In this document: positions 1 through 64,000 of the stretch, piece by piece
Position numbering within the stretch: position 1 is the stretch's first letter
Layout of the letters: every line of letters starts with the position of its first letter
Assembly: GCA_025060595.1 (NCBI GenBank)
Contig: JANXBX010000002.1
Location: 140,300-204,299 of the forward strand
Direction of reading: 5' to 3'
DNA from: Synergistota bacterium
GTDB taxonomy: Bacteria; Synergistota; GBS-1
Length of the DNA: 64,000 nucleotides
Position numbers and translations under genes: made by a program
The notes under the pieces: generated by a model
What the model was told of the DNA's origin: nothing
What the model saw: the letters and a program-made list of their open reading frames with translations, nothing else
The model's database searches: none

Positions 1-2
1 AA

Positions 3-377
3 AACTTTTATTTAGATAACGCTGAGGAGGTCATCAAGCTATTCGAAAGGTATCCTCAGGTTTCCTTCTACCTATGCGGACACCGTCACGTTAGCACCGT
101 TCCGGTTGAGAAAAACGGCATATGGTATATAGTAAACGCTTCTACACTAACTTATCCGATGTCAATTACAATATACACCCTTACCCCTGAGGAGCTGAAA
201 TATGAGGTAATAAGGCTTGAAGCCACAAAAGATATCTGGGAGGTAGCCAGAAAGACCATGGGCGAAGACCCCTGGTGGAAGCCCCATAAGGATGCAACGG
301 TTGAGGAAACCCTTGCCTATTACGAAGCAAAGGAATTTATGAAATTCAGTATGCCTGTTAGGTTCAAGAAAAAGTAA
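3..377 (+). CDS. Calcineurin-like metallophosphoesterase, C-terminal part
   Basis: Open reading frame running in from the left edge of the window; only the last 124 residues are present. It contains a Cys-Gly-His-Arg-His stretch near residue 30 that matches the last metal-binding GHxH motif of calcineurin-like phosphoesterases, followed by a short beta-rich end typical of the fold. The substrate cannot be told from this fragment. The first internal ATG is at 159, but the frame stays open upstream to position 3, so that ATG is not the true start. The gene converges on cutA and ends just before a bidirectional terminator hairpin. Confidence 0.72.
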   Translation, partial: NFYLDNAEEVIKLFERYPQVSFYLCGHRHVSTVPVEKNGIWYIVNASTLTYPMSITIYTLTPEELKYEVIRLEATKDIWEVARKTMGEDPWWKPHKDATVEETLAYYEAKEFMKFSMPVRFKKK

Positions 378-393
378 GTAAAAATAGCCTTAA

Positions 394-440
394 GCGACAG
401 GCCCCTTTTAAAAGATCAAGTTACAAAAGGGGCCTGTCGC
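394..440. terminator. Bidirectional intrinsic terminator
   Basis: Perfect 16-bp inverted repeat: the arm GCGACAGGCCCCTTTT at 394-409 pairs with 425-440 across a 15-nt loop. The stem is GC-rich at its base and ends in T/A runs, so it can work on both strands. It lies between the convergent phosphoesterase and cutA-trmO genes. Confidence 0.8.
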
Positions 441-458
441 CATCAAATTAGGCAATCC

Positions 459-773
459 TTAAGCTTCCTCCTCTATCCACCTGAGATAATCGGGGTTACC
501 TGCAACTATGGGTAAAGCTATTATCTCTGGGACGGTATAAGGGTGAATAGCTTTCACTTTATAAAGAAGCTCCTTGAAGCGTGCGGCCCTAGCTTTAACT
601 ATAAGGAGCGATTCCTTATCTTTCTCAATCTTCCCTTTCCACCAGTAAATGGAATTTACTTCTTCAACTATATTTACACAAGCGCCAAGTTTTTCCCTTA
701 CGATAAAATCTGCCACCTCCTGAGATTTATCCTTAGGGACCGTTATGAAGATAACATAGTAACCCTCCAACAA
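459..773 (-). CDS. cutA: CutA1 family divalent-ion tolerance protein
   Basis: A 104-residue protein with the CutA1 signature: the ACVNI segment, SIYWWKGKIEKDKES, and HPYTVPEIIALPI close to the C-terminus, ending in GNPDYLRWI. CutA1 proteins form very stable ferredoxin-fold trimers in the cytosol and are linked to metal tolerance, although the molecular function is unsettled. The start is the TTG at 773, seven bases after AGGAGGTG. It lies 4 bp downstream of trmO and is probably cotranscribed with it, ending at the bidirectional terminator. Family assignment is secure; the physiological role is inferred from the family only. Confidence 0.93.
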   Translation of the reverse strand: MLEGYYVIFITVPKDKSQEVADFIVREKLGACVNIVEEVNSIYWWKGKIEKDKESLLIVKARAARFKELLYKVKAIHPYTVPEIIALPIVAGNPDYLRWIEEEA

Positions 774-777
774 GGCC

Positions 778-1212
778 TCACCTCCTCATCCACCCTACTT
801 TAGCATCAGGGACCGAGTCAATTTCCGAAGAGTAAGGCTTTAAGTCCAAAAGAGGCGTTCCATCGATCGCATCTAAACCCACCACTTTAAGTATTCTACC
901 GCTTCTTTCAACAAGTCTAACTACAGAAAAACCTATAGGGTTAGGTCTATTGGGAGAGCGAGTTGCAAAGACCCCATGCTCTTTCCCATCATGAGGGGGG
1001 ATAGCTATGAGCTTATCCCGATCGGAAAGGTGAAGCCAGTATAAGACTATAAGATGAGTGCACTCCTCTATGTCCCTTAAACCCTCCTCGTACTCCTTAA
1101 AGATCTCTATCTCACATATCTCGCTTGAAAATCTACCCTGAAAGGGGGCAGAGTTTCTATCTTTGTAGGGAGACCTTATAATCCCTATAGGCTTAACATA
1201 GAATAGCTTCAC
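778..1212 (-). CDS. trmO: TrmO/TsaA family tRNA (t6A37)-methyltransferase
   Basis: About 144 residues of the TsaA/YaeB (TrmO) family. The conserved parts are PIGIIRSPYKDRNSAPFQG at the N-terminus, the ATRSPNRPNPIGFS block that binds S-adenosylmethionine, and LDAIDGTPLLDLKPY near the end. Family members methylate N6-threonylcarbamoyl-adenosine 37 in some tRNAs. A Sua5-type t6A synthase lies elsewhere in this window (39478-40440), which fits. GTG at 1212, placed after GGAAGGTGG, is a better start than the in-frame GTG at 1221, which overlaps that SD. First gene of the trmO-cutA pair. Confidence 0.88.
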   Translation of the reverse strand: MKLFYVKPIGIIRSPYKDRNSAPFQGRFSSEICEIEIFKEYEEGLRDIEECTHLIVLYWLHLSDRDKLIAIPPHDGKEHGVFATRSPNRPNPIGFSVVRLVERSGRILKVVGLDAIDGTPLLDLKPYSSEIDSVPDAKVGWMRR

Positions 1213-1247
1213 GTTATCCACCTTCCTTCAACCAACCTTGTGGCACG

Positions 1248-1277
1248 ATTATATCAGTATATACCACTAAGCTTCAA
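1248..1277 (-). promoter_or_regulatory. Probable sigma-70-type promoter of trmO-cutA
   Basis: Read on the - strand: TTGAAG (1277-1272), 18-bp spacer, TATAAT (1253-1248). It sits about 35 bp upstream of the trmO start. Consensus match only. Confidence 0.55.
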
Positions 1278-1357
1278 GAAAAATCTGAAACCCCTTAGCA
1301 AAATCGCAAAATTTTTGATATCATTAAAAGCAAAAAATTAAGGAGGGTTAGTGTGAC

Positions 1358-2104
1358 ATGACTTGGACCTTGATCTTAGTCTTCCTTAGTGGCATTCTAG
1401 CCGGTTTCATGAACGTTCTCGCGGGAGGGGGATCCTTTTTAACCATACCTGCCCTATACCTAACGGGGCTTCCTGTGGATGTGGCCAACGCAACGAATAG
1501 AGTTGCAGTCTTATTTCAATGCTTGGCCGCGGTAGTAGAGTTTAAAAGAAAGGGAGTTTTAAGGCTTAAGGAGATATTCCCTTTTCTTGGGCCAGCTTTA
1601 ATTGGATCCCTTATAGGCTCATTCATAATGATTAGCATAGATAAGAAAACGCTTCAGATCATCATAGCCCTAATGATATTCGCAATAGGAGGATTGGTAG
1701 CTCTCAAACCAGATTTAGGACAGGTAAAGAGGGATACTAAGCTACCTAAATGGATAGGATGGCTATCCTTCTTCCTCATAGGAATATATGGGGGATTCCT
1801 TCAAGCAGGGGTTGGCTTTTTCCTTATATTTGCCTTAGTAACTATAGGAGGCTTTGATCTTTTAACCACCAATGCCATAAAGATGGCTATAGTGTTGTCT
1901 TACATGGTGATAAGCGTAGCGCTATTCTGGGCATATGGGATAATAGAGCTCTGGCCGGCGGTCATACTTTCAGCGGGAAACGTCTTAGGAGCATATATCG
2001 GAACACACACCGCCATAAGCAAAGGGAATAGATTCTTAAGGCTAGCCCTTCTTATCATGATAGCTGTAAGCGCCACGAAGATGCTCATGGATGTGGTGGT
2101 ATAA
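1358..2104 (+). CDS. TSUP (TauE/SafE) family membrane transporter
   Basis: A 248-residue integral membrane protein with about eight hydrophobic segments in two similar halves, as in the TSUP family. The N-terminal GFMNVLAGGGSFLTIPAL segment and the later GGFLQAGVGFFLIFAL are the two family repeats (AGGGS-like and GAGVGFF-like). TSUP proteins move sulfite, organosulfonates or other sulfur-containing anions; the substrate here is not known. The ATG follows AAGGAGGGT by ten bases. First gene of a tightly packed run that continues to feoB, the next gene overlapping it by 14 bp. Confidence 0.9.
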   Translation: MTWTLILVFLSGILAGFMNVLAGGGSFLTIPALYLTGLPVDVANATNRVAVLFQCLAAVVEFKRKGVLRLKEIFPFLGPALIGSLIGSFIMISIDKKTLQIIIALMIFAIGGLVALKPDLGQVKRDTKLPKWIGWLSFFLIGIYGGFLQAGVGFFLIFALVTIGGFDLLTTNAIKMAIVLSYMVISVALFWAYGIIELWPAVILSAGNVLGAYIGTHTAISKGNRFLRLALLIMIAVSATKMLMDVVV

Positions 2105-2657
2105 TTTCCTTAAGGGGGTCGATAACATAGATAATTTAGAGAGGGTTCTTAAAAAGAGACATTTTCTCAAGCTCCATAAGATAAAGGAGAGAAAGAGGGA
2201 AGATATTTTAAGTTATATCTCAAGCTATCTCTTTAACGTACCCGTCAAGATAGTTATGGATAGAGATTTTCTAAAACTTAAGCCTCAAGACACCATAAGC
2301 ATACTCATTAACAGCTTCGATCAGGAGGAAACAGCTGCAATAATAGTGGATGAAAGAGATAAACTTTTAGGAGTTATAACTATGAAAGATCTTCTCCGCT
2401 TCTTCAGTCCCCCTAAGAGATACTCCATAGTAGGGCTAAACTTGCTAAAATGCCCCACCTTAAGTAAGGGTTGCACCGTTGAAAACCTAATGGTTAAAAA
2501 TCCCATAACCATAGGTATCGATGATAATCTCGGCCAAGCCATAAGGGTGATACTGGAAACGGGAAAACACCACTTACCGGTCATAGATAAGGAAAGAAGG
2601 GTACATGGGCTGCTTGAAGTTAAGGACATCATAAGATTCATAAGGCTAACCTGGTAG
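2091..2657 (+). CDS. Protein with tandem CBS domains
   Basis: 188 residues with two CBS motifs: residues roughly 45-105 (VPVKIVMDRDFLKLKPQDTI then DKLLGVITMKDLLRF) and 135-188 (VENLMVKNPITIGIDDNL then GLLEVKDIIRFIRLTW). CBS pairs usually sense adenosine nucleotides and regulate an attached or neighbouring protein. The next two genes are cation/proton antiporters, so a gating role is plausible but inferred. The ATG overlaps the transporter gene and has no SD. A good SD (AAGGGGG, 2112-2118) lies further in, with only an ATA codon at 2127 at the right spacing, so the true N-terminus is uncertain. Confidence 0.78.
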   Translation: MWWYNFLKGVDNIDNLERVLKKRHFLKLHKIKERKREDILSYISSYLFNVPVKIVMDRDFLKLKPQDTISILINSFDQEETAAIIVDERDKLLGVITMKDLLRFFSPPKRYSIVGLNLLKCPTLSKGCTVENLMVKNPITIGIDDNLGQAIRVILETGKHHLPVIDKERRVHGLLEVKDIIRFIRLTW

Positions 2658-2663
2658 TGCATC

Positions 2664-3830
2664 ATGGATATCCTACTTAAGATAGCCATAATCCTTCTAA
2701 TCGCTAAGTTCTGCGGATATCTGGCCATAAGAATAAAGCTACCTGAGGCTTTTGGAGCGTTGCTTGGTGGGATAATAATAGGCCCTATGCTCGGGATAGT
2801 GAGCTTTTCTGAGGATGTTAGCCTTTTCGGAAACCTAGGAGTGATCTTTCTCCTCTTCTTAGCTGGGCTTGAAACTAACTTTGAAGAATTAAAGGGAGTG
2901 GGAATCTCTCCATTCATAATAGCGGTAGGAGGCTTAGCTCTCTCAATAGCTTTAGGCTATTTGATAGGGATACTTTACGGATATCCAAGGATTACCGCCC
3001 TTTTTCTGGGAGGAGTCCTAATGTCCTCAAGCGTAGGATTAACCACAAGCGTGCTTATAGAGATGAAAAAGCTTCATACGAAAGAAGGGACCACCATATT
3101 GGCTTCAGCGGTTATAGATGATATTTTAGGATTAATAGCTTTGGCTATAATAATAGCGATAAGCAAAAGCGGACATATAGAGGTGAGAGAAATAGTGATT
3201 TTATTAGCTGAAATAATAGCCTATTTCACCTTAAGCTATCTTTTGGGATCCTCCTTAGTTAAAGGAGCCCTGAAAATCGCAGGAAGGATAGATGTTCCCG
3301 AGGCTTTAACCGCGGTAGCGATAGCTTTGATGCTTATCTTCTCTTACTTAGCTGAAGAGGTGAAAATAGCATCCATAACCGGGGCTTACCTCGCAGGGCT
3401 TATAATTAGTAAAACTCCCGAATCCCAGAGAATAAAGGATAAGGTTTACACTATCGCCTTTTCCATATTCATCCCAGCATTCCTTGTAGGAGTAGGAGCA
3501 AACACTAATATCAACTCTTTGATCAAAGCAGGAAGCTTCACTATAGTGTTTTTCGGAATAGCCATCTTAACCAAAACGCTGGGATGCGGTATCGGCGCGC
3601 TTATAACGAAGAGGTTTACGCTGGAAGAGGCCTTAAAGGTCGGCTTAGGGATGATACCTCGTATGGAAGTAAGTTTAGTGGTAGCTAACTCGGCTCTAAT
3701 AGGAAAGATCTTCGATGAGTCCATATTTACAGCATCGATAACTATGATTCTACTAACTACGATAGCAGCTCCGATATTTCTTAAATGGGCCTTTTCAAGG
3801 GCCGCTCAAGAAGCATCCTTAAAAGCCTAA
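2664..3830 (+). CDS. CPA2/Kef-type cation:proton antiporter (first of tandem pair)
   Basis: A 388-residue protein with about 12 membrane segments. The family is shown by KLPEAFGALLGGIIIGP in the second segment, FLLFLAGLETNFEEL, and the ion-binding acidic pair in ASAVIDDILGLIAL near residue 150. Such proteins exchange Na+ or K+ for H+. It lacks the C-terminal TrkA-N nucleotide-binding domain found in full KefB/KefC. The gene starts six bases after the CBS protein and is followed, one base after its stop codon, by a close paralogue. Ion specificity cannot be read from the sequence. Confidence 0.88.
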   Translation: MDILLKIAIILLIAKFCGYLAIRIKLPEAFGALLGGIIIGPMLGIVSFSEDVSLFGNLGVIFLLFLAGLETNFEELKGVGISPFIIAVGGLALSIALGYLIGILYGYPRITALFLGGVLMSSSVGLTTSVLIEMKKLHTKEGTTILASAVIDDILGLIALAIIIAISKSGHIEVREIVILLAEIIAYFTLSYLLGSSLVKGALKIAGRIDVPEALTAVAIALMLIFSYLAEEVKIASITGAYLAGLIISKTPESQRIKDKVYTIAFSIFIPAFLVGVGANTNINSLIKAGSFTIVFFGIAILTKTLGCGIGALITKRFTLEEALKVGLGMIPRMEVSLVVANSALIGKIFDESIFTASITMILLTTIAAPIFLKWAFSRAAQEASLKA

Positions 3831-3831
3831 A

Positions 3832-4974
3832 ATGAATATATTTCTTAAGATAGCTGTGATCCTTTTATCCGCCAGGTTCTGTGGATATCTAGCTACAAGA
3901 GTGAAACTTCCAGAGGCTTTCGGGGCCTTGCTAGGAGGAGTAATTATAGGTCCTATATTAGGCATCGTGGAGCTCTCTGGGGAAATCAGAATATTAGCTG
4001 ACTTAGGTGTGGTTTTCTTACTCTTCTTAGCTGGCCTTGAAACTAATGTAGAAGAGCTAAGGAGAGTCGGAATCCCATCCTTCGTAATAGCCTCAGCAGG
4101 AGTAATAGTCCCCTTATTCGTAGGATATTGGATATCGCTACTTTATGGATATCCTAAGATAACCGCCTTATTTTTAGGTGGAACACTAACAGCTACAAGC
4201 GTAGGGCTAACTACAAGCATTCTTTTAGAGATGAAAAAGCTTCACACTAAGGAAGGAACCGCCATTTTAGCCTCAGCCATCATAGACGATGTATTGGGAA
4301 TAATGGTACTAGCGATAATAATAGCTATAAAGAAAAGTGGACATGTGAGCCTAAAGGAACTATCATTTTTATCAGGAGAGGTGGGAGTCTATTTTCTCTT
4401 AAGCTACCTTTTAGGCTCTCCTCTGATTAAAAAAACATTAAAGCTCATGGAAAAGCTTGATCTACCGGAGGTTTTAACATCGGTGATAATAGCCTTAATG
4501 CTAATCTTTGCATATTTAGCTGAGGGAATTAAGATAGCTGCCATCACAGGAGCATATCTTGCAGGTCTCATAATAAGCAAAACTCCAGAAGCGCGAAGGG
4601 TAGAGGACAAGATAAACACCCTGGCCTTTTCCTTATTCGTACCGACATTTCTTGTGGGAATAGGAGCAAGCACCAATATCTACTCTTTATCTAAGACGGG
4701 TGCTTTTACGATAATATATTTCATCATAGCAGTTTTAACTAAAATAGCAGGATGTGGGGTTGGAGCTTTAATAACTAAAAGCTTTACCTTTAAAGAAGCC
4801 TTAAAGATAGGCGTAGGTATGATACCACGCATGGAAGTGGGGTTGGTCATAGCAAACATGGCTCTGCTGGAGGGGATCTTCGATGACTCGGCTTTTGCCA
4901 CGGCGGTAACGATGACATTATTAACCACGATAATAACCCCACCGCTTCTTAAGTGGACATTCTCAAAAGGTTAA
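3832..4974 (+). CDS. CPA2/Kef-type cation:proton antiporter (second of tandem pair)
   Basis: 380 residues, clearly the product of a tandem duplication with the preceding gene: long stretches are identical (RFCGYLA, KLPEAFGALLGG, FLLFLAGLETN, MKKLHTKEGT) and the acidic pair is kept in ASAIIDDVLGI. About 12 membrane segments, no cytosolic nucleotide-binding domain. The ATG follows the previous stop by one base without an SD, so translation is probably coupled. The two copies may form a heteromeric antiporter or have different ion preference; the sequence does not decide. Confidence 0.88.
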   Translation: MNIFLKIAVILLSARFCGYLATRVKLPEAFGALLGGVIIGPILGIVELSGEIRILADLGVVFLLFLAGLETNVEELRRVGIPSFVIASAGVIVPLFVGYWISLLYGYPKITALFLGGTLTATSVGLTTSILLEMKKLHTKEGTAILASAIIDDVLGIMVLAIIIAIKKSGHVSLKELSFLSGEVGVYFLLSYLLGSPLIKKTLKLMEKLDLPEVLTSVIIALMLIFAYLAEGIKIAAITGAYLAGLIISKTPEARRVEDKINTLAFSLFVPTFLVGIGASTNIYSLSKTGAFTIIYFIIAVLTKIAGCGVGALITKSFTFKEALKIGVGMIPRMEVGLVIANMALLEGIFDDSAFATAVTMTLLTTIITPPLLKWTFSKG

Positions 4975-4991
4975 TTAAGGAGGTGGAAAAA

Positions 4992-5219
4992 TTGGTAACT
5001 GCCTTCGTTTTGGTTCTTGTAACAGCAGGAAAGGAAAGAGAAATATTGGAAAAGCTCAAAGAAATGCCAGAGGTAAAGGAAGCATATATGGTATATGGAG
5101 AGTACGATCTTCTTTTAAAGGTTGAATCCGAAACCTTAAAGGGGCTTGATAACATAATAATGGGCAAGATAAGGAAGATGCCAGAGATCCAACTAACCTC
5201 AACGCTTATAGCGGTATAA
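4992..5219 (+). CDS. Stand-alone RAM (AsnC/Lrp effector-binding) domain protein
   Basis: A 75-residue protein matching only the ligand-binding/oligomerisation half of Lrp/AsnC regulators: TAFVLVLVTAGKEREILEKL, then VKEAYMVYGEYDLLLKVES, ending in TSTLIAV. No DNA-binding helix-turn-helix is present. TTG at 4992 is preferred because AAGGAGGTG lies seven bases before it; the in-frame ATG at 4953 would lie inside the antiporter gene. Such SARD-type proteins bind small molecules or modulate full-length Lrp regulators. Its position between antiporters and a metal regulator gives no clear role. Confidence 0.82.
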   Translation: MVTAFVLVLVTAGKEREILEKLKEMPEVKEAYMVYGEYDLLLKVESETLKGLDNIIMGKIRKMPEIQLTSTLIAV

Positions 5220-5220
5220 G

Positions 5221-5784
5221 ATGGATTGGCTTAAGATACTTATAGAAGATATATTAAGATTATTAAAGGAGAAAGATAAACCTCTAAGCATAAGAGAGAT
5301 AGAGCTTGACACTAAAAGCGAAATAAGCGATATAAGAGAAGCGATAGAAAAGCTTAAAGAGAAGAATCTGGTTAAAGAGGAGAAGGGTTGCCTCTCTTTA
5401 ACAAAAGAGGGGGAGGAAACCGCCAAGAGGATTTACGACTATCATAAGGCTATAGAAAGCTTATTTAGCCATGAAGTGGCTCATTCTATAGAACACCTTG
5501 AGGAAGATGTAAGGGAAAGAGTAAAGATTATAAAGGGAGAAGCAAAGCCTATAGAAGAGATGGAAGAGGGCATCATATCAGCTATAAAGGTTGAGAATCC
5601 TAAGACGCTGTCAAGGATAATAGGAATAGGCTTGATCCCTGGAGCAAGCTTTAAAGTGTTAAAGCTAAGGGACGATGTTATTATTCTTGAAAGCAAGGGA
5701 AGGCTAATAGCCTTAGATAGAGCTTTAAGTAAAAGCCTCTTAGGAGTAGAGAGGAATGAAGGTCTTACTAGTAGGACAACCTAA
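5221..5784 (+). CDS. DtxR-like metal-dependent regulator fused to a FeoA domain
   Basis: 187 residues. Residues about 5-65 form a winged helix (KPLSIREIELDTKSEISDIREAIEKLKEKNLV, then a KGCLSLTKEGEE wing). Residues 72-110 resemble the DtxR dimerisation helix (HEVAHSIEHLEEDV). Residues 128-175 fit the SH3-like FeoA domain (SRIIGIGLIPGASFKVLKL then GRLIALDRALSKSL). The last residues overlap feoB by 29 bp in another frame. A ferrous-iron or manganese repressor controlling the adjacent feoB is likely. No separate feoA gene is seen, so this FeoA domain might also serve FeoB directly (inference). Confidence 0.75.
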   Translation: MDWLKILIEDILRLLKEKDKPLSIREIELDTKSEISDIREAIEKLKEKNLVKEEKGCLSLTKEGEETAKRIYDYHKAIESLFSHEVAHSIEHLEEDVRERVKIIKGEAKPIEEMEEGIISAIKVENPKTLSRIIGIGLIPGASFKVLKLRDDVIILESKGRLIALDRALSKSLLGVERNEGLTSRTT

Positions 5785-7639
5785 CGTAGGCAAATCCACA
5801 TTGTTGCATGCTCTCACCGGAGCTAAGGTAGAAATATCGAACTATCCTGGAACAACCGTTGATGTAACTGAGGGAAAAGCAACAATTAAAGGAGACAGCT
5901 ATATCTTCCTGGATACGCCAGGGGTATATAGCTTAACTTCCTCAAGCGAAGAGGAAAAGGTAACGGAGAAACTCATCCTCGAGGGCGATTACGATTTCAT
6001 CATCCAAGTGGTTGATGGAACAGCGATAGAAAGGAGCTTAATAACCACATTACAGCTTGCTGAGCTTGGTGTCCCTTTCATAATGGCTGTAAACTTCTAT
6101 GATGAGGCAAAGGAGCGCGGAGTGATAATAGATCTTAAGGCTCTTGAAGAAATTTTAGGCGTCCCGGCAGTCAGGATAAACCCCCTTAAGGGGGACACGA
6201 AAGAGCTCATAGATAGGATAAAGGAGGCTAAAAGATCAAAATTCAAGATCAGATACGATGATCACATAGAAGAGGGGATAACTAAGCTAGAGCAAGAGCT
6301 GAACTACTCCGGAAAGCTACTTAAAAGAGGCCTTGCAGTTAAACTCCTCGAGGGAAGCCCCTTTATGGAGCAGTTCCTCAAGGAAGCGAAGCTAAGCAAG
6401 ATAAAAGATCTCCTTAAAAGCTTTCATCCAAATATGGAAAGCGACATAACTATTTCAAGATCTGGATATGCGGTATACATAGGGAGTAAAGTTTTAAAGA
6501 TAACTTCAACATCGTTTAGGAGTCTTCCTGCCATCGATAGATTTATAATAGATACTCCAATAGGAGGCCTAATGTTCTCAATAGGAACCCTTATCTTAAT
6601 ATTTCTATCGCTTTTCTACATAGGAGGTTGGCTTCAGGAAAACCTATCTTTCCTATCGGAAACCCTATTAGAGGCTTTAACCCCCTTCCTTAAGTCCATG
6701 GGAGAGCCATTCAATATAGTAACGAGGAATATATTTATAGGGGTATCAGCCGGGGTAAGCATAGCTATCCCTTACGTGGGCGTATTCTACTTTATTCTGA
6801 GCCTGCTTGAGGACAGCGGTCTGCTCTCAAGGTTCATAGTGGCTTTAAACAAGGTTATGAATTCCCTTAACTTACCTGGGAAGGCGATAATACCGGCCCT
6901 TTTGGGATTAGGATGTGCTGTTCCTGCCATAAGATCAACGAGAATCCTGCCCAGCTTCACGGACAGATTGAGGGTATCGATACTTTACATGACTATACCT
7001 TGCTCTTCAAGAGCTGCAATAGTATTCGGCATAGTGGGCTACTACGCGGGATTAAGATACGCTTTAGGAATATACCTTACCGCACTTTTAGTTTTTATAA
7101 TTACAGCAAAGGTAATGGGCATCATAATACCGCGCGATCCCCTACCCTTAATAGAGGAGCTACCTCGATACCGTAAACCACAAATTAAAAACCTGCTTTT
7201 AAAAGCATGGATTAAGGCAGAGGACTTCGTATATGTGGCCATACCGCTTTTGGCCCTAGGAGGATTCCTTTATGGGATACTATCGCATTTTAACATGATA
7301 GAACCGATTGTCAAACCCTTAAGATTTCTAACCGTGCATTGGCTTCAACTTCCTGAAAAGACCGCTATACCTATAATTTATGGATTCATCCAAAAAGACT
7401 TAGTACCTGCAATGTTAATTAACGCCATGGGCACGATAGATATAACATTAAGCATGAGTAAGCTTCAGATATTCACCTTCGGCTTAGCCTGCGTGTTTCA
7501 AATCCCTTGTATGATAGCTCTCTTGATGCTTATAAGAGAGCTGGGGATAAGAAGAGCCCTCATCATAGAGATATCAGCTTTCACTTATGGAATGCTTTTA
7601 ACTGGAATCGTTAGCAGAATCGTCGGCCTTCTCCTCTAG
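5756..7639 (+). CDS. feoB: Ferrous iron transporter FeoB
   Basis: 627 residues. The N-terminal G domain has GQPNVGKST (residues 7-15), a PGTT switch, DTPG (53-56) and NFYD (113-116, the NxxD motif). The membrane half carries the two Gate-like segments (a GLGCAVPAIRSTR region and VFQIPCMIALLMLIRELG). It imports Fe2+ with GTP hydrolysis in the G domain. It is slightly shorter than typical FeoB and has no C-terminal FeoC-like part. It overlaps the DtxR-FeoA gene by 29 bp, indicating one transcript and probable translational coupling. No terminator is obvious in the 91 bp before the alkaline phosphatase gene. Confidence 0.93.
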   Translation: MKVLLVGQPNVGKSTLLHALTGAKVEISNYPGTTVDVTEGKATIKGDSYIFLDTPGVYSLTSSSEEEKVTEKLILEGDYDFIIQVVDGTAIERSLITTLQLAELGVPFIMAVNFYDEAKERGVIIDLKALEEILGVPAVRINPLKGDTKELIDRIKEAKRSKFKIRYDDHIEEGITKLEQELNYSGKLLKRGLAVKLLEGSPFMEQFLKEAKLSKIKDLLKSFHPNMESDITISRSGYAVYIGSKVLKITSTSFRSLPAIDRFIIDTPIGGLMFSIGTLILIFLSLFYIGGWLQENLSFLSETLLEALTPFLKSMGEPFNIVTRNIFIGVSAGVSIAIPYVGVFYFILSLLEDSGLLSRFIVALNKVMNSLNLPGKAIIPALLGLGCAVPAIRSTRILPSFTDRLRVSILYMTIPCSSRAAIVFGIVGYYAGLRYALGIYLTALLVFIITAKVMGIIIPRDPLPLIEELPRYRKPQIKNLLLKAWIKAEDFVYVAIPLLALGGFLYGILSHFNMIEPIVKPLRFLTVHWLQLPEKTAIPIIYGFIQKDLVPAMLINAMGTIDITLSMSKLQIFTFGLACVFQIPCMIALLMLIRELGIRRALIIEISAFTYGMLLTGIVSRIVGLLL

Positions 7640-7683
7640 CTTTATTAACTTTTCTTTAAAATTCCTTTAAACCTCCTTAAAGC

Positions 7684-7725
7684 TCCCCTCCTAAAATTCT
7701 AAGCAGAAAAAACTAAAGGAGGGGA
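7684..7725 (+). promoter_or_regulatory. Possible SD-sequestering hairpin before alkaline phosphatase
   Basis: TCCCCTCCT at 7684-7692 is the exact complement of AGGAGGGGA at 7717-7725, the SD of the alkaline phosphatase gene. The 9-bp stem with a 24-nt A-rich loop would hide the ribosome-binding site in the mRNA. Seen in sequence; function is inference. Confidence 0.4.
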
Positions 7726-7730
7726 TAAGC

Positions 7731-9320
7731 ATGAGTTCTTTAAGGAGGTTTAGGGCTATTCCTATATTGGCTTTAATCCTAGCTCTTCTAATCCTTCCCG
7801 CTTTCTCAATAGCGATGGCTCAGTCTCCAAAGTACGTCTTTCTCTTCATAGGCGACGGCGTTAGCATTCCCCAAGTTTCGGCCGCTCAGATGTATCTTGG
7901 CTCCCTAGAAAGCAAAACCCCAAATCCAAAGACCCTCAACTTCACGAAGTTCCCGGTCTTTGGCATGATGACAACCCATGCAGCCGATAGCTACATAACC
8001 GATTCAGCCTCAGCAATAACCGCAATGGCTGCAGGACATAAGACTAGCGATGGCGTTATCAACATGGATCCGGAAAAGAAGGTTAAGTATAAAACTATAG
8101 CTGAGTTTGCTAAAGACAAAGGCATGAAGATAGGGATAATTTCAAGCGTATCCATAGATCACGCCACACCTGCAGGGTTTTACGCAAGAAACCCAAGTAG
8201 AAACAACTATTATGAGATAGCTTTAGACTTAGCAAATAGCGGATTCGACTTCTTCGGAGGAGGAGGCTTTAGACAGCCTAAAGGCAAGGATGGAAAGCAA
8301 AGGGATATAAGAGAGATATTAAAAGAGAAGGGCTATAAGGTGGTAGAAAAGGCTGATGAAATAAGGGCCCTTAAATCCGAAGATGGTAAGGTTGTAGCTA
8401 TTAATCCCGTGTTAGATAGAGAGGCCGCCTTACCCTATGCGATAAATAGAAAGAACGGAATGGATATTGGGGTTTCTTTAGCGGAGTTCACAAAGAAAGC
8501 TATAGAGATGCTTAATAATCCAAATGGATTTTTCATAATGGTTGAAGGCGGAAAAGTGGACTGGGCATGTCACGCTAACGATGCAGCTTCAGCGGTATAC
8601 GATCTTTTAGACTTCGAAAGCGCCATAGCGGAGGCCTTGAAGTTTTACGAGAAGTATCCCAATGAAACCTTGATAATAGTCACCGGCGACCATGAATGCG
8701 GAGGCATGTCCATGGGATTCGCCGGAACGAGATACGAAACCTACTTAAAGATCCTTGAAAAGCAGAAGATATCTTACGATGAGTTCACAAAGCTTGTATC
8801 CAAATACAGAGAGCAAACTCCGAAGGATAAGGCCAAGCTTGAGGATCTCTTACCAGAAATAGAAAAGCTCTTCGGATTAAGGCTCTTAACCCCTGAGGAG
8901 AGAAAGGCTTTAGAGGAAAAGGCAAAATCTGGAGACATCAACGCCGCTATGGAGCTCCACTTAGCCCTAACGGAAGATGAAATAAATGAGCTAAGAAAAG
9001 CCTTCAGCATGAGCATGCTACCAAGGGAGGAAAGACCGAAAGATGAGATCACCTACAGGCTATATGGAGGATATGAGCCCTTGGCTGTGAAAGTTACTCA
9101 CATACTTAACCAAAAAGCCGGAATAGGCTGGACAAGCTACTCTCACACCGCACTGCCCGTTCCCGTATACGCAATAGGTTTTGGTGCTGAAGAGTTTAAA
9201 GGCTACTACGACAACACGGATCTCTTCTACAAAATGTGCAAAGTTATGAAAATAGATATATCTAAGGGTAACATAATATCTATACTGCCAGTGAGATATG
9301 TAGAAGCCTTAGCCGCGTAA
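7731..9320 (+). CDS. phoA: Secreted alkaline phosphatase (PhoA superfamily)
   Basis: 529 residues. An N-terminal signal peptide (hydrophobic residues 10-29, likely cleavage after SIAMA) sends it out of the cytosol. Catalytic residues of the family are all visible: metal-binding D42 in IGDG, D91 and nucleophile S92 in TDSASA, E272, D277 and H281 in VEGGKVDWACH, D320-H321 in TGDHE, and a late SHT motif near residue 475. It hydrolyses phosphate monoesters. A charged, helical insertion of about 130 residues (340-470) sits before the final histidine. It heads a cluster with a YibE/F protein and an ABC importer. The SD AAGGAGGGG may be hidden in a hairpin. Confidence 0.92.
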   Translation: MSSLRRFRAIPILALILALLILPAFSIAMAQSPKYVFLFIGDGVSIPQVSAAQMYLGSLESKTPNPKTLNFTKFPVFGMMTTHAADSYITDSASAITAMAAGHKTSDGVINMDPEKKVKYKTIAEFAKDKGMKIGIISSVSIDHATPAGFYARNPSRNNYYEIALDLANSGFDFFGGGGFRQPKGKDGKQRDIREILKEKGYKVVEKADEIRALKSEDGKVVAINPVLDREAALPYAINRKNGMDIGVSLAEFTKKAIEMLNNPNGFFIMVEGGKVDWACHANDAASAVYDLLDFESAIAEALKFYEKYPNETLIIVTGDHECGGMSMGFAGTRYETYLKILEKQKISYDEFTKLVSKYREQTPKDKAKLEDLLPEIEKLFGLRLLTPEERKALEEKAKSGDINAAMELHLALTEDEINELRKAFSMSMLPREERPKDEITYRLYGGYEPLAVKVTHILNQKAGIGWTSYSHTALPVPVYAIGFGAEEFKGYYDNTDLFYKMCKVMKIDISKGNIISILPVRYVEALAA

Positions 9321-9357
9321 TAATAAATATTTAAGAGGCGAGGAGGGAAAAGGCACC

Positions 9358-10515
9358 TTGATAATAAAATATTTGCGAGAGCTTTGGAAAATAGAGAATC
9401 CCCGTAAAGATATATCCTTGATAGTTATAACCCTACTGCTTTCCGCCACCCTCGCCCTCCTCCCCTCCCCCTATAAAAATCCCAATCTGAAGGACACAAT
9501 TAGAGCGAAAGCGGAAATTATAGAGGTAGACAACTCTAACTTCCATCAGGTAGGCCTAGTTAAGATAGGAAGCCAAGGACTAAAGGTCAAGATACTTAAC
9601 GGGCCATTTAAAGGAACGATTAGCCATGCTGTTAATCACTTCAAAGGAATAATGGAAATAGACAAGGTTTTTGAGGTTGGAGATACCGCCTTAGTGGTTA
9701 TAAATCACGCTGGAGATAGGATAATACATATTAACACTGTAGATCACTACAGGTTGCCTTACATGCTAGCCTTATTCTTGATCTTCTGTGGGGTTCTCCT
9801 GCTTTTCGCTGGCTGGACAGGCCTTAAGGCTCTCGTCTCTTTCGCCTTCGTAGTCCTCCTTATATGGAAGGGACTGGTACCGATGCTCCTTCTAGGAGCT
9901 AACCCCATACCGGTATCCCTTGGGATTACGCTACTTGTAGCGATTTCAGCATGCCTTTCAGCAGGTGGAATATCTAAAAGGGGCTTTACAGCTTTATTAG
10001 GTTGTGCCTCAGGTATCGGACTAACATGCCTTTTAGCTTTAGCCTTCGGTATGAGGCTTAAGCTACATGGGTCCGTAATGCCCTTCACAGAAAGCCTTCT
10101 TTATGCAGGATTTACCCACCTTGATATAACCTCCATATTTTTAGCAAGCACCTTTATCGCCTCAAGCGGAGCAATAGTGGACGTAGCCATAGATATATCT
10201 GCCTCCCAGGACGAAATAGTGAGGGTACATCCCAATATACCCCAGAGGGAGCTGCTCTTTTCCGGACTTTCGGTCGGAAAATCCGTTATAGGAACCATGT
10301 CCAATACTCTACTTTTAGCCTACTCTGGAGGCTACATGGGATTGCTTTTAACCTTAAGCGCTCTCGGTATCCCCACAATAAACATAGTTAACCTAAGATA
10401 CGTTTCGGCCGAGATTTTACACACCTTAGTTGGAAGCATAGGTATGACGATGGTTGCACCCCTTACCGCACTAATAGGTAGCTTTATATTTACCAAAAAA
10501 TATACTATAATTTAA
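9358..10515 (+). CDS. YibE/F family membrane protein
   Basis: 385 residues. After one N-terminal membrane segment (about 20-36), residues 45-130 form a soluble beta-rich domain, followed by about seven membrane segments. Diagnostic YibE/F stretches are FAGWTGLKALVSFAFVVLLIWKGLVP, the IFLASTFIASSGAIVDVAIDISASQDEI block and SVGKSVIGTMSNTLLLAYSGG. Family function is unknown; transport has been suggested. The start is TTG at 9358 behind a GGAGGG. It sits between the secreted phosphatase and an ABC importer, 37 and 9 bp away, so it is probably in the same transcript. Confidence 0.86.
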   Translation: MIIKYLRELWKIENPRKDISLIVITLLLSATLALLPSPYKNPNLKDTIRAKAEIIEVDNSNFHQVGLVKIGSQGLKVKILNGPFKGTISHAVNHFKGIMEIDKVFEVGDTALVVINHAGDRIIHINTVDHYRLPYMLALFLIFCGVLLLFAGWTGLKALVSFAFVVLLIWKGLVPMLLLGANPIPVSLGITLLVAISACLSAGGISKRGFTALLGCASGIGLTCLLALAFGMRLKLHGSVMPFTESLLYAGFTHLDITSIFLASTFIASSGAIVDVAIDISASQDEIVRVHPNIPQRELLFSGLSVGKSVIGTMSNTLLLAYSGGYMGLLLTLSALGIPTINIVNLRYVSAEILHTLVGSIGMTMVAPLTALIGSFIFTKKYTII

Positions 10516-10524
10516 CTTGAAGAT

Positions 10525-11346
10525 ATGTGGAAAAAAGGGTTATCTTTTTCTGCTCTAATACTTTATATGTCATTCATCTTCTTGCCTATACTTTTAATCT
10601 CTCTTGGGGCCTTCGGGCAGAAATGGTTTGGAACCCTTTTGCCTGAAGGGTTTACCCTAAGATGGTATAGAGAGCTTTTTACCCAAAGAATGTACTATGA
10701 GGCCCTAATGAGAAGCCTTATAGTTGCAGCCTTGGTTATAATTATAAACCTCGCAGTGAGCATCCCCGCCGCCTACTCCATCGTGGTCTCCGAAAATAGA
10801 TTACTTAAAAGCCTATATAACTTCATAATACTTTTACCAATAGCTATACCCCCAGTAGTTTTAGGCTTAGGCTTCATAGAAGCTTACAACATCCCAGGGT
10901 TAAAGCTGATAGGAAGCCTAAAGGGCCTAATCTTAGCACAATGCATATATACTCTTCCCTTTACCTTAAAGCCGATCGTTGCTAACCTCGAGATGCTATC
11001 CTGGAAGACGATGGAGGAAGCAGCCTATTCGCTTGGTGCCAATGTGCTTTACATCATAAGAAAGCTTCTCATACCGAATCTCCTTCCCGGAATAATCGCT
11101 GGCTCCATAATGACCTTCGCCATGTCAATTGGGGAGTTCCAGTTAGCTGTAATCTTAACGAGCTCAAAAAGTCAAACTTATCCCGTAGTGTTATATCAGG
11201 CTTTCTACGTGAGCACAGGTTTAGCTTGCGCTGCAACTAGCCTACTCGTATGGATGAGCATATTTTCCCTTCTAGGAATAGTTTACATGAGCAAACTCAT
11301 TAAGGCCACCCCAGAAAAAGCCTATATAGGAATGGGAGGTGGATAA
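10525..11346 (+). CDS. ABC importer permease (inner membrane subunit 2)
   Basis: 273 residues with six predicted membrane segments and the EAA-type cytoplasmic loop LEMLSWKTMEEAAYSLGANVLYIIRKLLIPNLLPGI near residue 155-190, which contacts the ATPase. It is of the Fe3+/spermidine/phosphonate permease class (PotC/FbpB-like half). Its stop overlaps the ATPase coding region's possible GTG start, showing tight coupling. The second permease of the system is encoded three genes later (13523), so the system uses a heterodimer of permeases. Confidence 0.88.
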   Translation: MWKKGLSFSALILYMSFIFLPILLISLGAFGQKWFGTLLPEGFTLRWYRELFTQRMYYEALMRSLIVAALVIIINLAVSIPAAYSIVVSENRLLKSLYNFIILLPIAIPPVVLGLGFIEAYNIPGLKLIGSLKGLILAQCIYTLPFTLKPIVANLEMLSWKTMEEAAYSLGANVLYIIRKLLIPNLLPGIIAGSIMTFAMSIGEFQLAVILTSSKSQTYPVVLYQAFYVSTGLACAATSLLVWMSIFSLLGIVYMSKLIKATPEKAYIGMGGG

Positions 11347-11353
11347 AAGAGGG

Positions 11354-12421
11354 TTGGGAGGCTATATAGAGCTTAAGGGCGTCTCTAAAAGGTTTGGAAA
11401 AATAGTAGCGGTTGACAATTTAAGCCTATCTGTAGAGAAGGGAGAGCTTTTAACCTTGCTTGGCCCTTCAGGCTGCGGTAAGACCACCACCTTAAGACTA
11501 ATAGCAGGCTTCCTGAAACCAGATTCAGGGGAGATATACATAGATGGAAAAAACGCCTTAAGCATGAAGATGAGAGATAGAAGAATCGGCATAGTATTTC
11601 AAAACTATGCCCTTTTCCCAAACTTAAGCGTTTTTGAAAACGTGGCCTTCGGTTTAAGGGCAAGAGGTGAAGAGGAAAGCAAGATAAAAGATAAGGTCTT
11701 TAAGCTGCTCGAGATGACCGGAATAGAGGACAAGGCCTACTCCTTTCCATCGGAGCTATCAGGAGGACAACAACAGAGGGTAGCGCTAGCAAGAGCCTTA
11801 GCTATACAGCCAAGCGTGCTCTTACTTGACGAGCCCCTTTCCGCACTCGATGCTAAAGTTAGAAATATGCTTCGCTTTGAGATAAAAAGGATTCAAAAGG
11901 AAAGCGGAGTAACAACGATATACGTAACTCACGATCAGGAAGAGGCCCTCTCCATATCAGATAGAATCGCAGTTATGAATCAGGGCAGGATAGAACAACT
12001 TGGAAGGGCAGATGAAATATACCTTAATCCTAAAACCAAGTTTGTGGCTGACTTCGTTGGAGTAAACAACTTTTTAGACATAGTGTCTAACGGTAACGGT
12101 GAGGCCTTTTGGGAGGGAGGAAAGCTAAGCTTTAAAACCCACATAGCCTTACCACCAAAGGAAAAGGTCCTTTTAGTGATAAGACCGGAAGACATAAATA
12201 TATTCAGACTAAGCGAAATCAGCTCAGTCGAGGAGGTAAACCTATTTAAGGGGATCGTCTCCGGAAAGATATTCTTGGGACCGATAACGAGGATAGCGAT
12301 CAAGGTGGGAGGGAAAACCATTCTTTCTGATACCCTGACATCGGAAAAGACCTTCTCTCTCAGGGAGGGAGAGGAAGTTTTAGTGAAAATAGATACATCG
12401 AAAGCAAAAATAATAAGATAA
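11354..12421 (+). CDS. ABC importer ATP-binding protein
   Basis: About 355 residues. Walker A GPSGCGKTT, Q-loop VFQNYALFPNL, signature LSGGQQQRVALARAL, Walker B VLLLDEPLSALD and the H-loop THDQEEAL are all intact in residues 1-220. The C-terminal 120 residues form a TOBE-like regulatory domain (VLLVIRPEDINIF), as in PotA/FbpC/UgpC-type ATPases. TTG at 11354 gives the usual short lead into YIELKGVSKRFGK. An in-frame GTG at 11339 overlaps the SD (GGAGGTGG) and the permease stop codon. It powers the two neighbouring permeases. Confidence 0.92.
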   Translation: MGGYIELKGVSKRFGKIVAVDNLSLSVEKGELLTLLGPSGCGKTTTLRLIAGFLKPDSGEIYIDGKNALSMKMRDRRIGIVFQNYALFPNLSVFENVAFGLRARGEEESKIKDKVFKLLEMTGIEDKAYSFPSELSGGQQQRVALARALAIQPSVLLLDEPLSALDAKVRNMLRFEIKRIQKESGVTTIYVTHDQEEALSISDRIAVMNQGRIEQLGRADEIYLNPKTKFVADFVGVNNFLDIVSNGNGEAFWEGGKLSFKTHIALPPKEKVLLVIRPEDINIFRLSEISSVEEVNLFKGIVSGKIFLGPITRIAIKVGGKTILSDTLTSEKTFSLREGEEVLVKIDTSKAKIIR

Positions 12422-12436
12422 GGGAGGTAAGGAAAA

Positions 12437-13519
12437 ATGAGAGTGAAGAGGATTTTAGCAGTTTGCGGTCTTCTAGTACTTCTCATAGGAGGCATTTCCA
12501 TTGGCGCAGAGCTTAAAGATGAGCTTTACCCTGGAGAAAAACAGCTTTATGAGGCAGCCAAAAAAGAGGGAAGGCTATTCAGCTACGACACAGGACCAAC
12601 TTGGGCAAACTGGCAGGGCCTGTTTGATGCCTTCAAGGAAAGGTACGGCATAGAGCTAGAGTGGAACGACTTAGGAAGCGCAGCAACCGTAGCAAGGCTT
12701 GAGAAAGAGAAAAACAATCCTCAGGCTGACACAGCTTACTACTTCATGCCCTTCGGACAATTAGCTAAGGAAAAGGGCTTAACCGAGGGATTTAAGCCTA
12801 TTAACTTCGATAAGATTCCGGATGTATTGAAAGACCCAGAAGGACATTGGTTCTCTATACATAAGGGGACAGTTGTATTTGTAGTCAACAAAAAGCTCGT
12901 AAAGGATGTACCGAGGTCTTGGGCAGATCTCTTGGATCCCAAGTACAGCAAGTGCATAGTGTACCTTGATCCAAGAACTACGGGAATAGGATATGCGATA
13001 GTAATGGCCACAGCTTACGCTCATGGGGGAAGCATAGACAACTTAAAGCCTGGCATTCAGTACCTTGCTAAGCTTCAAAAGGCGGGAAACGTGAGAATGA
13101 TAGAGAAGACGACCGAATATGACAAGTTTGTCAAGGGTGAGATACCCATATGGATCACCTACGACTGGAACGGCTATAGAGCCAAATACATCGGAGGATT
13201 AGGTGATGATGTAGAGATAGTTATACCTAAAGAGGGAACGATAACCGCTCCTTACGCTATAAGCCTAGTCAAGGGAGCTCCTCACCCGAACGCTGCCAAG
13301 CTTTGGCTTAACTTTATAATGTCTGAGGCAGGTCAAAGAATCTTCGCTAAGGGATTTACGAGACCTATACTCCCAGACATAGAGCTGCCTCCAGAGGTAA
13401 AGGATAAGTTTTTACCTAAGGAAGACTATGCAAGAGCTATAGATGTAGACTGGGTCAAAGCTCATAAGGTTCAGAAGGAAGCCGCTGATATGTGGGCAGC
13501 TGAGGTCTTAGGACAGTAA
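12437..13519 (+). CDS. ABC importer periplasmic solute-binding protein
   Basis: 360 residues with a signal peptide (positive MRVKR, hydrophobic 7-24) and no lipobox cysteine at the cleavage site. The mature part looks like the iron/thiamine/spermidine binding class (family 1/6): LYEAAKKEGRLFSYDTG, a VVFVVNKKLVKDVPRSWADLL hinge and PNAAKLWLNFIMSEAGQRIFAKG near the end. The iron-binding tyrosine pair is not obvious, so Fe3+ is not assured. The neighbouring alkaline phosphatase makes an organophosphate or phosphonate ligand worth considering (inference). It lies between the ATPase and second permease genes. Confidence 0.87.
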   Translation: MRVKRILAVCGLLVLLIGGISIGAELKDELYPGEKQLYEAAKKEGRLFSYDTGPTWANWQGLFDAFKERYGIELEWNDLGSAATVARLEKEKNNPQADTAYYFMPFGQLAKEKGLTEGFKPINFDKIPDVLKDPEGHWFSIHKGTVVFVVNKKLVKDVPRSWADLLDPKYSKCIVYLDPRTTGIGYAIVMATAYAHGGSIDNLKPGIQYLAKLQKAGNVRMIEKTTEYDKFVKGEIPIWITYDWNGYRAKYIGGLGDDVEIVIPKEGTITAPYAISLVKGAPHPNAAKLWLNFIMSEAGQRIFAKGFTRPILPDIELPPEVKDKFLPKEDYARAIDVDWVKAHKVQKEAADMWAAEVLGQ

Positions 13520-13522
13520 TCT

Positions 13523-14359
13523 ATGGGGGAAAGAAAATATCTTCTTCTTTTCCTTATACCCTTAATCGCTATAATCGTTCTTTTCCTGTTTATACCCCTT
13601 GCTTTCGTTTTAAGGGATAGCCTTCTGGTCGAAGGAAGGCTATCCCTTTCTAATTACTACGCCATATTCACAAAGAGGCTCTATATAAACTCCTTTAAAA
13701 CGAGCTTAGCCCTCTCCTTAGCTACCACAGCCATAGGCACATCCCTAGGTATACCTTTATCTTATTTAATATATAAAAAGGGAAGCTTTGCAAGGGATAT
13801 GCTTCTTTCACTTAACTCCATTCCCTTGGTTTTTAGCGGACTTGTGGTAGGCTTTTCCTTCATCGTTCTCCTAGGCGGAAGCGGATTTATAACCTTACTC
13901 TTTAAGATGCTATTTGGGATAAACCCTATAGAGTTCTCCGCCTTCTTATTCACATGGAAAGGATTGATGATCGCCTATCTATACTTCTTAATACCCAGGA
14001 TGGTCTTAACGATGATAGCTGCCTGGTCAACCTTCAACTGGAACCTTTTGGATGCAGCCATAAGCTTAGGCGCATCTTACTCCTTCGCCTTTAGAAAGGT
14101 TATTCTTCCCCTAATAGCTCCATCAGTTATAGCAGGCTCTTCCCTCCTCTTTGCAGTAAGCATGGGAGCCTTTGGAACAGCCTTCGCCTTAACTGGAACT
14201 GGAGTCAACATAGTACCGCTACTTATCTATACTCACATATCTGAGGTAGGAATAGAGCTAGGCAGAGCAGATGCTTTAGCGGTCATTCTAACGCTTCTAA
14301 CCACATCCATAATAGTTGTATACGAAAGGCTATTTATAAGGAGAATAAGGAGAACCTGA
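13523..14359 (+). CDS. ABC importer permease (inner membrane subunit 1)
   Basis: 278 residues with six membrane segments and the EAA-like loop TFNWNLLDAAISLGASYSFAFRKVILPLIAPSVIAG near residues 170-205. It is the PotB-like partner of the permease at 10525. It starts three bases after the solute-binding protein stop. Its last 30 bp overlap the 3' end of the DJ-1/PfpI gene on the other strand, so no separate terminator region exists between them. Confidence 0.88.
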   Translation: MGERKYLLLFLIPLIAIIVLFLFIPLAFVLRDSLLVEGRLSLSNYYAIFTKRLYINSFKTSLALSLATTAIGTSLGIPLSYLIYKKGSFARDMLLSLNSIPLVFSGLVVGFSFIVLLGGSGFITLLFKMLFGINPIEFSAFLFTWKGLMIAYLYFLIPRMVLTMIAAWSTFNWNLLDAAISLGASYSFAFRKVILPLIAPSVIAGSSLLFAVSMGAFGTAFALTGTGVNIVPLLIYTHISEVGIELGRADALAVILTLLTTSIIVVYERLFIRRIRRT

Positions 14360-14875
14360 AAGAAGAGCCTCTATTATAGCTTTACAGAAGGCTGGTAGAT
14401 CCTTCGGGGTACGAGAGGTTATTATGTTACCATCGACTACGGCCTCCGCATCCACAAACTCCGCTCCAGCGTTAACCACATCATCCTTAATAGCAAAGAA
14501 GGCGGTTGCTTTTCTCCCTCTAAGAAGGTTAGCAGAAGCAAGCATCCACGGACCGTGACATATAGCTGCGACCACTTTGCCCTTTTCACCGGCCTCCTTA
14601 ACGAAATTCACAAGCTTGGGATCCCTTCTCATCCTATCAGGAGAATATCCACCGGGAATTATAACCGCATCAAAGTCATCAGCCTTAGCCTGATCACTCG
14701 TTATATCCGCCTCAGCGGGAACTCCATACTTTCCCTTATAGGTTCTCTTTTCAGGGCCAACTAATACTACTTCCGCTCCCTCTTCCTTCATCCTTAAAAG
14801 GGGATACCACAGCTCAAGGTCCTCAAACGTGTCCTCAACCAGAATAGCTATCCTTCTACCCTTTAACCTCTCCAT
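14330..14875 (-). CDS. DJ-1/PfpI family protein (class I glutamine amidotransferase-like)
   Basis: About 181 residues. The nucleophile elbow AAICHGPW places Cys106 and His107, with Glu18 in the TFEDLE stretch as the third conserved residue; this is the PfpI/YhbO pattern. Members act as intracellular proteases, deglycases or chaperones; the activity here is unknown. ATG at 14875, eight bases after AAGGGGG, is a better start than the overlapping in-frame GTG at 14884. Divergent from the MoaD-like gene across a 53-bp gap and overlapping the ABC permease tail-to-tail. Confidence 0.9.
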   Translation of the reverse strand: MERLKGRRIAILVEDTFEDLELWYPLLRMKEEGAEVVLVGPEKRTYKGKYGVPAEADITSDQAKADDFDAVIIPGGYSPDRMRRDPKLVNFVKEAGEKGKVVAAICHGPWMLASANLLRGRKATAFFAIKDDVVNAGAEFVDAEAVVDGNIITSRTPKDLPAFCKAIIEALLSGSPYSPYK

Positions 14876-14928
14876 ATTTATCACCCCCTTGGTTTTAAAT
14901 TATAATATAATCTGGAGGGTGATGAAAG

Positions 14929-15210
14929 TTGATAAAAGTAAAAATTAAATTTTTCGCAGGCCTTAAAGCCTTGACAAAAAAGAGCTCCATTGAGGTCACC
15001 TTAAGCGGGCCCGTAACACTAAGAGAGCTCTTAAGGGAAGCATCCTCTCAGGTAAACTTAGACCTCGAGGGAAAGCTAATTAAAGATGGGAAAATTAAAG
15101 ACGGCTTCATGGTGCTAATAAACGGAAGAAATGCCATTTACTTAAACGGAGCTGAAACGATCGTAGAAAGCGGGGAAGTGGCAATATTCCCACCTGCTGG
15201 AGGTGGATAA
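14929..15210 (+). CDS. MoaD/ThiS-like ubiquitin-fold sulfur carrier
   Basis: 93 residues of the beta-grasp family ending in Ala-Gly-Gly-Gly, the Gly-Gly tail that is adenylated and thiocarboxylated by an E1-like enzyme. The spacing IKFFAGLKALTKKSSIEV, VTLRELL, and VLINGRNAIYLNG...VAIFPPAGGG is closer to MoaD than to ThiS. The start is TTG at 14929 after GGAGGGTG. The next gene, overlapping it around the stop, encodes the matching E1-like protein. The pathway (molybdenum/tungsten cofactor, thiamine or another thiolation) is not decided by the neighbours. Confidence 0.85.
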   Translation: MIKVKIKFFAGLKALTKKSSIEVTLSGPVTLRELLREASSQVNLDLEGKLIKDGKIKDGFMVLINGRNAIYLNGAETIVESGEVAIFPPAGGG

Positions 15211-15211
15211 A

Positions 15212-15877
15212 TTGAACATATGGCTAAGGCATGAGAAGCTTGTTGAGATGGGAATCTTAAGAAGCGCCTCCTTACTCGTAGCTGGAGCAGGAGGTCTAGG
15301 ATCTACGGTTTTAGAGCTCCTTGTAAGGCTTGGGATCGGAAAGATATACATAGTAGATAACGGGATCGTAGATAAACCAGATCTAAATAGACAGATACTT
15401 TACGACAGTAAAGATCTGGGGAAGAAAAAGGTTCAAGCAGCTATAGAAAAGCTATCTGAAATATCTAAAGAAACGGTTTTAGATGGAATATTTAAAGACA
15501 TAAACAGCGATGATTTCACCCTACCTGAGGACATAATGGGAATAGTCGATTGCCTAGATAACTGGAAGAGCCGGTTTAAGCTTGAGAACTTAGCAAGAGA
15601 AAGGGAGCTATTTTTGGTCCATGGTGGCGTCAAAGAGATGTATGGGCAGATAACTACCCTAATGTATCCTGAAACCCCATCCTTAAGAGAGATATTCGGC
15701 GAAGTTAAAGAAGAAAGAAACCTACAGGTCTATCCACCGTTAGTTATAGCTTTAGCATCGCTTCAGGTATGGGAGACGGTCAACGCTCTCCTTGGAAGAC
15801 CTCGCCTGCTCGGTAAGCTTCTTGTGCTAGATCTATGGGAGCCCTCGTTAGAGATAGTCGAGATATGTAAGAGGTAA
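15212..15877 (+). CDS. HesA/MoeB/ThiF family E1-like adenylyltransferase
   Basis: About 221 residues. GAGGLGSTV near the N-terminus is the nucleotide-binding loop, DNGIVDKPDLNRQILYDSKDLGKKKV is the Asp/Asn/Arg-rich catalytic segment and GIVDCLDNW the conserved DxxDN-like site. It would adenylate the C-terminal glycine of the preceding MoaD/ThiS-like protein. The paired CxxC zinc motifs of full-length MoeB/ThiF are missing. TTG at 15212 lies five bases after GGAGGTGG; the in-frame GTG at 15203 is inside that SD. Its last 98 bp overlap the 3' end of aroKB on the other strand. Confidence 0.86.
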   Translation: MNIWLRHEKLVEMGILRSASLLVAGAGGLGSTVLELLVRLGIGKIYIVDNGIVDKPDLNRQILYDSKDLGKKKVQAAIEKLSEISKETVLDGIFKDINSDDFTLPEDIMGIVDCLDNWKSRFKLENLARERELFLVHGGVKEMYGQITTLMYPETPSLREIFGEVKEERNLQVYPPLVIALASLQVWETVNALLGRPRLLGKLLVLDLWEPSLEIVEICKR

Positions 15878-17369
15878 GCTCAGGAAGGCTTATCGGATAG
15901 ATGATAGATTCCCCTATATTCTTAACCAAGATGAAATTAACTTTGCCATTTTTAATCTTCTTATCCTGCACCAGCTTAGCATAGACCCTGTTTAAGTCTA
16001 AATCCTTTAGCTCAACCGGCATATCTATAGCCTTAAGGAGATTTAATACCCTATCTAATATCCCTCTTTCGGTAATACCTAAAAACTCCCCAAGCCTTAA
16101 GGCGAAGCTTTTACCTAAACTTACCGCCTCACCATGGCTCATATTATAAGCGCTTTCAATGGCGTGTCCCAGAGTATGCCCAAAGTTCAAGATCTGTCTT
16201 AAGGATCTATCGAATAAATCCCTTTCCGCTATCCTAAGCTTAAGCTCGACTGATGTTTTTATAAGCTTAAAAAGCGTCCTTAAGTCCCTCTTCTTAATTC
16301 TATCTATATTATCCTCTATGAATTCAAAGAGCTCCCTTGAAGCCACCAAGGCTATCTTTATAGCCTCTACCAATCCTTCGGAAAATCTCTTAGGGTCTTG
16401 AGAAAGGACGAAGGTTGGATCTATAAGGACAAGCTTAGGAACCTTAAAGGCCCCTATCACGTTTTTAATCTCCCCTAAGTTAATGGCGGTCTTGCCACCT
16501 ATAGAGGCATCTACTTGTCCAAGCAAGGTAGTGGGAACGCTTAGGAACTCACACCCTCGCTTAAAGGTAGCTGTAGCAAAACCAACCGCATCGGTTAATG
16601 CCCCTCCCCCTAAGGCTACCACAGTATCCTTCCTCTCTATCTCCCAATCTATAAAGGTCTTATAAAGCCTCTCAATAAAGCTTAAATCTTTGGCTTCCTC
16701 CCCATCGGGAGCTATAAGAAGCTTACCCCCCTCTTTAATGAAGGGCCTATATATCCTATAGACGCTACTAGTGGTTAATACCGGAAAGCAGCCTATCTCT
16801 TCCCAACAGATCCTCTTTACGTGAACATCATGAAGGGAAGAGTAGATTACATCCTCCTCAAATACCCCTTTAAGGTTAAAGACCATTAATGCACAAGCTT
16901 CCTCAGGGGAAAGGTTATCCCCTTCTATGGTAAAGTGAGCCATCTCATAAAGCTCCTTTCTCGCCACATACAAACTCTCCAAACGCTCCCTTAAGTTTCC
17001 TCTTAAAAGCGGCCTATCCTCCGCTTCCCTCCTTAGCCTTCTTTCAAGCTCATCTATCGAGACCTTTATATAGAAAGATACGCTATCCTCAAGAATTGCC
17101 TTTCTATTTTCAGGATCGAGTATCGCTCCTCCCCCTAAGGATACAACTCCTCCCTTTCTTATCGAACGAAGAACAACCCTTTTCTCTATCTCCCTAAAAG
17201 CTTTCTCCCCAAGCCTATCAAATATCTCGGGAACGGACATTCCGGTTTCTCTCTCTATCTCCTTATCCGTATCCGTAAACGATAACCCCAAAGCATCCGC
17301 CAAAAGCTTTCCTACGGTGCTCTTCCCAGAACCGGATAATCCCACTATCGTGATAGTTCTTTTCTCCAT
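15780..17369 (-). CDS. aroKB: Bifunctional shikimate kinase / 3-dehydroquinate synthase
   Basis: 529 residues. Residues 1-165 are a shikimate kinase: P-loop GLSGSGKST (10-18), DTDKEIE, RDxRxE-like FREIE and GGGAI. Residues about 170-505 are 3-dehydroquinate synthase: VALGGGALTDAVGFAT, SVPTTLLGQVDASIGGKTAIN, and metal ligands in NFGHTLGHAIE and SHGEAVSLG. It covers the second and fifth steps of the shikimate pathway. The same kinase-synthase fusion is known in Thermotoga. The last ~31 residues extend past the usual AroB end and lie antisense to the E1-like gene, suggesting a lost stop codon. It overlaps aroC by 25 bp and is last in the operon. Confidence 0.94.
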   Translation of the reverse strand: MEKRTITIVGLSGSGKSTVGKLLADALGLSFTDTDKEIERETGMSVPEIFDRLGEKAFREIEKRVVLRSIRKGGVVSLGGGAILDPENRKAILEDSVSFYIKVSIDELERRLRREAEDRPLLRGNLRERLESLYVARKELYEMAHFTIEGDNLSPEEACALMVFNLKGVFEEDVIYSSLHDVHVKRICWEEIGCFPVLTTSSVYRIYRPFIKEGGKLLIAPDGEEAKDLSFIERLYKTFIDWEIERKDTVVALGGGALTDAVGFATATFKRGCEFLSVPTTLLGQVDASIGGKTAINLGEIKNVIGAFKVPKLVLIDPTFVLSQDPKRFSEGLVEAIKIALVASRELFEFIEDNIDRIKKRDLRTLFKLIKTSVELKLRIAERDLFDRSLRQILNFGHTLGHAIESAYNMSHGEAVSLGKSFALRLGEFLGITERGILDRVLNLLKAIDMPVELKDLDLNRVYAKLVQDKKIKNGKVNFILVKNIGESIIYPISLPELTSYISRLSLTRAPIDLAQEAYRAGEVFQGER

Positions 17370-18460
17370 GACTCTACCCTCTCCTTCACCTCTGAAATCC
17401 TATCTCCCCCAAATTTCTCCAAAATAAAGTTAAGTATAGTAAAGGAAACCATGGCCTCACCTACAACTGAGGCAGCAGGAACGACCACCACATCTGATCT
17501 AATATAAGGAAGGGGACACTCCTTTAAGGTTTCAAGATCTATAGAGCTATCTAACGCATGGGAAGTAGGTATGGGCTTAAGGTAAGCGATCAAGACTATA
17601 TCTTCACCGTTCGAGACCCCTCCCTCTATTCCACCAGCACGGTTAGAGCTTCTTCTTATCACCCCATCTTTAACTACAAAGCGATCTTGAAACTCGCTAC
17701 CTGATTTCCTAGAGCCACATATAGCCTCTCCTATCTCAACAGCCTTAACGGACGGAATAGAAAGAAGGGAAAAACCCAATGCTGCATCAAGCCTTCTATC
17801 CCACTGAACATAGCTACCAAGGCCAGGCGGGACGTTCTTAGCTATAACTATAAAGCTACCTCCCAGGCTATCCCCTTTAGACTTAGCCTCCTCTATTTCC
17901 TTCAACATCAGCTCCGTAGTCTCCTCATCAGGACAGTAAATAGGCGAGCTATCTCTTTTAAGGATCAAATTCTCTATCTCTAGGTAACTTTTATCCAGGG
18001 AAACCCTTCCTATACTCCTTGTGAAAGCGAAAACCTCCACCTTAAGCTCCCTTAAGGCAAGGGAGCATATGGCTCCAAGAAGGGTCCTTATGGCCGTTTC
18101 CCTTGCGCTTGCTCTTTCCGCAACCACATTTAGATCTTTAAGCCCATACTTTATATGCCCCACATAATCGGCGTGCCCTGGCCTTGGAACGGTCCTAAAT
18201 CCTGGATTAGGATTATTCCCTCTATTTACAAGCTCAACTGATATAGGAGCTCCGGTCGTAAACCCCTCATGGATACCAGCAGATATAACAGGTTCATCAA
18301 GCTCCATCTCCATCCTTTTCCCCCTACCATATCCTCCCCTTCTCCTAGCCATAAAGGCCCTTAAGTAATCCATATCTATCCTCAAGCCCGCAGGCATACC
18401 ATCGAGTATCCCTGATATCTTACTTCCGTGAGACTCACCAGCGGTAATCATCCTGAGCAT
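17345..18460 (-). CDS. aroC: Chorismate synthase
   Basis: 371 residues beginning MLRMITAGESHGSKISGILDGM, the classic N-terminus. Other family blocks are RRGGYGRGKRM, HADYVGHIKYG, ERASARETAIRT and SNRAGGIEGGVSNGEDI. It converts EPSP to chorismate using reduced FMN. It sits between aroA (6-bp gap) and aroKB (25-bp overlap) in the aromatic operon and is near the usual length for the enzyme. Confidence 0.96.
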   Translation of the reverse strand: MLRMITAGESHGSKISGILDGMPAGLRIDMDYLRAFMARRRGGYGRGKRMEMELDEPVISAGIHEGFTTGAPISVELVNRGNNPNPGFRTVPRPGHADYVGHIKYGLKDLNVVAERASARETAIRTLLGAICSLALRELKVEVFAFTRSIGRVSLDKSYLEIENLILKRDSSPIYCPDEETTELMLKEIEEAKSKGDSLGGSFIVIAKNVPPGLGSYVQWDRRLDAALGFSLLSIPSVKAVEIGEAICGSRKSGSEFQDRFVVKDGVIRRSSNRAGGIEGGVSNGEDIVLIAYLKPIPTSHALDSSIDLETLKECPLPYIRSDVVVVPAASVVGEAMVSFTILNFILEKFGGDRISEVKERVESWRKELSR

Positions 18461-18466
18461 CTTAAA

Positions 18467-19741
18467 TCACCTCGTAAGGTCCTCTAAAATGTTGAAGAAG
18501 TTTGGGAAAGATATTTTAACCCAATTAGCCCCCATTATCTTTGATGGACCGTCGTCCTCAACACAAAGGGAGGCTATGCTTAATAGCATAGCTATCCTAT
18601 GGTCACCATGAGAGTTAAGCCTAGTAGAGGATCTTAAGCTTGCCTTACCTTTAACTATGAATCCATCCTCAAGCTCTTCGATGTTAACGCCCATCTTCCT
18701 GAGCTCAGAGACAACAGAGGCAATCCTATCGCTCTCCTTAACTCTAAGCTCCTGAGCTCCCCTTACAACCGTTTCCCCTTCCGCGAAAGCCCCAAGAAGA
18801 GCAACTAACGGAATTTCATCTATCATCTGAGGAGTCTCATCAGGAGAAACTACCGTTCCTAAAAGCTTAGATGTAGAAACTCTCACCTTCCCAATAGGTT
18901 CAAAATCATCCCTTTCAACCTTTACCTCCACGTTAGCCCTCATCCTCTCAAGTACCCTTAAAAGGCCTATCCTCGTAGGATTCAAATTAACATCCTCAAT
19001 TACTATATCCGCATCCCTGTGAATAACCCCAAGGGTTATGAAAAACGCAGCGGAGGAGAAATCCCCCGGAACCTCTATCTTTAAAGGATAAAGACTATCA
19101 ACAGGATCGATCTCTATAAAGCCATCCCTTTCCCTTAAATCGACCCCCATGCTCCTTAACATCCTTTCAGTGTGGTCCCTGCTCTTTCTCGGCTCCTTAT
19201 ACCGGCTTCTACCAGAGGCAAAAAGGGAGGCTAAGATAAATGCGCTTTTCACCTGAGCGCTTGGAATGGGGGCCTCATAATCTATACCTTTAAGTTCACC
19301 ACCATTCAACGTTATAGGAAGATAAGCTCCCCCTTCTCTTCCTAAAATGCTCACACCCATCTCTCTCAGGGGCTTAACCACTCTCATCATAGGTCTTCTG
19401 CTTAGGCTCTTATCCCCATAAAGGGTAAAAGTCCCTTTCCTTGAGGCCAAAAGCCCCATACCAATCCGAGCTGTAGTCCCGGAGTTACCACAATACAACG
19501 GCTTTGAAGGCTCTTTGAACGGACGAGGCTTGATCACAAGCCTTTTGAAATCACCTTCAAAATCAATACCGCAAGCCTTTAAAAGATTAAAAGTTCTTTT
19601 TACATCATCAGCCTCAAGGATGTTCCTTACTTCAGACTCACCTTTTGCCAAGGATGAAAAAAACAAAGCCCTGTGACTTATAGACTTATCGGGCGAGACC
19701 CTTACTACACCCCTAACTCTTTGAGCTCTTCCAAGTTCCAT
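18467..19741 (-). CDS. aroA: 3-phosphoshikimate 1-carboxyvinyltransferase (EPSP synthase)
   Basis: 424 residues. The conserved N-terminal [21 protein letters not shown], the [17 protein letters not shown] phosphoenolpyruvate-binding block, [13 protein letters not shown] and the C-terminal RVKESDRI and HGDHRIAM motifs are all present. It joins shikimate-3-phosphate and phosphoenolpyruvate. The GNSGTTAR loop has Thr rather than the Gly-Gly-Asn-Ala-Gly-Thr-Ala seen in E. coli, a common class variation. The start overlaps the DAHP synthase end by 37 bp, showing coupled expression. Confidence 0.95.
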
Positions 19742-20571
19742 TTTATTCCCCCCAATACTAAACGTTTTTTCTCTACCTCACAGAGATTAGATATTCCTGA
19801 TAAAACCAAGGCGAACTCCTCAAAGTTAAGGCTCTGATAACCATCGGATAGGGCCTCCTCCGGCTTAGGGTGAACCTCTATCATTATGGCATGAGCTCCG
19901 GCAGCAACAGCCGCCTTAGCCAATGGCGGAATAAGGTCTCTCCTTCCGGTTCCGTGACTTATATCCACACAGACTGGAAGATGAGCCATAGCCTTAACCA
20001 CAGGAACCGCCGAGAGATCTAAAGTATTTCTTGTGGCTCTTTCAAAGGTCCTTATACCCCTTTCGCATAAGATTATCCTTTCGTTTCCATGACAAGCGAT
20101 ATACTCAGCTGCAAGCAACCATTCCTCTATGGTAGCCATAAAACCTCTCTTAAGAAGAACAGGCTTATCCACCTTACCAAGAGCCTTAAGGAGAGCATAG
20201 TTAAACATGTTTCTAGTCCCCACTTGAAGAACATCAGCATACTCATATACAAGGTCTATCATGGTTGTATCCATAACCTCCGTAACTACCTTCATACCAT
20301 AGCTATCTGCAGCCTCCCTAAGCATCCTTAAGCCAAGCTCTTCAAGCCCTTGGAAGGAGTAAGGAGAGGTCCTAGGCTTGAAAGCCCCTCCTCTAAGCAA
20401 CCTAATACCCAAACCCGCAAGCGCTCTCGCAGTCTCGTTTATCTGCTCCTCAGACTCAACGGAACAAGGTCCAGCTATAATGTTTAAGAAGTTTCCTCCT
20501 ACCGGAATATCACCTATCCATATCAGAGTATCCTCCTTTCGAGCCTCCCTTGAAACAAGCCTTAACCCCAA
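19705..20571 (-). CDS. aroF: 3-deoxy-7-phosphoheptulonate (DAHP) synthase, type I-beta
   Basis: About 288 residues of the KdsA-like (I-beta) DAHP synthase class: [84 protein letters not shown] and [10 protein letters not shown]. It condenses phosphoenolpyruvate with erythrose-4-phosphate, the entry step to aromatic amino acids. It has neither the N-terminal ferredoxin-like feedback domain of the Thermotoga enzyme nor a fused chorismate mutase, so allosteric control may be absent. TTG at 20571 follows GGGAGGTGG; an in-frame GTG at 20580 is within that SD. A Tyr/Phe attenuator precedes it. Confidence 0.93.
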
Positions 20572-20595
20572 ATTAACCACCTCCCATGTGGGTAT

Positions 20596-20648
20596 AAAAA
20601 AAAGGGCCTCCGGGTAAATACCGAATAGGGGTATTTACCCGGAGGCCC
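20596..20648 (-). terminator. Attenuator terminator of the aromatic operon
   Basis: On the - strand, a perfect 19-bp stem GGGCCTCCGGGTAAATACC (20648-20630) with 20622-20604, 7-nt loop, followed by eight U residues. It stands 25 bp before the DAHP synthase start. Its 5' arm is shared with an alternative antiterminator pairing, 20654-20678 with 20623-20645 (18 bp with one G-U pair, a 2-nt bulge and then 5 bp). Confidence 0.9.
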
Positions 20649-20672
20649 TTAACCCTCCGCGGGTAAACACCC

Positions 20673-20732
20673 CTATTCAAAGAAGAAGTAATAATACCCG
20701 AAGTCCCTTATTCTATCTGCCCATATATTCAT
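20673..20732 (-). CDS. Tyr/Phe leader peptide controlling the aromatic operon
   Basis: A 19-codon frame on the - strand, MNIWADRIRDFGYYYFFFE, then TAG. Three consecutive Tyr codons (20696-20688) and three Phe codons (20687-20679) directly precede the antiterminator, and the stop codon lies inside the antiterminator 5' arm. In classical amino-acid attenuation a ribosome stalled at Tyr or Phe codons frees the antiterminator, whereas one reaching the stop codon covers it and the terminator forms. No SD is seen in the roughly 10-nt predicted 5' leader, so initiation would be nearly leaderless. Confidence 0.85.
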   Translation of the reverse strand: MNIWADRIRDFGYYYFFFE

Positions 20733-20748
20733 GGCTATTTAGTTATAA

Positions 20749-20776
20749 ATTATACCATCGAATCCGTATAATGCAA
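20749..20776 (-). promoter_or_regulatory. Promoter of the aromatic leader/operon
   Basis: On the - strand: TTGCAT (20776-20771), 16-bp spacer, TATAAT (20754-20749). The predicted transcript start, about 20742, is just before the leader peptide ATG at 20732. The same TTGCAT -35 hexamer is used by the tRNA-Arg promoter in this window. Confidence 0.75.
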
Positions 20777-20802
20777 TACTCCTTAAAAAAAATTTTTTAT
20801 GT

Positions 20803-20808
20803 TATAAT
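20803..20808 (+). promoter_or_regulatory. -10 element of the V-type ATPase operon
   Basis: TATAAT ends seven bases before the ATG of the subunit I gene. No clear -35 or SD is seen. If used, transcription would start at or near the A of the ATG, giving a leaderless mRNA. Confidence 0.45.
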
Positions 20809-20814
20809 AAGCTT

Positions 20815-22707
20815 ATGCCGCTCACAAAGATGTATCTTCTAAACTGTATAACCCATAAGAAATACTCAAGAAAGTTGCTCGCCAAGCTTTGCTCTATCGA
20901 GGCCATAGAACTATGCGATATTAAGAAGACCCCTCTCTACAAAAAGGGGTATTTAATAACAGCGAGAATAAACGAGAAAGAGGAAGAAGAACTAGCCTCG
21001 ATAAAGAGAAGGCTTTTAAGGATATTTGAAAACCTTGACGCCCAACCTCCTCCATTAAGCGAGGAACCTCCTAATTTCGACGGAGAAGTGCTTTCCCCTG
21101 AAGAATCAAAACTCCTCGAAGAAATCGAATCCCAGGCAAATCGCATCGGGGTAACCAGAAAGGTGATTCTTAAAAGCAAAGAAAGAATAAAAACATACCT
21201 CTTTAAAGTTCAAAACCTATTCGGGCTAGATGTGAAAATAGAGGAGCTTAAGAACCTGAAGTATCTTTACTACACCTTTGGGATAGTACCCTCGGTTCAA
21301 ATGCCTAGATTAACAAGAAGCCTAGAGAGCTTACCGCATGCCCTTATCCCAGTAAGCGGAGAGCACCTTTTCATATTTTGCTTAAGAAAGGATAAGGATA
21401 AGGTAGAAGACATATTAAAGAGCGTATTCTTTGAGAAGCTCGAGCTCCCCATTAAGTACCATGGAGAACCAGAGAGGGTTGCAAAGCTTATAGAGCTTGA
21501 AATGGAAAGGCTTAATATAGCCATGAGAAACTTAAACGCTAAGGCTAAAAGTTTCCTCCAGGAAAGGGAAGGTCTTTTAAACGCCCTATGGCAAAGAATC
21601 AATTGGAGATATTTATCCCTTCAAATTAAAAAGCTCTGCGGAAGCATGGGATCGCTAATAGCGCTATCAGGATGGGTACCTGAAGAGAGGGTAAAAGAGG
21701 TGGAAAGAGTCATAGATGAGGTATGTGAAAATAAGGTGGTATATGAGTGGGTAGATTCGAGCAAGTTGAGTGGAGAGCTCGTACCCCCAACGTTCTTTAA
21801 GAACAGTCCCTTACTTAAGCCCTTTGAGACCCTAGTTAGGCTATACGGTACTCCGGGACACAAAGATATAGATCCAACCCCATTTATCGCTTTAATCTAT
21901 CCCTTCTTCTTTGGCTTTATGTTCGGAGATGTCGGTCAGGGAATAGTCTTATATATATTAAGTAGCATAGCAAAGATCAGGTTTCCCTCCTTAGCTAGCG
22001 TAGCTCACCTTGCAAAGTGGTGTTCCCTATCCTCCATAGCCTTCGGAATACTCTATGGACATTTCTTCGGGTTCTCCGACATAATTAAACCTATAATACT
22101 CTCTCCGATGCACGATATTCACTCTATGATAGTAAGCTCTATAGCCATAGGAATAGCTTTAATAAGCCTAGGTTATATAATCTCTATAGTAGCTTTGTAT
22201 AAGGCTTACGGTTTCAGCAAAAAGCTCTTTTTAGATAAGCATGGAGTAGCAGGGCTATTGTTTTTCCTATCCTTTATTTCCATCTTCCTACTTTGGAGGA
22301 AGATAGGAGGCTTATCTATACTATTTCCTATACCCTTCGCCTTAATGATTTACCTAGGCTTAAGAAAGGAAAACCCTATGGAGGGGATTTTCTCCCCCAT
22401 TATAATGCTCATAGAAAGCTTCAGCAATGTTATATCTTTCGTAAGACTTGGAGCTTTTGCTTTAAATCACTCCCTTCTATTTATGTCCTTCTTCATGATG
22501 GGAGAGATGCTTAAGGACTCCTTCTTAGGAAGCCTTGGGAGTATAATTATGGTGGTTTTAGGTAACATCCTAATCATAGCTCTTGAAGGCCTAATTGTGG
22601 GAATTCAGGCTCTCAGACTTAACCTTTATGAGTTCTTCTCCAAGTTCTTTAAGGGCGAGGGTAAGGAGTTTAAACCCCTAAGCCCAAAGAATTTAGGTTT
22701 CGATTAG
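20815..22707 (+). CDS. ntpI: V-type ATP synthase/ATPase subunit I (a subunit)
   Basis: 630 residues. The N-terminal half (1-335) is cytosolic with helical hairpins (coiled-coil around 75-115 and 225-260). The C-terminal half has about seven membrane segments with the family signature PFIALIYPFFFGFMFGDVGQGIVLYI, a PMEGIFSPIIMLIESFSNVISFVRLGAFALNHSLL segment carrying the essential arginine, and IVGIQALRLNLYEFFSKFF at the end. It forms the ion half-channels of the Vo motor. First gene of the ATPase operon, with an ATG that has no SD and lies right behind a -10 box. Confidence 0.93.
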   Translation: MPLTKMYLLNCITHKKYSRKLLAKLCSIEAIELCDIKKTPLYKKGYLITARINEKEEEELASIKRRLLRIFENLDAQPPPLSEEPPNFDGEVLSPEESKLLEEIESQANRIGVTRKVILKSKERIKTYLFKVQNLFGLDVKIEELKNLKYLYYTFGIVPSVQMPRLTRSLESLPHALIPVSGEHLFIFCLRKDKDKVEDILKSVFFEKLELPIKYHGEPERVAKLIELEMERLNIAMRNLNAKAKSFLQEREGLLNALWQRINWRYLSLQIKKLCGSMGSLIALSGWVPEERVKEVERVIDEVCENKVVYEWVDSSKLSGELVPPTFFKNSPLLKPFETLVRLYGTPGHKDIDPTPFIALIYPFFFGFMFGDVGQGIVLYILSSIAKIRFPSLASVAHLAKWCSLSSIAFGILYGHFFGFSDIIKPIILSPMHDIHSMIVSSIAIGIALISLGYIISIVALYKAYGFSKKLFLDKHGVAGLLFFLSFISIFLLWRKIGGLSILFPIPFALMIYLGLRKENPMEGIFSPIIMLIESFSNVISFVRLGAFALNHSLLFMSFFMMGEMLKDSFLGSLGSIIMVVLGNILIIALEGLIVGIQALRLNLYEFFSKFFKGEGKEFKPLSPKNLGFD

Positions 22708-22722
22708 AAAGGAGGTTAATCT

Positions 22723-23163
22723 ATGATTATCTTGCCCATCCTTATAGCCACAGGAGCTGTTATCCTAACCATTTACGGAGGCTTAACCATAAGGAAAAGA
22801 AAGGACTATAAGACCTTCGCCCAAAGGATTATCTTCCTATCTTCTATGGCCATTTTGGCCTCCTTACTTCTTCTGTTTTTAATCCCAACGCCTGGTATGC
22901 CATCGGAAGGGAGAAGCGAAAAGGAAGCTATAACATCACCTAAAGGATTGGATAGAGCTGCAGGATACCTAGGAGCCGCAATAGCGGTGGGAGCCGCAAC
23001 GATCGGTGCAGGTTTAGCCGTCTCATCAACTGGGAGCGCCATGATAGGAGCTATGGCGGAAAAGCCGGAACTCATAGGAAGAGCCCTTATAGTGGTTGCC
23101 CTAGCTGAAGGAATAGCTATATATGGCATGGTAATCGCCATAATGATAATAGCCACCTTATGA
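22723..23163 (+). CDS. ntpK: V-type ATPase subunit K (membrane rotor proteolipid)
   Basis: 146 residues, four hydrophobic segments. The C-terminal hairpin (about 80-146) is a standard proteolipid: a Gly/Ala-rich helix GAAIAVGAATIGAGLAVSSTG, polar loop AMAEKPELIGRA, and a helix with the ion-binding Glu129 in ALAEGIAIYG. The first two segments (5-22 and 36-54), separated by a basic loop and followed by a Pro/Ser/Gly linker, do not resemble a proteolipid repeat. The usual Na+-ligand Gln in the first rotor helix and Ser/Thr after the Glu are not seen, which favours H+ (inference). Confidence 0.9.
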   Translation: MIILPILIATGAVILTIYGGLTIRKRKDYKTFAQRIIFLSSMAILASLLLLFLIPTPGMPSEGRSEKEAITSPKGLDRAAGYLGAAIAVGAATIGAGLAVSSTGSAMIGAMAEKPELIGRALIVVALAEGIAIYGMVIAIMIIATL

Positions 23164-23480
23164 AAGGAAAGATCTTCGTCTTAGGAAACAAGGAAGCGGT
23201 TACAGGTTTCCAATTAGCCGGAATAAGCGGAGAAACGCCAGAAGATAAGGAGTCTGCGATTAAGGCTTTCCATAACGTTTTCTCTTCCGGTAAATATGCC
23301 TTACTTATAATAACGGAAGAGATAGCCTCCATGATAAGAGAAGAGATCGAAGAAGTAAAGTCAAAGGAACTTTACCCTATTATAGTAGAGATACCAGGAA
23401 AAGGGGGATGGAAGGAGAAACACCACGATTATCTAGAAAGAGCCATAAGAGAGGCTTTAGGTTTAGGGCTTAAGGGGTGA
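23160..23480 (+). CDS. ntpG: V-type ATPase subunit F
   Basis: 106 residues with the subunit F pattern: KIFVLGNKEAVTGFQLAGISG at the N-terminus, a central YALLIITEEIASMI and PIIVEIPGKGG. It belongs to the central stalk and regulates ATP hydrolysis. Its ATG overlaps the stop of subunit K (ATGA). The usual neighbour, subunit C, is not found; subunit E follows at 8 bp. Confidence 0.9.
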   Translation: MKGKIFVLGNKEAVTGFQLAGISGETPEDKESAIKAFHNVFSSGKYALLIITEEIASMIREEIEEVKSKELYPIIVEIPGKGGWKEKHHDYLERAIREALGLGLKG

Positions 23481-23487
23481 TAAGGCT

Positions 23488-24069
23488 TTGGAGGAAAGGG
23501 TAAGGCTTCTTAGGGAAGAGATTTTGAAAGAGGCTGAAATAGAAAGAAGAAAGCTATGGGATGAGTTTGAAAGAAAAAAGTCTGAAGACTGGGAAAAATC
23601 AAGATTTAAGGCAGAAAGGGAAGCCTTAAAGATGCTTGAAGAGACCCAAATGAAGGCTGAGGAGCTTATCTCAAGGGAGGTAGCAGACGCCATATTCACC
23701 GGGAGAAAGATAGTTCTTGAAGAAAGAGATCTAATACTACAGGAGACGCTCCAAAGAGCAAAGGAAAGGATCTTTAGCATAGTAGAATCCAAGGAGGATT
23801 ATAGGGAGAGGCTCATAAAGCTCACTAAAGAGTGTATAGAATACTTGGGAAATAGCTTTTCCGTCCTCGTAAACCCTAGAGATATAGAACTCATTAGAGA
23901 TATAGCCAAGGAGTTGAACATAGATATTAAAATCCAAGGGGATACTAAAATAATAGGAGGAATTAAGGCCTGGTCAGGTAAAAGAGCCATAGATAATACA
24001 CTAGAGGGAAGATGGGAGAGAAAGAAAAGAGAGATACAGATGGAGGTGCTAAAGGAGCTCTTCGAATAG
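23488..24069 (+). CDS. ntpE: V-type ATPase subunit E (peripheral stalk)
   Basis: 193 residues. Residues 1-95 are a long charged helix (EERVRLLREEILKEAEIERRKLWDEFERKK...) and residues 105-190 the globular end, with the family-like GGIKAWSGKRAIDNTLEGRWERKKREIQMEVLKELF. It links the catalytic head to subunit I. The start is TTG at 23488. In characterised V-type enzymes subunit E pairs with a small helical subunit G/H, for which no gene is visible in this operon. Confidence 0.9.
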   Translation: MEERVRLLREEILKEAEIERRKLWDEFERKKSEDWEKSRFKAEREALKMLEETQMKAEELISREVADAIFTGRKIVLEERDLILQETLQRAKERIFSIVESKEDYRERLIKLTKECIEYLGNSFSVLVNPRDIELIRDIAKELNIDIKIQGDTKIIGGIKAWSGKRAIDNTLEGRWERKKREIQMEVLKELFE

Positions 24070-24072
24070 AAG

Positions 24073-25869
24073 ATGGATAGTACTATAGGCTACATAAAGT
24101 GGATAAGCGGCCCTGTCGTCAAAATCAAAGCAACGAAGGATATAAAGCTCTTTGAAATGGTCAAAGTGGGAAGACTTAAGCTTATAGGCGAGGTCATATC
24201 AACTAGTGAAAACGAAGCTATAATACAGGTTTACGAGGAAACAGAAGGATTAAAGCTTGGTGAAGAAGTAATAGGAACAGGAGAGCCTCTCTCGATAAAC
24301 CTTGGCCCAGGCTTAATAGGGGGGATCTTCGATGGCATAGGCAGACCTCTTCTGGAGATAAAGAATAAGATTGGCGACTTTATCCTAAGGGGGGTTAGCC
24401 TGCCATCCTTACCTTTAGGTAGAATCTGGCACGTTAAGATAGAGGTTCAAGAGGGGGATATGATAAACCCGGGAGATATAGTTGCCCGCATAAGGGAAAC
24501 TCCTCTTATAGAGCATAGGGTGCTCTGCCCGCCGGGAGTAAGCGGAACGATCATCGAAACCAAAGAAAGCGGAGATTATACACTGGATACCACCATTGCA
24601 ACTGTAAGATCAAAAGAGGGGAAGATACATGAGATAAAGCTCTTTCAACGCTGGCCAATAAGAAATCCGAGACCCGTTCTTAAAAGGATCCCCTTTGAGG
24701 AGCCCCTATTAACGGGACAACGGGTCTTAGATTTCCTCTTCCCTTTAGCTAAGGGAGGAACGGCAGCTATCCCTGGGGGCTTTGGAACGGGAAAAACGGT
24801 AACTCAGCATCAGCTTGCCAAGTGGGCGGATGCAGATGTAATAATCTATATAGGCTGTGGAGAAAGAGGAAACGAAATGACCGAGGTCCTTGAGGACTTT
24901 CCGAAGCTTGTGGATCCTAAAACCGGTGAACCCTTAATGGAAAGGGTGGTACTTATAGCCAATATATCCAACATGCCGGTTGCAGCAAGGGAAGCCTCCA
25001 TATTTACAGGTATAACGATAGCAGAATATTTCAGAGATATGGGATATGACGTAGCGATAATGGCAGATTCTACCTCAAGATGGGCGGAAGCCTTAAGAGA
25101 GATTTCAGGCAGACTTGAGGAAATGCCGGCAGAGGAAGGCTTCCCAGCCTACCTTCCAACGAAACTGGCCGAGTTTTACGAAAGGGCTGGAAACTTCGTT
25201 ACCCTAGGAAACAGAAGGGGCTCCATAAGCATAATAGGAGCGGTATCTCCACCTGGAGGAGACTTTTCAGAACCGGTAACCCAGCATACCAAGAGATTTA
25301 TAAGGTGCTTCTGGGCCCTTGATAAGGAGCTCGCAAGCGCAAGGCACTTCCCATCAGTAAATTGGCTTAACAGTTATAGCGAATACCTTGAGGATTTAAA
25401 GATATGGTTTAAACACAACGTGGCCGAGGATTTTCTGAAATTAAGAGAATGGGCAATAAGCCTGCTTCAAGAAGAGAGCAATCTTCAGAGGATAGCTCAG
25501 CTTGTGGGAGTGGGAGTCCTACCTGAACCCCAAAAGCTTACCCTTATAACGGCGAAAATCATTAGAGAGGGCTTCTTAAGACAGAACGCTTACGACCCCA
25601 TTGATACCTATTGCTCCTTAAGGAAGGGCTATCTAATACTGAAGCTTATAAAGATGTATCATAGTAAGGCCTCAAATCTCATCAAAAAGGGCGTATTAGC
25701 CAAAAAGATAGAAGAACTACCTATAACCTCGAGGATAATGAGGATTCCCTTTAGCATCCCGGAAGAAAGGATAGAGGAGGATTTCTCCTTCTTCACCGAA
25801 GAGCTCGAGAGAGAGTTCGCCGACCTTGAAAAGAGCTATGAGAAAGTCCTAAGCTATAGGAGGAGATAG
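24073..25869 (+). CDS. ntpA: V-type ATP synthase/ATPase catalytic subunit A
   Basis: 598 residues. The nucleotide-binding P-loop [19 protein letters not shown] is near residue 235, followed by [51 protein letters not shown] and the [15 protein letters not shown] region. The N-terminal beta barrel and the bulge domain specific to V/A-type A subunits (about 110-190) are present. It is the catalytic subunit. It lies 3 bp after subunit E and 4 bp before subunit B. Confidence 0.97.
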
Positions 25870-25873
25870 CCCC

Positions 25874-27247
25874 ATGCTTGAATATGTAGGAGTAAAGAGG
25901 ATAAGCGGGCCCTTGATATTTATAGAATCTATACCAGAACTGCTCTATGGAGAGATAGTAGAGATATTTGCTCCTAATGGAGAGGAGAGGTTAGGAAAAG
26001 TTATAGAGCTTTCTGAGGATTTTGCGGTAATCCAGGTGTTTGGGGAAACGTCCGGTTTAAGCCCATTAAGAACGAAGATAAGACTATCAGGAGACACCTT
26101 CAAGCTCGGTGTATCAAGAGGAGTTATCGGAAGGATATTTAACGGCGTAGGAAAACCGATAGACGGTGGACCAGAGATATTGGCTGAAAGCTACCTTGAC
26201 GTAAATGGCTACGCTATTAATCCTGTCTCGAGAAGCTATCCAAGAGAGTTCGTGCAAACGGGAATATCAGCGATAGATGTGACAATGACAATAACAAGGG
26301 GGCAAAAGCTTCCCATATTTTCAGGAAGCGGGCTACCTCACAATGAGCTCGCCGTTCAAATAGCCCGTCAAGCCAAGATCCATGATGGGGAGTTTGCTAT
26401 AGTCTTCGCAGCTATGGGAATTAAAAACGACGTAGCAAGATTCTTTATAGAGAATTTTGAAAAAAGCGGAGCGATAAGAAACTCGGTGGTCTTTCTAAAC
26501 TTAGCAAACGACCCAGTAATAGAGAGGCTAATAACACCAAGGTGCGCCTTAACGGTAGCCGAATATTTAGCCTTTGACCTCGATATACATGTACTAGTGA
26601 TTCTAACTGATATGACCAACTACTGTGAGGCTTTAAGGGAGCTATCCTCAAGAAGGGGAGAGATACCAGGAAGAAAGGGATATCCTGGATACATGTATAG
26701 CGACCTTGCATCCATATATGAGAGGGCTGGAAAGATAAGAGGAAGAAACGGCTCCATAACTCAGATACCGATAGTATCCATGCCTGAGGATGACATGGCT
26801 CACCCCATACCAGATCTAACAGGCTACATAACCGAAGGGCAGATAGTTTTAAGCCGTGAGCTCTATCGAAAGGGAATATATCCTCCCATAAACATTCTTC
26901 CATCGCTCTCCAGATTGATGAAAAGCGGAATAGGAAAAGGAAAGACAAGGGAGGATCACTCTCATCTTTCAGATCAGCTTTATGCTTCTTACTCTCACGC
27001 AGTGTGGGTCAGAAACCTAGCATCGATAGTTGGAGAAGAGGAATTATCAAGCCTTGAGAGGCTCTATCTAAGGTTCGCTGATGAGTTTGAAAATAAATTT
27101 ATAAGGCAAGGCTTCGATGAGGAACGGAGCATAGAGGAAAGCTTAAATCTCGGCTGGGAGGTATTAACGATACTTCCAGAAGAGGAGCTACACAGAGTAA
27201 CAAGCGAAGAGATAGAAAGCTATTACAGGAGGTTTAAGAGATCTTGA
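25874..27247 (+). CDS. ntpB: V-type ATP synthase/ATPase regulatory subunit B
   Basis: 457 residues. The family sequence is clear: [51 protein letters not shown], where the P-loop is replaced by SGSGLPHNE (non-catalytic), then [26 protein letters not shown] and [13 protein letters not shown]. It alternates with subunit A in the hexameric head. Its stop overlaps the start of subunit D by 4 bp. Confidence 0.97.
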
Positions 27248-27864
27248 ACATAGAGCTAACCAAAAGCGGACTCCTCCAAGTTAAAGAGCTTCTCTCACTA
27301 GCTCGACAGGGATATAAACTTATGGATCAAAAAAGAAGCATACTAATCTCCGAAATAATGAAGTACTTTGAAAATGCAAGGGAGCTCCAGGAAAGGATAG
27401 TTAGAGAATCCCAAAGAGCCTACGAAGCTTTAACATTAGCAGCAACCCTCCTTGGTATCGAAAGCATAGAGGAGATTGCCAAGGGCGCTGAGGAGAAAAT
27501 AAGCGTAGAGATATTCGAAAGGGGAGTCTTAGGTGTCCCCATACCCACACTAGCGATCGAGGGAGATGACCTGGAAAGCGAAAAATTCACCCCCTTTTAT
27601 AGCGCATATAGGACCAATATGGCCCTTGATAATGCGGTCCTTAGCTTTAGAAAGCTTCTTAAGCTTATAACCTTCCTTGCTGAGGTTGAAACAACCATAT
27701 ATAGGCTAGCTAAGGAGATAAACATCACTAGAAAAAGAGCAAACGCCTTGGAACAGGTTATAATTCCTGACCTTGAGAAAACTAAGAAACGAATAGAAAG
27801 CCACTTAGAGGAAAGAGAGAGGGAAGAGTTTTTCAAGTTAAAGAGGCTCAAAAAAGGCCGTTAA
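27244..27864 (+). CDS. ntpD: V-type ATPase subunit D (central rotor shaft)
   Basis: 206 residues, almost wholly helical at both ends: an N-terminal helix with [30 protein letters not shown] and a C-terminal helix with [43 protein letters not shown], the strongly conserved part. It forms the rotor shaft. Last gene of the operon; its 3' end overlaps pcm on the opposite strand by 4 bp, leaving no terminator between them. Confidence 0.94.
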
Positions 27865-28535
27865 TCCCAACCTTCCTTACCCCTTAAGGGGACAAAAACG
27901 CATCCACCAAAGTCGTGTCCCTCAAGAGTCTCCTCACCCTTTTTAACATACCTATGAAGGTTCTGAAAGAACCTATCCCCTATAGGGATCACTATCCTTC
28001 CTCCCACTTTAAGCTGTTTCGTAAGAGGGCTTGGAACCTTAGGAGCAGCAGCGGTAACTATGATAGCATCATAGGGGGCATACTCCTCCCAGCCTAGACT
28101 ACCATCACCAACCTTGATCCTAACGTTTTTATAGCCTAGAGCCTTTAACCTCTCTTCAGCGCTTTTCGCCAGCGACTCGATCCTCTCTATAGAGAAAACC
28201 TCCTTTGCAAGCTCCGCTAAGATAGCTGTCTGATAGCCCGATCCAGTTCCTATCTCCAAAACCCTCTCATCTCCCTTAAGATCAAGTAAGCTAGTCATCA
28301 GAGCTACCATGTAAGGCTGAGATATGGTCTGTCCCTCCCCTATAGGTAAAGGATGATCATCATAAGATTCGCTAAGATAGGCTTGTGGGACGAAAAGATG
28401 ACGGGGAACCTTCCTCATTACGTTAAGGATCTTTTCATCCTTGAGTCCGCGAGCCTCTATCTGTTCCTTTATCATCCTCTCCCTTAACAAATCCCAATTA
28501 GGTTCTTCCCTCCTCAAAAGGACGCATCCCCCCAA
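27861..28535 (-). CDS. pcm: Protein-L-isoaspartate O-methyltransferase
   Basis: 224 residues. The SAM-binding motif VLEIGTGSGYQTAILAEL, the substrate-side RHLFVPQAYLSESYDDHPLPIGEGQTISQPYMVALMTSLL and DAIIVTAAAPKVPSPLTKQLKVGGRIVIPIG are typical. It methylates damaged L-isoaspartyl residues to start their repair. The start is uncertain: TTG at 28535, or TTG at 28517, which is nine bases behind a GGGGGG run. It ends tail-to-tail with the ATPase operon. Confidence 0.93.
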   Translation of the reverse strand: MGGCVLLRREEPNWDLLRERMIKEQIEARGLKDEKILNVMRKVPRHLFVPQAYLSESYDDHPLPIGEGQTISQPYMVALMTSLLDLKGDERVLEIGTGSGYQTAILAELAKEVFSIERIESLAKSAEERLKALGYKNVRIKVGDGSLGWEEYAPYDAIIVTAAAPKVPSPLTKQLKVGGRIVIPIGDRFFQNLHRYVKKGEETLEGHDFGGCVFVPLRGKEGWD

Positions 28536-28544
28536 AATTAAAAA

Positions 28545-28621
28545 TGGCGCGGTTGGCGGGACTCGAACCCGCAGCCTCCGGCTTAGGAGGCCAGCGCTCT
28601 GTCCTCTTGAGCTACAACCGC
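28545..28621 (-). tRNA. tRNA-Arg (anticodon CCU)
   Basis: On the - strand a full cloverleaf: acceptor stem GCGGTTG with CAACCGC, D arm GCTC/GAGC, anticodon stem CTGGC/GCCGG with loop CTCCTAA (anticodon CCT), T arm GCGGG-TTCGAGT-CCCGC, discriminator G and an encoded CCA. It reads AGG, a very common Arg codon in this genome. It has its own promoter. Confidence 0.96.
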
Positions 28622-28637
28622 ACCCTCTTTCAAGATA

Positions 28638-28666
28638 ATATTATCAAAAAACGATACCGAATGCAA
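28638..28666 (-). promoter_or_regulatory. Promoter of tRNA-Arg
   Basis: On the - strand: TTGCAT (28666-28661), 17-bp spacer, TAATAT (28643-28638), about 17 bp upstream of the tRNA 5' end. Confidence 0.65.
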
Positions 28667-28671
28667 TACCC

Positions 28672-29181
28672 TCAAACCAACTCCAGGAGAAAGCCCCTCT
28701 CCCTTAAACGCCTCTTAACGTTCTCTATGTTTTCCCTATTTAATCCCCTTATAGTGTGAAGATGGATTCCCTCGGAAAGAGTTAAAAGAGGCTTCGCTCC
28801 AAAGCTCCTCATCCTTGCCAAAAACCTCGTTAGATCCCCCTTGCTTCTTATATCCAAAATTCCCCTTAACTCCCCATAAACGGGATGCTCCACTATAACA
28901 TCAGCTACTATACACCCCTCTTCAACTATTATAGATATCTCCTCCTCGATATCAAATTCACCATGCTTTACCGCTATAATCTCCTCCACCATCTCACCCC
29001 TATCAAGCACATAGCCCCTTGGCGTCGCCAAAATTTTCTCCCCTCTGGATCTCAAAACAGCGATAATCTTCACGATGGTTTGTCTGCTTAAGCCTAAACG
29101 AGCAGCTATATCTCCACCCCTAACCGGCTCAGGATAAGCCTCCTCTAAGATCTCTAGCACCTTTTTCCCTATCGGGTCCAT
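28672..29181 (-). CDS. niaR: NiaR-type transcriptional repressor (HTH + 3H domain)
   Basis: 169 residues. Residues 5-60 are a winged helix-turn-helix (RGGDIAARLGLSRQTIVKIIAVLRSRGEKILATPRGYVL). Residues 70-165 are a 3H domain with conserved histidines in AVKHGEFD, IVEHPVYGELRG and EGIHLHTI. NiaR/YrxA proteins repress NAD biosynthesis and niacin uptake genes when nicotinate binds. The gene overlaps the 3' end of the symporter gene by 53 bp, so both are in one transcript, which makes that symporter a candidate target. Confidence 0.87.
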   Translation of the reverse strand: MDPIGKKVLEILEEAYPEPVRGGDIAARLGLSRQTIVKIIAVLRSRGEKILATPRGYVLDRGEMVEEIIAVKHGEFDIEEEISIIVEEGCIVADVIVEHPVYGELRGILDIRSKGDLTRFLARMRSFGAKPLLTLSEGIHLHTIRGLNRENIENVKRRLRERGFLLELV

Positions 29182-30601
29182 AGCCTAATTCCCTTTCCCC
29201 TCCTGAAGAAGATGCTAAACTCAGGATCACAAATATTCCACTTGCTATTATAATACTCCATATACCCGGCATCAAACCCAAAGGATTAATTTTAAAGGCA
29301 AAAAGAAGCCCAGTAATAATTGCCCCCAAGGTTATGCTCCAAAACGCGCCTCTCTCATTAGATCTCCTCCAATAGAAAGCCCCAACTATAGATGGGACCA
29401 AAACTAAAAGCCCGGCTGAAGAGGAAACGGAGAGGATAACTATCATGCTAGGCCTCATATAGGCGAAAGCAAGAACAGCCCCAGTTAAAACAAATAGAGA
29501 AAGCTTCCCTATGAAAACCTGCCTTTTCTCAGGAAAACCTCCAAAGAGATCCTTACTAACCATAGAGGAAAGGGTTAAAAGGACTGAATCGATCGTAGAT
29601 ATGGCAGCAGACATGACCCCCAGCATCACCAACACCGCTATGGGAACAGGTACTATAGGAAGAGAAAGTAAGGTGGGAGTAGCTAAATCAGGCTTATCCA
29701 AGGAAGGGATTAAAGCACGAGCAGCAAAACCCCAGAGAATCACTATGACAGTGTAAAGAAAGCCGAACACTAAAAATCCCCAAAGCATGTTTCTTAAGCT
29801 TTTTAAATTTTTAGGGACAAAAAGCCTCTGACTAACCTGAGGATTAGATATGGAGAAGAAAAACCAGGGAATAGTTAAACCAAGAAAATTACTTAACTTA
29901 AAGAAGCCCGGCCCTGGAACGGAAAGATAATGAGGATATTTAGTCTCAAGGATCGAGAAGAACTCTCCAAAGCCGCAAAACCCCTTATAGACTATAAACA
30001 AAAGAGCGACCAAGGAAGAGAAAAGCATTATCCCTGCTTGAAAGGCATCAGTCCATGCAACAGAGCGCATACCCCCTGTAAAAGACCATGTTATGGCGAC
30101 AATAGCGGCTATGATTATCCCTACCGTGAAGGGTATGATCCCCTTAGTCATCACCTCAAGGGAGTATCCTATGCCCATAAGCTGAACAGCAGAATAAGGA
30201 ACGAGAAAGACAAGGCAAACTAAGGCAAAGGCAATGGACACCCTCTTACTTTCGTATATCTTTCCAAGCATCTCAGCGGGAGATATCACTCCATATCTCT
30301 TACCGAAGCTCCAAAACTTCGGTCCAAACCAAACCACTAAAACCAGACCCGCAAGATAGGTAAGCTCAAATCCCAAGCTTCCTACCCCACCTGTATAGGT
30401 TAATCCCGCGAGCCCTATCATCATGAAAGCGCTGTATGTGGTTGCGCTATAGGTTAAAGCAGATAAAATTCCACCCAATGTCCTTTTAGCTAAGAAAAAC
30501 TCCTCAAGATCCGCCATGCTCTTACCCTTCTTAGATACGAAGGCAAGAAGAGTACCAACCAAAAGATAAAGCGATACAGCAAAGATGACCCAAAACTTCA
30601 T
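29129..30601 (-). CDS. Sodium:solute symporter (SSS family)
   Basis: 490 residues, about 13 membrane segments. The family is shown by AKRTLGGILSALTYSATTYSAFMMIGLAGLTYTGG at the start, GMRSVAWTDAFQAGIMLFSSLVALL in the middle (the SSS signature region) and AISTIDSVLLTLSSMVSKDLF. It is of the PanF/PutP type and should be Na+-driven. A small membrane protein gene precedes it and a NiaR-type repressor follows; niacin or a related vitamin is therefore a candidate substrate (inference). Confidence 0.88.
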   Translation of the reverse strand: MKFWVIFAVSLYLLVGTLLAFVSKKGKSMADLEEFFLAKRTLGGILSALTYSATTYSAFMMIGLAGLTYTGGVGSLGFELTYLAGLVLVVWFGPKFWSFGKRYGVISPAEMLGKIYESKRVSIAFALVCLVFLVPYSAVQLMGIGYSLEVMTKGIIPFTVGIIIAAIVAITWSFTGGMRSVAWTDAFQAGIMLFSSLVALLFIVYKGFCGFGEFFSILETKYPHYLSVPGPGFFKLSNFLGLTIPWFFFSISNPQVSQRLFVPKNLKSLRNMLWGFLVFGFLYTVIVILWGFAARALIPSLDKPDLATPTLLSLPIVPVPIAVLVMLGVMSAAISTIDSVLLTLSSMVSKDLFGGFPEKRQVFIGKLSLFVLTGAVLAFAYMRPSMIVILSVSSSAGLLVLVPSIVGAFYWRRSNERGAFWSITLGAIITGLLFAFKINPLGLMPGIWSIIIASGIFVILSLASSSGGERELGYGPDREKGARDLRGGLS

Positions 30602-30771
30602 CCTTCCTCACCCCACTTTCTGCTCATCCAGAAGATGGAGATCACCGCTATAATCCCCCATACCACCCAAAAGGTAAAAGCCCCTGTTATCTTATGAACA
30701 TTGGAGAGAAAACCATAAGGGATAACTATATCAAGAATCAGCAAAAAGATAAACCAAAGCAAGCCCTTCAT
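30598..30771 (-). CDS. Small membrane protein accompanying the SSS symporter
   Basis: 57 residues with two membrane segments (about 3-20 and 28-47), ending in a charged tail. ATG at 30771 follows a GGGGGA; an in-frame TTG at 30789 lacks a good SD. The stop overlaps the symporter start by 4 bp. SSS symporters such as PanF and ActP are often encoded with a small two-helix partner of this type. I do not recognise the exact family. Confidence 0.68.
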   Translation of the reverse strand: MKGLLWFIFLLILDIVIPYGFLSNVHKITGAFTFWVVWGIIAVISIFWMSRKWGEEG

Positions 30772-30807
30772 GATTCTTCCCCCTTCCAAAGACCGATTTC
30801 TTACAAG

Positions 30808-30836
30808 ATTTTACTCGCTCTGTAAAAAGATGTCAA
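30808..30836 (-). promoter_or_regulatory. Promoter of the symporter-niaR operon
   Basis: On the - strand: perfect TTGACA (30836-30831), 17-bp spacer, TAAAAT (30813-30808), about 37 bp upstream of the small membrane protein start. No operator palindrome is certain. Confidence 0.75.
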
Positions 30837-30840
30837 GAAA

Positions 30841-30881
30841 ATAAAAAACTTAAGGGAGCCCTTCCATATGGAGGGGCTCCC
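30841..30881 (-). terminator. Intrinsic terminator downstream of gdhA
   Basis: On the - strand a 12-bp stem GGGAGCCCCTCC (30881-30870) with GGAAGGGCTCCC (30865-30854), one G-U pair, loop ATAT, then a U-rich run (TTAAGTTTTTTAT). It lies between gdhA and the symporter promoter. Confidence 0.8.
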
Positions 30882-30919
30882 TCCTAAGGTTAAATGTTAA
30901 GCTAAGCGCCAATTAACCT

Positions 30920-32176
30920 TTAAGGCCAAATCCCCTTAACTCTTGTAGCTTCAGCTACTCTACCAATAGCGACCACGAAAGCGGCAGTCCTAAGATCTAT
31001 GTTAAACTTCTTATGAGTTTCATATACCTTATAGAAGGCATTGGTCATCATTCTATCAAGCTCCTCATAGACCTTCTGAGCTGTCCAATAATACCCCATT
31101 CTGTTCTGAATCCACTCAAAGTAAGAAACAGTAACGCCACCAGAGTTAGCTAAAATATCAGGCAGACAGATTATACCCCTATCGAAGAGTATATTATTAG
31201 CCTCGGGAGTGACAGGACCATTAGCAAGCTCCGAGACGATCTTTGCCTTTATCCTCGAAGCGTTCCCCTCATTAATAACGCCTTCAAGGGCCGCAGGTAC
31301 AAGGACATCAACATCGAGCTCCAAAAGCTCCTCATTCGTTATCTTATCGCCCTCAGGATAGTTAAACACGGATCCGGTTTCCCTTTTAACCTTCATCACC
31401 TTTTCGTAATCAAGACCGTTAGGATTATATACTCCCCCCTTAGAGTCGCTCACCGCGACCACCTTAAGCTTAAGAAGCTCAGTGTAAAGCTTATGAGCGA
31501 AGACCCCCGCATTACCATAACCTTGGATGGCACAGGTAGCGCCTTCTTTTATACCAAAAACCTTCATTGCCTCCCTAGTCACATAAGCTCCGCCTCTCGA
31601 TGTCGCATCGCCCCTACCCTCAGATCCACCGATTATCAAAGGCTTACCTGTATAAACTCCAGGCTCATTCCACCCCTTGACCTTCTCATAGGTGTCCACA
31701 TACCAGGCCATAACCTGCGCATCGGTATTAACATCGGGAGCAGGAATATCATAGTCCACACCGGTAAAGCGAGAGATAGCGAGAGCATAAGATCTACTTA
31801 ATCTCTCTATCTCACCTTTAGACATCTCCTTCGGATTACAGGCTATGCCCCCTTTGCCGCCGCCGTAAGGAAGACCCACAACTGAGCACTTCCAAGTCAT
31901 TAATGCAGAAAGCCCCATAACTTCCTCAAGAGTGACATCAGGATGATAACGAATTCCACCTTTATAAGGACCCAGGGCATTGTTATGGTGAGAACGGTAA
32001 GCTTTAAATACCTTTATGCTTCCATCGTCCATTCTAATAGGAAGATGAAGAACGAGAACCTCTCTAGGATACTTTATAGCCTCGAATAAGCCTTCCTCAA
32101 CATCCTTAAGGTAGGGCCTCGCCACCTCCATAAACTCCAATACTTGATCGAAAAGGGTGGGCTTACGCTCACACAC
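30920..32176 (-). CDS. gdhA: Glutamate dehydrogenase (Glu/Leu/Phe/Val family)
   Basis: 418 residues. The substrate-binding YKGGIRYHPDVT, catalytic Lys108 in PYGGGKGG, the conserved Asp in PAPDVNT and the dinucleotide fold AIQGYGNAGVFAHKL match hexameric glutamate dehydrogenases of thermophiles. It interconverts glutamate with 2-oxoglutarate and ammonia. The start is GTG at 32176, following GGAGGGGGG. It is a single-gene unit with its own promoter and terminator. It fits with fermentation of amino acids suggested by other genes. Confidence 0.94.
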   Translation of the reverse strand: MCERKPTLFDQVLEFMEVARPYLKDVEEGLFEAIKYPREVLVLHLPIRMDDGSIKVFKAYRSHHNNALGPYKGGIRYHPDVTLEEVMGLSALMTWKCSVVGLPYGGGKGGIACNPKEMSKGEIERLSRSYALAISRFTGVDYDIPAPDVNTDAQVMAWYVDTYEKVKGWNEPGVYTGKPLIIGGSEGRGDATSRGGAYVTREAMKVFGIKEGATCAIQGYGNAGVFAHKLYTELLKLKVVAVSDSKGGVYNPNGLDYEKVMKVKRETGSVFNYPEGDKITNEELLELDVDVLVPAALEGVINEGNASRIKAKIVSELANGPVTPEANNILFDRGIICLPDILANSGGVTVSYFEWIQNRMGYYWTAQKVYEELDRMMTNAFYKVYETHKKFNIDLRTAAFVVAIGRVAEATRVKGIWP

Positions 32177-32225
32177 GCTCCATCCCCCCTCCTTATAAGA
32201 GTTAAAAACTTACTCCCCAGTATAC

Positions 32226-32254
32226 ATTATAACGTAAAAATATTTAAAAGTAAA
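32226..32254 (-). promoter_or_regulatory. Probable promoter of gdhA
   Basis: On the - strand: TTTACT (32254-32249), 17-bp spacer, TATAAT (32231-32226), about 50 bp upstream of the GTG start. Confidence 0.6.
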
Positions 32255-32283
32255 TAAAGAAACCCTTAAAAGTCTCATCTAAG

Positions 32284-32312
32284 TTGACTGTAGAGTTTTA
32301 AAGTGGTATACT
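32284..32312 (+). promoter_or_regulatory. Promoter of the PdxA-family gene
   Basis: TTGACT (32284-32289), 17-bp spacer, TATACT (32307-32312), about 20 bp upstream of the ATG, leaving room for the SD AAGGTGAGGG. Confidence 0.72.
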
Positions 32313-32331
32313 TCTTTAAGGTGAGGGATAT

Positions 32332-33348
32332 ATGAAAGAACGCCCAATAATAGCAATAACAATGGGAGACCCCGCAAGCATAGGCCCAGAGATAAGCGTT
32401 AAAGCCTTAAGCGATCTAGAGATATATGAGGTTTGTAAACCCATTCTTGTCGGAGATAAAGTAGTAATCGAGCACTATGTAAAGCTATTGGGCTTAAATG
32501 TTAAAGTAAACGCGGTAACGAAACCAAGCGATGGGATCTTTGAATACGGTAATATAGATCTCATCGACCTTGGTGAGATAGAAGATCTTAAGGAGATCGA
32601 GCCGGGAAAGATAAGCGCAAAGGCTGGGTCCTCCAGCGCCAAGTATATAGAGAAAGCGGTAGAGCTGGCCAAAGCTAAGGAGGTAAGGGCTATAGCCACA
32701 GCGCCAATAAACAAAGAGGCTTGGAAGCTTGCAGGAGTACCTCACATAGGTCACACAGAAATGCTCGGTGATCTCACCGGAATAAACGACCCGTTAACCA
32801 TGTTTCAAGTAAACTCCCTAAGGATTTTCTTTCTAACGAGACACGTATCTTTAAGGAAAGCTTGCGATATGATCAAGAAAGAAAGGGTCCTCGATTATAT
32901 AGAAAGATGCACGAAGGCCTTAAGGTCTCTGGGATTAGAGAATCCTCGTTTAGCGGTAGCAGCTTTAAACCCGCATGGAGGGGAACACGGCCTCTTCGGA
33001 GACGAAGAGATGAAGGAGATCGAACCCGCGATTAAAGAGGCCAACGAAAGGGGCTTCAACGCTTACGGGCCTATACCTGCCGATTCAGTATTTTGGGCCT
33101 GCCTATCAGGAAAATACGATGCAGTCTTATCTTTATATCACGATCAAGGGCACATCGCAGCAAAAACCTTAGACTTCTACAAAACCGTTTCCGTAACCTT
33201 AGGATTACCCTTCTTGAGAACCTCGGTTGACCATGGCACCGCCATGGATATAGCAGGTAAGGGAATAGCAAACGCCATAAGCATGATTGAAGCGATAAAG
33301 GTTGCCGCAAGCTATGCAGAGATTTACAAACAAGAGAAACTAATATAA
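32332..33348 (+). CDS. pdxA: PdxA-family 4-phosphate dehydrogenase
   Basis: 338 residues. [11 protein letters not shown] at the N-terminus, [23 protein letters not shown], the [15 protein letters not shown] block, [14 protein letters not shown] and [15 protein letters not shown] give all metal- and substrate-binding histidines of PdxA. PdxA oxidises 4-phosphohydroxy-threonine in vitamin B6 synthesis; the close relative PdxA2 oxidises 4-phospho-threonate/erythronate in sugar-acid breakdown. No pdxJ or sugar-acid kinase is in the window, and a TRAP transporter faces it, so PdxA2 remains possible. Its last 9 bp overlap dctM. Confidence 0.88.
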
Positions 33349-34632
33349 CCCTACAAGCGCTGGAAGGGTCGTAGTAAGGGCAGGAAATAGAATTATTATA
33401 ATAAGAACGATCATAGCTACAGCTACAAAGGGCCATATGCCCTTAAACATCTCCCCAATATCTATTCTTCCTATGGCTGATACTATATAGATACATGCAC
33501 CCATCGGAGGAGTAATTAAGGCTATAGTTACATTTAAGGTCATAACTATTCCAAAGTGAAGAGGATCCACACCTGCTATCTTGGCCAAGGGAACAAATAT
33601 GGGAGTAAGAAGGGTCAAAGTTGCAACCTCCTCCATGAACATTCCGACGATAAAGGTTATCCCGCTTAAAACGAGCATGAGAACGACAGGATCCTTAGCA
33701 ACCCCAAGATGTAACAGAAATTCCGCAAACTTCTGAGGAACCCTATCCCACGTTAGGATCCAGCTCACAACCGCGGCCGCTCCCATTATCAAGAATATGG
33801 CGCTCGTTAGTCGTGCCGTTTCAAATATAGCGTTCATAAAACCCTTAAGGGTCAGCTCCCTTGTTATAAAAAAGCCAGCGAAGGCCACATAGGCTACAGC
33901 TAGGGCCCCAGATTCGGTTGGAGTAACTACCCCAGTAACGATACCACCTATTATTATTAAGGGAGCTATAAGCGCAGGAGAAGAGTGAAGGATCCTCTTA
34001 AGCCTAGATCCCTCCAAGTTGTATTCAACCCTCAAGAAATCCCTCTTCCTCACATAAAAGTAGTTCATTATAAGAAAGGCTCCTCCCAATATTAGACCCG
34101 GTATAAAGCCGGCCACGAACAACCCTCCGATAGATGTATTCGTCATCGCAGCATAAAGAATCATGAATATGCTTGGGGGTATTATAGGACCGACTAAGGA
34201 GCTACCTGCAGTTATACCCGCAGAGTAAACGGGATCATACCCTTCCTTCTTCATGGCAGGTATGAGTATAGAGCCCAAGGCGGAAGCATCGGCAGCGGCA
34301 GAACCGTTAACTCCAGCAAAGAGTATGCTTGCAACTACGTTAACGTAACCCAAAGCCCCCTTAACCCTTCCCACTATAAGCTGAGTGAACTCGAGCAATC
34401 TATCGGTAAGCCCAGAGGAATTCATCAATGTCCCAGCAAGAATAAAAAAAGGTATAGCCATTAAAGAGAAAACATCCATGCCTGAAAAGAACTGCTGAAC
34501 CATCATACGCAACATGGAGATATCACCCAAAAGAACGAAACCCACAAAGGAGGCAGCAAGAAGGGAAACAAAGAGGGGGATACCGCTAACCATCATGAGG
34601 AAAAAGACGATCATCATAATTAAAGCATTCAC
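33340..34632 (-). CDS. dctM: TRAP transporter large permease (DctM)
   Basis: 430 residues with about 12 membrane segments. Typical DctM stretches are [47 protein letters not shown]-like [30 protein letters not shown], and [17 protein letters not shown]. It is the transport channel of a TRAP system driven by an ion gradient. GTG at 34632 overlaps the dctQ stop by 4 bp. The pdxA-like gene converges on its 3' end. Confidence 0.94.
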
Positions 34633-35102
34633 GGCTTTCCAACACTCCTTTCAAACTCAAGCAAGATAAACTCTAAAAGGGCCAAGGCGCTCCCAATGGG
34701 AATAGCAGAAACAGGTATAGCTTTAGATATGTTCATCGCCAAGGTTATAAACATCTTAACATCGATAGCATACTTAACGCCATAATATATCATTAATATA
34801 AGGATAAAAGAGACCACCACCCTCTTAAACCAGAGCATGGGAAGCCTAAAAGAGGGGGGCAATCTCTTAACGACGAAGTCTATAAACATGTGATCTCCAT
34901 AATATAAAGCGGGGGTTGCTGCAAGCATCACCACCCATATAAGGGAAAAGCGAGCAAACTCCTCAACCCAGGTGAAGGAATACTTAAAAGAATATCTTAG
35001 AAATATGTTAACCGCCATGCTACCCACGTTAGCTATTAAAATAATCCCAGCTGCCCAGAGGCAGACGCCGCTGAGCAGCTGGGAAAGAGTTCTAACCTTC
35101 AT
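34629..35102 (-). CDS. dctQ: TRAP transporter small permease (DctQ)
   Basis: 157 residues with four membrane segments. The region MAVNIFLRYSFKYSFTWVEEFARFSLIWVVMLAATPALYYGDHMFIDFV is the DctQ signature. It joins DctM to form the membrane complex. It lies two bases after dctP and overlaps dctM. Confidence 0.92.
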   Translation of the reverse strand: MKVRTLSQLLSGVCLWAAGIILIANVGSMAVNIFLRYSFKYSFTWVEEFARFSLIWVVMLAATPALYYGDHMFIDFVVKRLPPSFRLPMLWFKRVVVSFILILMIYYGVKYAIDVKMFITLAMNISKAIPVSAIPIGSALALLEFILLEFERSVGKP

Positions 35103-35104
35103 GA

Positions 35105-36127
35105 TTATTTGGAAGCCTTCTCGTTAGCTATTTTTGCGCACTGAAGTCCAAGGTTAAGCCAATCCTCTCCTACCTTCTTCTTCAACCAATCAACATAGGC
35201 TGGCTGAACGACCTTTCTAAACTCCTCCATCTCCTCTTTGGTGGGGTAATAAACCTGCATTCCCTTCTCCTTGAGGAACTCAACACGCTTATCTTCCATA
35301 GCCTCTACCTCTTGCCTATTAAGAACGTTAGCCTTCTTCGCAGCCTCAACGATCAGCTTCTGGGTCTCTGGAGGAAGACCATCAAACCACTTAGCATTAA
35401 CAACTAGGAACTGATCAGAGTATTGAATGTTTGCCATGCACATATACTTCTGAACCTCATATAGGCTACCCATAACTATGTACATCGGGGGATTCATTTG
35501 ACCATCAACAACGCCCGTCTTTAAGGCCATGTAAAGCTCAGTCCAAGGAATGGGCACCGCAGATGCCCCCATAGCCTTGTAAATTATTATCTGTCCTTCA
35601 TCCATAGCACGGAACTTCATCCCCTGAAAGTCCTTGGGAGAGCGAATTTCCTTCTTAGAATTGGTGAAAGCTAAAAAGCCACCCTCCTCAACAGCTTCAA
35701 GAAGAGCCACTCCGCTTCTTTTCTTAAACAACTCCTGGGCCTTCTTCCAGTACTCGCTCTCATCGAAGAAAAGGTGAGCTGCCTTAAAGCTATCAAACAT
35801 AAAGGGAATTGCAGCAGCATAAAGCTCGGGGAATATGGGAGCCATACCCGCATAGGAAGCCACATTCATTATGGGCATGTTTCTAGTTAGATCCATTCTC
35901 TCCTCTTCCTTTCCAAGCCCGCTATTAGGGAAGAGAACGAACTTTATCTTTCCCTGTGTCCCCTCTTCGATGAACTTCTGAAGCTTTATAACATAGGAGT
36001 GAACCGCGTTCTTTTCAGGATCAGGTGGCCCATTATAGGATATCTTAAGCTCAAAAACATCAGAGGCCAAAGCGACCGATGAAACCAAGACCAACAAAGC
36101 AACCGCTGACGCTAGCTTCTTATACAT
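35105..36127 (-). CDS. dctP: TRAP transporter solute-binding protein (DctP)
   Basis: 340 residues with a signal peptide (MYKKLASAVALLVLVSSVALA). The mature protein shows DctP blocks: an FPNSGLGKEEERMDLTRN stretch, SPKDFQGMKFRAM, where the arginine normally binds the ligand carboxylate, and MALKTGVVDGQMNPP. The ligand is probably an organic acid; nothing narrows it further. First gene of the dctPQM operon. A -10 box TATAAT is visible at about 36160-36165 on the - strand, without a convincing -35. Confidence 0.93.
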   Translation of the reverse strand: MYKKLASAVALLVLVSSVALASDVFELKISYNGPPDPEKNAVHSYVIKLQKFIEEGTQGKIKFVLFPNSGLGKEEERMDLTRNMPIMNVASYAGMAPIFPELYAAAIPFMFDSFKAAHLFFDESEYWKKAQELFKKRSGVALLEAVEEGGFLAFTNSKKEIRSPKDFQGMKFRAMDEGQIIIYKAMGASAVPIPWTELYMALKTGVVDGQMNPPMYIVMGSLYEVQKYMCMANIQYSDQFLVVNAKWFDGLPPETQKLIVEAAKKANVLNRQEVEAMEDKRVEFLKEKGMQVYYPTKEEMEEFRKVVQPAYVDWLKKKVGEDWLNLGLQCAKIANEKASK

Positions 36128-36202
36128 AACCCCACCCCCTTAGTTTTTACTCTATTTAAATTATATCACAATAAAATTAAGACACGTGATAAAATATAAA
36201 CC

Positions 36203-37444
36203 ATGAGGAAGGTAATGATTATATCCTTAATAAGCCTCTTACCCCTTTGGGGGCTTTCAAGGTTCAACTATCTTGTTTTTCATACAATTATTGAGATGTT
36301 AGCTGTAGTTGTAGGGGCAACCCTATCCATATTTGCCCTTTCGATCCCTAAAGGTCATAGACCCTACTTTTTAGATAACCTAGCCATAACTTACCTAAAC
36401 GTAATAGTTATAGACTTCTTACATACGCTAGCCTTCAAAGGCATGGGAGTTTTCCCATCCTTTTCCGCTAACCATCCAACGCAATTTTGGATCTTAGGAC
36501 GATCCTTAGAAACGATAGGCCTCGTCTCCATTGCCTCTAAAAAAATTAACCCTAAGATCTTCCTCGTAGCCTTTTCAGTAGTAAGCTTCCTTGGGATCTA
36601 CCTGATCTTCAGAGGCGGCTTTCCAGACTGCTTTATAGAGGGCAAGGGGCTAACCCTCTTTAAGATAGCTGTAGAATATATTATTATATTTTTGCTAATT
36701 CCCCTTGCGATCTTCGTTCATCGATCCAAGGACCCAGACATATCCTCTTACAAGAGCCCTTTAATCTTAGCTATTATATTTACGATATTAGCTGAAGTCT
36801 CTTTCACCCTTTACACCGATGTTTACGGCTTCTTTAACATGCTTGGACATCTCTTTAGGTTCATATCTTACCTAGTTATACTAGTAGGTATAATAAATAT
36901 AAGCATAACCGAGCCGCTTAAAACCCTTTATAGAAAGCTCGACCTTGAGGTCAAGAAATATCAGGAATTTGCGGTAAGAGATCCGTTAACTAGGGTTTAC
37001 AACAAGGCTTTTTTCGAGGAAAAGGCAAAATATACAATTTATAACCTTCTTAAGGATGGGGTCCCGGTCACCATAGCTATGGCAGATATAGACAACTTTA
37101 AAAACATAAACGATACCTACTCCCACCTGGTTGGAGATAGGGTGTTAAGGAGAGTAGGGGAAACCTTAAGAAACTCCTTAAGATCTGGGGATATAGTAAT
37201 AAGATATGGAGGAGACGAATTTCTGATATTCTTAGTAGACTGTGACAGTGAATTGTCCTCAAGGATAATTGAAAGGATAAAAAGCTCCGTTTCAAAGCTC
37301 TCTGACGAGTTTGGCTTCCCCGTTAGCCTATCTATAGGGACGGTTGAGGCAACCAAAAGCCACCCAGAAAGGCTCGAAAACCTTATAGAGATAGCGGATA
37401 AGAGAATGTATGAGGAAAAGGAAAAGCTTAAAAGCGAAAAATAG
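36203..37444 (+). CDS. Membrane diguanylate cyclase (MASE3-like sensor + GGDEF)
   Basis: 413 residues. Residues 1-235 hold about seven membrane segments resembling the MASE3 sensor (DFLHTLAFKGMGVFPSFSANHPTQFWILGRSLE). Residues 250-405 are a GGDEF domain with DPLTRVYNKAFFEE, a complete YGGDEF active site and, five residues earlier, an RSGD inhibitory site, so c-di-GMP synthesis with product feedback is likely. The ATG is only eight bases behind a -10-like TAAAAT (36190-36195) and has no SD upstream; leaderless translation is possible. It lies just upstream of a chemoreceptor gene. Confidence 0.88.
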   Translation: MRKVMIISLISLLPLWGLSRFNYLVFHTIIEMLAVVVGATLSIFALSIPKGHRPYFLDNLAITYLNVIVIDFLHTLAFKGMGVFPSFSANHPTQFWILGRSLETIGLVSIASKKINPKIFLVAFSVVSFLGIYLIFRGGFPDCFIEGKGLTLFKIAVEYIIIFLLIPLAIFVHRSKDPDISSYKSPLILAIIFTILAEVSFTLYTDVYGFFNMLGHLFRFISYLVILVGIINISITEPLKTLYRKLDLEVKKYQEFAVRDPLTRVYNKAFFEEKAKYTIYNLLKDGVPVTIAMADIDNFKNINDTYSHLVGDRVLRRVGETLRNSLRSGDIVIRYGGDEFLIFLVDCDSELSSRIIERIKSSVSKLSDEFGFPVSLSIGTVEATKSHPERLENLIEIADKRMYEEKEKLKSEK

Positions 37445-37464
37445 CTAGATTAACAGACATCCCC

Positions 37465-37613
37465 TTGTATACAAATTCACTCGGTAACCTGTTCGCGCGC
37501 CTGGTATTATCCACGTTTTAATTTTTAGCATAATACATCAATCCCTTTAAAAGCTTGCACCGACCATAAAAGCATTTGTAAACTAATGTATACAAAAAAA
37601 TAGCTTTTAAAGG
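37465..37613 (+). repeat. Repeats in the 248-bp gap before the chemoreceptor gene
   Basis: The palindrome TGTATACA occurs twice (37466-37473, inside TTGTATACAA, and 37587-37594). A 12-bp inverted repeat CCTTTAAAAGCT (37544-37555) with 37602-37613 spans 46 bp and abuts the chemoreceptor promoter. No coding sequence or terminator U-run is seen in the gap. Confidence 0.5.
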
Positions 37614-37615
37614 CA

Positions 37616-37644
37616 TTGACAGCAGAAAATCTCTGGACTAAGAT
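37616..37644 (+). promoter_or_regulatory. Promoter of the chemoreceptor gene
   Basis: TTGACA (37616-37621), 17-bp spacer, TAAGAT (37639-37644), with the start codon at 37693 behind GGAGGTG. The inverted repeat just upstream ends two bases before the -35 box. Confidence 0.68.
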
Positions 37645-37692
37645 TAAAATATCTACTCTTTAAAGTTAATCTTTACCGGAGGTGTTAAGTTA

Positions 37693-39432
37693 ATGTTAAG
37701 AAGTGTTAAGACAAGGGTGATACTAATAGGGGTCTCCCTGCTTATCCTCTCAGGCGTGCTTTTTATCTATCAATCTCACTCCTTGCTTAAAGAGAACCTG
37801 ATAGAGGACAGACAGCTTAAGGCGAGGGAGCTTGTTGAAACCGCTTATTCGCTAATAAGCTCAGCCTATGAGGACTTTAAACAAGGTAAGATAAGCGAGG
37901 AAAAGGCCAAGGAATTAGCAAAAGAGCTAATAGGGGATCTAAGATACGGATCCGATGGCTATTTCTGGATCAATGATATGAACCTCATAATGGTTATGCA
38001 TCCTATAAAGAAGGAGCTTAATGGCACTGATTTAAGCAATCACAGGGATCCTAAGGGTAAGTTCCTCTTTAGAGAGATGGTTGATATATGTAGAAGAGCG
38101 GGAGGGGGTTTCGTCGAGTACATGTGGCCGAAGCCAGGCTTCGACGAACCGATTCCAAAGCTATCTTACGTTAAGCTTTTTCAACCTTGGGGATGGGTAA
38201 TAGGAACGGGCTTTTATATCGACGATATTGAAGCCGCTCTAGCTGCCCAGAGAAAGAAAGCGTTAACTACCTTTGCAATAGCCATAGGCGCCTTAGCCAC
38301 GGTCTTATATATCTTCTTAAAGAGCTTTTTCGGAAAGCCGCTAACGGTATTAGTTCAAACGGTTGAAAGGCTCTCTAAAACAAAGGATCTGACCACAAGA
38401 GCGTTAGCTAAAGGTGGGGAAGAGTTTCAAAAGCTAGCTAGGGAGTTTAATGCCATGATAGATGCCTTTGAAAGGGTGATTAGGGAGATCCATGCTCAAG
38501 GAGATAAAACAAACGTAGTAGCGCAAGGGGTTGCAGCATCAGTTCAGCAGACAAGCGCTACCTCAGCTCAGATAGTAAATGCTGTCTCCAATATAAGGGA
38601 AGAAATCGAAAGCATAGCTGCAGCTATAGAGGAGCTTAATGCGGGTATCGAGGAGATAGCAAGCGGAGCTCAAACGGTTGCAGATCAGGCCTCAAGCGTA
38701 GCCAAAGAGGCTGAAGATGTAAGGGCGGCCGCCCTTCAAGGAAGGAAGGGAATGCAAAGCGTCGTTTCCTCCATCAACTCTGTAGCGGATGTAGCGGAAA
38801 AAACCGTCAAGGTAATGAAGGACCTCGAGGGAGCCTCTAGCGAGATAGGAGAGATAACCAACGCCATAACGAGCATAGCAGAGCAGACCAACTTACTCGC
38901 CCTTAATGCCGCTATAGAGGCCGCCAGAGCCGGCGAAGCAGGACGAGGCTTTGCAGTTGTAGCGGATGAGGTTAGAAAGCTCGCTGAGGAGACCGCCAAT
39001 GCAGCAAGAAGAATCGCTTCCATAGTTGGTAAGATTCAAGAGATGACAAAGATAGCAGCTGAAACCGTCAAAGAGGCTCAAAACTCCGTTAAAACAAGCG
39101 TAAGCATAGCTAAGGATGTAGACTCTCAGATAGAAAGCATAGTTAAATCCATAGAAATGATGGTTCATAGAGTGAAAGATATATCCTCAGCAGTTGAGAG
39201 TCAGTCAGCCTCAACGGAACAAATGGCAGCTGGAGCAGATAACTTAGCAAAAGCCGTGACCAAAGTTAGCGAAAGCATAAGAGAGATAAATGAAAGCTTC
39301 AATGAACAAGCCAAGGCTGTGGAAGAAATCGCTAAAAACACTGAGGAACTCGCTCACATCGCAAATAGGCTTCAGGAATCTATATCCGTATTCAAGCTTT
39401 CTAAGGAAGTAACTGCAATAGCTCCAGCTTAA
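37693..39432 (+). CDS. Methyl-accepting chemotaxis protein with Cache sensor
   Basis: 579 residues. One membrane segment at about 8-26, an extracellular single Cache domain at 30-185 ([29 protein letters not shown]...[14 protein letters not shown]), a second membrane segment at about 192-210, HAMP at 212-265, and a long coiled-coil signalling domain with the hairpin tip [52 protein letters not shown]. It should transmit ligand signals to a CheA/CheW complex, none of which is in this window. The ligand is unknown; Cache domains of this type often bind small organic acids. Confidence 0.94.
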
Positions 39433-39433
39433 G

Positions 39434-39486
39434 TTAAAATAAAAGGGGCTTACCCTTTAATAAGAGGTAAGCCCCTTTTATTTTAA
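39434..39486. terminator. Bidirectional intrinsic terminator
   Basis: Perfect 21-bp inverted repeat, arms 39434-39454 and 39466-39486, 11-nt loop. The inner stem AAGGGGCTTACC is flanked by A-rich and T-rich runs, so it works for both the chemoreceptor (+) and sua5 (-). The sua5 stop codon lies inside one arm. Confidence 0.88.
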
Positions 39487-40440
39487 TCCTTCAGCCCTAC
39501 GAAGCCTATCCATTATGGCCCTCCCAAGCCCCTCTTCAGGAAGAGCTTCAGCATAGATAACATCAAGGTTAGCGCTATCAAGCCTGTGTAAACAGCTAAA
39601 CAGGTTACAAGCCGCTTCCCTTAAGTCCCCAGAGGGCGAAAGAACTTGAACGATAACAAAACCCTCCCTCTGAGCGGGGCCATTGAAAGCCAAAAGACCT
39701 GCCCTTACACCCTGAGGAGGCTTGAAATTCTTGCTCTCGATCACTCTCAAAGGGGTCCTTGGAGAATAGTGACGCGGAAGCTGCCCAGGAGAACGGGGTT
39801 TCTCACTTTTCTGCAAGATCTTAACCTTTCCAATTATACTTTCTATCTCTTCTAAAGGGAGGCCACCAGGCCTTAAGAGCGTTGGCTCCCCTGTTAAATC
39901 TATTATCGTAGATTCAACACCTATAGGGCACTTACCTCCATCTAAAAGCAAATCTATTCTACCCATAAGCTGACTTAACACATGCTCCGGCTCAGTAGGG
40001 CTTAAGTGTCCGAAACGGTTTGCGCTTGGAGCCGCTATAGGGGTTCCAGACGCCCTTATTAAACTTAGGGCCACAGGGTGAGATGGCATCCTTACCGCAA
40101 CCGTATCTAAGCCAGCTGTAACTATATCTGGAACTATCTCTCTCTTTAAAAGCACTATAGTTAAGGGGCCGGGCCAGAACCTTTCTATTAGGGCCTTAGC
40201 CCTTTCATCTACATAGAGGCACAACTTCTCAAGCTCATCGATATCAGCTATATGAACTATTAAAGGATCAAAAAACGGTCTTTCCTTGGCCTCGAATATT
40301 TTAACTACTGCCTTTGGGTTTAATGCATCGGCCCCAAGGCCATAAACGGTCTCTGTAGGAAAGGCCACAAGCCCCCCTTTTTTGATCACCTCAGCAGCTT
40401 TATTAACTCCCTCGCTCGTTGCCCTAACTACCTCCGTCAT
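39478..40440 (-). CDS. sua5: L-threonylcarbamoyladenylate synthase (Sua5 type)
   Basis: 320 residues: an N-terminal YrdC domain (PTETVYGLGADALN, KERPFFDPLIVHI, AAPSANRFGHLSPTE, VESTIIDLTG) and a C-terminal Sua5 domain (from about 230, with the linker SPGQLPRHYSPRTPL). It makes threonylcarbamoyl-AMP for the t6A37 modification of tRNAs, the substrate of TrmO-type enzymes such as the one at 778-1212. ATG at 40440 overlaps the purC stop (ATGA). Confidence 0.94.
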   Translation of the reverse strand: MTEVVRATSEGVNKAAEVIKKGGLVAFPTETVYGLGADALNPKAVVKIFEAKERPFFDPLIVHIADIDELEKLCLYVDERAKALIERFWPGPLTIVLLKREIVPDIVTAGLDTVAVRMPSHPVALSLIRASGTPIAAPSANRFGHLSPTEPEHVLSQLMGRIDLLLDGGKCPIGVESTIIDLTGEPTLLRPGGLPLEEIESIIGKVKILQKSEKPRSPGQLPRHYSPRTPLRVIESKNFKPPQGVRAGLLAFNGPAQREGFVIVQVLSPSGDLREAACNLFSCLHRLDSANLDVIYAEALPEEGLGRAIMDRLRRAEGLK

Positions 40441-41462
40441 AGCCCCAAAAGCCCCTTAAGCTCGGTTAGTATATCCCTTAAGGAAGGAACCTTAAACCAC
40501 TCCCTTCCGGTTATCTCATTTGCGTAAGCCATATAGATCCCTGAAATAAGAGAAGCCAACTCAGGGGGAAGCTTGGGCGGCTTAGAAGTCACAAGGCTCT
40601 TCCAATTAACTCTATCCCTCTTCTTAGCAGCCTCTACATCCTTATACCAATCGGTCTTACGATAATAAACTCTCGCTATCTCTTTACTCACAGGTAACCC
40701 CTCGTAACTAAACCTACACTCATCAAGCGTTCCAAGAGCGTCAACTAATATTATATCCCTTCCCTCATCAAAACCATACTCCACCTTACCATCCTCGTTA
40801 AACAATCCCAGCCTTTTAGCCTCTTTCGTTATAAGCTCGTTTATAAGAAGAGTAACCTCCCTTATCCTCTCCACTTCCCCATCGCTTAGGAAACAGATCT
40901 CCTTAGCCTCATCCCAACTTAAATATCTATCCGTGGCCTCAAGTTTAGTTGATACATCAAGTATAGGTTTATCAAGTATAGTTCCAGGCTTAGGCATCTC
41001 GCGCAGCCCTATGTCCTCAAGCCTAAGGCTTCCCTCTCTTAGCCTTTTAAAAACGGAAGAGCCCTCTGGAAGGGAGTTTCTATATATCACTTCTAATGGA
41101 ATTAGGAAGTTTCCTCTCTCATCCTTATACACCGAGTAATCGTATCTACCCCCCTCTAATCGAGGCTTTACAACCCTCAAAAGCTTAAACTCAAGGGTAT
41201 TCTGAGGGGATTTAAGCTCCTTAAGCCTTTTAAGCCTTCCATCCTCAACAATGCCTAAGTAGTGACTCCTCACTCCCATTTCCTCAAGCTTTTCAAAGAA
41301 AAAGGCAGTAACTATACAAATAGATGCTCCTTTACCCCTTATATGATCCGGCATCTCTCCCCAATCAAAAACCGAATATCTATCTGAAAAGACAAACCTT
41401 CCTATACCAGGCTCATCTACCCTGGCTTCCCTCAAGACAATTAAATCCTTAACGCTTCCCAA
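40437..41462 (-). CDS. purC: Phosphoribosylaminoimidazole-succinocarboxamide synthase, long form
   Basis: 341 residues of the SAICAR synthase fold: FSDRYSVFDWGEMPDHIRGKGAS, EVIYRNSLPEGSSVFKRL and ILVDALGTLDECRF. It is the longer, archaeal-like variant and is separate from other purine genes here. It adds aspartate to CAIR in purine synthesis. The TTG start at 41462 follows GGGAGGTAGAGG. Cotranscribed with sua5 by overlap. Confidence 0.86.
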   Translation of the reverse strand: MGSVKDLIVLREARVDEPGIGRFVFSDRYSVFDWGEMPDHIRGKGASICIVTAFFFEKLEEMGVRSHYLGIVEDGRLKRLKELKSPQNTLEFKLLRVVKPRLEGGRYDYSVYKDERGNFLIPLEVIYRNSLPEGSSVFKRLREGSLRLEDIGLREMPKPGTILDKPILDVSTKLEATDRYLSWDEAKEICFLSDGEVERIREVTLLINELITKEAKRLGLFNEDGKVEYGFDEGRDIILVDALGTLDECRFSYEGLPVSKEIARVYYRKTDWYKDVEAAKKRDRVNWKSLVTSKPPKLPPELASLISGIYMAYANEITGREWFKVPSLRDILTELKGLLGL

Positions 41463-41495
41463 TTACCTCTACCTCCCTTAAGGAAATAACTAAAA

Positions 41496-43220
41496 TCAAC
41501 CCTCATTTCCCTCTTCATCTAAGAAAGGATATATAGGTAGCTCAATCTCAACACATGTCTCCTCCCCCGGTCTCTCTAAAAGCCTGAGCTTCATTCCTCC
41601 TTTAAGAGCAAAACTGCTTAAAATGAAAAACTCCGGATCCCTTTCCCCAAAGAGCTTAAAGATGCCTTGAGCGTAAAGCTTCAATGATACCATAGTTTTT
41701 TCCTTAAGATACCTAGTCTCTATTATGGGCTTTCCTTTACCATCCATAACTTTAAGAAGAAGGGCTAAAATGACCCCCTTAAGATAAAGAGGGTTTATCC
41801 AAGGAGAAGGTAGAAAATCTTCAAGGCGAAGCTCAAGCTCTTCGAAAGAAAGCTTATCTTTAAGATCAAGAAGAAGCTTGTTTAAGCTAACTCTGCCAAA
41901 GCTATCCCTTTCAGAGAGTATAACCTCTTTAATCCTTTCAGAGTCTTTACCCTCCTTTAAAAACCTTCCTGAAAGGAAGTATACCAAATTATCCTCGATC
42001 GCCTTAAAGATAGCCTCCTCCTTGGTCTTATCCTCTCCGAAGAGAAGAAAGCCCCCTCTTCTAAGAGGAGCCACCCTGAGAAGAAAAACCCTCTCCCCAA
42101 CCCTAAGAGTACCCTCACCCTTCTTAACTAGTCGCTTAATCTCCTCCTTATCAAGGCCCTCAGGAGGAATATGCTCCCCCTTGATAGAAACTACATCAAG
42201 AGTCCTATCAAGCTCTATAATCACACCAGGGAAAAGCTCCCTTAACTCCTCCAAAGGATCCCTATCCCTTGATTCCTCAAGCTCAACAGGCTTAACCTCT
42301 TCCTTAAGCTCAACAATCTCTGGAAAGGATACGCTTTCCCTCTCCCTTCTTCTATGGAAGATCAAAACCACCGCAGTTATGATAGCCGTAACGAGAGTAA
42401 GGGATGTTTTAAGAAAAAGGGAAAAGGGTCTTAACTCCCTCCCCAACGAGGAAAGCGGAGCGTAAAGGAAAAAATGCCAATCCAATGTTACACCTAGGGG
42501 GACATGACTGTAAACCGAAATATACTCAATTCCGTCAAGCTTCGTACTTTTCACCTTTTCCATAGCTTCTTCCAGTAAAACCTTAGCTACTTTCTCATCT
42601 CCGAGAATCACATTGCCATCGCTATCCACCAAAAGAGGATTCCAAGGAACCTTAAGGGCCTTAAGATACCTACTTAATGCATCTATTAAAACCTGATAAT
42701 TATATACATAAAAGAAGGCCCCCCTAAAGCCTTTGCCCTCATCAAAGACAGGAGCGAAAATTCCTATTCCCTTATCCCCTCTAGATGTAGTTATGGTCTC
42801 CCCTATAAACCCTATCCTAGCAGCCTTAACCGTTTTGAAGGATCTCCAAGAGCTTATATCTTTACCCTCAAGGGCATCATCTTTAGGGTAGGTCATCAAT
42901 ACCTTCCCATTTCTATCTACGAAACCAGACAGGTAAACAAAGGGCTCATAAGCCCTGTAAAAGATAAGGAGCCAGTCTCTTAAAGAATTGTCCTCCAAAG
43001 CGGGCAATTGAATATAGTTAAGGGAGTGGAGCATGACCGTAAGGGATTGAATCCTGCTTCTAAAGAGAAAGGTTACGGTATCTACTAAAACCGATGCACC
43101 TAAAATCTCTCTTTCCCTTAAATCTCTTTCAAGCTTATTAATATAAAAGAAGCTTAAAATGGTAATGGAAATCAAAAGAGTTAGAGAAAAAATCCTAATC
43201 TTAAGCCCCATTTGAGACAA
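41496..43220 (-). CDS. Membrane sensor with Cache domain and degenerate kinase-like end
   Basis: About 574 residues. Membrane segments at roughly 10-28 and 275-297 frame an extracellular double-Cache-like domain (DRNGKVLMTYPKDDALEGKDISSWRSFK...FIGETITTSRGDKGIGIFAPVFDE). The cytosolic part has a Glu-rich linker, a small PAS-like region (about 340-400) and a C-terminal region that resembles a histidine-kinase ATPase domain (LKGVILALLLKVMD, FALKGGMKLRLLERPGEETCVEIELPIY). It lacks an H-box, the N-box Asn and the glycine motifs, so it is probably not a kinase. TTG at 43220 is six bases after AAGGAGGG. Overlaps the sigma factor gene by 20 bp. Confidence 0.72.
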   Translation of the reverse strand: MSQMGLKIRIFSLTLLISITILSFFYINKLERDLREREILGASVLVDTVTFLFRSRIQSLTVMLHSLNYIQLPALEDNSLRDWLLIFYRAYEPFVYLSGFVDRNGKVLMTYPKDDALEGKDISSWRSFKTVKAARIGFIGETITTSRGDKGIGIFAPVFDEGKGFRGAFFYVYNYQVLIDALSRYLKALKVPWNPLLVDSDGNVILGDEKVAKVLLEEAMEKVKSTKLDGIEYISVYSHVPLGVTLDWHFFLYAPLSSLGRELRPFSLFLKTSLTLVTAIITAVVLIFHRRRERESVSFPEIVELKEEVKPVELEESRDRDPLEELRELFPGVIIELDRTLDVVSIKGEHIPPEGLDKEEIKRLVKKGEGTLRVGERVFLLRVAPLRRGGFLLFGEDKTKEEAIFKAIEDNLVYFLSGRFLKEGKDSERIKEVILSERDSFGRVSLNKLLLDLKDKLSFEELELRLEDFLPSPWINPLYLKGVILALLLKVMDGKGKPIIETRYLKEKTMVSLKLYAQGIFKLFGERDPEFFILSSFALKGGMKLRLLERPGEETCVEIELPIYPFLDEEGNEG

Positions 43221-43737
43221 CCTCATCCCTCCTTAAGCTAAAGTTACTAGAGAATTCCCTCTTAAGCTTATCCACTATCCTTCTTCTCCTTAAGTTCACC
43301 CAGCTTCTTGATTTATTAAGCCTTTCCGATATTTGCTTGTCATTATAACCCCAAAGGTAGTAAAGTTCAAGGAGGCTTTTATCCTCACTCGAGACAGGAA
43401 GATCCACATCCTCCACCAGGGAGCTTTCCTCGAAAGACAAATCATCGTTTAGGATTACCCCTTTATTCCAGTTAAGCTCCCTAAGCCAATAGCTCTTTAG
43501 ATGCATCTCAAGGCTCCCCTTAACATAGCCTTCAAGGCGAACGGTCCCTTTCCTATATCTATAAACTAGCCCTATAAGTATAAGATAGCCCTCTTGTCTT
43601 AAGTCCTCATAGCTTCCCCCTTTAAGAGAATACCTTCTAGCTAGAGATTCAACAAGGGGACGAAACCTTTCCACGATCTCAACTAAAAAGGAGGTCTGCC
43701 CGCTTTGAACCGCTAAAACCAATTCCTCTAAGGACAA
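43201..43737 (-). CDS. Sigma-70-like sigma factor (regions 2 and 4 only)
   Basis: 178 residues. Region 2 spans about 15-85 (FRPLVESLARRYSLKGGSYEDLRQEGYLILIGLVYRYRKG, with the core-binding DLRQEG motif); region 4 is near the C-terminus (EDKSLLELYYLWGYNDKQISERLNKSRSWVNLRRRRIVDKLKREF). It should direct RNA polymerase to an alternative promoter set. The start is TTG at 43737, with its SD AGGAG buried in a hairpin. The downstream gene, overlapping it, encodes a membrane sensor, which is a candidate regulator of this sigma factor. No recognised anti-sigma domain is seen. Confidence 0.83.
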   Translation of the reverse strand: MSLEELVLAVQSGQTSFLVEIVERFRPLVESLARRYSLKGGSYEDLRQEGYLILIGLVYRYRKGTVRLEGYVKGSLEMHLKSYWLRELNWNKGVILNDDLSFEESSLVEDVDLPVSSEDKSLLELYYLWGYNDKQISERLNKSRSWVNLRRRRIVDKLKREFSSNFSLRRDEVVSNGA

Positions 43738-43801
43738 GAGAAAACCACTCCTTTCTATAGTAAAAATTTTTACTATAGAATATTTTAGGAGCGGTTTCCT
43801 C
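43738..43801 (-). promoter_or_regulatory. SD-sequestering hairpin before the sigma factor gene
   Basis: The 64 bp between the upstream stop codon and the TTG form one inverted repeat. Outer arms 43801-43787 and 43752-43738 pair over 15 bp in the - strand RNA, with two G-U wobbles. The inside is a perfect 28-bp palindrome (43753-43780, TTCTATAG...CTATAGAA). The SD AGGAG is fully paired. It has no U-run, so a terminator is unlikely; a translational switch is inferred. Confidence 0.7.
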
Positions 43802-44815
43802 TCAACCCTCAGAAATCCTAAAATAAACCTCTAAGGGGCCGATCGTGTAAATATCCTTCTTAGATATCACCTCTAAACGCACCTTTTTTCCTATTTCCTT
43901 TATCTTACCGATAGTATCGTAAAACTCCGCCGCAGTTATAACGCCCACCCTATGATAGAGGGGCTCAGGCAACACCCCCTTACCTAAGGCTATCTCTTTA
44001 ACCTTGCTTAGGACCATCGTAACCTTATACTCAAGCTGATCCTCGGTCAAAGATCCATCGATCTCCTCGGAATATATCTCTTCGTTCCTCTTAAAGATAA
44101 GCTTGTTAGGATAGATCTCTATATTGACGGGAACCCACTCTCCCACAACCACGTTAGCCCCAGCGATAAACCTTACTACCGCTTCTTCCCTGATCTCCTT
44201 CAGCTGAGAGATCGCTTTGCCGACCTCATCAGGATGAACCAATATCGCTCTCATATCGGCAAGGGGCGGCTCCGCCCCTCTCTCCCTAACTATGGGATCT
44301 GCCTCCTCTAGAGCCTTCCCAAGCTCTCGCTCAAGATAGGTTTCGTCATTTTTAACCTTTATCACCTTTTGATAAACGAGCTCGCCCGCTCTATATATTA
44401 TCGTTCTACCCCTTATAGCCGATATGCTCAGATTCAGCCTCCTTGCTATCTCTCGAAGCTCCTCTATCCTGCTTTCGAGCTCTCTCACCCTCTGTGTCTT
44501 TTCCTCAAGCTCTTTGCTCTTTTCCTTCAACAGATCGGTTAAGGCCTTTATCTCCTGTTGAAGGCTCCTCATGCCTAAAAGCGCCCTGTAAACGGAAGGC
44601 ACGGTAAAGGACAGGACCATCATGGTAACAAGCGCAACCGTCAATCCAGTGAATATCGTTATTAAGCTTGTGGTATGCCGTGGCCTTAAACCCCAAATGG
44701 TTAACTTCTTCTTGCTCAGCTTCCATCCAACCTTATCCCCCACGAAGGCTATAAAAGCGCTTAATCCTATTATTATCAAGAAGAGCGGCCAATTAAGTTC
44801 CTTAAAGAAAACCAT
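43802..44815 (-). CDS. DUF3084 family membrane protein
   Basis: 337 residues. Two membrane segments at about 10-28 and 48-70, with GDKVGWKLSKKKLTIWGLRPRHTTSLITIFTG between them, mark the DUF3084 family. A coiled coil (80-130, LQQEIKALTDLLKEKSKELEEKTQRVRELESRIEEL) and a C-terminal soluble domain follow. Function is unknown. SD AGGAGGG precedes the ATG. It lies between the bactofilin/parS region and the sigma factor gene, its stop codon touching the sigma hairpin. Confidence 0.85.
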   Translation of the reverse strand: MVFFKELNWPLFLIIIGLSAFIAFVGDKVGWKLSKKKLTIWGLRPRHTTSLITIFTGLTVALVTMMVLSFTVPSVYRALLGMRSLQQEIKALTDLLKEKSKELEEKTQRVRELESRIEELREIARRLNLSISAIRGRTIIYRAGELVYQKVIKVKNDETYLERELGKALEEADPIVRERGAEPPLADMRAILVHPDEVGKAISQLKEIREEAVVRFIAGANVVVGEWVPVNIEIYPNKLIFKRNEEIYSEEIDGSLTEDQLEYKVTMVLSKVKEIALGKGVLPEPLYHRVGVITAAEFYDTIGKIKEIGKKVRLEVISKKDIYTIGPLEVYFRISEG

Positions 44816-44833
44816 CCCATCCCTCCTAGGGAG

Positions 44834-44849
44834 TGTTCCACGTGGAACA
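44834..44849. promoter_or_regulatory. parS centromere site (intergenic)
   Basis: Perfect 16-bp palindrome TGTTCCACGTGGAACA, extending to 18 bp with the flanking G and C. It differs from the widely conserved parS TGTTTCACGTGAAACA by symmetric changes (T to C and A to G) that keep the palindrome perfect. It lies between the bactofilin and DUF3084 genes, 0.5 kb downstream of parB. Confidence 0.88.
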
Positions 44850-44866
44850 CATCATAACCCCATAAC

Positions 44867-45307
44867 CTACTTAGGTTCGGGATTCTCTCCCTTCTTACCT
44901 TCCCCCTTTTTAACAACCTCGTAAGAGAACTCCTCTTTACCAGATTGAGGAAGAACCATCTCGCTTCTCCCTATAAATATCGCCCCATCGGCTATAACCA
45001 AATTGGGTGTCTTTATATCACCTATTAACCGTCCCGTAGCGACAAGCTCGAGTCTCTCCCTTGCCTCCACATTCCCCTCTACCTTACCTGCTATCAGGAT
45101 GTTCTTGGCAACGAGAGTTGCTTTTACGGTTCCCTTTTCTCCAATCACGACATCCCCTTCAGCGAATATCTCCCCCTCAAAGAAGCCATCTATCCTTACC
45201 GTACCATCTGCCCTCATGGTCCCCCTTATCTCCGTCCCACCCCCTACAAGGGTCTCGGACTTTTCCTTTTCGGCAAGCTTAACCTCTGACCGCCCAAAAA
45301 CCATCAT
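44867..45307 (-). CDS. Bactofilin (polymer-forming cytoskeletal protein)
   Basis: About 146 residues. The central 90 residues are a beta-helix of short repeats (GTEIRGTMRADGTVRIDGFFEGEIFAEGDVVIGEKGTVKATLVAKNILIAGKVEGNVEARERLELVATGRLIGDIKTPNLVIADGAIFIG), the DUF583 pattern, with flexible ends. Bactofilins polymerise into filaments that position cell-envelope enzymes or, in Myxococcus, the ParABS machinery. ATG at 45307 follows AGGAGGTGGGC. It is directly downstream of parB, with a parS site right after it. Confidence 0.9.
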   Translation of the reverse strand: MMVFGRSEVKLAEKEKSETLVGGGTEIRGTMRADGTVRIDGFFEGEIFAEGDVVIGEKGTVKATLVAKNILIAGKVEGNVEARERLELVATGRLIGDIKTPNLVIADGAIFIGRSEMVLPQSGKEEFSYEVVKKGEGKKGENPEPK

Positions 45308-45368
45308 GCCCACCTCCTAACACACTAAAAACTCAGCATATAAAAAATTTTGCTGCCAAATTTTAGGC

Positions 45369-46214
45369 TTATTGCCCAGGCAATTTAGAATCTTGAGATA
45401 AGAGTCTCTCTAACTTCTGAAGAAAATCTTCCATCTCCGATTCGCTGTCAAACAATAGCTCAACGCTATTCTTAACGCCTCTTTTAACTCTCACTTTCGC
45501 ATTATAGGTCTCCAAAAACCTTCTCTCTATTTCTCTATCCCTTTCTATCCCCTTTACCCTTCTTGAAACCTCCCTTTCCACTTCTCTAACGGTTAAAGAA
45601 CGATTAACTACCTCTAAGGCAAGTCTTTTCTGCTCCTCAGGATCATTTAAGGATAATAAGGCTCTAGCATGTCCCATGGTTAACCTTCCCTCAGAAACCA
45701 TATTCTGTAGCTCTTCAGGAAGCCTTAAGAGCCTTAATAAATTTGCCACAGTAGATCTATCTTTTCCTATTTTATCCGCCACTTCCTCTTGAGTTAAACC
45801 AAATCTCTCCATCAAAAGCTTTAAAGCGTTTGCAGCCTCGATAGGGTTTAAGTCTTCCCTCTGAAGGTTTTCTATCAAGGCATACTCCATGCTTTCCTCA
45901 TCGGAAATATCCTTAACTATAGCAGGTATCTTCTGAAAACCAGCCCTTTGGGCAGCCCTATAACGTCTTTCTCCTGCCACTATCTCATATCCCCTATCAA
46001 CCTTACGAACGATTATTGGTTGAAGAAGGCCATGCTGTTTTATAGAGTTAGCGAGCTCCTCAAGCGACTCTTCCGCTAAAATCTTCCTAGGCTGATAAGG
46101 ATTAGGAACTATCTCCTCTATCGGAATTTCAATAAGCCTTTCCTTCTCGGGACCGGTTGGAATAAGAGCACCTAACCCTTTGCCTAGCCCTCCCCTTGTG
46201 GGCTTAAGAGGCAT
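45369..46214 (-). CDS. parB: Chromosome partitioning protein ParB (Spo0J)
   Basis: 281 residues. The N-terminal CTP-binding motif region (VDRGYEIVAGERRYRAAQRAGFQKIPAIV, with ENLQREDLNPIEAANALKLL) and the helix-turn-helix LTQEEVADKIGKDRSTVANLLRLLRLP are clear, with a C-terminal dimerisation part. At the two positions that separate ParB from Noc it has Arg and Leu (GKDRSTVANL). It should load at parS and spread as a clamp. The gene starts four bases after the parA stop. Confidence 0.94.
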   Translation of the reverse strand: MPLKPTRGGLGKGLGALIPTGPEKERLIEIPIEEIVPNPYQPRKILAEESLEELANSIKQHGLLQPIIVRKVDRGYEIVAGERRYRAAQRAGFQKIPAIVKDISDEESMEYALIENLQREDLNPIEAANALKLLMERFGLTQEEVADKIGKDRSTVANLLRLLRLPEELQNMVSEGRLTMGHARALLSLNDPEEQKRLALEVVNRSLTVREVEREVSRRVKGIERDREIERRFLETYNAKVRVKRGVKNSVELLFDSESEMEDFLQKLERLLSQDSKLPGQ

Positions 46215-46217
46215 CCT

Positions 46218-46991
46218 TTATCCTCTCCTTCCCCTTACAAACTCCTTCGCAAGCGAAATATAGGCTTGTGCCCCATTAGATTGAGGAGCATAGTATATTA
46301 CAGGCTTTCCATAACTTGGAGCCTCGCTAACCCTCACGCTTCTGGGTATGATAGATTTGTATACCTTATCCTTAAAATAATTTCTCACTTCATCCGCAAC
46401 CTGCTGAGCAAGTTTCGTTCTCGAGTCAAACATCGTTAGAAGAACCCCATAAATCTCTAACTTAGGATTGAGATACTCCTTTACCAAATCTATAGTCTTT
46501 AAAAGCTGACCCAATCCTTCAAGGGCATAATATTCACATTGAATAGGTATAACAACCCCATCAGCAGCCGTTAAAGCGTTTATAGTTAAAAGCCCCAGAG
46601 AAGGAGGACAATCCATAAATATATAATCATACCTATCTACTAGTCCCTCCAAACCTCTCTTTAGACGCGTTTCACGTGAAACAGCGTTAACTAACTCTAT
46701 CTCGGCTCCCGCCAAATCTATGTTGGAAGGGATAAGATCGAGGTTTTTATATACCCCCTTAATTATAGCCTCTTCCGCCTTAATCCTTCCCAGAAGGACA
46801 TCATACAAGCTATTTTTAATCTCCTCCTTCTCTATACCCAATCCACTTGTAGCGTTTCCCTGAGGATCCACATCTACAAGAAGCACCTTCTTCCCTAAGG
46901 AAGCGATCGCCGAAGATAGATTCACTGCAGTAGTGCTCTTTCCAACACCACCCTTTTGATTAGCGAGAGCCACTACCCTGCCACTCTTCAT
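46218..46991 (-). CDS. parA: Chromosome partitioning ATPase ParA (Soj)
   Basis: About 257 residues. The deviant Walker A KGGVGKST (residues 13-20), LVDVDPQGNATSGLG, and FMDCPPSLGLLTINAL define the ParA family. It dimerises with ATP on DNA and moves ParB-parS complexes. ATG at 46991 is eight bases after AAGGGG; an in-frame GTG lies at 47000. It carries a parS site inside the coding sequence and overlaps noc by 32 bp. Confidence 0.95.
   Translation of the reverse strand: MKSGRVVALANQKGGVGKSTTAVNLSSAIASLGKKVLLVDVDPQGNATSGLGIEKEEIKNSLYDVLLGRIKAEEAIIKGVYKNLDLIPSNIDLAGAEIELVNAVSRETRLKRGLEGLVDRYDYIFMDCPPSLGLLTINALTAADGVVIPIQCEYYALEGLGQLLKTIDLVKEYLNPKLEIYGVLLTMFDSRTKLAQQVADEVRNYFKDKVYKSIIPRSVRVSEAPSYGKPVIYYAPQSNGAQAYISLAKEFVRGRRG
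46668..46683. promoter_or_regulatory. parS centromere site inside parA
   Basis: CGTTTCACGTGAAACA, identical to the canonical parS TGTTTCACGTGAAACA except for one end base. It lies in the coding region of parA, as parS sites near the origin often do. Confidence 0.87.
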
Positions 46992-47844
46992 TTCCTTCAC
47001 CCCTTAAAAAAGAAATCCTCAGCTCATTCCTTTCCTCATCCAAAATCACGTTAAAAGTTAAACCATATTTTTTAAACTTCGAAAGTGTTTTAGAAATAAT
47101 ACTATACAAATCTTCCAGCGTTTGAGGTGTAGATTCTCTCTCCTTCATTTCCCGGGAAATTAAACCTAGCATTTTATCTACCAACTCTTCCGTTTGATTA
47201 ACATTTAACTTTCTCTGTTCTATCTGCTTTAACGCTTTGATCATATCTGATTCAGAGGAAAGCTTTAACAGGGCTCTCGCATGTCTCTCTGTTATGGTCC
47301 CATCCATCAGTTTTTCCTGAACAACAAGTGGAAGCCTTAACAATCTAAGCTTATTTGCTATAGTAGATTGCTTTTTCCCTACCATCTGCGCTATTTCCTC
47401 TTGAGTTAAGTCAAACTCTTGCATCAGCCTCTTATATCCATAAGCTTCCTCTATTGGATTTAAGTCTGATCTTTGAAGGTTTTCTACAAGAGCGAAAGAG
47501 AGTGCTTCCTTGTCCGTTGCCTCAACCACCATGGCAGGAATGTAAGAAAGCCCGGCTAACCTTGCAGCCCTCCATCTTCTTTCACCAGCTATTAGCTCAT
47601 ATCTATTCTCCCCTATCTCCCTTACGATAATAGGCTGAAGAACCCCTACTTCCTTTATCGAAGAGGCAAGCTCCTCTAAAGACTCAGCATCTATATTCTT
47701 CCTTGGCTGATAAGGATTAAGGACTATCGAGTCGATGGAAATGCTTCTTACCCCTTTCTCTCCCTCCGTCCTTTCGACCTTAAGAGCCTGTAACGACTGA
47801 CTAAGATCTTCCTTTTTCTCTCCCTTGGCTTTCCCAAACCACAC
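46960..47844 (-). CDS. noc: Nucleoid occlusion protein Noc (ParB paralogue)
   Basis: 294 residues. ParB-like domains: CTP-binding region (RYELIAGERRWRAARLAGLSYIPAMV; ENLQRSDLNPIEEAYGYKRL) and helix-turn-helix LTQEEIAQMVGKKQSTIANKLRLLRLP, with the Noc-type Gln and Lys (GKKQSTIANK) where ParB has Arg and Thr/Leu. ITERHARALL and NVNQTEELVDKML also match Bacillus Noc. Residues 1-15 (MWFGKAKGEKKEDLS) are short and could act as the membrane-contact peptide. Position between rsmG and parA is the Bacillus order. The start is GTG, seven bases after AAGGAGGTG. Confidence 0.9.
   Translation of the reverse strand: MWFGKAKGEKKEDLSQSLQALKVERTEGEKGVRSISIDSIVLNPYQPRKNIDAESLEELASSIKEVGVLQPIIVREIGENRYELIAGERRWRAARLAGLSYIPAMVVEATDKEALSFALVENLQRSDLNPIEEAYGYKRLMQEFDLTQEEIAQMVGKKQSTIANKLRLLRLPLVVQEKLMDGTITERHARALLKLSSESDMIKALKQIEQRKLNVNQTEELVDKMLGLISREMKERESTPQTLEDLYSIISKTLSKFKKYGLTFNVILDEERNELRISFLRGEGNEEWQGSGSR
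47147..47160. promoter_or_regulatory. Noc-binding site inside noc
   Basis: ATTTCCCGGGAAAT, a perfect 14-bp palindrome identical to the consensus Noc-binding site described for Bacillus subtilis. It lies within the noc coding region. Confidence 0.85.
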
Positions 47845-47858
47845 AAACTATCACCTCC

Positions 47859-48557
47859 TTACAACGGTCTTTTAAATGGGATCCCCGTTTTCCTTGGATA
47901 TTTAGCAGGAGTTTCTCCCCTTTTTCTAATAAACACTAAATAACCCTTAAAGTCAATAGCTTTTATATAATACTCTTCTACCTTTTCCAACTCACAGTTA
48001 AGCAAATTAAGAGCATTTTGAGCCTCATCAATTTCCTCAAAAACCCTTTTCCCTTTATAAGCTACAAGCAAGCCTCCTATTTTCAAAAAAGGAATCGTTA
48101 ACTCTAGCAAAACATTAAGCGATGCAACTGCTCTTGAAACTACAATATCTACGCTTTCCCTAAACTGTTTTTGCCTCCCAAGCTCCTCAGCCCTACCTAA
48201 AAGAATTTTAACATTAGGAAGCGAAAGCTCTAAAACTACTTCCTTTAAGAAAGAGATCTTCTTTTCCACCGACTCTAAGAGAAGAAGCTCTAAATGAGGT
48301 TTTAATATTTTTATGGGTATACCTGGAAAACCTCCACCAGTACCAACATCAAGAAGGCTATTAAGTGAAGAAAGGTCAAGAAACTTAACTATTTGAATCG
48401 AATCTATAAAGTGCCTATAAGCTATAGCTTTGGGATCCCTTAAGGAAATCGAGGTAATGTTAAAAGGGGCTGAAAGAATCAGCTCTAAATACCTATAGAA
48501 TTTTTTCTCCTCTTGAGGTGTTAAAAAAAAGCCCTCCTCCTTGAAAACCTCTATCAT
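47859..48557 (-). CDS. rsmG: 16S rRNA (guanine-527-N7)-methyltransferase RsmG
   Basis: About 232 residues. The SAM-binding block LLDVGTGGGFPGIPIKIL, the IAYRHFIDSI segment and VSRAVASLNVLLELTIPFLKIGGLLVAYKG are typical of RsmG/GidB. ATG at 48557 overlaps the mnmE stop (ATGA); an upstream in-frame TTG at 48569 is less likely. The mnmG gene that separates mnmE and rsmG in Bacillus is absent here. Confidence 0.94.
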   Translation of the reverse strand: MIEVFKEEGFFLTPQEEKKFYRYLELILSAPFNITSISLRDPKAIAYRHFIDSIQIVKFLDLSSLNSLLDVGTGGGFPGIPIKILKPHLELLLLESVEKKISFLKEVVLELSLPNVKILLGRAEELGRQKQFRESVDIVVSRAVASLNVLLELTIPFLKIGGLLVAYKGKRVFEEIDEAQNALNLLNCELEKVEEYYIKAIDFKGYLVFIRKRGETPAKYPRKTGIPFKRPL

Positions 48558-49933
48558 TTTCCTATGCAAAACTGAGAGAAGATTATATCTAACATCTCTT
48601 CAGTCCACTCCTCTCCCGTAATTGCACCTATAGAGCGTAGAGCTTCTTGAATTCCAACAGAGACAACATCATAAGGCAACCCTTTCCTTAAAGACTCAAT
48701 GGAATCTTTTAAAGAAGAGCTAACTCTCTCTAAATACTCCATGTTTCTCATGGAAGTCATCCAAACTTCACCGCTTAAATCCATTCCTTCTTGAATTTCC
48801 ATAAGTATAATCTCTTTCAGCTGATCTATCCCTTCTTCGTAAAGAGCAGAAATCCACACTTCCTTACTTGAAGGGAGAAGAGCTCTTACTTCTGCAGGAT
48901 CGATCTTCTTAGGAAGATCTTTTTTATTATAAACCACTATAACCCTTTTACCATTTAATTTTTCAATTATAGATATATCCTCTTCCTCTAAGATAACGCT
49001 TGAATCTAAAACCAAAAGGACTATATCTGCGTTCTCTATCTGAGAAAGGCTTCTCGATATCCCTTCCCTTTCAATTTCATCCTTCGCTCTTCTTATTCCT
49101 GCTGTATCTACTAACCTTATAGGAACCCCTTTAATATTTAGAACCTCTTCTATAAGATCCCTTGTAGTACCAGGAATAGAGGTTACTATGGCCCTGGCTT
49201 CTTGAAGCAAAGCATTCAATAAGGAGGATTTTCCTACATTTGGTTTTCCACATATTACAACCCTTACTCCTTCCCTGTATATGGAACCAGCTTTTGTAGA
49301 GGCTATTATCTTATTAAGATCGATCAAAATTTCCTTAAGCCTTTCTTCCACATCTTCAGGAGATATGAGAGGAATATCCTCTTCAGGAAAATCCAATGAG
49401 GCCTCCACCCAAGATGCTAAATTTAAAAGCTTATTTCTCAAGGAAGAAAGCCTCTTTCCGAACTCTCCCTTAAGCTTACGGCTAGCTATCTTTATCGCTT
49501 CTTCGCTTTTTGCCCTCACTATTTCCAAGACAGCCTCAGCTTGTATTAGATCTATCCTGCCATTTAAAAAAGCACGGCGGGTAAACTCACCTGGTTCAGC
49601 CAGGCGAGCACCCGCCGCTAAAACTAACTCTAAAACCCTGCTCGCTACCAATGTTCCACCATGACAGTTTATCTCCACTACATCCTCTCTAGTATAGCTA
49701 TAAGGAGCCCGCATAAGAGAGACTATTACCTCATCTATTTCCTCACCCGTCGACGGATTAACTATATGCCCGTAAGCCATGGTATAGGTTGGCATGTTTT
49801 TCAAGCTCTTTCTCTTTCCTTTGAATACCTTATCCGCTATCTCTATAGCTTGAGGGCCACTTAGCCTAACTATAGCGATACCGCCTTCTCCCCATGGCGT
49901 CGCTATAGCAGCTATTGTGTCTCCTTCTCTCAC
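48554..49933 (-). CDS. mnmE: tRNA modification GTPase MnmE
   Basis: 459 residues. The N-terminal folate-binding domain, central GTPase (GKPNVGKSS near residue 230, DTAG, NKKD) and the C-terminal FCIGK with Cys456 are complete. With MnmG it modifies wobble uridine 34. GTG at 49933 overlaps the jag stop by 4 bp. MnmG is not encoded nearby. Confidence 0.96.
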   Translation of the reverse strand: MREGDTIAAIATPWGEGGIAIVRLSGPQAIEIADKVFKGKRKSLKNMPTYTMAYGHIVNPSTGEEIDEVIVSLMRAPYSYTREDVVEINCHGGTLVASRVLELVLAAGARLAEPGEFTRRAFLNGRIDLIQAEAVLEIVRAKSEEAIKIASRKLKGEFGKRLSSLRNKLLNLASWVEASLDFPEEDIPLISPEDVEERLKEILIDLNKIIASTKAGSIYREGVRVVICGKPNVGKSSLLNALLQEARAIVTSIPGTTRDLIEEVLNIKGVPIRLVDTAGIRRAKDEIEREGISRSLSQIENADIVLLVLDSSVILEEEDISIIEKLNGKRVIVVYNKKDLPKKIDPAEVRALLPSSKEVWISALYEEGIDQLKEIILMEIQEGMDLSGEVWMTSMRNMEYLERVSSSLKDSIESLRKGLPYDVVSVGIQEALRSIGAITGEEWTEEMLDIIFSQFCIGK

Positions 49934-50535
49934 TTCGGAGCTATCACTACCTTCCTATAAGGTTCCCCTCCCACGCTCATTGTATAAACTCGCGGGTGAT
50001 CCTTAAGAGTCATATGTATTATTCTTCTTTCCCATGCAGGCATGGGCTCTAAGGTAAAGGGTTTCTTTTCCTCTTCTACTTTTCTCGCTATCTTCAAAGC
50101 CACTTCCCTCAGCTTCTTTTTCCTTTTCTCCTTATATCCACCCGCATCAAGCTCAACCCGTTTAGGGTAGTGCTCTTTAGAGATCGCCATATTGATCCAT
50201 TCCTCAAGAGCTCGCAAGGTTATTCCTCTTTTACCTATAAGAAGGCCCGCATCCTTACCCTCTATGGTTATCACGTTACCATCTGCTATCTTTATTGATG
50301 CATCAACTTTCATAAGATTCAGCAAATCTTTAAGAATGTTTCTCGCTTGAATCACATGAGGGCTGTACTTAGGTCTTCCACGAACCTTAACTCTTTGTCC
50401 TAAAAGCCCAAGAAACTTCCTCTCCTCCTCAACCACTTCCCACTCTACCTCCTCCTCTTTCATCCTCAGCTCTTCCAAGATTTTCTTTTTCGCTTCCTCC
50501 AAAGTTTTCCCCTCCGCTTCCAACCATTCCTTCAT
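49930..50535 (-). CDS. jag: Jag (SpoIIIJ-associated RNA-binding protein, KH + R3H)
   Basis: 201 residues. The N-terminal Jag_N domain (MKEWLEAEGKTLEEAKKKILEELRMKEEEVEWEVVEEERKFLGLLGQRVKV), a KH domain with IGKRGITLRALEEWIN, and a C-terminal R3H domain with ERRIIHMTLKDHPRVYTMSVG are seen. It binds RNA. Its first 107 bp overlap yidC in a different frame on the same strand. SD GGAGGG precedes the ATG. Confidence 0.93.
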   Translation of the reverse strand: MKEWLEAEGKTLEEAKKKILEELRMKEEEVEWEVVEEERKFLGLLGQRVKVRGRPKYSPHVIQARNILKDLLNLMKVDASIKIADGNVITIEGKDAGLLIGKRGITLRALEEWINMAISKEHYPKRVELDAGGYKEKRKKKLREVALKIARKVEEEKKPFTLEPMPAWERRIIHMTLKDHPRVYTMSVGGEPYRKVVIAPK

Positions 50536-51214
50536 CCTGTGGTCCCTCCTTCACCTTACGAGGCGGTTCCTTATAAAGCTTAACCTTCGTACCTTCATCA
50601 GCACTAAATTTTCTCATAACGTAAAGTTGATGCCCCAATCCTATAAGGCTTGAAACGAGCCAGTAAAGAAGAACACCCGCAGGAAGGTTATAAGCTATTA
50701 ACAGGATAAATATAGGCATTATCCAATTCATCATCTTCGCTTGAGGATTAGCTTCAACAGTAGCTGTAAACTTCTGGTGGAGGAAAGTTTCCAAAACAAC
50801 AAGTACAAGCAAAACTATATCTGGTTTACTTAGATCTTTAATCCACAGAAAGGAAGGGTTTTCGAACCTATGGTTCATAAGAACATTAAAAAGTAGGATT
50901 AAAATAGGCATCTGAGCTAAAAGGGGTAGACAGCCTGAAGCAGGGTTAACTCCCTCTTCCCTATAAAGCTTCATAAGCTCTTGATTCAGCTTCTCCTTAT
51001 CGTTTTTATACTTCTCCTGAAGTCTCCTTATGCGGGGTTGAAGCTTCTGTATCTGCTGCATGGATTTAAGCTGCTTATGCATAAGAGGATATAACAAGAG
51101 CCTAACCACTATAGTTAAAAGAATTATCGCCAGTCCAGCATTTCCTGTAAGGTTATAGAAATATACAAGAGCGCTTCGGACAAGGTCGCTTGCAGCTTGC
51201 CATAAGCTACCCAA
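50429..51214 (-). CDS. yidC: Membrane protein insertase YidC
   Basis: 261 residues, five membrane segments. GLAIILLTIVVRLLLYPLMHKQLKSMQQIQKLQPRIRRLQEKYKND (with the conserved arginine in IVVRLLL), GCLPLLAQMPILILLFNVL and a late LPAGVLLYWLVSSLIGLGHQLYV mark a short Gram-positive-type YidC/Oxa1. It inserts and folds membrane proteins. The tail after residue 225 is low-complexity Gly/Glu, lying over the jag start. The start is TTG at 51214. Confidence 0.95.
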   Translation of the reverse strand: MGSLWQAASDLVRSALVYFYNLTGNAGLAIILLTIVVRLLLYPLMHKQLKSMQQIQKLQPRIRRLQEKYKNDKEKLNQELMKLYREEGVNPASGCLPLLAQMPILILLFNVLMNHRFENPSFLWIKDLSKPDIVLLVLVVLETFLHQKFTATVEANPQAKMMNWIMPIFILLIAYNLPAGVLLYWLVSSLIGLGHQLYVMRKFSADEGTKVKLYKEPPRKVKEGPQDEGMVGSGGENFGGSEKENLGRAEDERGGGRVGSG

Positions 51215-51229
51215 TGCTTTCCCTCCTTC

Positions 51230-51439
51230 CTAAGGAACTGGATCATAGCCTCCTGGGTGAAAGGGGTGACAGCGAAAGAGCCTTCTTAACGCCAGATATC
51301 CCCCTTTTAAGACCCCATATTTACCTATAGCTTCATAGGCATAAAGGGAACACGTAGGCCTGAATCGACAAACAGGAGGATAAAGAGGGGAGATAAATTT
51401 CCTATAAAACTTAAGAAAGAGAAGTATTGCTATCTTCAT
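51230..51439 (-). CDS. yidD: Membrane protein insertion efficiency factor YidD
   Basis: 69 residues with the family motif [47 protein letters not shown] small amphipathic protein that aids membrane insertion. The ATG overlaps rnpA by 29 bp and the gene ends 15 bp before yidC, the standard order. Confidence 0.95.
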
Positions 51440-51788
51440 CCTCTCTTATCACCCCTGCCTTTCTCCAAATCTTTTCAAGCCTATCACACCAGTTCCTAAA
51501 AGTGTCATCGCCCCTACTTTGCTTAACTAAAACTATCATCCAAAAACCTTCTTTCAATCGCCACCTATTCAACCTGAAAACTTCCCTTAAAATCCTCTTT
51601 ATTCTGTTTCTCCTTGGAGCGTTTCCAACCTTCCTGGGAACTATACACCCGAACTTAGAGCTTCCACTACCCTTGAAAAGATAAAAGAAATTAAAATCCT
51701 CCTCTTTAATAACGCTCCCCTTCCTAATAACCTCTATTATCTCTCTAGTTTTGTTCAGCCTCACCTCCTTTGGAAATTTAAACCGCAA
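51411..51788 (-). CDS. rnpA: Ribonuclease P protein component
   Basis: 125 residues. The RNA-binding core [19 protein letters not shown] and [16 protein letters not shown] are diagnostic. It is the protein subunit of the tRNA 5'-processing enzyme. The TTG at 51788 overlaps rpmH by 11 bp and has no SD. A strong AAGGAGGTG sits within the first codons, with only a CTG (51758) at the right distance, so the true start may be that CTG. Confidence 0.93.
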
Positions 51789-51912
51789 GGCGCCAACGGC
51801 CTTTCTTTCTTCTCCTTTTGATTATCTTACGACCGCTTGGTGTTGACATCCTAACAAGAAAACCATGGGTTCTTTTTCTAGGCAAATTATGGGGTTGATA
51901 AGTTCTCTTCAT
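51778..51912 (-). CDS. rpmH: 50S ribosomal protein L34
   Basis: 44 residues, a complete L34: starts [20 protein letters not shown] and ends [14 protein letters not shown] structural protein of the large subunit. The ATG follows GGAGGG. Its stop overlaps the start of rnpA. Transcription comes from a consensus promoter that shares its -35 area with the divergent dnaA promoter. Confidence 0.96.
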
Positions 51913-51941
51913 GCTTTCCTCCCTCCTTCCTTGCCTTTTAA

Positions 51942-51970
51942 ACTATACATGTTTCTTTGCACCTTGTCAA
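51942..51970 (-). promoter_or_regulatory. Promoter of rpmH-rnpA cluster
   Basis: On the - strand: perfect TTGACA (51970-51965), 17-bp spacer, TATAGT (51947-51942), 30 bp upstream of the rpmH start. Confidence 0.82.
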
Positions 51971-51992
51971 CAGGTAAGCCTTTTGCTATGAT
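51964..51992 (+). promoter_or_regulatory. Promoter of dnaA
   Basis: TTGTCA (51964-51969), 17-bp spacer, TATGAT (51987-51992). The -35 hexamer overlaps the rpmH -35 by five bases on the other strand. DnaA boxes start 11 bp downstream, so DnaA probably represses its own gene. Confidence 0.68.
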
Positions 51993-52002
51993 AAGGTTAG
52001 CT

Positions 52003-52114
52003 TTATCCACATGTGGATATCTGTGTGGATAAAATTAACCGGATGTTCCTTAATTTCCATAGGAAATTTATCCACATAACCCTGTGAATATTGTGGATAT
52101 CAATTTGTGGATGG
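52003..52114 (+). other. oriC: Replication origin DnaA-box cluster (upstream of dnaA)
   Basis: Perfect DnaA boxes TTATCCACA at 52003-52011 and 52068-52076 and TGTGGATAA at 52024-52032. Near matches are TGTGGATAT at 52012-52020 and 52092-52100, TGTGAATAT at 52083-52091 and TGTGGATGG at 52106-52114. Two adjacent boxes at 52003-52020 are back-to-back. Together with the boxes after dnaA it resembles the bipartite Bacillus origin. Confidence 0.88.
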
Positions 52115-52122
52115 TGATGAAT

Positions 52123-53454
52123 ATGCCTGATGCAGAGGAAATATGGCAAAAGTCCCTAAAAAAAATCGAACAGGTGGTATCTAAACCAAGTTTTGAAGGG
52201 TGGATAAAAACCTTAAAGCCCTTAGAATTAAAAGGAGATTCTCTTATTCTGGAAGCACCTAATAGGTTTACCGCTGAACATGTCAAAAGAAGGTTTGCAA
52301 AGATAATAGAAAATGTGCTTTACGACCTATTAGGTAAGAGCGTAAACATCGAGGTCCATATAGCTGAGGGGCACCAGGAAGAAAACGAAGCGAAAGTCGA
52401 AGATAGTTTCAAGGAGGAGATAGACTACCAGTACTATGGCTTAAATCCAAAGTATGTGTTTGAAACGTTTGTAATAGGGAAGTGTAACAAGCTTGCTCAT
52501 GCAGCAGCCTTAGCTGTAGCAGAATCTCCTGGTAGAGCTTATAATCCTCTTTTCATCTATGGGGGTGTAGGTCTAGGGAAAACTCACCTAATGCATGCAA
52601 TTGCCCATTACGTACTTAAGAGAAATCCAAAAACGAAGGTCGTTTACGTTTCCTCAGAGAAGTTTACAAACGAGCTTATAAACGCTATTAGAGACGATAG
52701 TACCAACACCTTTAGAAGGAAGTATAGAAATGTGGATATCTTGCTTATTGATGACATACAATTTCTATCGGGAAAAGAGGGAACGCAGGAGGAATTCTTC
52801 CACACCTTTAACACCCTTTATGAAGCAAATAAGCAAATCGTTATATCAAGTGACAGGCCACCTAAGGAGATCCCTGATCTAGAGGATAGGCTTGTATCGA
52901 GGTTTGAATGGGGATTACTAGCTGATATACAGCCTCCAGAATTTGAAACGAGGGTAGCAATACTCAAAAAGAAGATGGAGCTTGAAAAGATCTATCTTCC
53001 CGAAGATGTAGTAATATTTATAGCAGAGAATTTTACATCAAACATAAGAGAGCTTGAAGGAGCCTTAATAAAAGTGGTAGCTCATTTCTCCCTTCATAAG
53101 GATGAGGATATTACAGTGGAAAAAGCAGCAGGAATCCTTAGAGATATACTTCCCGTTAAGAAGAAGACCTTAAGCATTGAGGATATTAAAAATGCGGTAG
53201 CCTTAGAGTTTGAGATCTCCTTAGGAGATTTAGTAAGCGAAAAGAAAGCCCAGGAGTTTTCCTTACCGAGACAGATAGCGATGTACTTAGCAAGAGAGTA
53301 TACGAATCTATCTCTTCAACAAATAGGAAAAGAGTTTAGAAAAAAGGATCATACGACTGTAATACACGCTCATAGGAAAATCGGGCAACTGATAAAGAGT
53401 AACCCAGAAGTTAAGAGAAAGATTGAAAGAATCTGTGGAAAGCTGGGTATATGA
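52123..53454 (+). CDS. dnaA: Chromosomal replication initiator protein DnaA
   Basis: About 443 residues. Domain I 1-75, short linker, AAA+ domain with Walker A GGVGLGKTH (147-155), Walker B ILLIDDIQF, arginine finger region and domain IV with IGKEFRKKDHTTVIHAHRKI. It binds the boxes on both sides of the gene and opens the origin. ATG at 52123 (alternatives 52117 and 52111) is preferred over the GTG at 52084, which would lie in the box cluster. Confidence 0.96.
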   Translation: MPDAEEIWQKSLKKIEQVVSKPSFEGWIKTLKPLELKGDSLILEAPNRFTAEHVKRRFAKIIENVLYDLLGKSVNIEVHIAEGHQEENEAKVEDSFKEEIDYQYYGLNPKYVFETFVIGKCNKLAHAAALAVAESPGRAYNPLFIYGGVGLGKTHLMHAIAHYVLKRNPKTKVVYVSSEKFTNELINAIRDDSTNTFRRKYRNVDILLIDDIQFLSGKEGTQEEFFHTFNTLYEANKQIVISSDRPPKEIPDLEDRLVSRFEWGLLADIQPPEFETRVAILKKKMELEKIYLPEDVVIFIAENFTSNIRELEGALIKVVAHFSLHKDEDITVEKAAGILRDILPVKKKTLSIEDIKNAVALEFEISLGDLVSEKKAQEFSLPRQIAMYLAREYTNLSLQQIGKEFRKKDHTTVIHAHRKIGQLIKSNPEVKRKIERICGKLGI

Positions 53455-53456
53455 GA

Positions 53457-53536
53457 TGTGGATGAATTAGGGGCAGATAAAGGTTTTGTGTAAAATGTGG
53501 ATAAGTCAGCCAGGGTCTTTCACAGAGCTTGTGAAA
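53457..53536 (+). other. DnaA boxes and inverted repeat between dnaA and dnaN
   Basis: TGTGGATAA at 53496-53504 is a perfect DnaA box; TGTGGATGA at 53457-53465 is a near match. An inverted repeat TTTCACA/TGTGAAA (53518-53536) follows, then an A/T-rich stretch (53537-53590) that could be the unwinding element. The rest of the 186-bp gap shows only the dnaN SD. Confidence 0.6.
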
Positions 53537-53640
53537 AAATGATCTTAGAGAAAAAAGGAAAAAGTTTTATTTTCACATCATTCACCTTATCTACTACAGT
53601 TACTTCTATATTCTAGGCTTTAAGATAGGAGGGATAGATT

Positions 53641-54747
53641 ATGAAGGTTACTGTGGAAAGGGATGAGTTTTTAAGAGGGCTTCAGCTTGTAGCGAGAGCT
53701 ATAAATCCTAAAAGCTCAATAACTATTCTGTCTGGAAGCCTTATAGAAGCGGATGAAAATAAGATAAGCTTAAAGGGAACTGACTTAAAGATAGGTGTTC
53801 AAACGGACATAAGACCTATGAGAGTTGACGAAGTAGGGAAAGCTATTATACCCTTGAAAAACTTCTATGATATAGTAAGAAGGCTTCCTGAAAAGCCCCT
53901 GGAGCTTGAAACAAAAGATAATATTCTTTACTTAAAAAGTCATGGCATAGAGTATAGCTTTTCTACTTATTCTTTGGAGGATTATCCTGAATTTCCAAAG
54001 TTAGAGCAAGCTAATCTTGTCTTTAGAACCGAATGTGATCTCTTCTCTAAGATGATAAGAGAAACGATCTTTGCTGGCTCTCCTCATGATGAAATTCCAC
54101 CGTACCTTGCAGGAACTTTATTTGATGTTAGGGAAGGAGAGCTTCGTTTAGTTTCTACTGATGCTAAAAGGCTTGCTTTGTCTAAGATGCCCGTTAATAC
54201 GTATAAAACGGGAAAGTATTTAGTTCCTATAACTACTCTTGAAGAGTTAAGAAGGATAATGACCCTTGGTAAAATAGAAATGTATGAATCTAAAGGCGAA
54301 GTGGTATTTAAATGGGAAGATGCTGTATTATGGACCAGGCTCATCGATGCGGAGTTTCCTCCCTATGAAAAAGTTATACCTACTAGCTGGATAACCAAAA
54401 TAGTAGTACCAGCTGAGGAAATCGAATCTGCTATGGAAAGGATGAGCTATTTAGTTAAGGAAAGGGGAAATATAATAAAGATCGAGATAGAAAAGGGAGA
54501 GATGTTAATAAGCGGAGATGTACCTGAGCTTGGTTCCGGAAAGGAAAGGATTCCCGTTGAGTTCGATGGCGAGCCGTTAAAGATCGCCTTTAATGTTAGA
54601 TTCTTTTTAGATATGATGAGACATGTAGATGCTGACTATTTTTCTATGGCTTTTAGAGGGCCCTTAGAGCAGGCGTTGATAACGAGGGAGGGGAAAGATG
54701 ACTTTCTCTATATATTAATGCCAGTAGCTATCCCTGATGAAGATTAA
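53641..54747 (+). CDS. dnaN: DNA polymerase III sliding clamp (beta subunit)
   Basis: 368 residues in three clamp repeats: MKVTVERDEFLRGLQLVARAINPKSSITILSGSLIEA, later TDAKRLALSKMPV and the end LEQALITREGKDDFLYILMPVAI. It holds the polymerase on DNA. SD AGGAGGG precedes the ATG; recF overlaps its end by 11 bp. Confidence 0.96.
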   Translation: MKVTVERDEFLRGLQLVARAINPKSSITILSGSLIEADENKISLKGTDLKIGVQTDIRPMRVDEVGKAIIPLKNFYDIVRRLPEKPLELETKDNILYLKSHGIEYSFSTYSLEDYPEFPKLEQANLVFRTECDLFSKMIRETIFAGSPHDEIPPYLAGTLFDVREGELRLVSTDAKRLALSKMPVNTYKTGKYLVPITTLEELRRIMTLGKIEMYESKGEVVFKWEDAVLWTRLIDAEFPPYEKVIPTSWITKIVVPAEEIESAMERMSYLVKERGNIIKIEIEKGEMLISGDVPELGSGKERIPVEFDGEPLKIAFNVRFFLDMMRHVDADYFSMAFRGPLEQALITREGKDDFLYILMPVAIPDED

Positions 54748-55774
54748 AGCTCTTAATGCAGTTAACTTTAGAAGATTTAAGACCATCGAACTTGAATTTG
54801 GCGAAAGGAATCTCATCTTTGGTCCAAATGGGTCGGGAAAAACGACAATCCTAGAGGCTTTGTATATGCTATGTTGGGGAAGATCCTTTAGAACTTCAAG
54901 GGATAGCGAAGTTATAAGATGGGGGGAAAGATCCTCCTTTCTTGAAGGGGATTTTGATGGAGAGGAGATATTTAATGTAAAGCTTTCTATCTCCTCTTCT
55001 GCTAAGAAGCTTCAGGTTAATGGAAAGAATATAGCTCGCTTAAAGCTTATAGGAGAAATTCCGGTTTTTTTTCTCTCTCCTGATGAGCTTTCTATGCTTG
55101 ATGGACCGCCTAAGCTTAGAAGGGATTTCTTAAACAGAGTTTTATCTCAGCTAGAAGAAGGATATCTATCTAACTACAGGATTTACTTAAAGATATTGAA
55201 AGAGAAAAATGCCGCATTATCTAAGGGAGAAAGGATCTCGAAGGTATTGGATTTCCTAAATGAGAGGCTTTTAAAGGTCTCCCTCCATATATGGGAAAGC
55301 AGAAAAAGGCTGCTTGATCGTTTAAGCGATGATGAAATAAGCATAGTTTATAAGCCCTCAGGCTTAAGGCTTGAGCTTGATTACGAAGCTTTAAAAAAGG
55401 CCTTTAGCTCTCTCAGAGAGAAAGAAATTAAAAGAGGTTTTGCCTTATTTGGTCCTCATCTTGATGAGTTTGAGATATTTAAAAAGGAGGGATTTTCTTA
55501 CAGGAGATTCAGCTCAAGGGGAGAGAAAAAATGGCTTATGTGGAAGCTTTTTAATAAGGTTATAGCCCTATTTAAGAGTTCCAGGAGGTTGCCAATATTT
55601 TTAGTTGACGAAATAATATCGGAGCTTGATCAATCTAAGATATCCGCTTTAAGAGAGGATATAAGCTCCTTAGATGTTCAGATTTTCGTAACAACCCTAA
55701 GCAAGGATCTAATAGGCGATGATTTTGAGCTGTTTGAGGTGGAAAATGGAGAAGTTAGGAAGTATAATAGATAA
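54737..55774 (+). CDS. recF: DNA replication and repair protein RecF
   Basis: 345 residues of the SMC-like RecF ATPase: N-terminal FGPNGSGKTTILEALYML (Walker A), the FLSPDELSMLDGPPKLRRDFLNR block and C-terminal LFGPHLDEFEIF, a shortened signature region and LVDEIISELDQSKISAL (Walker B). It helps load RecA at gaps. Overlaps dnaN and the DciA-like gene, so the cluster is one transcript. Confidence 0.93.
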   Translation: MKIKALNAVNFRRFKTIELEFGERNLIFGPNGSGKTTILEALYMLCWGRSFRTSRDSEVIRWGERSSFLEGDFDGEEIFNVKLSISSSAKKLQVNGKNIARLKLIGEIPVFFLSPDELSMLDGPPKLRRDFLNRVLSQLEEGYLSNYRIYLKILKEKNAALSKGERISKVLDFLNERLLKVSLHIWESRKRLLDRLSDDEISIVYKPSGLRLELDYEALKKAFSSLREKEIKRGFALFGPHLDEFEIFKKEGFSYRRFSSRGEKKWLMWKLFNKVIALFKSSRRLPIFLVDEIISELDQSKISALREDISSLDVQIFVTTLSKDLIGDDFELFEVENGEVRKYNR

Positions 55775-56036
55775 CATATTAAGACAACATAAGAAGAGAA
55801 TAGAAAAAGAAAGAATTAAGATTGAATGGCCTAAGCTTGTGGGAGAAGATCTTGCTAGAAGGACGCAGCCTTTAGAGCTAAAGGATGGATGTCTTGAGGT
55901 TGCTGTTCCTGATGGGGCATGGGCCAAGGAATTCCAATTAAGGGAGGAGAAGTTCTTGGATATGCTGAAAGGATATGATATAAATAAGATAAGGTTTTTC
56001 CCAATGCCTAAGCTCTTTTTAGGGAGGAAGGTGTAA
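55746..56036 (+). CDS. DciA-like (DUF721) protein
   Basis: About 96 residues of the DUF721 family: MEKLGSIIDNILRQ, IEWPKLVGEDLARRTQPLELKDGCLEVAVPDGAWAKEFQLREEKFLDML. Members called DciA act as loaders/operators of the DnaB helicase in bacteria lacking DnaC/DnaI-type loaders. Its place between recF and gyrB fits. ATG at 55746 follows GAGGTGG; the upstream in-frame ATG at 55719 has no SD. Confidence 0.82.
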   Translation: MEKLGSIIDNILRQHKKRIEKERIKIEWPKLVGEDLARRTQPLELKDGCLEVAVPDGAWAKEFQLREEKFLDMLKGYDINKIRFFPMPKLFLGRKV

Positions 56037-56040
56037 AACT

Positions 56041-56277
56041 ATGTATGTCATTTTGGGAGGGGGAAACGTTCTTTCTTCTGATGACATCTTGATGATAATA
56101 AATCTTAAAAGGTGTAATTTTGTAGTTCCGGAAGGGTTAAAGATAGAGGAAGACCCTGAGGGGATGATTCCAAGGACGCTTGTTATAACTGTGGATGGAA
56201 GGGGTATTTATACAAATTCCATGACCTCGACCATCTTAAATAGAATAAGGAAGTGGAGGAAAGGGGAAAATGTCTAA
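56041..56277 (+). CDS. remB: RemB/YaaB-like DUF370 protein
   Basis: 78 residues. MYVILGGGNVLSSDDILMIINLK at the start and RTLVITVDGRGIYTNSMTSTILNRI at the end match the small DUF370 family found between recF and gyrB in Bacillus (RemB/YaaB), linked there to biofilm matrix control. SD AGGAAGGTG precedes the ATG; the end overlaps gyrB by 8 bp. Confidence 0.8.
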   Translation: MYVILGGGNVLSSDDILMIINLKRCNFVVPEGLKIEEDPEGMIPRTLVITVDGRGIYTNSMTSTILNRIRKWRKGENV

Positions 56278-58162
56278 GTATACCGCACAGGAGATAGATG
56301 TTCTTGAGGGTATAGAGGCTGTAAGAAAACGTCCTGGGATGTATATAGGTGATACCGGTAAGAGGGGGTATCATCATCTTCTCTTCGAGGTTCTTGACAA
56401 CTCTGTAGATGAGGCATTGGCAGGCTATTGTAGTTTCATTCAAGTGGTTTTAAGAAAGGATGGCAAGGCAACCGTTTTTGATAATGGGAGAGGAATACCT
56501 GTAGATATACATCCTAAGACGGGAAAGTCTGCCTTGGAGACCGTTTTAACCTATCTTCATGCGGGAGGAAAATTTTCGAAAAAGGTTTATAAGGTTTCGG
56601 GAGGACTTCACGGCGTTGGCGTATCTGTCGTTAACGCCTTGAGCGAGGAGCTTGAAGTTAGGGTTTTTAGAGAAGGAAAGGTCTTTATGCAGAGGTATAA
56701 AAGGGGGAAGGCGATCGAAGAGCTTAAAGTGGTTGGCTTCTCCGCTCAAACAGGGACGGAAGTAACCTTTAAGCCAGATCCGGAGATATTTGAAAGGGGA
56801 TTAAGCTTCGATTATGACATTGTGAGTGAAAGGATTCGTGAGATAGCCTTCTTGGTTCCGGGCCTTAAGATATCCCTTAAGGATGAAAGGGCAGGAAAAG
56901 AGGAAACCTTTTATGAGGAGAAAGGAATACATAGCTTTGTAAAGTTTCTATGTGGGGATAAGGAGGAGATTTATGCTCCACTGATTCTCTCTGGTGAGAA
57001 GGAAGATGTAGAGATAGAGGTAGCTTTCACTCACGTAGATGACGTAGAAGAGAGGATTTATGCCTTTGCTAATCTTATAAAAAACGTGGAAGGAGGAACC
57101 CATCTTATAGGCTTTAAGTCAGCTTTGACTAAGGTAGTAAACGATTTAGCGAGAACTCACGAGATACTTAAGGCGAAAGATCCTAAACTAAGTTGGGAGG
57201 ATCTGAAAGAGGGGATAGTAGGAGTAGTTTCCATTAAGTTACCCGAGCCCCAGTTTGAGGGGCAGACTAAAACTAAGCTTGGAAACCCAAATGTGAGATC
57301 AATAGTTGAGGAAGTTCTTAAAGATAAATTAACCCTTGCTTTTGAGGGAAACCTTAAGATTTTATCTGAGATCGTATCAAGAGCCCTGAGAAGTCATCAA
57401 GCGAGAGAGGCAGCCAAGAAGGCGAGAGATCTCGTTAGAAGAAAGAGCTTACTTTTAAGCGACTCTTTACCAGGTAAGCTCGCTGATTGCCAGACTAGAG
57501 ATCCTGAAAAGGCTGAGCTTTTCATAGTGGAAGGGGAATCTGCTGGGGGTTCAGCAAAACAGGGAAGAGATAGAGCCTTTCAAGCGATATTGCCGTTAAA
57601 GGGAAAGATTTTAAATGTAGAGAAGGCTACTTTCTCTAAGATATTGAATAACGAAGAAATAAGGGCTTTGATATCGGCTCTTGGTACGGGCATTGGAGAA
57701 AACTTTGATATTAATAAGCTTAGATATCACAAGATAATACTTATGACTGATGCGGATATAGATGGTGCTCACATAAGGGCTCTTTTACTTACCTTTTTCT
57801 TTAGATATGCTAGACAGATAATAGAAAAGGGGCATCTTTATATAGCACAGCCTCCTCTTTATTATGTTAAGCTAGGTAAAAGCGAGAGATTCTTATATAA
57901 AGAGGAGGAGCTTCAGAAGCTATTGAAAGAGTGTGATGGAGAGAAGTTGCTGGTTCAAAGATACAAAGGCTTAGGAGAGATGAACCCAGAGACTCTCTGG
58001 AGGACGACGATGGATCCAGGGATGAGGTCCTTATATAGGGTTACTATTAAAGATGCTATTGAGGCAGAAAGGCTTCTTGAAATCTTAATGGGGGATAGGG
58101 TTGAGCCTAGGAGAAGGTTTATTCAAGAGCATGCAAAGGAGGTTAGGAATCTCGACATATGA
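56270..58162 (+). CDS. gyrB: DNA gyrase subunit B
   Basis: 630 residues. The GHKL ATPase part ([81 protein letters not shown]) and the TOPRIM part ([56 protein letters not shown]) are complete. It drives ATP-dependent negative supercoiling with GyrA. Ends in ATGA overlap with gyrA. Confidence 0.97.
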
Positions 58163-60522
58163 TGGAGAGGGTTTTAAGCTTAGGTTTTGAAGATGAACTT
58201 AAATATAGCTATCTTGACTATGCGATGAGCGTAATCGTTGGGAGAGCGATCCCCGATGCGAGAGACGGCCTTAAACCTGTTCAAAGAAGAATACTTTTTG
58301 CTATGAAGGAGCTAAACTTAAGGCCAGGCTCTCCCTTTAAAAAGAGCGCTCGCGTAGTTGGAGAGGTTTTAGGTAAATATCATCCTCATGGAGATGCTTC
58401 AGTATACGAGGCTTTGGTGAGGATGGCCCAGGACTTTTCTTATCGTTATACTCTTGTTGATGGGCAGGGAAACTTCGGTTCGATTGATGGGGATCCTCCT
58501 GCAGCTATGAGATATACGGAGGCGAGACTTTCCCCCCTTGGTATGGAGCTTCTAGGAGAGCTTGAGGAGGAGACCGTTGATTGGATGCCGAATTTTGATG
58601 GTTCTTTGGAGGAGCCGTCGGTCTTACCCGCTAAGTTTCCCAATCTTTTGGTCAATGGTACATCGGGTATAGCGGTAGGGATGGCCTCTTCCATCCCCTC
58701 TCATAACTTGGGAGAGATTATAGACGCTTTAATCTATCTTATAGATAACCCCCAAGCCACTGTAAACGAGATTATGAGATTTGTTCCGGGTCCGGACTTT
58801 CCAACGGGAGGAATAGTTTGTGGAGTTGAGGGTATTAAAGAGTACATGGAAACGGGTAGGGGGAAGATCCTTTTAAGGGGAAGAGCTCACATAGAGAGAG
58901 GAAAAGTTAACAGGATAGTCATAACCGAGATACCTTACAATGTAAGTAAAGCTTTGCTTATAAAAAGCATTGCTGATTTAGTTAAGATGAAGAAGATAGA
59001 GGGAATATCTGATCTAAGGGATGAAAGCGATAGAAGAGGTATGCGTATAGTTATCGAGCTTAGTAAGGGGGCCTCGCCTGAGGCAATTCTTGGCTTTCTC
59101 TACAAACATACTCAACTTGAGACCACCTTTGGAGTAATAAATCTCGCTCTAGTTGATAACGCTCCAAGAGTGATGGGAATAAAGGACATGATGCAGGTGT
59201 ATATCGATCACAGAAAAGAGGTTGTAAGAAGGAGGACCTCTTTTAGGCTCAAAAATGCGGAAAGAAGGGCCCATATACTTTTGGGTTTTAAGATAGCGCT
59301 TGACCATATAGACTTGGTTATTTCTCTTATAAGAGGCTCTCAGACTCAGGAGGAAGCTAAGGTGAAGCTTATGGAGCGTCTAAGTCTGAGCGAGCTTCAG
59401 GCAGAGGAGATACTTAAGATGCCCTTAGGTAGATTGACTAACTTGGAAAGAAGTAAGATAGAGGAGGAGCTTGAGGAGAAGCTGAAGCTTATAGCAGAGC
59501 TTAAAGGCATTCTTGAAAGCGAAAGCAAGCTTCTTTCTTTGATAAAGGAGGAGCTTCTCGAAATAAAGGGTAAATATGGGGATAAAAGAAGGACGGAGAT
59601 CTTGAAATTTGTTCCTGAGGAGCCGGAGATTCCCGCTAAGAAGTTTATAGTGACGCTCTCTCGTGAAGGGTACCTGAGGTTTAGAGAAGAGGGAGAAAGA
59701 AGAGGAAGAATGAAGCTTGAGCTTATAGAGGGAGATGTTCCTCTTATGGGAACGGGCGCTGAGACGGGTGATAAGCTTTTGATCTTTACCTCCGCGGGGA
59801 AGGTGTTTTCTCTTGAGCTTGATGAAAAAATTCCCTTACAGGCGTTTAGTGGAAGGGGGATAAACTTAAGGGTTCTCTTCGATCTTGGGGATGACAGACC
59901 TGTGGCTTTCAAGGTTTTAAGAGAGGGAGAGTATATCTATCTTTTCACGAAAAGGGGGTTGGTGAAGAAGATAGAAGTAACCCTTCTTGGTGATATGAAA
60001 AGAAGGTCGGGAAGGAGGTTAATTAGGCTTGATGAGGGTGACGAGATAGTTAGAGTTAGGTTTGGAGGAGATTCTGAGGAGATGGTGCTTCTTTCGAGTG
60101 CCGGCAAAGGGTTCAGGATAAGGACTTCTTTTATAAGGGCCTCAAATCCTGCAACTGGTGGCGTCAGAGCCATGGTTTTATCGGAAGAAGAAGCGCTTGT
60201 AGGAGCTGATATCCTAAAAGGTGATAAGGTTTTAGTGGTTACCTCTTACGGGTATGTTAAAGGGCTTCCCATTGAGGAGATACCATTCAGAAGCGGACCT
60301 GGAAGAGGAGCCTATATCTATCCGCCGAGTGATAAGCATGGCCGGGTTATAGGATGCTGGAGCTTTGGCCACGATGCTGAAATTTTAGCAATAAGCAGAA
60401 AAGGGGTTATACTTAAGATTAAGGCTGAGGATATTCCCATTTTGACAAGGGAGAAAAAGGGTCAAAGGCTCTTTGAGCTTGAGGAGGGGGATGAGATAGT
60501 TGATGTTTTATTTAGCGCCTGA
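58159..60522 (+). CDS. gyrA: DNA gyrase subunit A
   Basis: 787 residues. Breakage-reunion domain with active-site Tyr119 in [12 protein letters not shown], quinolone-determining region [20 protein letters not shown], and a C-terminal beta-pinwheel beginning about 500 with a GyrA-box-like [18 protein letters not shown] region. The residue equivalent to E. coli Ser83 is Ala80. Overlaps gyrB by 4 bp and psd by 20 bp. Confidence 0.96.
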
Positions 60523-61174
60523 GGGAAGGAGGCTAATCTATTTTAGCTTTGCTATATTTGTTTTTTTATCCCTTATTCACCCTTTGTTTTCTATTCCCTT
60601 TTTAGTAATCTTTTTCTTTTTGGTTTATTTCTTTAGGGACCCAGAAAGAGAGATACCTCAGGATAACAATTTAATTCTTTCTCCTGCCGATGGAAGGGTA
60701 TTGGAGGTAGTAGAATCCTATGATAATAGATTTTTAAAATCTGAGGCAAAGAAGGTAAGCATTTTTATGAGCTTACTTAATGTCCATGTGAATCGTTCTC
60801 CTATAGATGGAAAGGTGGTTTATCGTGATTACGTTCGAGGCTTTAAAAAGATGGCCTTTGGTTCTAAATCCTCTAAGCTAAACGAAAGAAGCTATTTAGG
60901 AATAGAGGGAAAGATAAAGGTTCTCTTGGTCCAGGTGGCTGGATTCGTAGCTCGCAGAATAGTGACTTATCCTAAAGAAGGAGACTTTCTAAGGAAGGGA
61001 GATAGAATAGGTATAATAAAGTTCGGATCCCGGGTGGATCTTTATCTTCCTACTTCTGTTGAGCTTTTCGTTAAAGTGGGAGATAGGGTAAAAGCAGGAG
61101 AAACGATATTGGGGGTGATAAATAAAGATGAAAATGAAGAAAGAAAGGTGGCCGAACTTTCTAACGAGCGGTAA
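60503..61174 (+). CDS. psd: Phosphatidylserine decarboxylase proenzyme (short, archaeal-type)
   Basis: About 223 residues. Two N-terminal membrane segments, [12 protein letters not shown] and [18 protein letters not shown], and the self-cleavage site [10 protein letters not shown] (equivalent to LGST), where the serine becomes the pyruvoyl group. It makes phosphatidylethanolamine from phosphatidylserine made by the next gene. ATG at 60503; TTG at 60500 is in frame just before it. Overlaps gyrA and pssA. Confidence 0.93.
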
Positions 61175-61847
61175 CTTAATGTGTGGGGTTTTAGCGCTGA
61201 TATTGCTTACGCAAGGGCATGTTATGGCTGCTAGCGGACTCATACTTATCGCTATAGCTTTCGACTTTCTCGATGGAAAGATAGCGAGGATGTTGGGAGT
61301 AAGTGGAGATTTTGGTAAGGAGTTTGACTCTCTTGCGGATATCGTCTCTTTTGGAGCTGCTCCTGCAATATTAATGTATGTTTATTCTCTTAATATGTAT
61401 GCTCTATTCGGGGCTATGGTAGGGGTGATTTACGTTATCTGTGGGGCTTTAAGGCTTGCGAGATTTAACCTTATGAAATCTAGGCCTTACTTTTTGGGTT
61501 TACCTATAACTGCAGCAGGTGGGTTCATATCAAGCATCGTTATCTCGGGCATTTCCTTTCCTGCCGAATCTTTAATTGCCATAATTCTTGCAGTTTCTTA
61601 TTTAATGGTTAGCAAAATAAAATATGGTAACTTGAAAAAGATATCAAAGTTAAATCAGCTTAATATGAGGGTTTTTCTTTTCCTTCTTTTTGGATTTTGT
61701 AGCCTTTCAGTTTTATCCTTACGGATAGCTCCCTTTGTAGCTATGACAATATATGTTTTAAGCGGTCCCTTGGGAATAAACTGGGGTAAGATCTTGGCGA
61801 AAAGAGGGGAAGGGGATGAGGAAGGTGAAGAGGGCGAAGAGGCTTGA
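61128..61847 (+). CDS. pssA: CDP-diacylglycerol-serine O-phosphatidyltransferase
   Basis: 239 residues, about six to seven membrane segments. The CDP-alcohol phosphotransferase motif reads DGKIARMLGVSGDFGKEFDSLAD (DGxxAR...G...D...D). [12 protein letters not shown] at the start is typical of type II PssA. It makes phosphatidylserine for the overlapping psd. An acidic Gly/Glu tail ends the protein and overlaps the creatininase gene by 32 bp. Confidence 0.94.
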   Translation: MKMKKERWPNFLTSGNLMCGVLALILLTQGHVMAASGLILIAIAFDFLDGKIARMLGVSGDFGKEFDSLADIVSFGAAPAILMYVYSLNMYALFGAMVGVIYVICGALRLARFNLMKSRPYFLGLPITAAGGFISSIVISGISFPAESLIAIILAVSYLMVSKIKYGNLKKISKLNQLNMRVFLFLLFGFCSLSVLSLRIAPFVAMTIYVLSGPLGINWGKILAKRGEGDEEGEEGEEA

Positions 61848-62577
61848 GGAGTTAACATGGGAGGATGTTGAAAGAGAAGAGGGAATTGTGATTATACCTG
61901 TTGGAAGTGTGGAACAGCACGGAAGGCATCTCCCCTTAGGGACGGATTCTATGGTTGCCATAGGGCTTGCGGAAGAAGCCTCTAGAAGAACAGGCGTTCC
62001 TGTGGCTCCTCCCTTATGGTATGGATGGTCTCCTCATCACATGGTTTTACCTGGAACTGTAACAGTGAGGCCAGAGGTGCTTGAGGAGCTTTTATATGAC
62101 ATAATGGCCTCTCTTTCTGAACACGGATTTAAGCATTTTATAGTGATAAATGGACATAGGGTGGTTAATGTCCCTTGGATTCAGCTTGCTGCCTCCAGGG
62201 TAAAGGAGGATTTCGATGTTGAGGTTTACATCTTCGATCCTGCTTATGTCTCTAAAGAGTTAGGCATTGGAGAGTTGGGTCATGCGGAGGAAATAGAAAC
62301 TTCACACATGATGGTATTAAGACCCGAGCTTTTAAGGAAAGACAAGATCGTTGACTCTTCTCCCAAAGAGACCTTTTTATATCACTTTGATCCTGCCTCT
62401 TTAAAGGATACTTTGTGTTACATTCCTTCAAGAAAGCGTATGGAAGAGCTTGCAAGAGAATCTGGGGGAGTTAATGGTAGACCTTCAAAGGCCTCATTGG
62501 AAATTGGGATGAAGTACCATGAACATCTTGTGAATAGGCTCGTTGAGCTTATAGAGCGTATAAGGGGGGTGAAATGA
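61816..62577 (+). CDS. Creatininase/creatinine amidohydrolase family protein
   Basis: 253 residues. VIIPVGSVEQHGRHLPLGTDSMVA near the start and a later GELGHAEEIETSHMMVLRP carry the Glu/His/Asp metal ligands of the family, with INGHRVVN in place of the usual NGHGGN. Members cleave small cyclic or linear amides (creatinine, formamidopyrimidine) or peptides (MftE). The substrate is unknown; the NGHGGN change may alter the second metal site. It overlaps ilvE by 4 bp. Confidence 0.85.
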   Translation: MRKVKRAKRLEELTWEDVEREEGIVIIPVGSVEQHGRHLPLGTDSMVAIGLAEEASRRTGVPVAPPLWYGWSPHHMVLPGTVTVRPEVLEELLYDIMASLSEHGFKHFIVINGHRVVNVPWIQLAASRVKEDFDVEVYIFDPAYVSKELGIGELGHAEEIETSHMMVLRPELLRKDKIVDSSPKETFLYHFDPASLKDTLCYIPSRKRMEELARESGGVNGRPSKASLEIGMKYHEHLVNRLVELIERIRGVK

Positions 62578-63461
62578 TGGAAAGACTTGTTTATGTTAAT
62601 GGAGAGTTTTTACCGGCAAGGGAGGCCAAGGTTTCCGTTTACGATAAGGGTTTTCTCTTTGGAGATGGCGTATTCGAAGGAATAAGGGCTTATAATGGTA
62701 GGATCTTTAGGCTTGATGAGCATCTAGTTAGGCTTTATAAGTCTGCTAAAGCTATTCTTTTAAACATACCCTTGTCCTTTGAGGAGATGAGGGCTGCTGT
62801 TATAGAAACGGTGAAAAGAAATAATCTAAAAGATGCTTATATAAGGCTGATCGTAACAAGAGGTATAGGGGACTTAGGGCTTGACATAACTAAATGCAAA
62901 AATCCTACGGTTGTTATAATAGCTGATGAGATAGCTCTCTTTCCAAAGGAGATATATGAGAAGGGAATAGAGGTGATAACTTCATCCATAAGGGCCTCTT
63001 ATGGGGATATTATTCCACCTCAGATAAAGAGCTTAAACTATCTTTCTCATATATTAGCTAAATGGGAAGCGACGAGGGCCGGTGTGGCAGAAGCCATTCT
63101 CCTTTCAAGAGAGGGATACGTTACGGAAGGTTCGGCGGAAAACATCTTTATAGTTAAGGATAAATGCCTGATAACTCCCCCTTCCTGGGTAGGGATATTG
63201 GAGGGAATAACAAGGGAAGCCGTTCTTGAAATAGCATGGGATATAGAAGAAGTGGAAGACATTATAGAGGATGTTTTTACAAGGTACGACCTTTATGTGG
63301 CTGATGAGTGCTTCCTTTGTGGTACTGCGGCTGAGGTTGTTCCTGTGGTTAAGGTAGATGGAAGGATTATAGGGGATGGAAAACCAGGGCCTATTACCCG
63401 GGAAATAATGAATAGATTTAGGGAGCTTGTTTCTAAGGAGGGGGTGGAGATATACCTTTAA
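62574..63461 (+). CDS. ilvE: Branched-chain amino acid aminotransferase (class IV)
   Basis: 295 residues. VYVNGEFLPAREAKVSVYDKGFLFGDGVFEGIRAYNGRIFRLDEHL at the start, catalytic Lys in IKSLNYLSHILAKWEA, EGSAENIFIVKD and GILEGITREAVLEIA are the class IV pattern. It interconverts Leu/Ile/Val with their keto acids. With the following acyl-phosphate kinase it suggests fermentation of branched-chain amino acids (inference). It carries a near-perfect Noc-binding palindrome. Confidence 0.93.
   Translation: MMERLVYVNGEFLPAREAKVSVYDKGFLFGDGVFEGIRAYNGRIFRLDEHLVRLYKSAKAILLNIPLSFEEMRAAVIETVKRNNLKDAYIRLIVTRGIGDLGLDITKCKNPTVVIIADEIALFPKEIYEKGIEVITSSIRASYGDIIPPQIKSLNYLSHILAKWEATRAGVAEAILLSREGYVTEGSAENIFIVKDKCLITPPSWVGILEGITREAVLEIAWDIEEVEDIIEDVFTRYDLYVADECFLCGTAAEVVPVVKVDGRIIGDGKPGPITREIMNRFRELVSKEGVEIYL
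63393..63406. promoter_or_regulatory. Possible second Noc-binding site
   Basis: ATTACCCGGGAAAT, one base different from the Noc-binding consensus, inside ilvE. Confidence 0.4.
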
Positions 63462-64000
63462 GATATTAGTAGTAAATCCAGGATCAACTTCTACAAAGAT
63501 AGCATCTTTTATAGATGAGAAGGAAGCTTGGCGTGAAGTTATATATCACTCTAAGGAAGAGCTTTCGCAATTTAAGGGTTTTATTGAGCAAAGGGATTTT
63601 AGAAAGGATCTTATTTGTAAGCTTTTGGATAGAAGGGGTGAAAGCCTATCTAATTATGATGCCTTTGTGGGGATAGGTGGTCTTATCGATCCGGTAGAGG
63701 GTGGAACCTATCTTTTAACTCCAAAGCTTCTTGAGGATTTAAAGAGAGGAGGTCCATGGGAGCACGTATCTAACTTAGGAGGAATAATAGCTTTTGAGCT
63801 TGCGAGCGAATTTGGAAAACCTGCCTTCATAGTGGATCCTGTTTCTGTAGATGAATTTCAAGAACTTGCTTATTATACAGGCTTACCCTTCGTAAGGAGG
63901 GTAAGCCTTGTTCATGCTTTAAATATAAAGGCTGTTTCGAGAAAAGCCTCTAAGGATATAGGGAAAAAGCTTGAAGAAACCAGTTTTGTTGTTGCTCATC
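63427..64000 (+). CDS. buk: Butyrate/branched-chain acyl kinase, N-terminal part
   Basis: Runs off the right edge; about 191 residues are seen. KILVVNPGSTSTKIASF is the nucleotide-binding start of the butyrate/acetate kinase family, followed by FVGIGGLIDPVEGGTYLLTPKLLEDL, HVSNLGGIIAFELASEFGKPAFIVDPVSVDEF. The typical buk N-terminus has Met one to four residues before Lys-Ile-Leu; here no ATG/GTG/TTG is there. The only canonical in-frame start is TTG at 63427, before the SD-like AAGGAGGGGG (63435-63444). A rare start codon or sequence error is possible. It would make ATP from acyl phosphate. Confidence 0.85.
   Translation, partial: MFLRRGWRYTFKILVVNPGSTSTKIASFIDEKEAWREVIYHSKEELSQFKGFIEQRDFRKDLICKLLDRRGESLSNYDAFVGIGGLIDPVEGGTYLLTPKLLEDLKRGGPWEHVSNLGGIIAFELASEFGKPAFIVDPVSVDEFQELAYYTGLPFVRRVSLVHALNIKAVSRKASKDIGKKLEETSFVVAH

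Follow-up and report, generated by a model that had tools for sequence, protein, structure and literature searches.

Transcription attenuation by a ribosome that stalls in a short leader frame is an established mechanism, and leaders of this kind had been proposed earlier in front of DAHP-synthase genes. A leader of an E. coli DAHP-synthase gene was proposed by Camakaris in 1980, according to a later paper citing that work, and a C. glutamicum study describes a putative leader peptide with Phe-Tyr-Phe preceding the DAHP-synthase gene aroF (PMC4046766). In Acholeplasma, aroF is preceded by the uORFC-13-1 motif, which consists of a short frame with one or more Phe codons and a terminator stem (PMC8632094). 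Stav et al. (2019), whose five genomes include Thermovirga lienii, list two candidate Phe/Tyr uORFs near shikimate genes (PMC6429828). Attenuators lacking a Shine-Dalgarno (SD) sequence also have precedents. The S. meliloti trpL leader is translated without an SD sequence from a transcript beginning with the leader's ATG (PMC7298713). To judge from the title of Morbach 2000 as cited in PMC4046766, ilvBNC of C. glutamicum is a second example.

We analyzed a 64-kb stretch of Synergistota DNA (the window), in which a leader region precedes aroF. A first-pass annotation had described this region as a ribosome-stalling attenuator composed of a TTGCAT-16-TATAAT promoter, a 19-residue frame with a Tyr3-Phe3 run, a stop codon lying inside the 5' arm of an antiterminator, and a terminator with a perfect 19-bp stem and U8 that shares an antiterminator arm. 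The elements were located as listed below and compared with G003, which of the relatives whose upstream region is intact is the nearest; it belongs to another genus and has a DAHP synthase that is 78% identical.

20771..20776, minus strand: -35 element TTGCAT, identified in the sequence and retained in G003
20749..20754, minus strand: -10 element TATAAT, separated from the -35 element by a 16-nt spacer and retained in G003
20673..20732, minus strand: leader frame MNIWADRIRDFGYYYFFFE-stop, 19 codons, no SD sequence (ATG at 20732-20730, TAG at 20675-20673)
20690..20710 (about), minus strand: segment Z inside the leader frame, able to pair with the terminator 3' arm if no ribosome covers it (duplex energy compared with shuffles)
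20679..20696, minus strand: control codons 13-18, TAT TAT TAC TTC TTC TTT (Tyr3Phe3), identical in G003
20654..20678, minus strand: segment A, antiterminator 5' arm, which holds the leader stop codon; all pairs retained in G003
20623..20645, minus strand: segment B as antiterminator 3' arm, pairing with A
20630..20648, minus strand: segment B as terminator 5' arm, common to the antiterminator; G-to-A change in G003 compensated in A and C
20604..20622, minus strand: segment C, 3' arm of the perfect 19-bp terminator stem, pairing with B
20596..20603, minus strand: U8 tract of the intrinsic terminator (T8 in the DNA)

The -35 element matches the consensus at four of six positions, and the position of the putative promoter places the start of transcription near 20743. 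The upstream neighbor, a V-type ATPase gene at 20815 on the plus strand, is divergent. In addition to the control codons, the leader contains a Trp codon (codon 4) and a further Phe codon (codon 11). All 19 of the 19 terminator pairs (B:C) form, with a loop of 7 followed by U8 and a calculated energy of -38.4 kcal/mol, and this intrinsic terminator sits between the leader frame and aroF, the first gene. The antiterminator (A:B) has 23 pairs and a 2-nt bulge; the 22-pair form, with the outermost G-C left out, has an energy of -36.3 kcal/mol. Because B can pair with A or with C, never with both, the two structures are mutually exclusive. The fold of the whole aroF leader lies 6.2 sd below that of its own shuffles, none of which (0/200) was as good. 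The run of six aromatic codons is unique to this leader on both strands of the window. Such a run is by itself not rare genome-wide; six Tyr/Phe codons in any frame gave 27 matches, some of them overlapping, in the 1.86-Mb genome and 14 in the reversed control. Among the runs in short frames, three precede genes resembling those of the aromatic pathway or amino acid transport, with a terminator between frame and gene (aroF, aroE and a TRAP transporter).

The leader of G003, MNIVVSKVGACWYYYFFFE, has the promoter and all three arms. Both hexamers and their spacing are the same in the two genomes although the spacer sequence diverged. All nine of codons 4-12 differ and alter the residue, while codons 13-20 (YYYFFFE-stop) are identical at 24 of 24 nucleotides, as are codons 1-3. 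Every one of the 22 antiterminator pairs tested holds in the window genome and in G003, as do all terminator pairs. From the window to G003, the A:B pairs changed from G-U to A-U, C-G to U-A and A-U to G-U, and the B:C pairs from G-C to A-U and U-A to U-G, with one extra G-C pair at the terminator base in G003 only. The lone base change in B (G to A) is matched by compensating changes in A as well as in C, and every paired-base difference in A, B and C preserves both alternative helices. As aligned here, changes matched on both sides are what a switch with one shared arm requires. The window genome belongs to a family with few genomes, and the covariation rests on this single comparison because relative G002 is cut inside the terminator and the assembly of relative G001 lacks the gene. 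A sequence on contig 106 of G001 was considered as a DAHP-synthase fragment and set aside; its upstream region matches a KDO8P-synthase-like paralogue and holds no leader. The promoter, leader frame, stop codon position and shared-arm terminator described in the first-pass annotation were all borne out by the sequence. That annotation had also named loss of the Tyr/Phe codons and of the alternative pairing from relatives as evidence against its reading; the opposite was found, both being retained, and the comparison supports a ribosome-stalling attenuator.

From the sequence elements, their conservation and the calculated energies we infer a ribosome-mediated transcription attenuator that ties expression of aroF-aroA-aroC-aroKB to charged tRNA-Tyr and tRNA-Phe, with a probability of about 0.9; tRNA-Trp is possibly sensed as well via codon 4. 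RNA polymerase would start about 11 nt ahead of the leader ATG. Leader translation is an assumption of this scheme, because there is no SD sequence. A shortage of Tyr or Phe would stall the ribosome at codons 13-18 and leave segment A free to pair with B once B is made, so that no terminator forms and the operon is transcribed. When both amino acids are plentiful, the ribosome would reach the stop codon inside A and cover the outer half of this segment, in which case B would pair with C and transcription would end at the U tract.

An energy model with a fixed ribosome footprint, assumed to reach 12 nt past the A site's first base, was used to compare these states. For a ribosome at the Tyr codons, the A:B energy available before C is made was about -37 to -39 kcal/mol; it was -35 to -19 kcal/mol over the Phe codons and -14 kcal/mol at the stop codon, compared to -38.4 kcal/mol for the terminator. 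Hence, the modelled ribosome blocks the antiterminator at the stop codon and does not do so at the Tyr control codons. At equilibrium, the model still prefers the terminator in most stalled states, slightly so even at the Tyr codons, and the switch must therefore be decided by folding order, with A:B forming first. Formation of the antiterminator first is also held to decide other attenuators.

Additional aromatic leaders were found in the same genome. Leader MVKSVANLNVWFSFYYYFYFTWPAKLRERLAMLCKR followed by a terminator precedes aroE-aroD (contig C1 near 177363, minus strand; locus L122, reverse complement, about 1459-1569), and this leader type is kept in G001 and G003. Leader MIINAVSLKDKSYCVYYYYYYYLKPAKLRERLAALLLR, with seven consecutive Tyr codons and then a terminator, precedes a TRAP-transporter solute-binding gene (contig C5 near 91351, minus strand; L130, reverse complement, about 1500); it is kept in G002 and G003, with 5-7 consecutive Tyr codons across the three genomes. 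The names aroE, aroD and TRAP come from reading the translated products, with no family search. A Trp-Trp-Trp leader, MRNFYSCTVKKSKVNWWWQAFSLPRVYSCYK, and a terminator precede trpE (L170, 646-741) and are also present in G003 (L171). At all three sites the codon content of the leader matches the downstream gene, and the Tyr-only leader suggests that the TRAP transporter carries tyrosine. All examined relatives of the family have the aroE- or TRAP-type leader, one or both per genome, and the protector helix of these two types shows changes on both sides at 5 of 14 pairs among six sequences. In the window genome, purine-rich sites are present at the aroE, TRAP and trpE leaders and absent from the aroF leader. 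A leader-motif match on contig C77 of G002 (L165) proved not to be a leader, and distant matches to the aroE leader motif with 3 mismatches (G012, G020, G025, G037 and G046) were without a leader and were taken as chance. We also looked for a leader comparable to that of aroF before pheA and tyrA and found none.

The genes downstream of the aroF attenuator overlap or almost touch.

19705..20580, minus strand: aroF-type DAHP synthase (type I-beta barrel), lacking an N-terminal regulatory domain of the ferredoxin-like/ACT type (Pfam PF00793; 1rzm alignment)
18467..19741, minus strand: aroA, EPSP synthase (PF00275)
17345..18460, minus strand: aroC, chorismate synthase (PF01264)
15780..17369, minus strand: aroKB, shikimate kinase fused to 3-dehydroquinate synthase (PF01202, PF01761, PF24621)

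Residue 7 of the window DAHP synthase aligns to residue 70 of the T. maritima enzyme (1rzm), and there is no room for an N-terminal domain. Among other Synergistota DAHP synthases, residue 4 of L013 aligns to residue 6 of 1rzm, and L025 carries the Pfam domain DAHP_snth_FXD. In T. maritima DAHP synthase, the allosteric site for Tyr is made up by the ACT-type N-terminal domain (PMC5493349). As this domain is absent from the window enzyme, Tyr feedback inhibition is probably missing, which would leave the attenuator as the evident Tyr/Phe control. A search of the genome with the DAHP synthase found one close match and a second at 36% identity (E = 4e-26). Almost all genomes of the phylum have a counterpart of the second match at a similar level, and we regard it as the KDO8P-synthase paralogue; the query also matches KDO8P synthase in the PDB. 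Since pheA, tyrA and trpE homologues are present in the window genome, the bacterium probably makes all three aromatic amino acids.

Two explanations would dispense with leader translation. The hairpin might be a constitutive terminator or insulator beside which the aromatic frame is incidental, and it is indeed strong and perfect on its own and slightly favored by equilibrium energies when A is partly covered. However, the upstream gene is divergent, so no other transcript needs to be ended there, and an unrelieved terminator between the promoter and the first gene would silence the operon. Moreover, A covaries with B, and codons 13-20 stayed the same between genera while the remaining frame changed, leaving this explanation very improbable. 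Lower still do we rate a T-box or riboswitch, i.e. a tRNA- or metabolite-sensing RNA that controls the terminator without translation. Many Firmicutes do have their aromatic amino acid genes under T-box control, but an Rfam search of the window brought only one tRNA to threshold and no other RNA family. Furthermore, the leader is just about 150 nt long, a length taken up by the frame and the three arms, and outside the arms it is mainly the control codons that are conserved.

A third alternative accepts the attenuator and concerns its resting state only, i.e. whether an untranslated leader terminates (default-off) or reads through (default-on). In a default-off switch, a Z:A protector helix would leave B free for the terminator. 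This pairing is possible (-17 and -20 kcal/mol in the two genomes), and default-off behavior is predicted for the remaining attenuators of this family. Z:A was nevertheless no better than chance, as 49/500 and 38/500 shuffles were as good, and our thermodynamic test against shuffles in the two genomes gave no support for a classical trp-type protector (1:2) helix at aroF. Z:C, by comparison, beat 499 of 500 shuffles in the window genome and 500 of 500 in G003. The free fold of the untranslated aroF leader consists of A:B plus Z:C, with a terminator probability of 0.00 in both genomes, and forcing the terminator costs about 6 kcal/mol in the window genome and about 5 kcal/mol in G003. The corresponding probability was 0.94-1.00 for the untranslated leaders of aroE (three genomes), the TRAP transporter (three) and trpE (two). 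The default-off alternative is thus unlikely at aroF, and the aroF leader, with predicted readthrough if never translated, appears to be default-on, whereas the aroE, trpE and TRAP-transporter attenuators of its family appear to be default-off. This prediction is thermodynamic and takes no account of folding kinetics. Poor translation of the aroF leader is likewise predicted to raise expression, not to abolish it, and its weak start without an SD sequence would set the basal level. We tentatively propose the combined view, at somewhat less than even odds, that aroF has a default-on attenuator without a protector helix in which the efficiency of leader initiation sets basal shikimate flow, that the only recognized DAHP synthase of the lineage lost its Tyr-binding domain, with its control exerted through RNA, and that the aroE, trpE and Tyr-leader TRAP attenuators are default-off.

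The first-pass annotation had considered a Tyr/Phe leader in front of DAHP synthase unusual, an impression that did not survive a wider search, since such leaders are common. With a looser count that did not require a start codon, an aromatic-rich leader frame was present at 28 of the 29 Synergistota DAHP-synthase genes with upstream sequence. These frames are of three kinds: ...YYYFFFE; ...GQWR(Y/F)YYASG..., with a GLWLYYYATG variant; and ...FYYFYCFTRNKSD / YYFYFFGASRKV. A stricter test counted a gene only if its leader had a start codon, at least one stretch of eight residues with five aromatics, and a terminator hairpin after it. It identified a leader plus terminator at 11 of 30 Synergistota DAHP-synthase genes; in two of the 11 (L007 and L008), the frame first picked overlaps that of GQWRYYYASG but is read in a different phase. 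The strict test identified 16 of 80 genes from other phyla, which is no census because that set was chosen by similarity to the window DAHP synthase in an alignment-based contig scan. The controls gave 0 in 20 shuffles of each set, 0 of 298 other genes and 0 of 80 reverse strands. Genomes of Calditrichota, Planctomycetes, Ignavibacteria, the Desulfarculus type and others have short frames with aromatic runs, followed by terminators, in front of DAHP synthase (L043, L074, L082, L094, L111, L117 and others). These frames are probable attenuators, and a literature search for a published description of them found none. In most other Synergistota (L007-L021), the GQWRYYYASG codons form a near-palindrome, GGCCAGTGGCG-Tyr codons-CGCCAGTGGCC, which would place the Tyr codons in a hairpin loop. 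In Thermovirga lienii DSM 17291 (L006), DAHP synthase, prephenate dehydrogenase, EPSP synthase and the leader are located on the 31.9-kb plasmid CP003097. A DAHP-synthase locus of a genome from the phylum of the window (G019) proved identical to this plasmid, which assigns the window to Synergistota.

With these results, a mechanism described mostly for branch-specific operons of Proteobacteria gains a predicted Tyr/Phe attenuator with good comparative support, together with a phylum-wide group of leaders at the enzyme that opens the shikimate pathway. What is new is the predicted readthrough of the untranslated aroF leader, together with the absence of the N-terminal Tyr-binding domain, which would make the attenuator the evident Tyr/Phe sensor. 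One genome offers a clean comparison of attenuators with opposite predicted resting states. Our data suggest that a dependence on RNA control accompanied the loss of allosteric regulation in DAHP synthase, and the Tyr-only leader before the TRAP transporter predicts the substrate of that transporter.

The closest described systems share only part of this arrangement. The C. glutamicum aroF leader belongs to another phylum and has another sequence, with three aromatic residues instead of the six consecutive ones found here, and alternative RNA structures are not described in the part of that source available to us (PMC4046766). The uORFC-13-1 motif differs in being confined to Acholeplasma and environmental sequences, in having a ribosome binding site and in having no reported Tyr run. 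The uORFs of Stav et al. are similar in being aromatic and preceding shikimate genes, and T. lienii, whose DAHP-synthase leader is of the GQWRFYYASG type, belongs to the same phylum as the window; in the accessible portion of that paper, the source genome of the two uORFs is not stated, nor is there a description of a compact Tyr3Phe3 leader whose stop codon falls within the antiterminator (PMC6429828). The very short 5' UTR and the lack of an SD sequence, which the first-pass annotation had found odd, were confirmed by inspection of the window genome and G003, in which the predicted 5' UTR is about 11 nt. The oddness itself is diminished by the trpL and ilvBNC precedents, although the S. meliloti trpL transcript starts exactly at the ATG and its leader senses Trp. 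Like the pheA, pheST and trp leaders of enteric bacteria, the aroF leader combines a run of codons for the regulating amino acids with mutually exclusive antiterminator and terminator structures that share one arm. Unlike them, it has no significant protector helix, is predicted to read through when untranslated, lacks an SD sequence and would control the common shikimate pathway.

Follow-up and report, generated by a model that had tools for sequence, protein, structure and literature searches.

Translation of neighbouring genes can be coupled by intercistronic hairpins that sequester a Shine-Dalgarno (SD) sequence: the hairpin stands right after the stop codon of the upstream gene and buries the SD of the next one. 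No promoter is needed in such an arrangement, dependence of the downstream gene on upstream translation is predicted, and the position of the hairpin is the same as in the intergenic gap examined here.

Two groups of genes are closer still in their design. For sigG (spoIIIG) of Bacillus subtilis, a hairpin of more than 20 bp has been proposed as a block to mRNA that reads through from spoIIGA-sigE; in the passage of PMC5942855 that deals with it (citing Sun 1991 and Masuda 1988), this hairpin is described as unable to form in mRNA from sigG's own promoter. In phage T4, the SDs of I-TevI, I-TevII, I-TevIII, segB, soc and e are hidden in long early mRNAs and free in late mRNAs (PMC2988022).

The locus presented here is similar to sigG as described in PMC5942855 in that a sigma gene with a non-ATG start codon stands behind another gene, with a long hairpin and a promoter of its own, here a putative one, between the two. 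It differs by its gene neighbour and its phylum, by a promoter that is predicted and sigma-A-like, and by an inner arm that is a near-invariant palindrome, one half of which is common to another operon. With the I-TevI group of T4 it has in common that the SD is hidden in upstream transcripts, and that mRNA from the promoter would lack the 5′ part of the structure (PMC2988022); there, however, phage late genes and late promoters are concerned, and here a chromosomal sigma gene. By analogy, we claim a likeness of function to the sigG and T4 I-TevI systems, which combine hairpin, block and nested promoter, as may be the case here.

Locus and predicted structure

The window, that is, the whole stretch of 64,000 nucleotides that was analysed, belongs to a 1.86-Mb draft genome of a Synergistota bacterium (G000). 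The presence of dnaA, parA/parB and gyrase genes suggests that it is the replication origin region. Genes on the minus strand follow the order ParB-ParA-ParB, a bactofilin-like gene, a DUF3084 gene (43802-44815; Pfam E 2.9e-21), the gene of a sigma-70-family factor (43201-43737; TTG start, 178 aa) and a Cache-domain sensor. The sigma gene product scores above the Pfam cut-off for Sigma70_r2 and slightly below it for Sigma70_r4. The parB-like genes on either side of parA (45369-47844), near the presumed origin, are two different genes.

The DUF3084 stop codon and the sigma TTG are separated by 64 bp (43738-43801, minus strand) that fold as one nested hairpin over the sigma translation start, and read-through mRNA of the DUF3084 gene would carry this hairpin. 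An earlier note on this DNA had described the gap as a nested inverted repeat, with coordinates that proved exact. In the fold of the minus-strand RNA, an outer stem of 17 bp is formed by a 5′ arm (43787-43803), which carries the anti-SD, and a 3′ arm (43736-43752). The stem is followed on its 5′ side only by the 6-nt A/U-rich bulge AAAAUA (AAAATA in the DNA, 43781-43786, minus strand), and then by a perfect 28-bp palindrome, TTCTATAGTAAAAATTTTTACTATAGAA, which had also been recognized earlier and was located at 43753-43780. The arms had been given as 15 bp long with two G-U pairs; these two pairs are present, and the helix extends to 17 bp, with a third G-U pair, because some stop-codon and TTG bases join the pairing. 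The SD AGGAG (43748-43752, minus strand) is fully paired in the predicted fold of the read-through RNA, as had been proposed. Beyond the earlier note are the bulge and two features presented below, a promoter-like site nested in the hairpin and the recurrence of AAAAATTTTTACTATAG.

The predicted energy of the minus-strand RNA of the gap is -48.9 kcal/mol, against a mean of -21.0 kcal/mol for dinucleotide shuffles (z -9.7), and none of 200 shuffles was as stable. When the 54 same-strand gaps with lengths of 30-120 nt found within about 460 kb of G000 were each compared with their mononucleotide shuffles, the sigma gap ranked first with a z of -12.6; the next one reached -7.4. Elsewhere in the window, in the gap at 7640-7730 before an alkaline-phosphatase-like gene, the SD can also be buried by pairing of CCCCTCCT with AAGGAGGGG (z -4.2), and the antisense fold of that gap is better than the sense fold.

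Conservation in the family

All four genomes that are known from this GTDB family have the gap between the same two genes, and the covariation test rests on their four sequences: G000, G001 from the same genus, and G002 and G003 from elsewhere in the family. The gene order is kept in every genome where it is readable. In G001 the gap is distributed over two contigs, each of which ends within the palindrome; they were joined for the analysis at their shared 18 nt. The repeat probably caused the assembly to break at these contig ends (first bases of L033 and L039).

All four gaps fold, with energies of -40.0, -34.8, -20.8 and -39.3 kcal/mol for G000 to G003 in this comparison. The outer arms diverge widely in sequence and keep their complementarity; when G000 and G001 are compared, the outer stem shows A-U/C-G double changes. 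The duplex energies of the arms are -26.0 (G000), -23.9 (G001), -16.3 (G002) and -26.6 (G003), and in every one of the four genomes none of 1000 shuffles paired as well. The best partner of each 5′ arm is its own 3′ arm, the energies of cross pairs being -8.7 to -21.0; a weak point is that the 3′ arm of G002 pairs better with the 5′ arm of G000 than with that of its own genome. The mRNA sense strand folds better than the antisense strand in three of the four genomes. The hairpin, its conservation and its covariation are supported by computation: the structure is real and is conserved in the four family genomes, and the covariation that the earlier note had suggested looking for in relatives is found. 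Selection for RNA structure in the sense transcript, also put forward there, is supported by the covarying arms of the four genomes and by the better sense folding in three of them.

The earlier reading is supported in part; the conservation of the palindrome at the level of the DNA is not explained by RNA pairing. The sequence TTCTATAGTAAAAATTTTTACTATAGA is shared by G000, G001 and G003, whose 28-bp palindromes are identical save for the last right-hand A, which is G in G003; the palindrome is altered in G002, which has TATATAGTGAAAATTTTACTATAGG. The left edge of the G002 version is without symmetry, yet makes a better -10 element (see below), and an A-to-G change in the left half is still accommodated by a G-U pair in the mRNA. 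The spacing of the half-sites is shifted by one base in this genome, with retention of RNA pairing. The length from the stop codon to the palindrome is constant in the four genomes despite the turnover of sequence, and the 3′ side measures from 13 to 17 nt.

Putative nested promoter

A sigma-A-like element, TTGARA-17 bp-TATTCT or TATTAT, is found at the same position of the gap in all four genomes. In G000, the putative -35 TTGAGA (43800-43805, minus strand) overlaps the TGA stop codon of the DUF3084 gene, the 17-bp spacer coincides for the most part with the 5′ arm, and the putative -10 TATTCT (43777-43782, minus strand) lies at the left edge of the palindrome. In G001, G002 and G003, TTGAAG, TTGAAA and TTGAAA are followed after exactly 17 nt by TATTCT, TATTAT and TATTCT, respectively. 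A scan of 43500-45500 with a sigma-70-like pattern returned one site, TTGAGA-17-TATTCT, where 2.3 are expected by chance, so that a match in a single sequence is uninformative by itself; the individual matches are mediocre, with 8-10 of 12 positions. When the four gaps were searched openly for their best shared sigma-A site, the result was exactly the TTGARA-17-TATTCT site, and a common site as good was obtained with 5 of 20,000 independent shuffles and with 243 of 20,000 column shuffles. The base preceding the TGA is T in the four genomes, though the last codon differs (GGT, GCT, TCT and GTT). The tRNA genes of G000 have TTGACA-17-TATAAT-like promoters.

From the position of the -10, the start of transcription is predicted at 43769-43772 (minus strand), in the left half of the palindrome; mRNA from this promoter would likely begin there, 6-8 nt past the -10. 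Since the start point would lie inside the palindrome, such an mRNA would be devoid of the 5′ arm. In the folding model at 37 °C, the mean unpaired probability of the SD in promoter-born versus read-through mRNA is 0.21 versus 0.01 in G000, 0.62 versus 0.01 in G001, 0.20 versus 0.01 in G002 and 0.35 versus 0.21 in G003. A start inside the palindrome had been named in the earlier note as a refutation of its reading. The conserved putative promoter makes such a start likely, so that any action of the hairpin is probably confined to read-through mRNA.

On balance, and with modest confidence, the gap is interpreted as a read-through insulator with a nested promoter, in which one half of the palindrome is also a shared DNA element. 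Read-through mRNA from the DUF3084 gene would fold and bury the sigma SD (in G003 the region of the TTG start), as the computed structures support. We infer that the promoter is used and that the hairpin blocks translation of the sigma gene from read-through mRNA; with its start buried there, the sigma factor would not be made from background transcription. The sigma-A-type promoter, for which its conservation argues, would give an mRNA that lacks the 5′ arm and exposes its start more readily. The right half of the palindrome would be a DNA element in common with the DUF1659-DUF2922-M15 peptidase operon described below. Some of the modelling speaks against an insulator. The SD is still partly paired in mRNA with the inner start, and in G003, where the outer stem covers the TTG start codon region instead of the SD, the SD is located in an internal loop and no difference between promoter-born and read-through mRNA is left above 70 °C.

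The strongest rival to the insulator reading is translational coupling, which is possible but rather unlikely. There would be no internal promoter, the ribosome finishing the DUF3084 gene would melt the 5′ arm, and the amount of sigma factor would be proportional to DUF3084 translation. The geometry of the gap would suit this process: in each of the four genomes, about 0-7 nt separate the stop codon from the beginning of the 5′ arm, and a terminating ribosome could reach the anti-SD, which lies some 7-16 nt past that codon. The constant distance between stop codon and palindrome is also compatible with coupling, and the DUF3084-sigma gene order is conserved wherever readable. What coupling leaves unexplained is the conserved TTGARA-17-TATTCT, the invariant T at the end of four different last codons, and the sequence conservation of the palindrome together with its second site.

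Shared DNA element

The 17-mer AAAAATTTTTACTATAG, which is half of the palindrome (43755-43771, minus strand), is also present upstream of a DUF1659-DUF2922 operon. Exact matches in G000, G001 and G003 are confined to the sigma gap and to this second site; in G002, the copy upstream of the operon has two mismatches. The operon comprises a DUF1659-like gene, an assignment that is weak and under the Pfam cut-off (E 0.0043, 4.1e-5 and 6.8e-4), a DUF2922 gene (E 2.9e-18) and an M15 peptidase gene that is part of it in G000 (E 6.3e-20). At the second site the motif comes directly after a terminator-like hairpin and is without a palindromic partner; as it is not palindromic in the same way there, a role of the motif as DNA is likely. 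The shared element would probably provide common control of the sigma gene and of its likely target operon, through a binder that we infer.

The full palindrome occurs once in the G000 genome. With the half-sites at 10-bp spacing, no second perfect site was found in G000, where matches with two mismatches numbered 30, against 11 for a reversed-pattern control; G001, G002 and G003 were without clear excess over the control. A hairpin design burying the SD in common with the DUF1659 operon was also considered. Hairpins can be folded there in four genomes, but they are little or no better than shuffles, for which reason the idea was dropped; the spacer upstream of DUF1659 is pyrimidine-rich and its arms have no preference for their own partner.

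More tentatively, the palindrome may work at two levels, which is considered unlikely: as the DNA site of a factor, possibly the sigma holoenzyme, that coordinates the sigma gene and the DUF1659-DUF2922-peptidase operon, and as the core of an RNA hairpin that silences read-through sigma mRNA. If this were true, hairpin and operator would be evolutionarily locked into an all-or-none sigma switch, and the cis-element would have outlasted the unlinking of the sigma gene from the operon.

That the palindrome is mainly the DNA operator of a dimeric regulator, which perhaps acts on the DUF1659-DUF2922 operon as well as on the sigma gene, with the hairpin as a by-product of symmetry, is improbable. 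An operator would account for a palindrome that is the same in genera with about 65% identity between their sigma proteins, and for the exact copy of a half-site in front of a second operon, which adjoins a sigma homologue in other Synergistota. The covarying outer arms, on the other hand, are outside the palindrome and cannot be its by-product, and the change of half-site spacing in G002 left RNA pairing intact. In addition, the second site does not share the symmetry of the first, and the four genomes contain no other full palindrome.

Signal-responsive and other explanations

A structure that opens the SD on a signal, be it an RNA thermometer, a riboswitch or the site of an RNA-binding protein, is very improbable, although the conserved inner stem-loop and the one-sided A/U-rich bulge could form a recognition site. 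The thermometer, one of the options of the earlier note, appears unlikely from the modelling, as the SD is still 89-94% paired at 70-80 °C in G000, G001 and G002; in G003 it is loose from about 50 °C upward. The lineage is presumably heat-loving. Above the gathering score, Rfam covariance models matched a tRNA and no cis-regulatory family in the window, and the motif copy after the terminator-like hairpin, lacking a palindromic partner, also argues against a signal-dependent RNA.

A transcription terminator or the remnant of a mobile element, which a strong inverted repeat in a gap may call to mind, is hardly conceivable and is excluded by the sequence, as no U-tract follows the stem, no terminator is called in 43500-45500, and the repeat occurs nowhere else in the genome and keeps its place in four genomes.

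Sigma homologues and the DUF1659-DUF2922 genes

At least 14 genomes of other Synergistota have a homologue of the sigma gene no more than about 2 kb from DUF1659. The gene that precedes the homologue resembles an M15 peptidase, as judged by eye where the upstream end was read. The window sigma factor groups with these DUF1659-adjacent homologues and not with the paralogue on contig C4 (support 87/86). From the adjacency elsewhere and from this grouping, the sigma gene probably left the DUF1659 operon in the present family, both loci keeping the common element.

Upstream of DUF1659, several Synergistota genera (L072-L101) have a TTTGTAT-17-CACTCTTATA element, first spotted by eye, the consensus of which was taken from genus g19. 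Matches to it number 17 of 17 in g25, 14 in g20, 13-14 in g15, 13 in g13 and 12-13 in g26, with a mean of about 9-10 for shuffles; nothing was seen upstream of DUF1659 in several other Synergistota genera. The element may serve the adjacent sigma factor as its promoter. Inspected by eye in both directions, the sigma gap itself is without it.

Should the proposed insulation be confirmed, a design of Bacillus sporulation and of phage T4 would be extended to a Synergistota lineage. With a sigma factor guarded once more, insulation from background transcription would seem to be a recurrent feature of sigma genes. In the literature searched, DUF1659 or DUF2922 is named in a single paper; a lead to these genes is offered by the related sigma gene that adjoins them in those genomes and by the candidate promoter of several genera, and where the loci have separated, the shared element ties them to the sigma gene. 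In all four family genomes, a conserved block consisting of AAAAATTTTTNCTNTAGCAAA and CATCTATAT is also present upstream of the DUF1659-like, DUF2922 and M15 peptidase genes, which are located at L037 (542-1469, contig C6 of G000) and at L042, L045 and L107.
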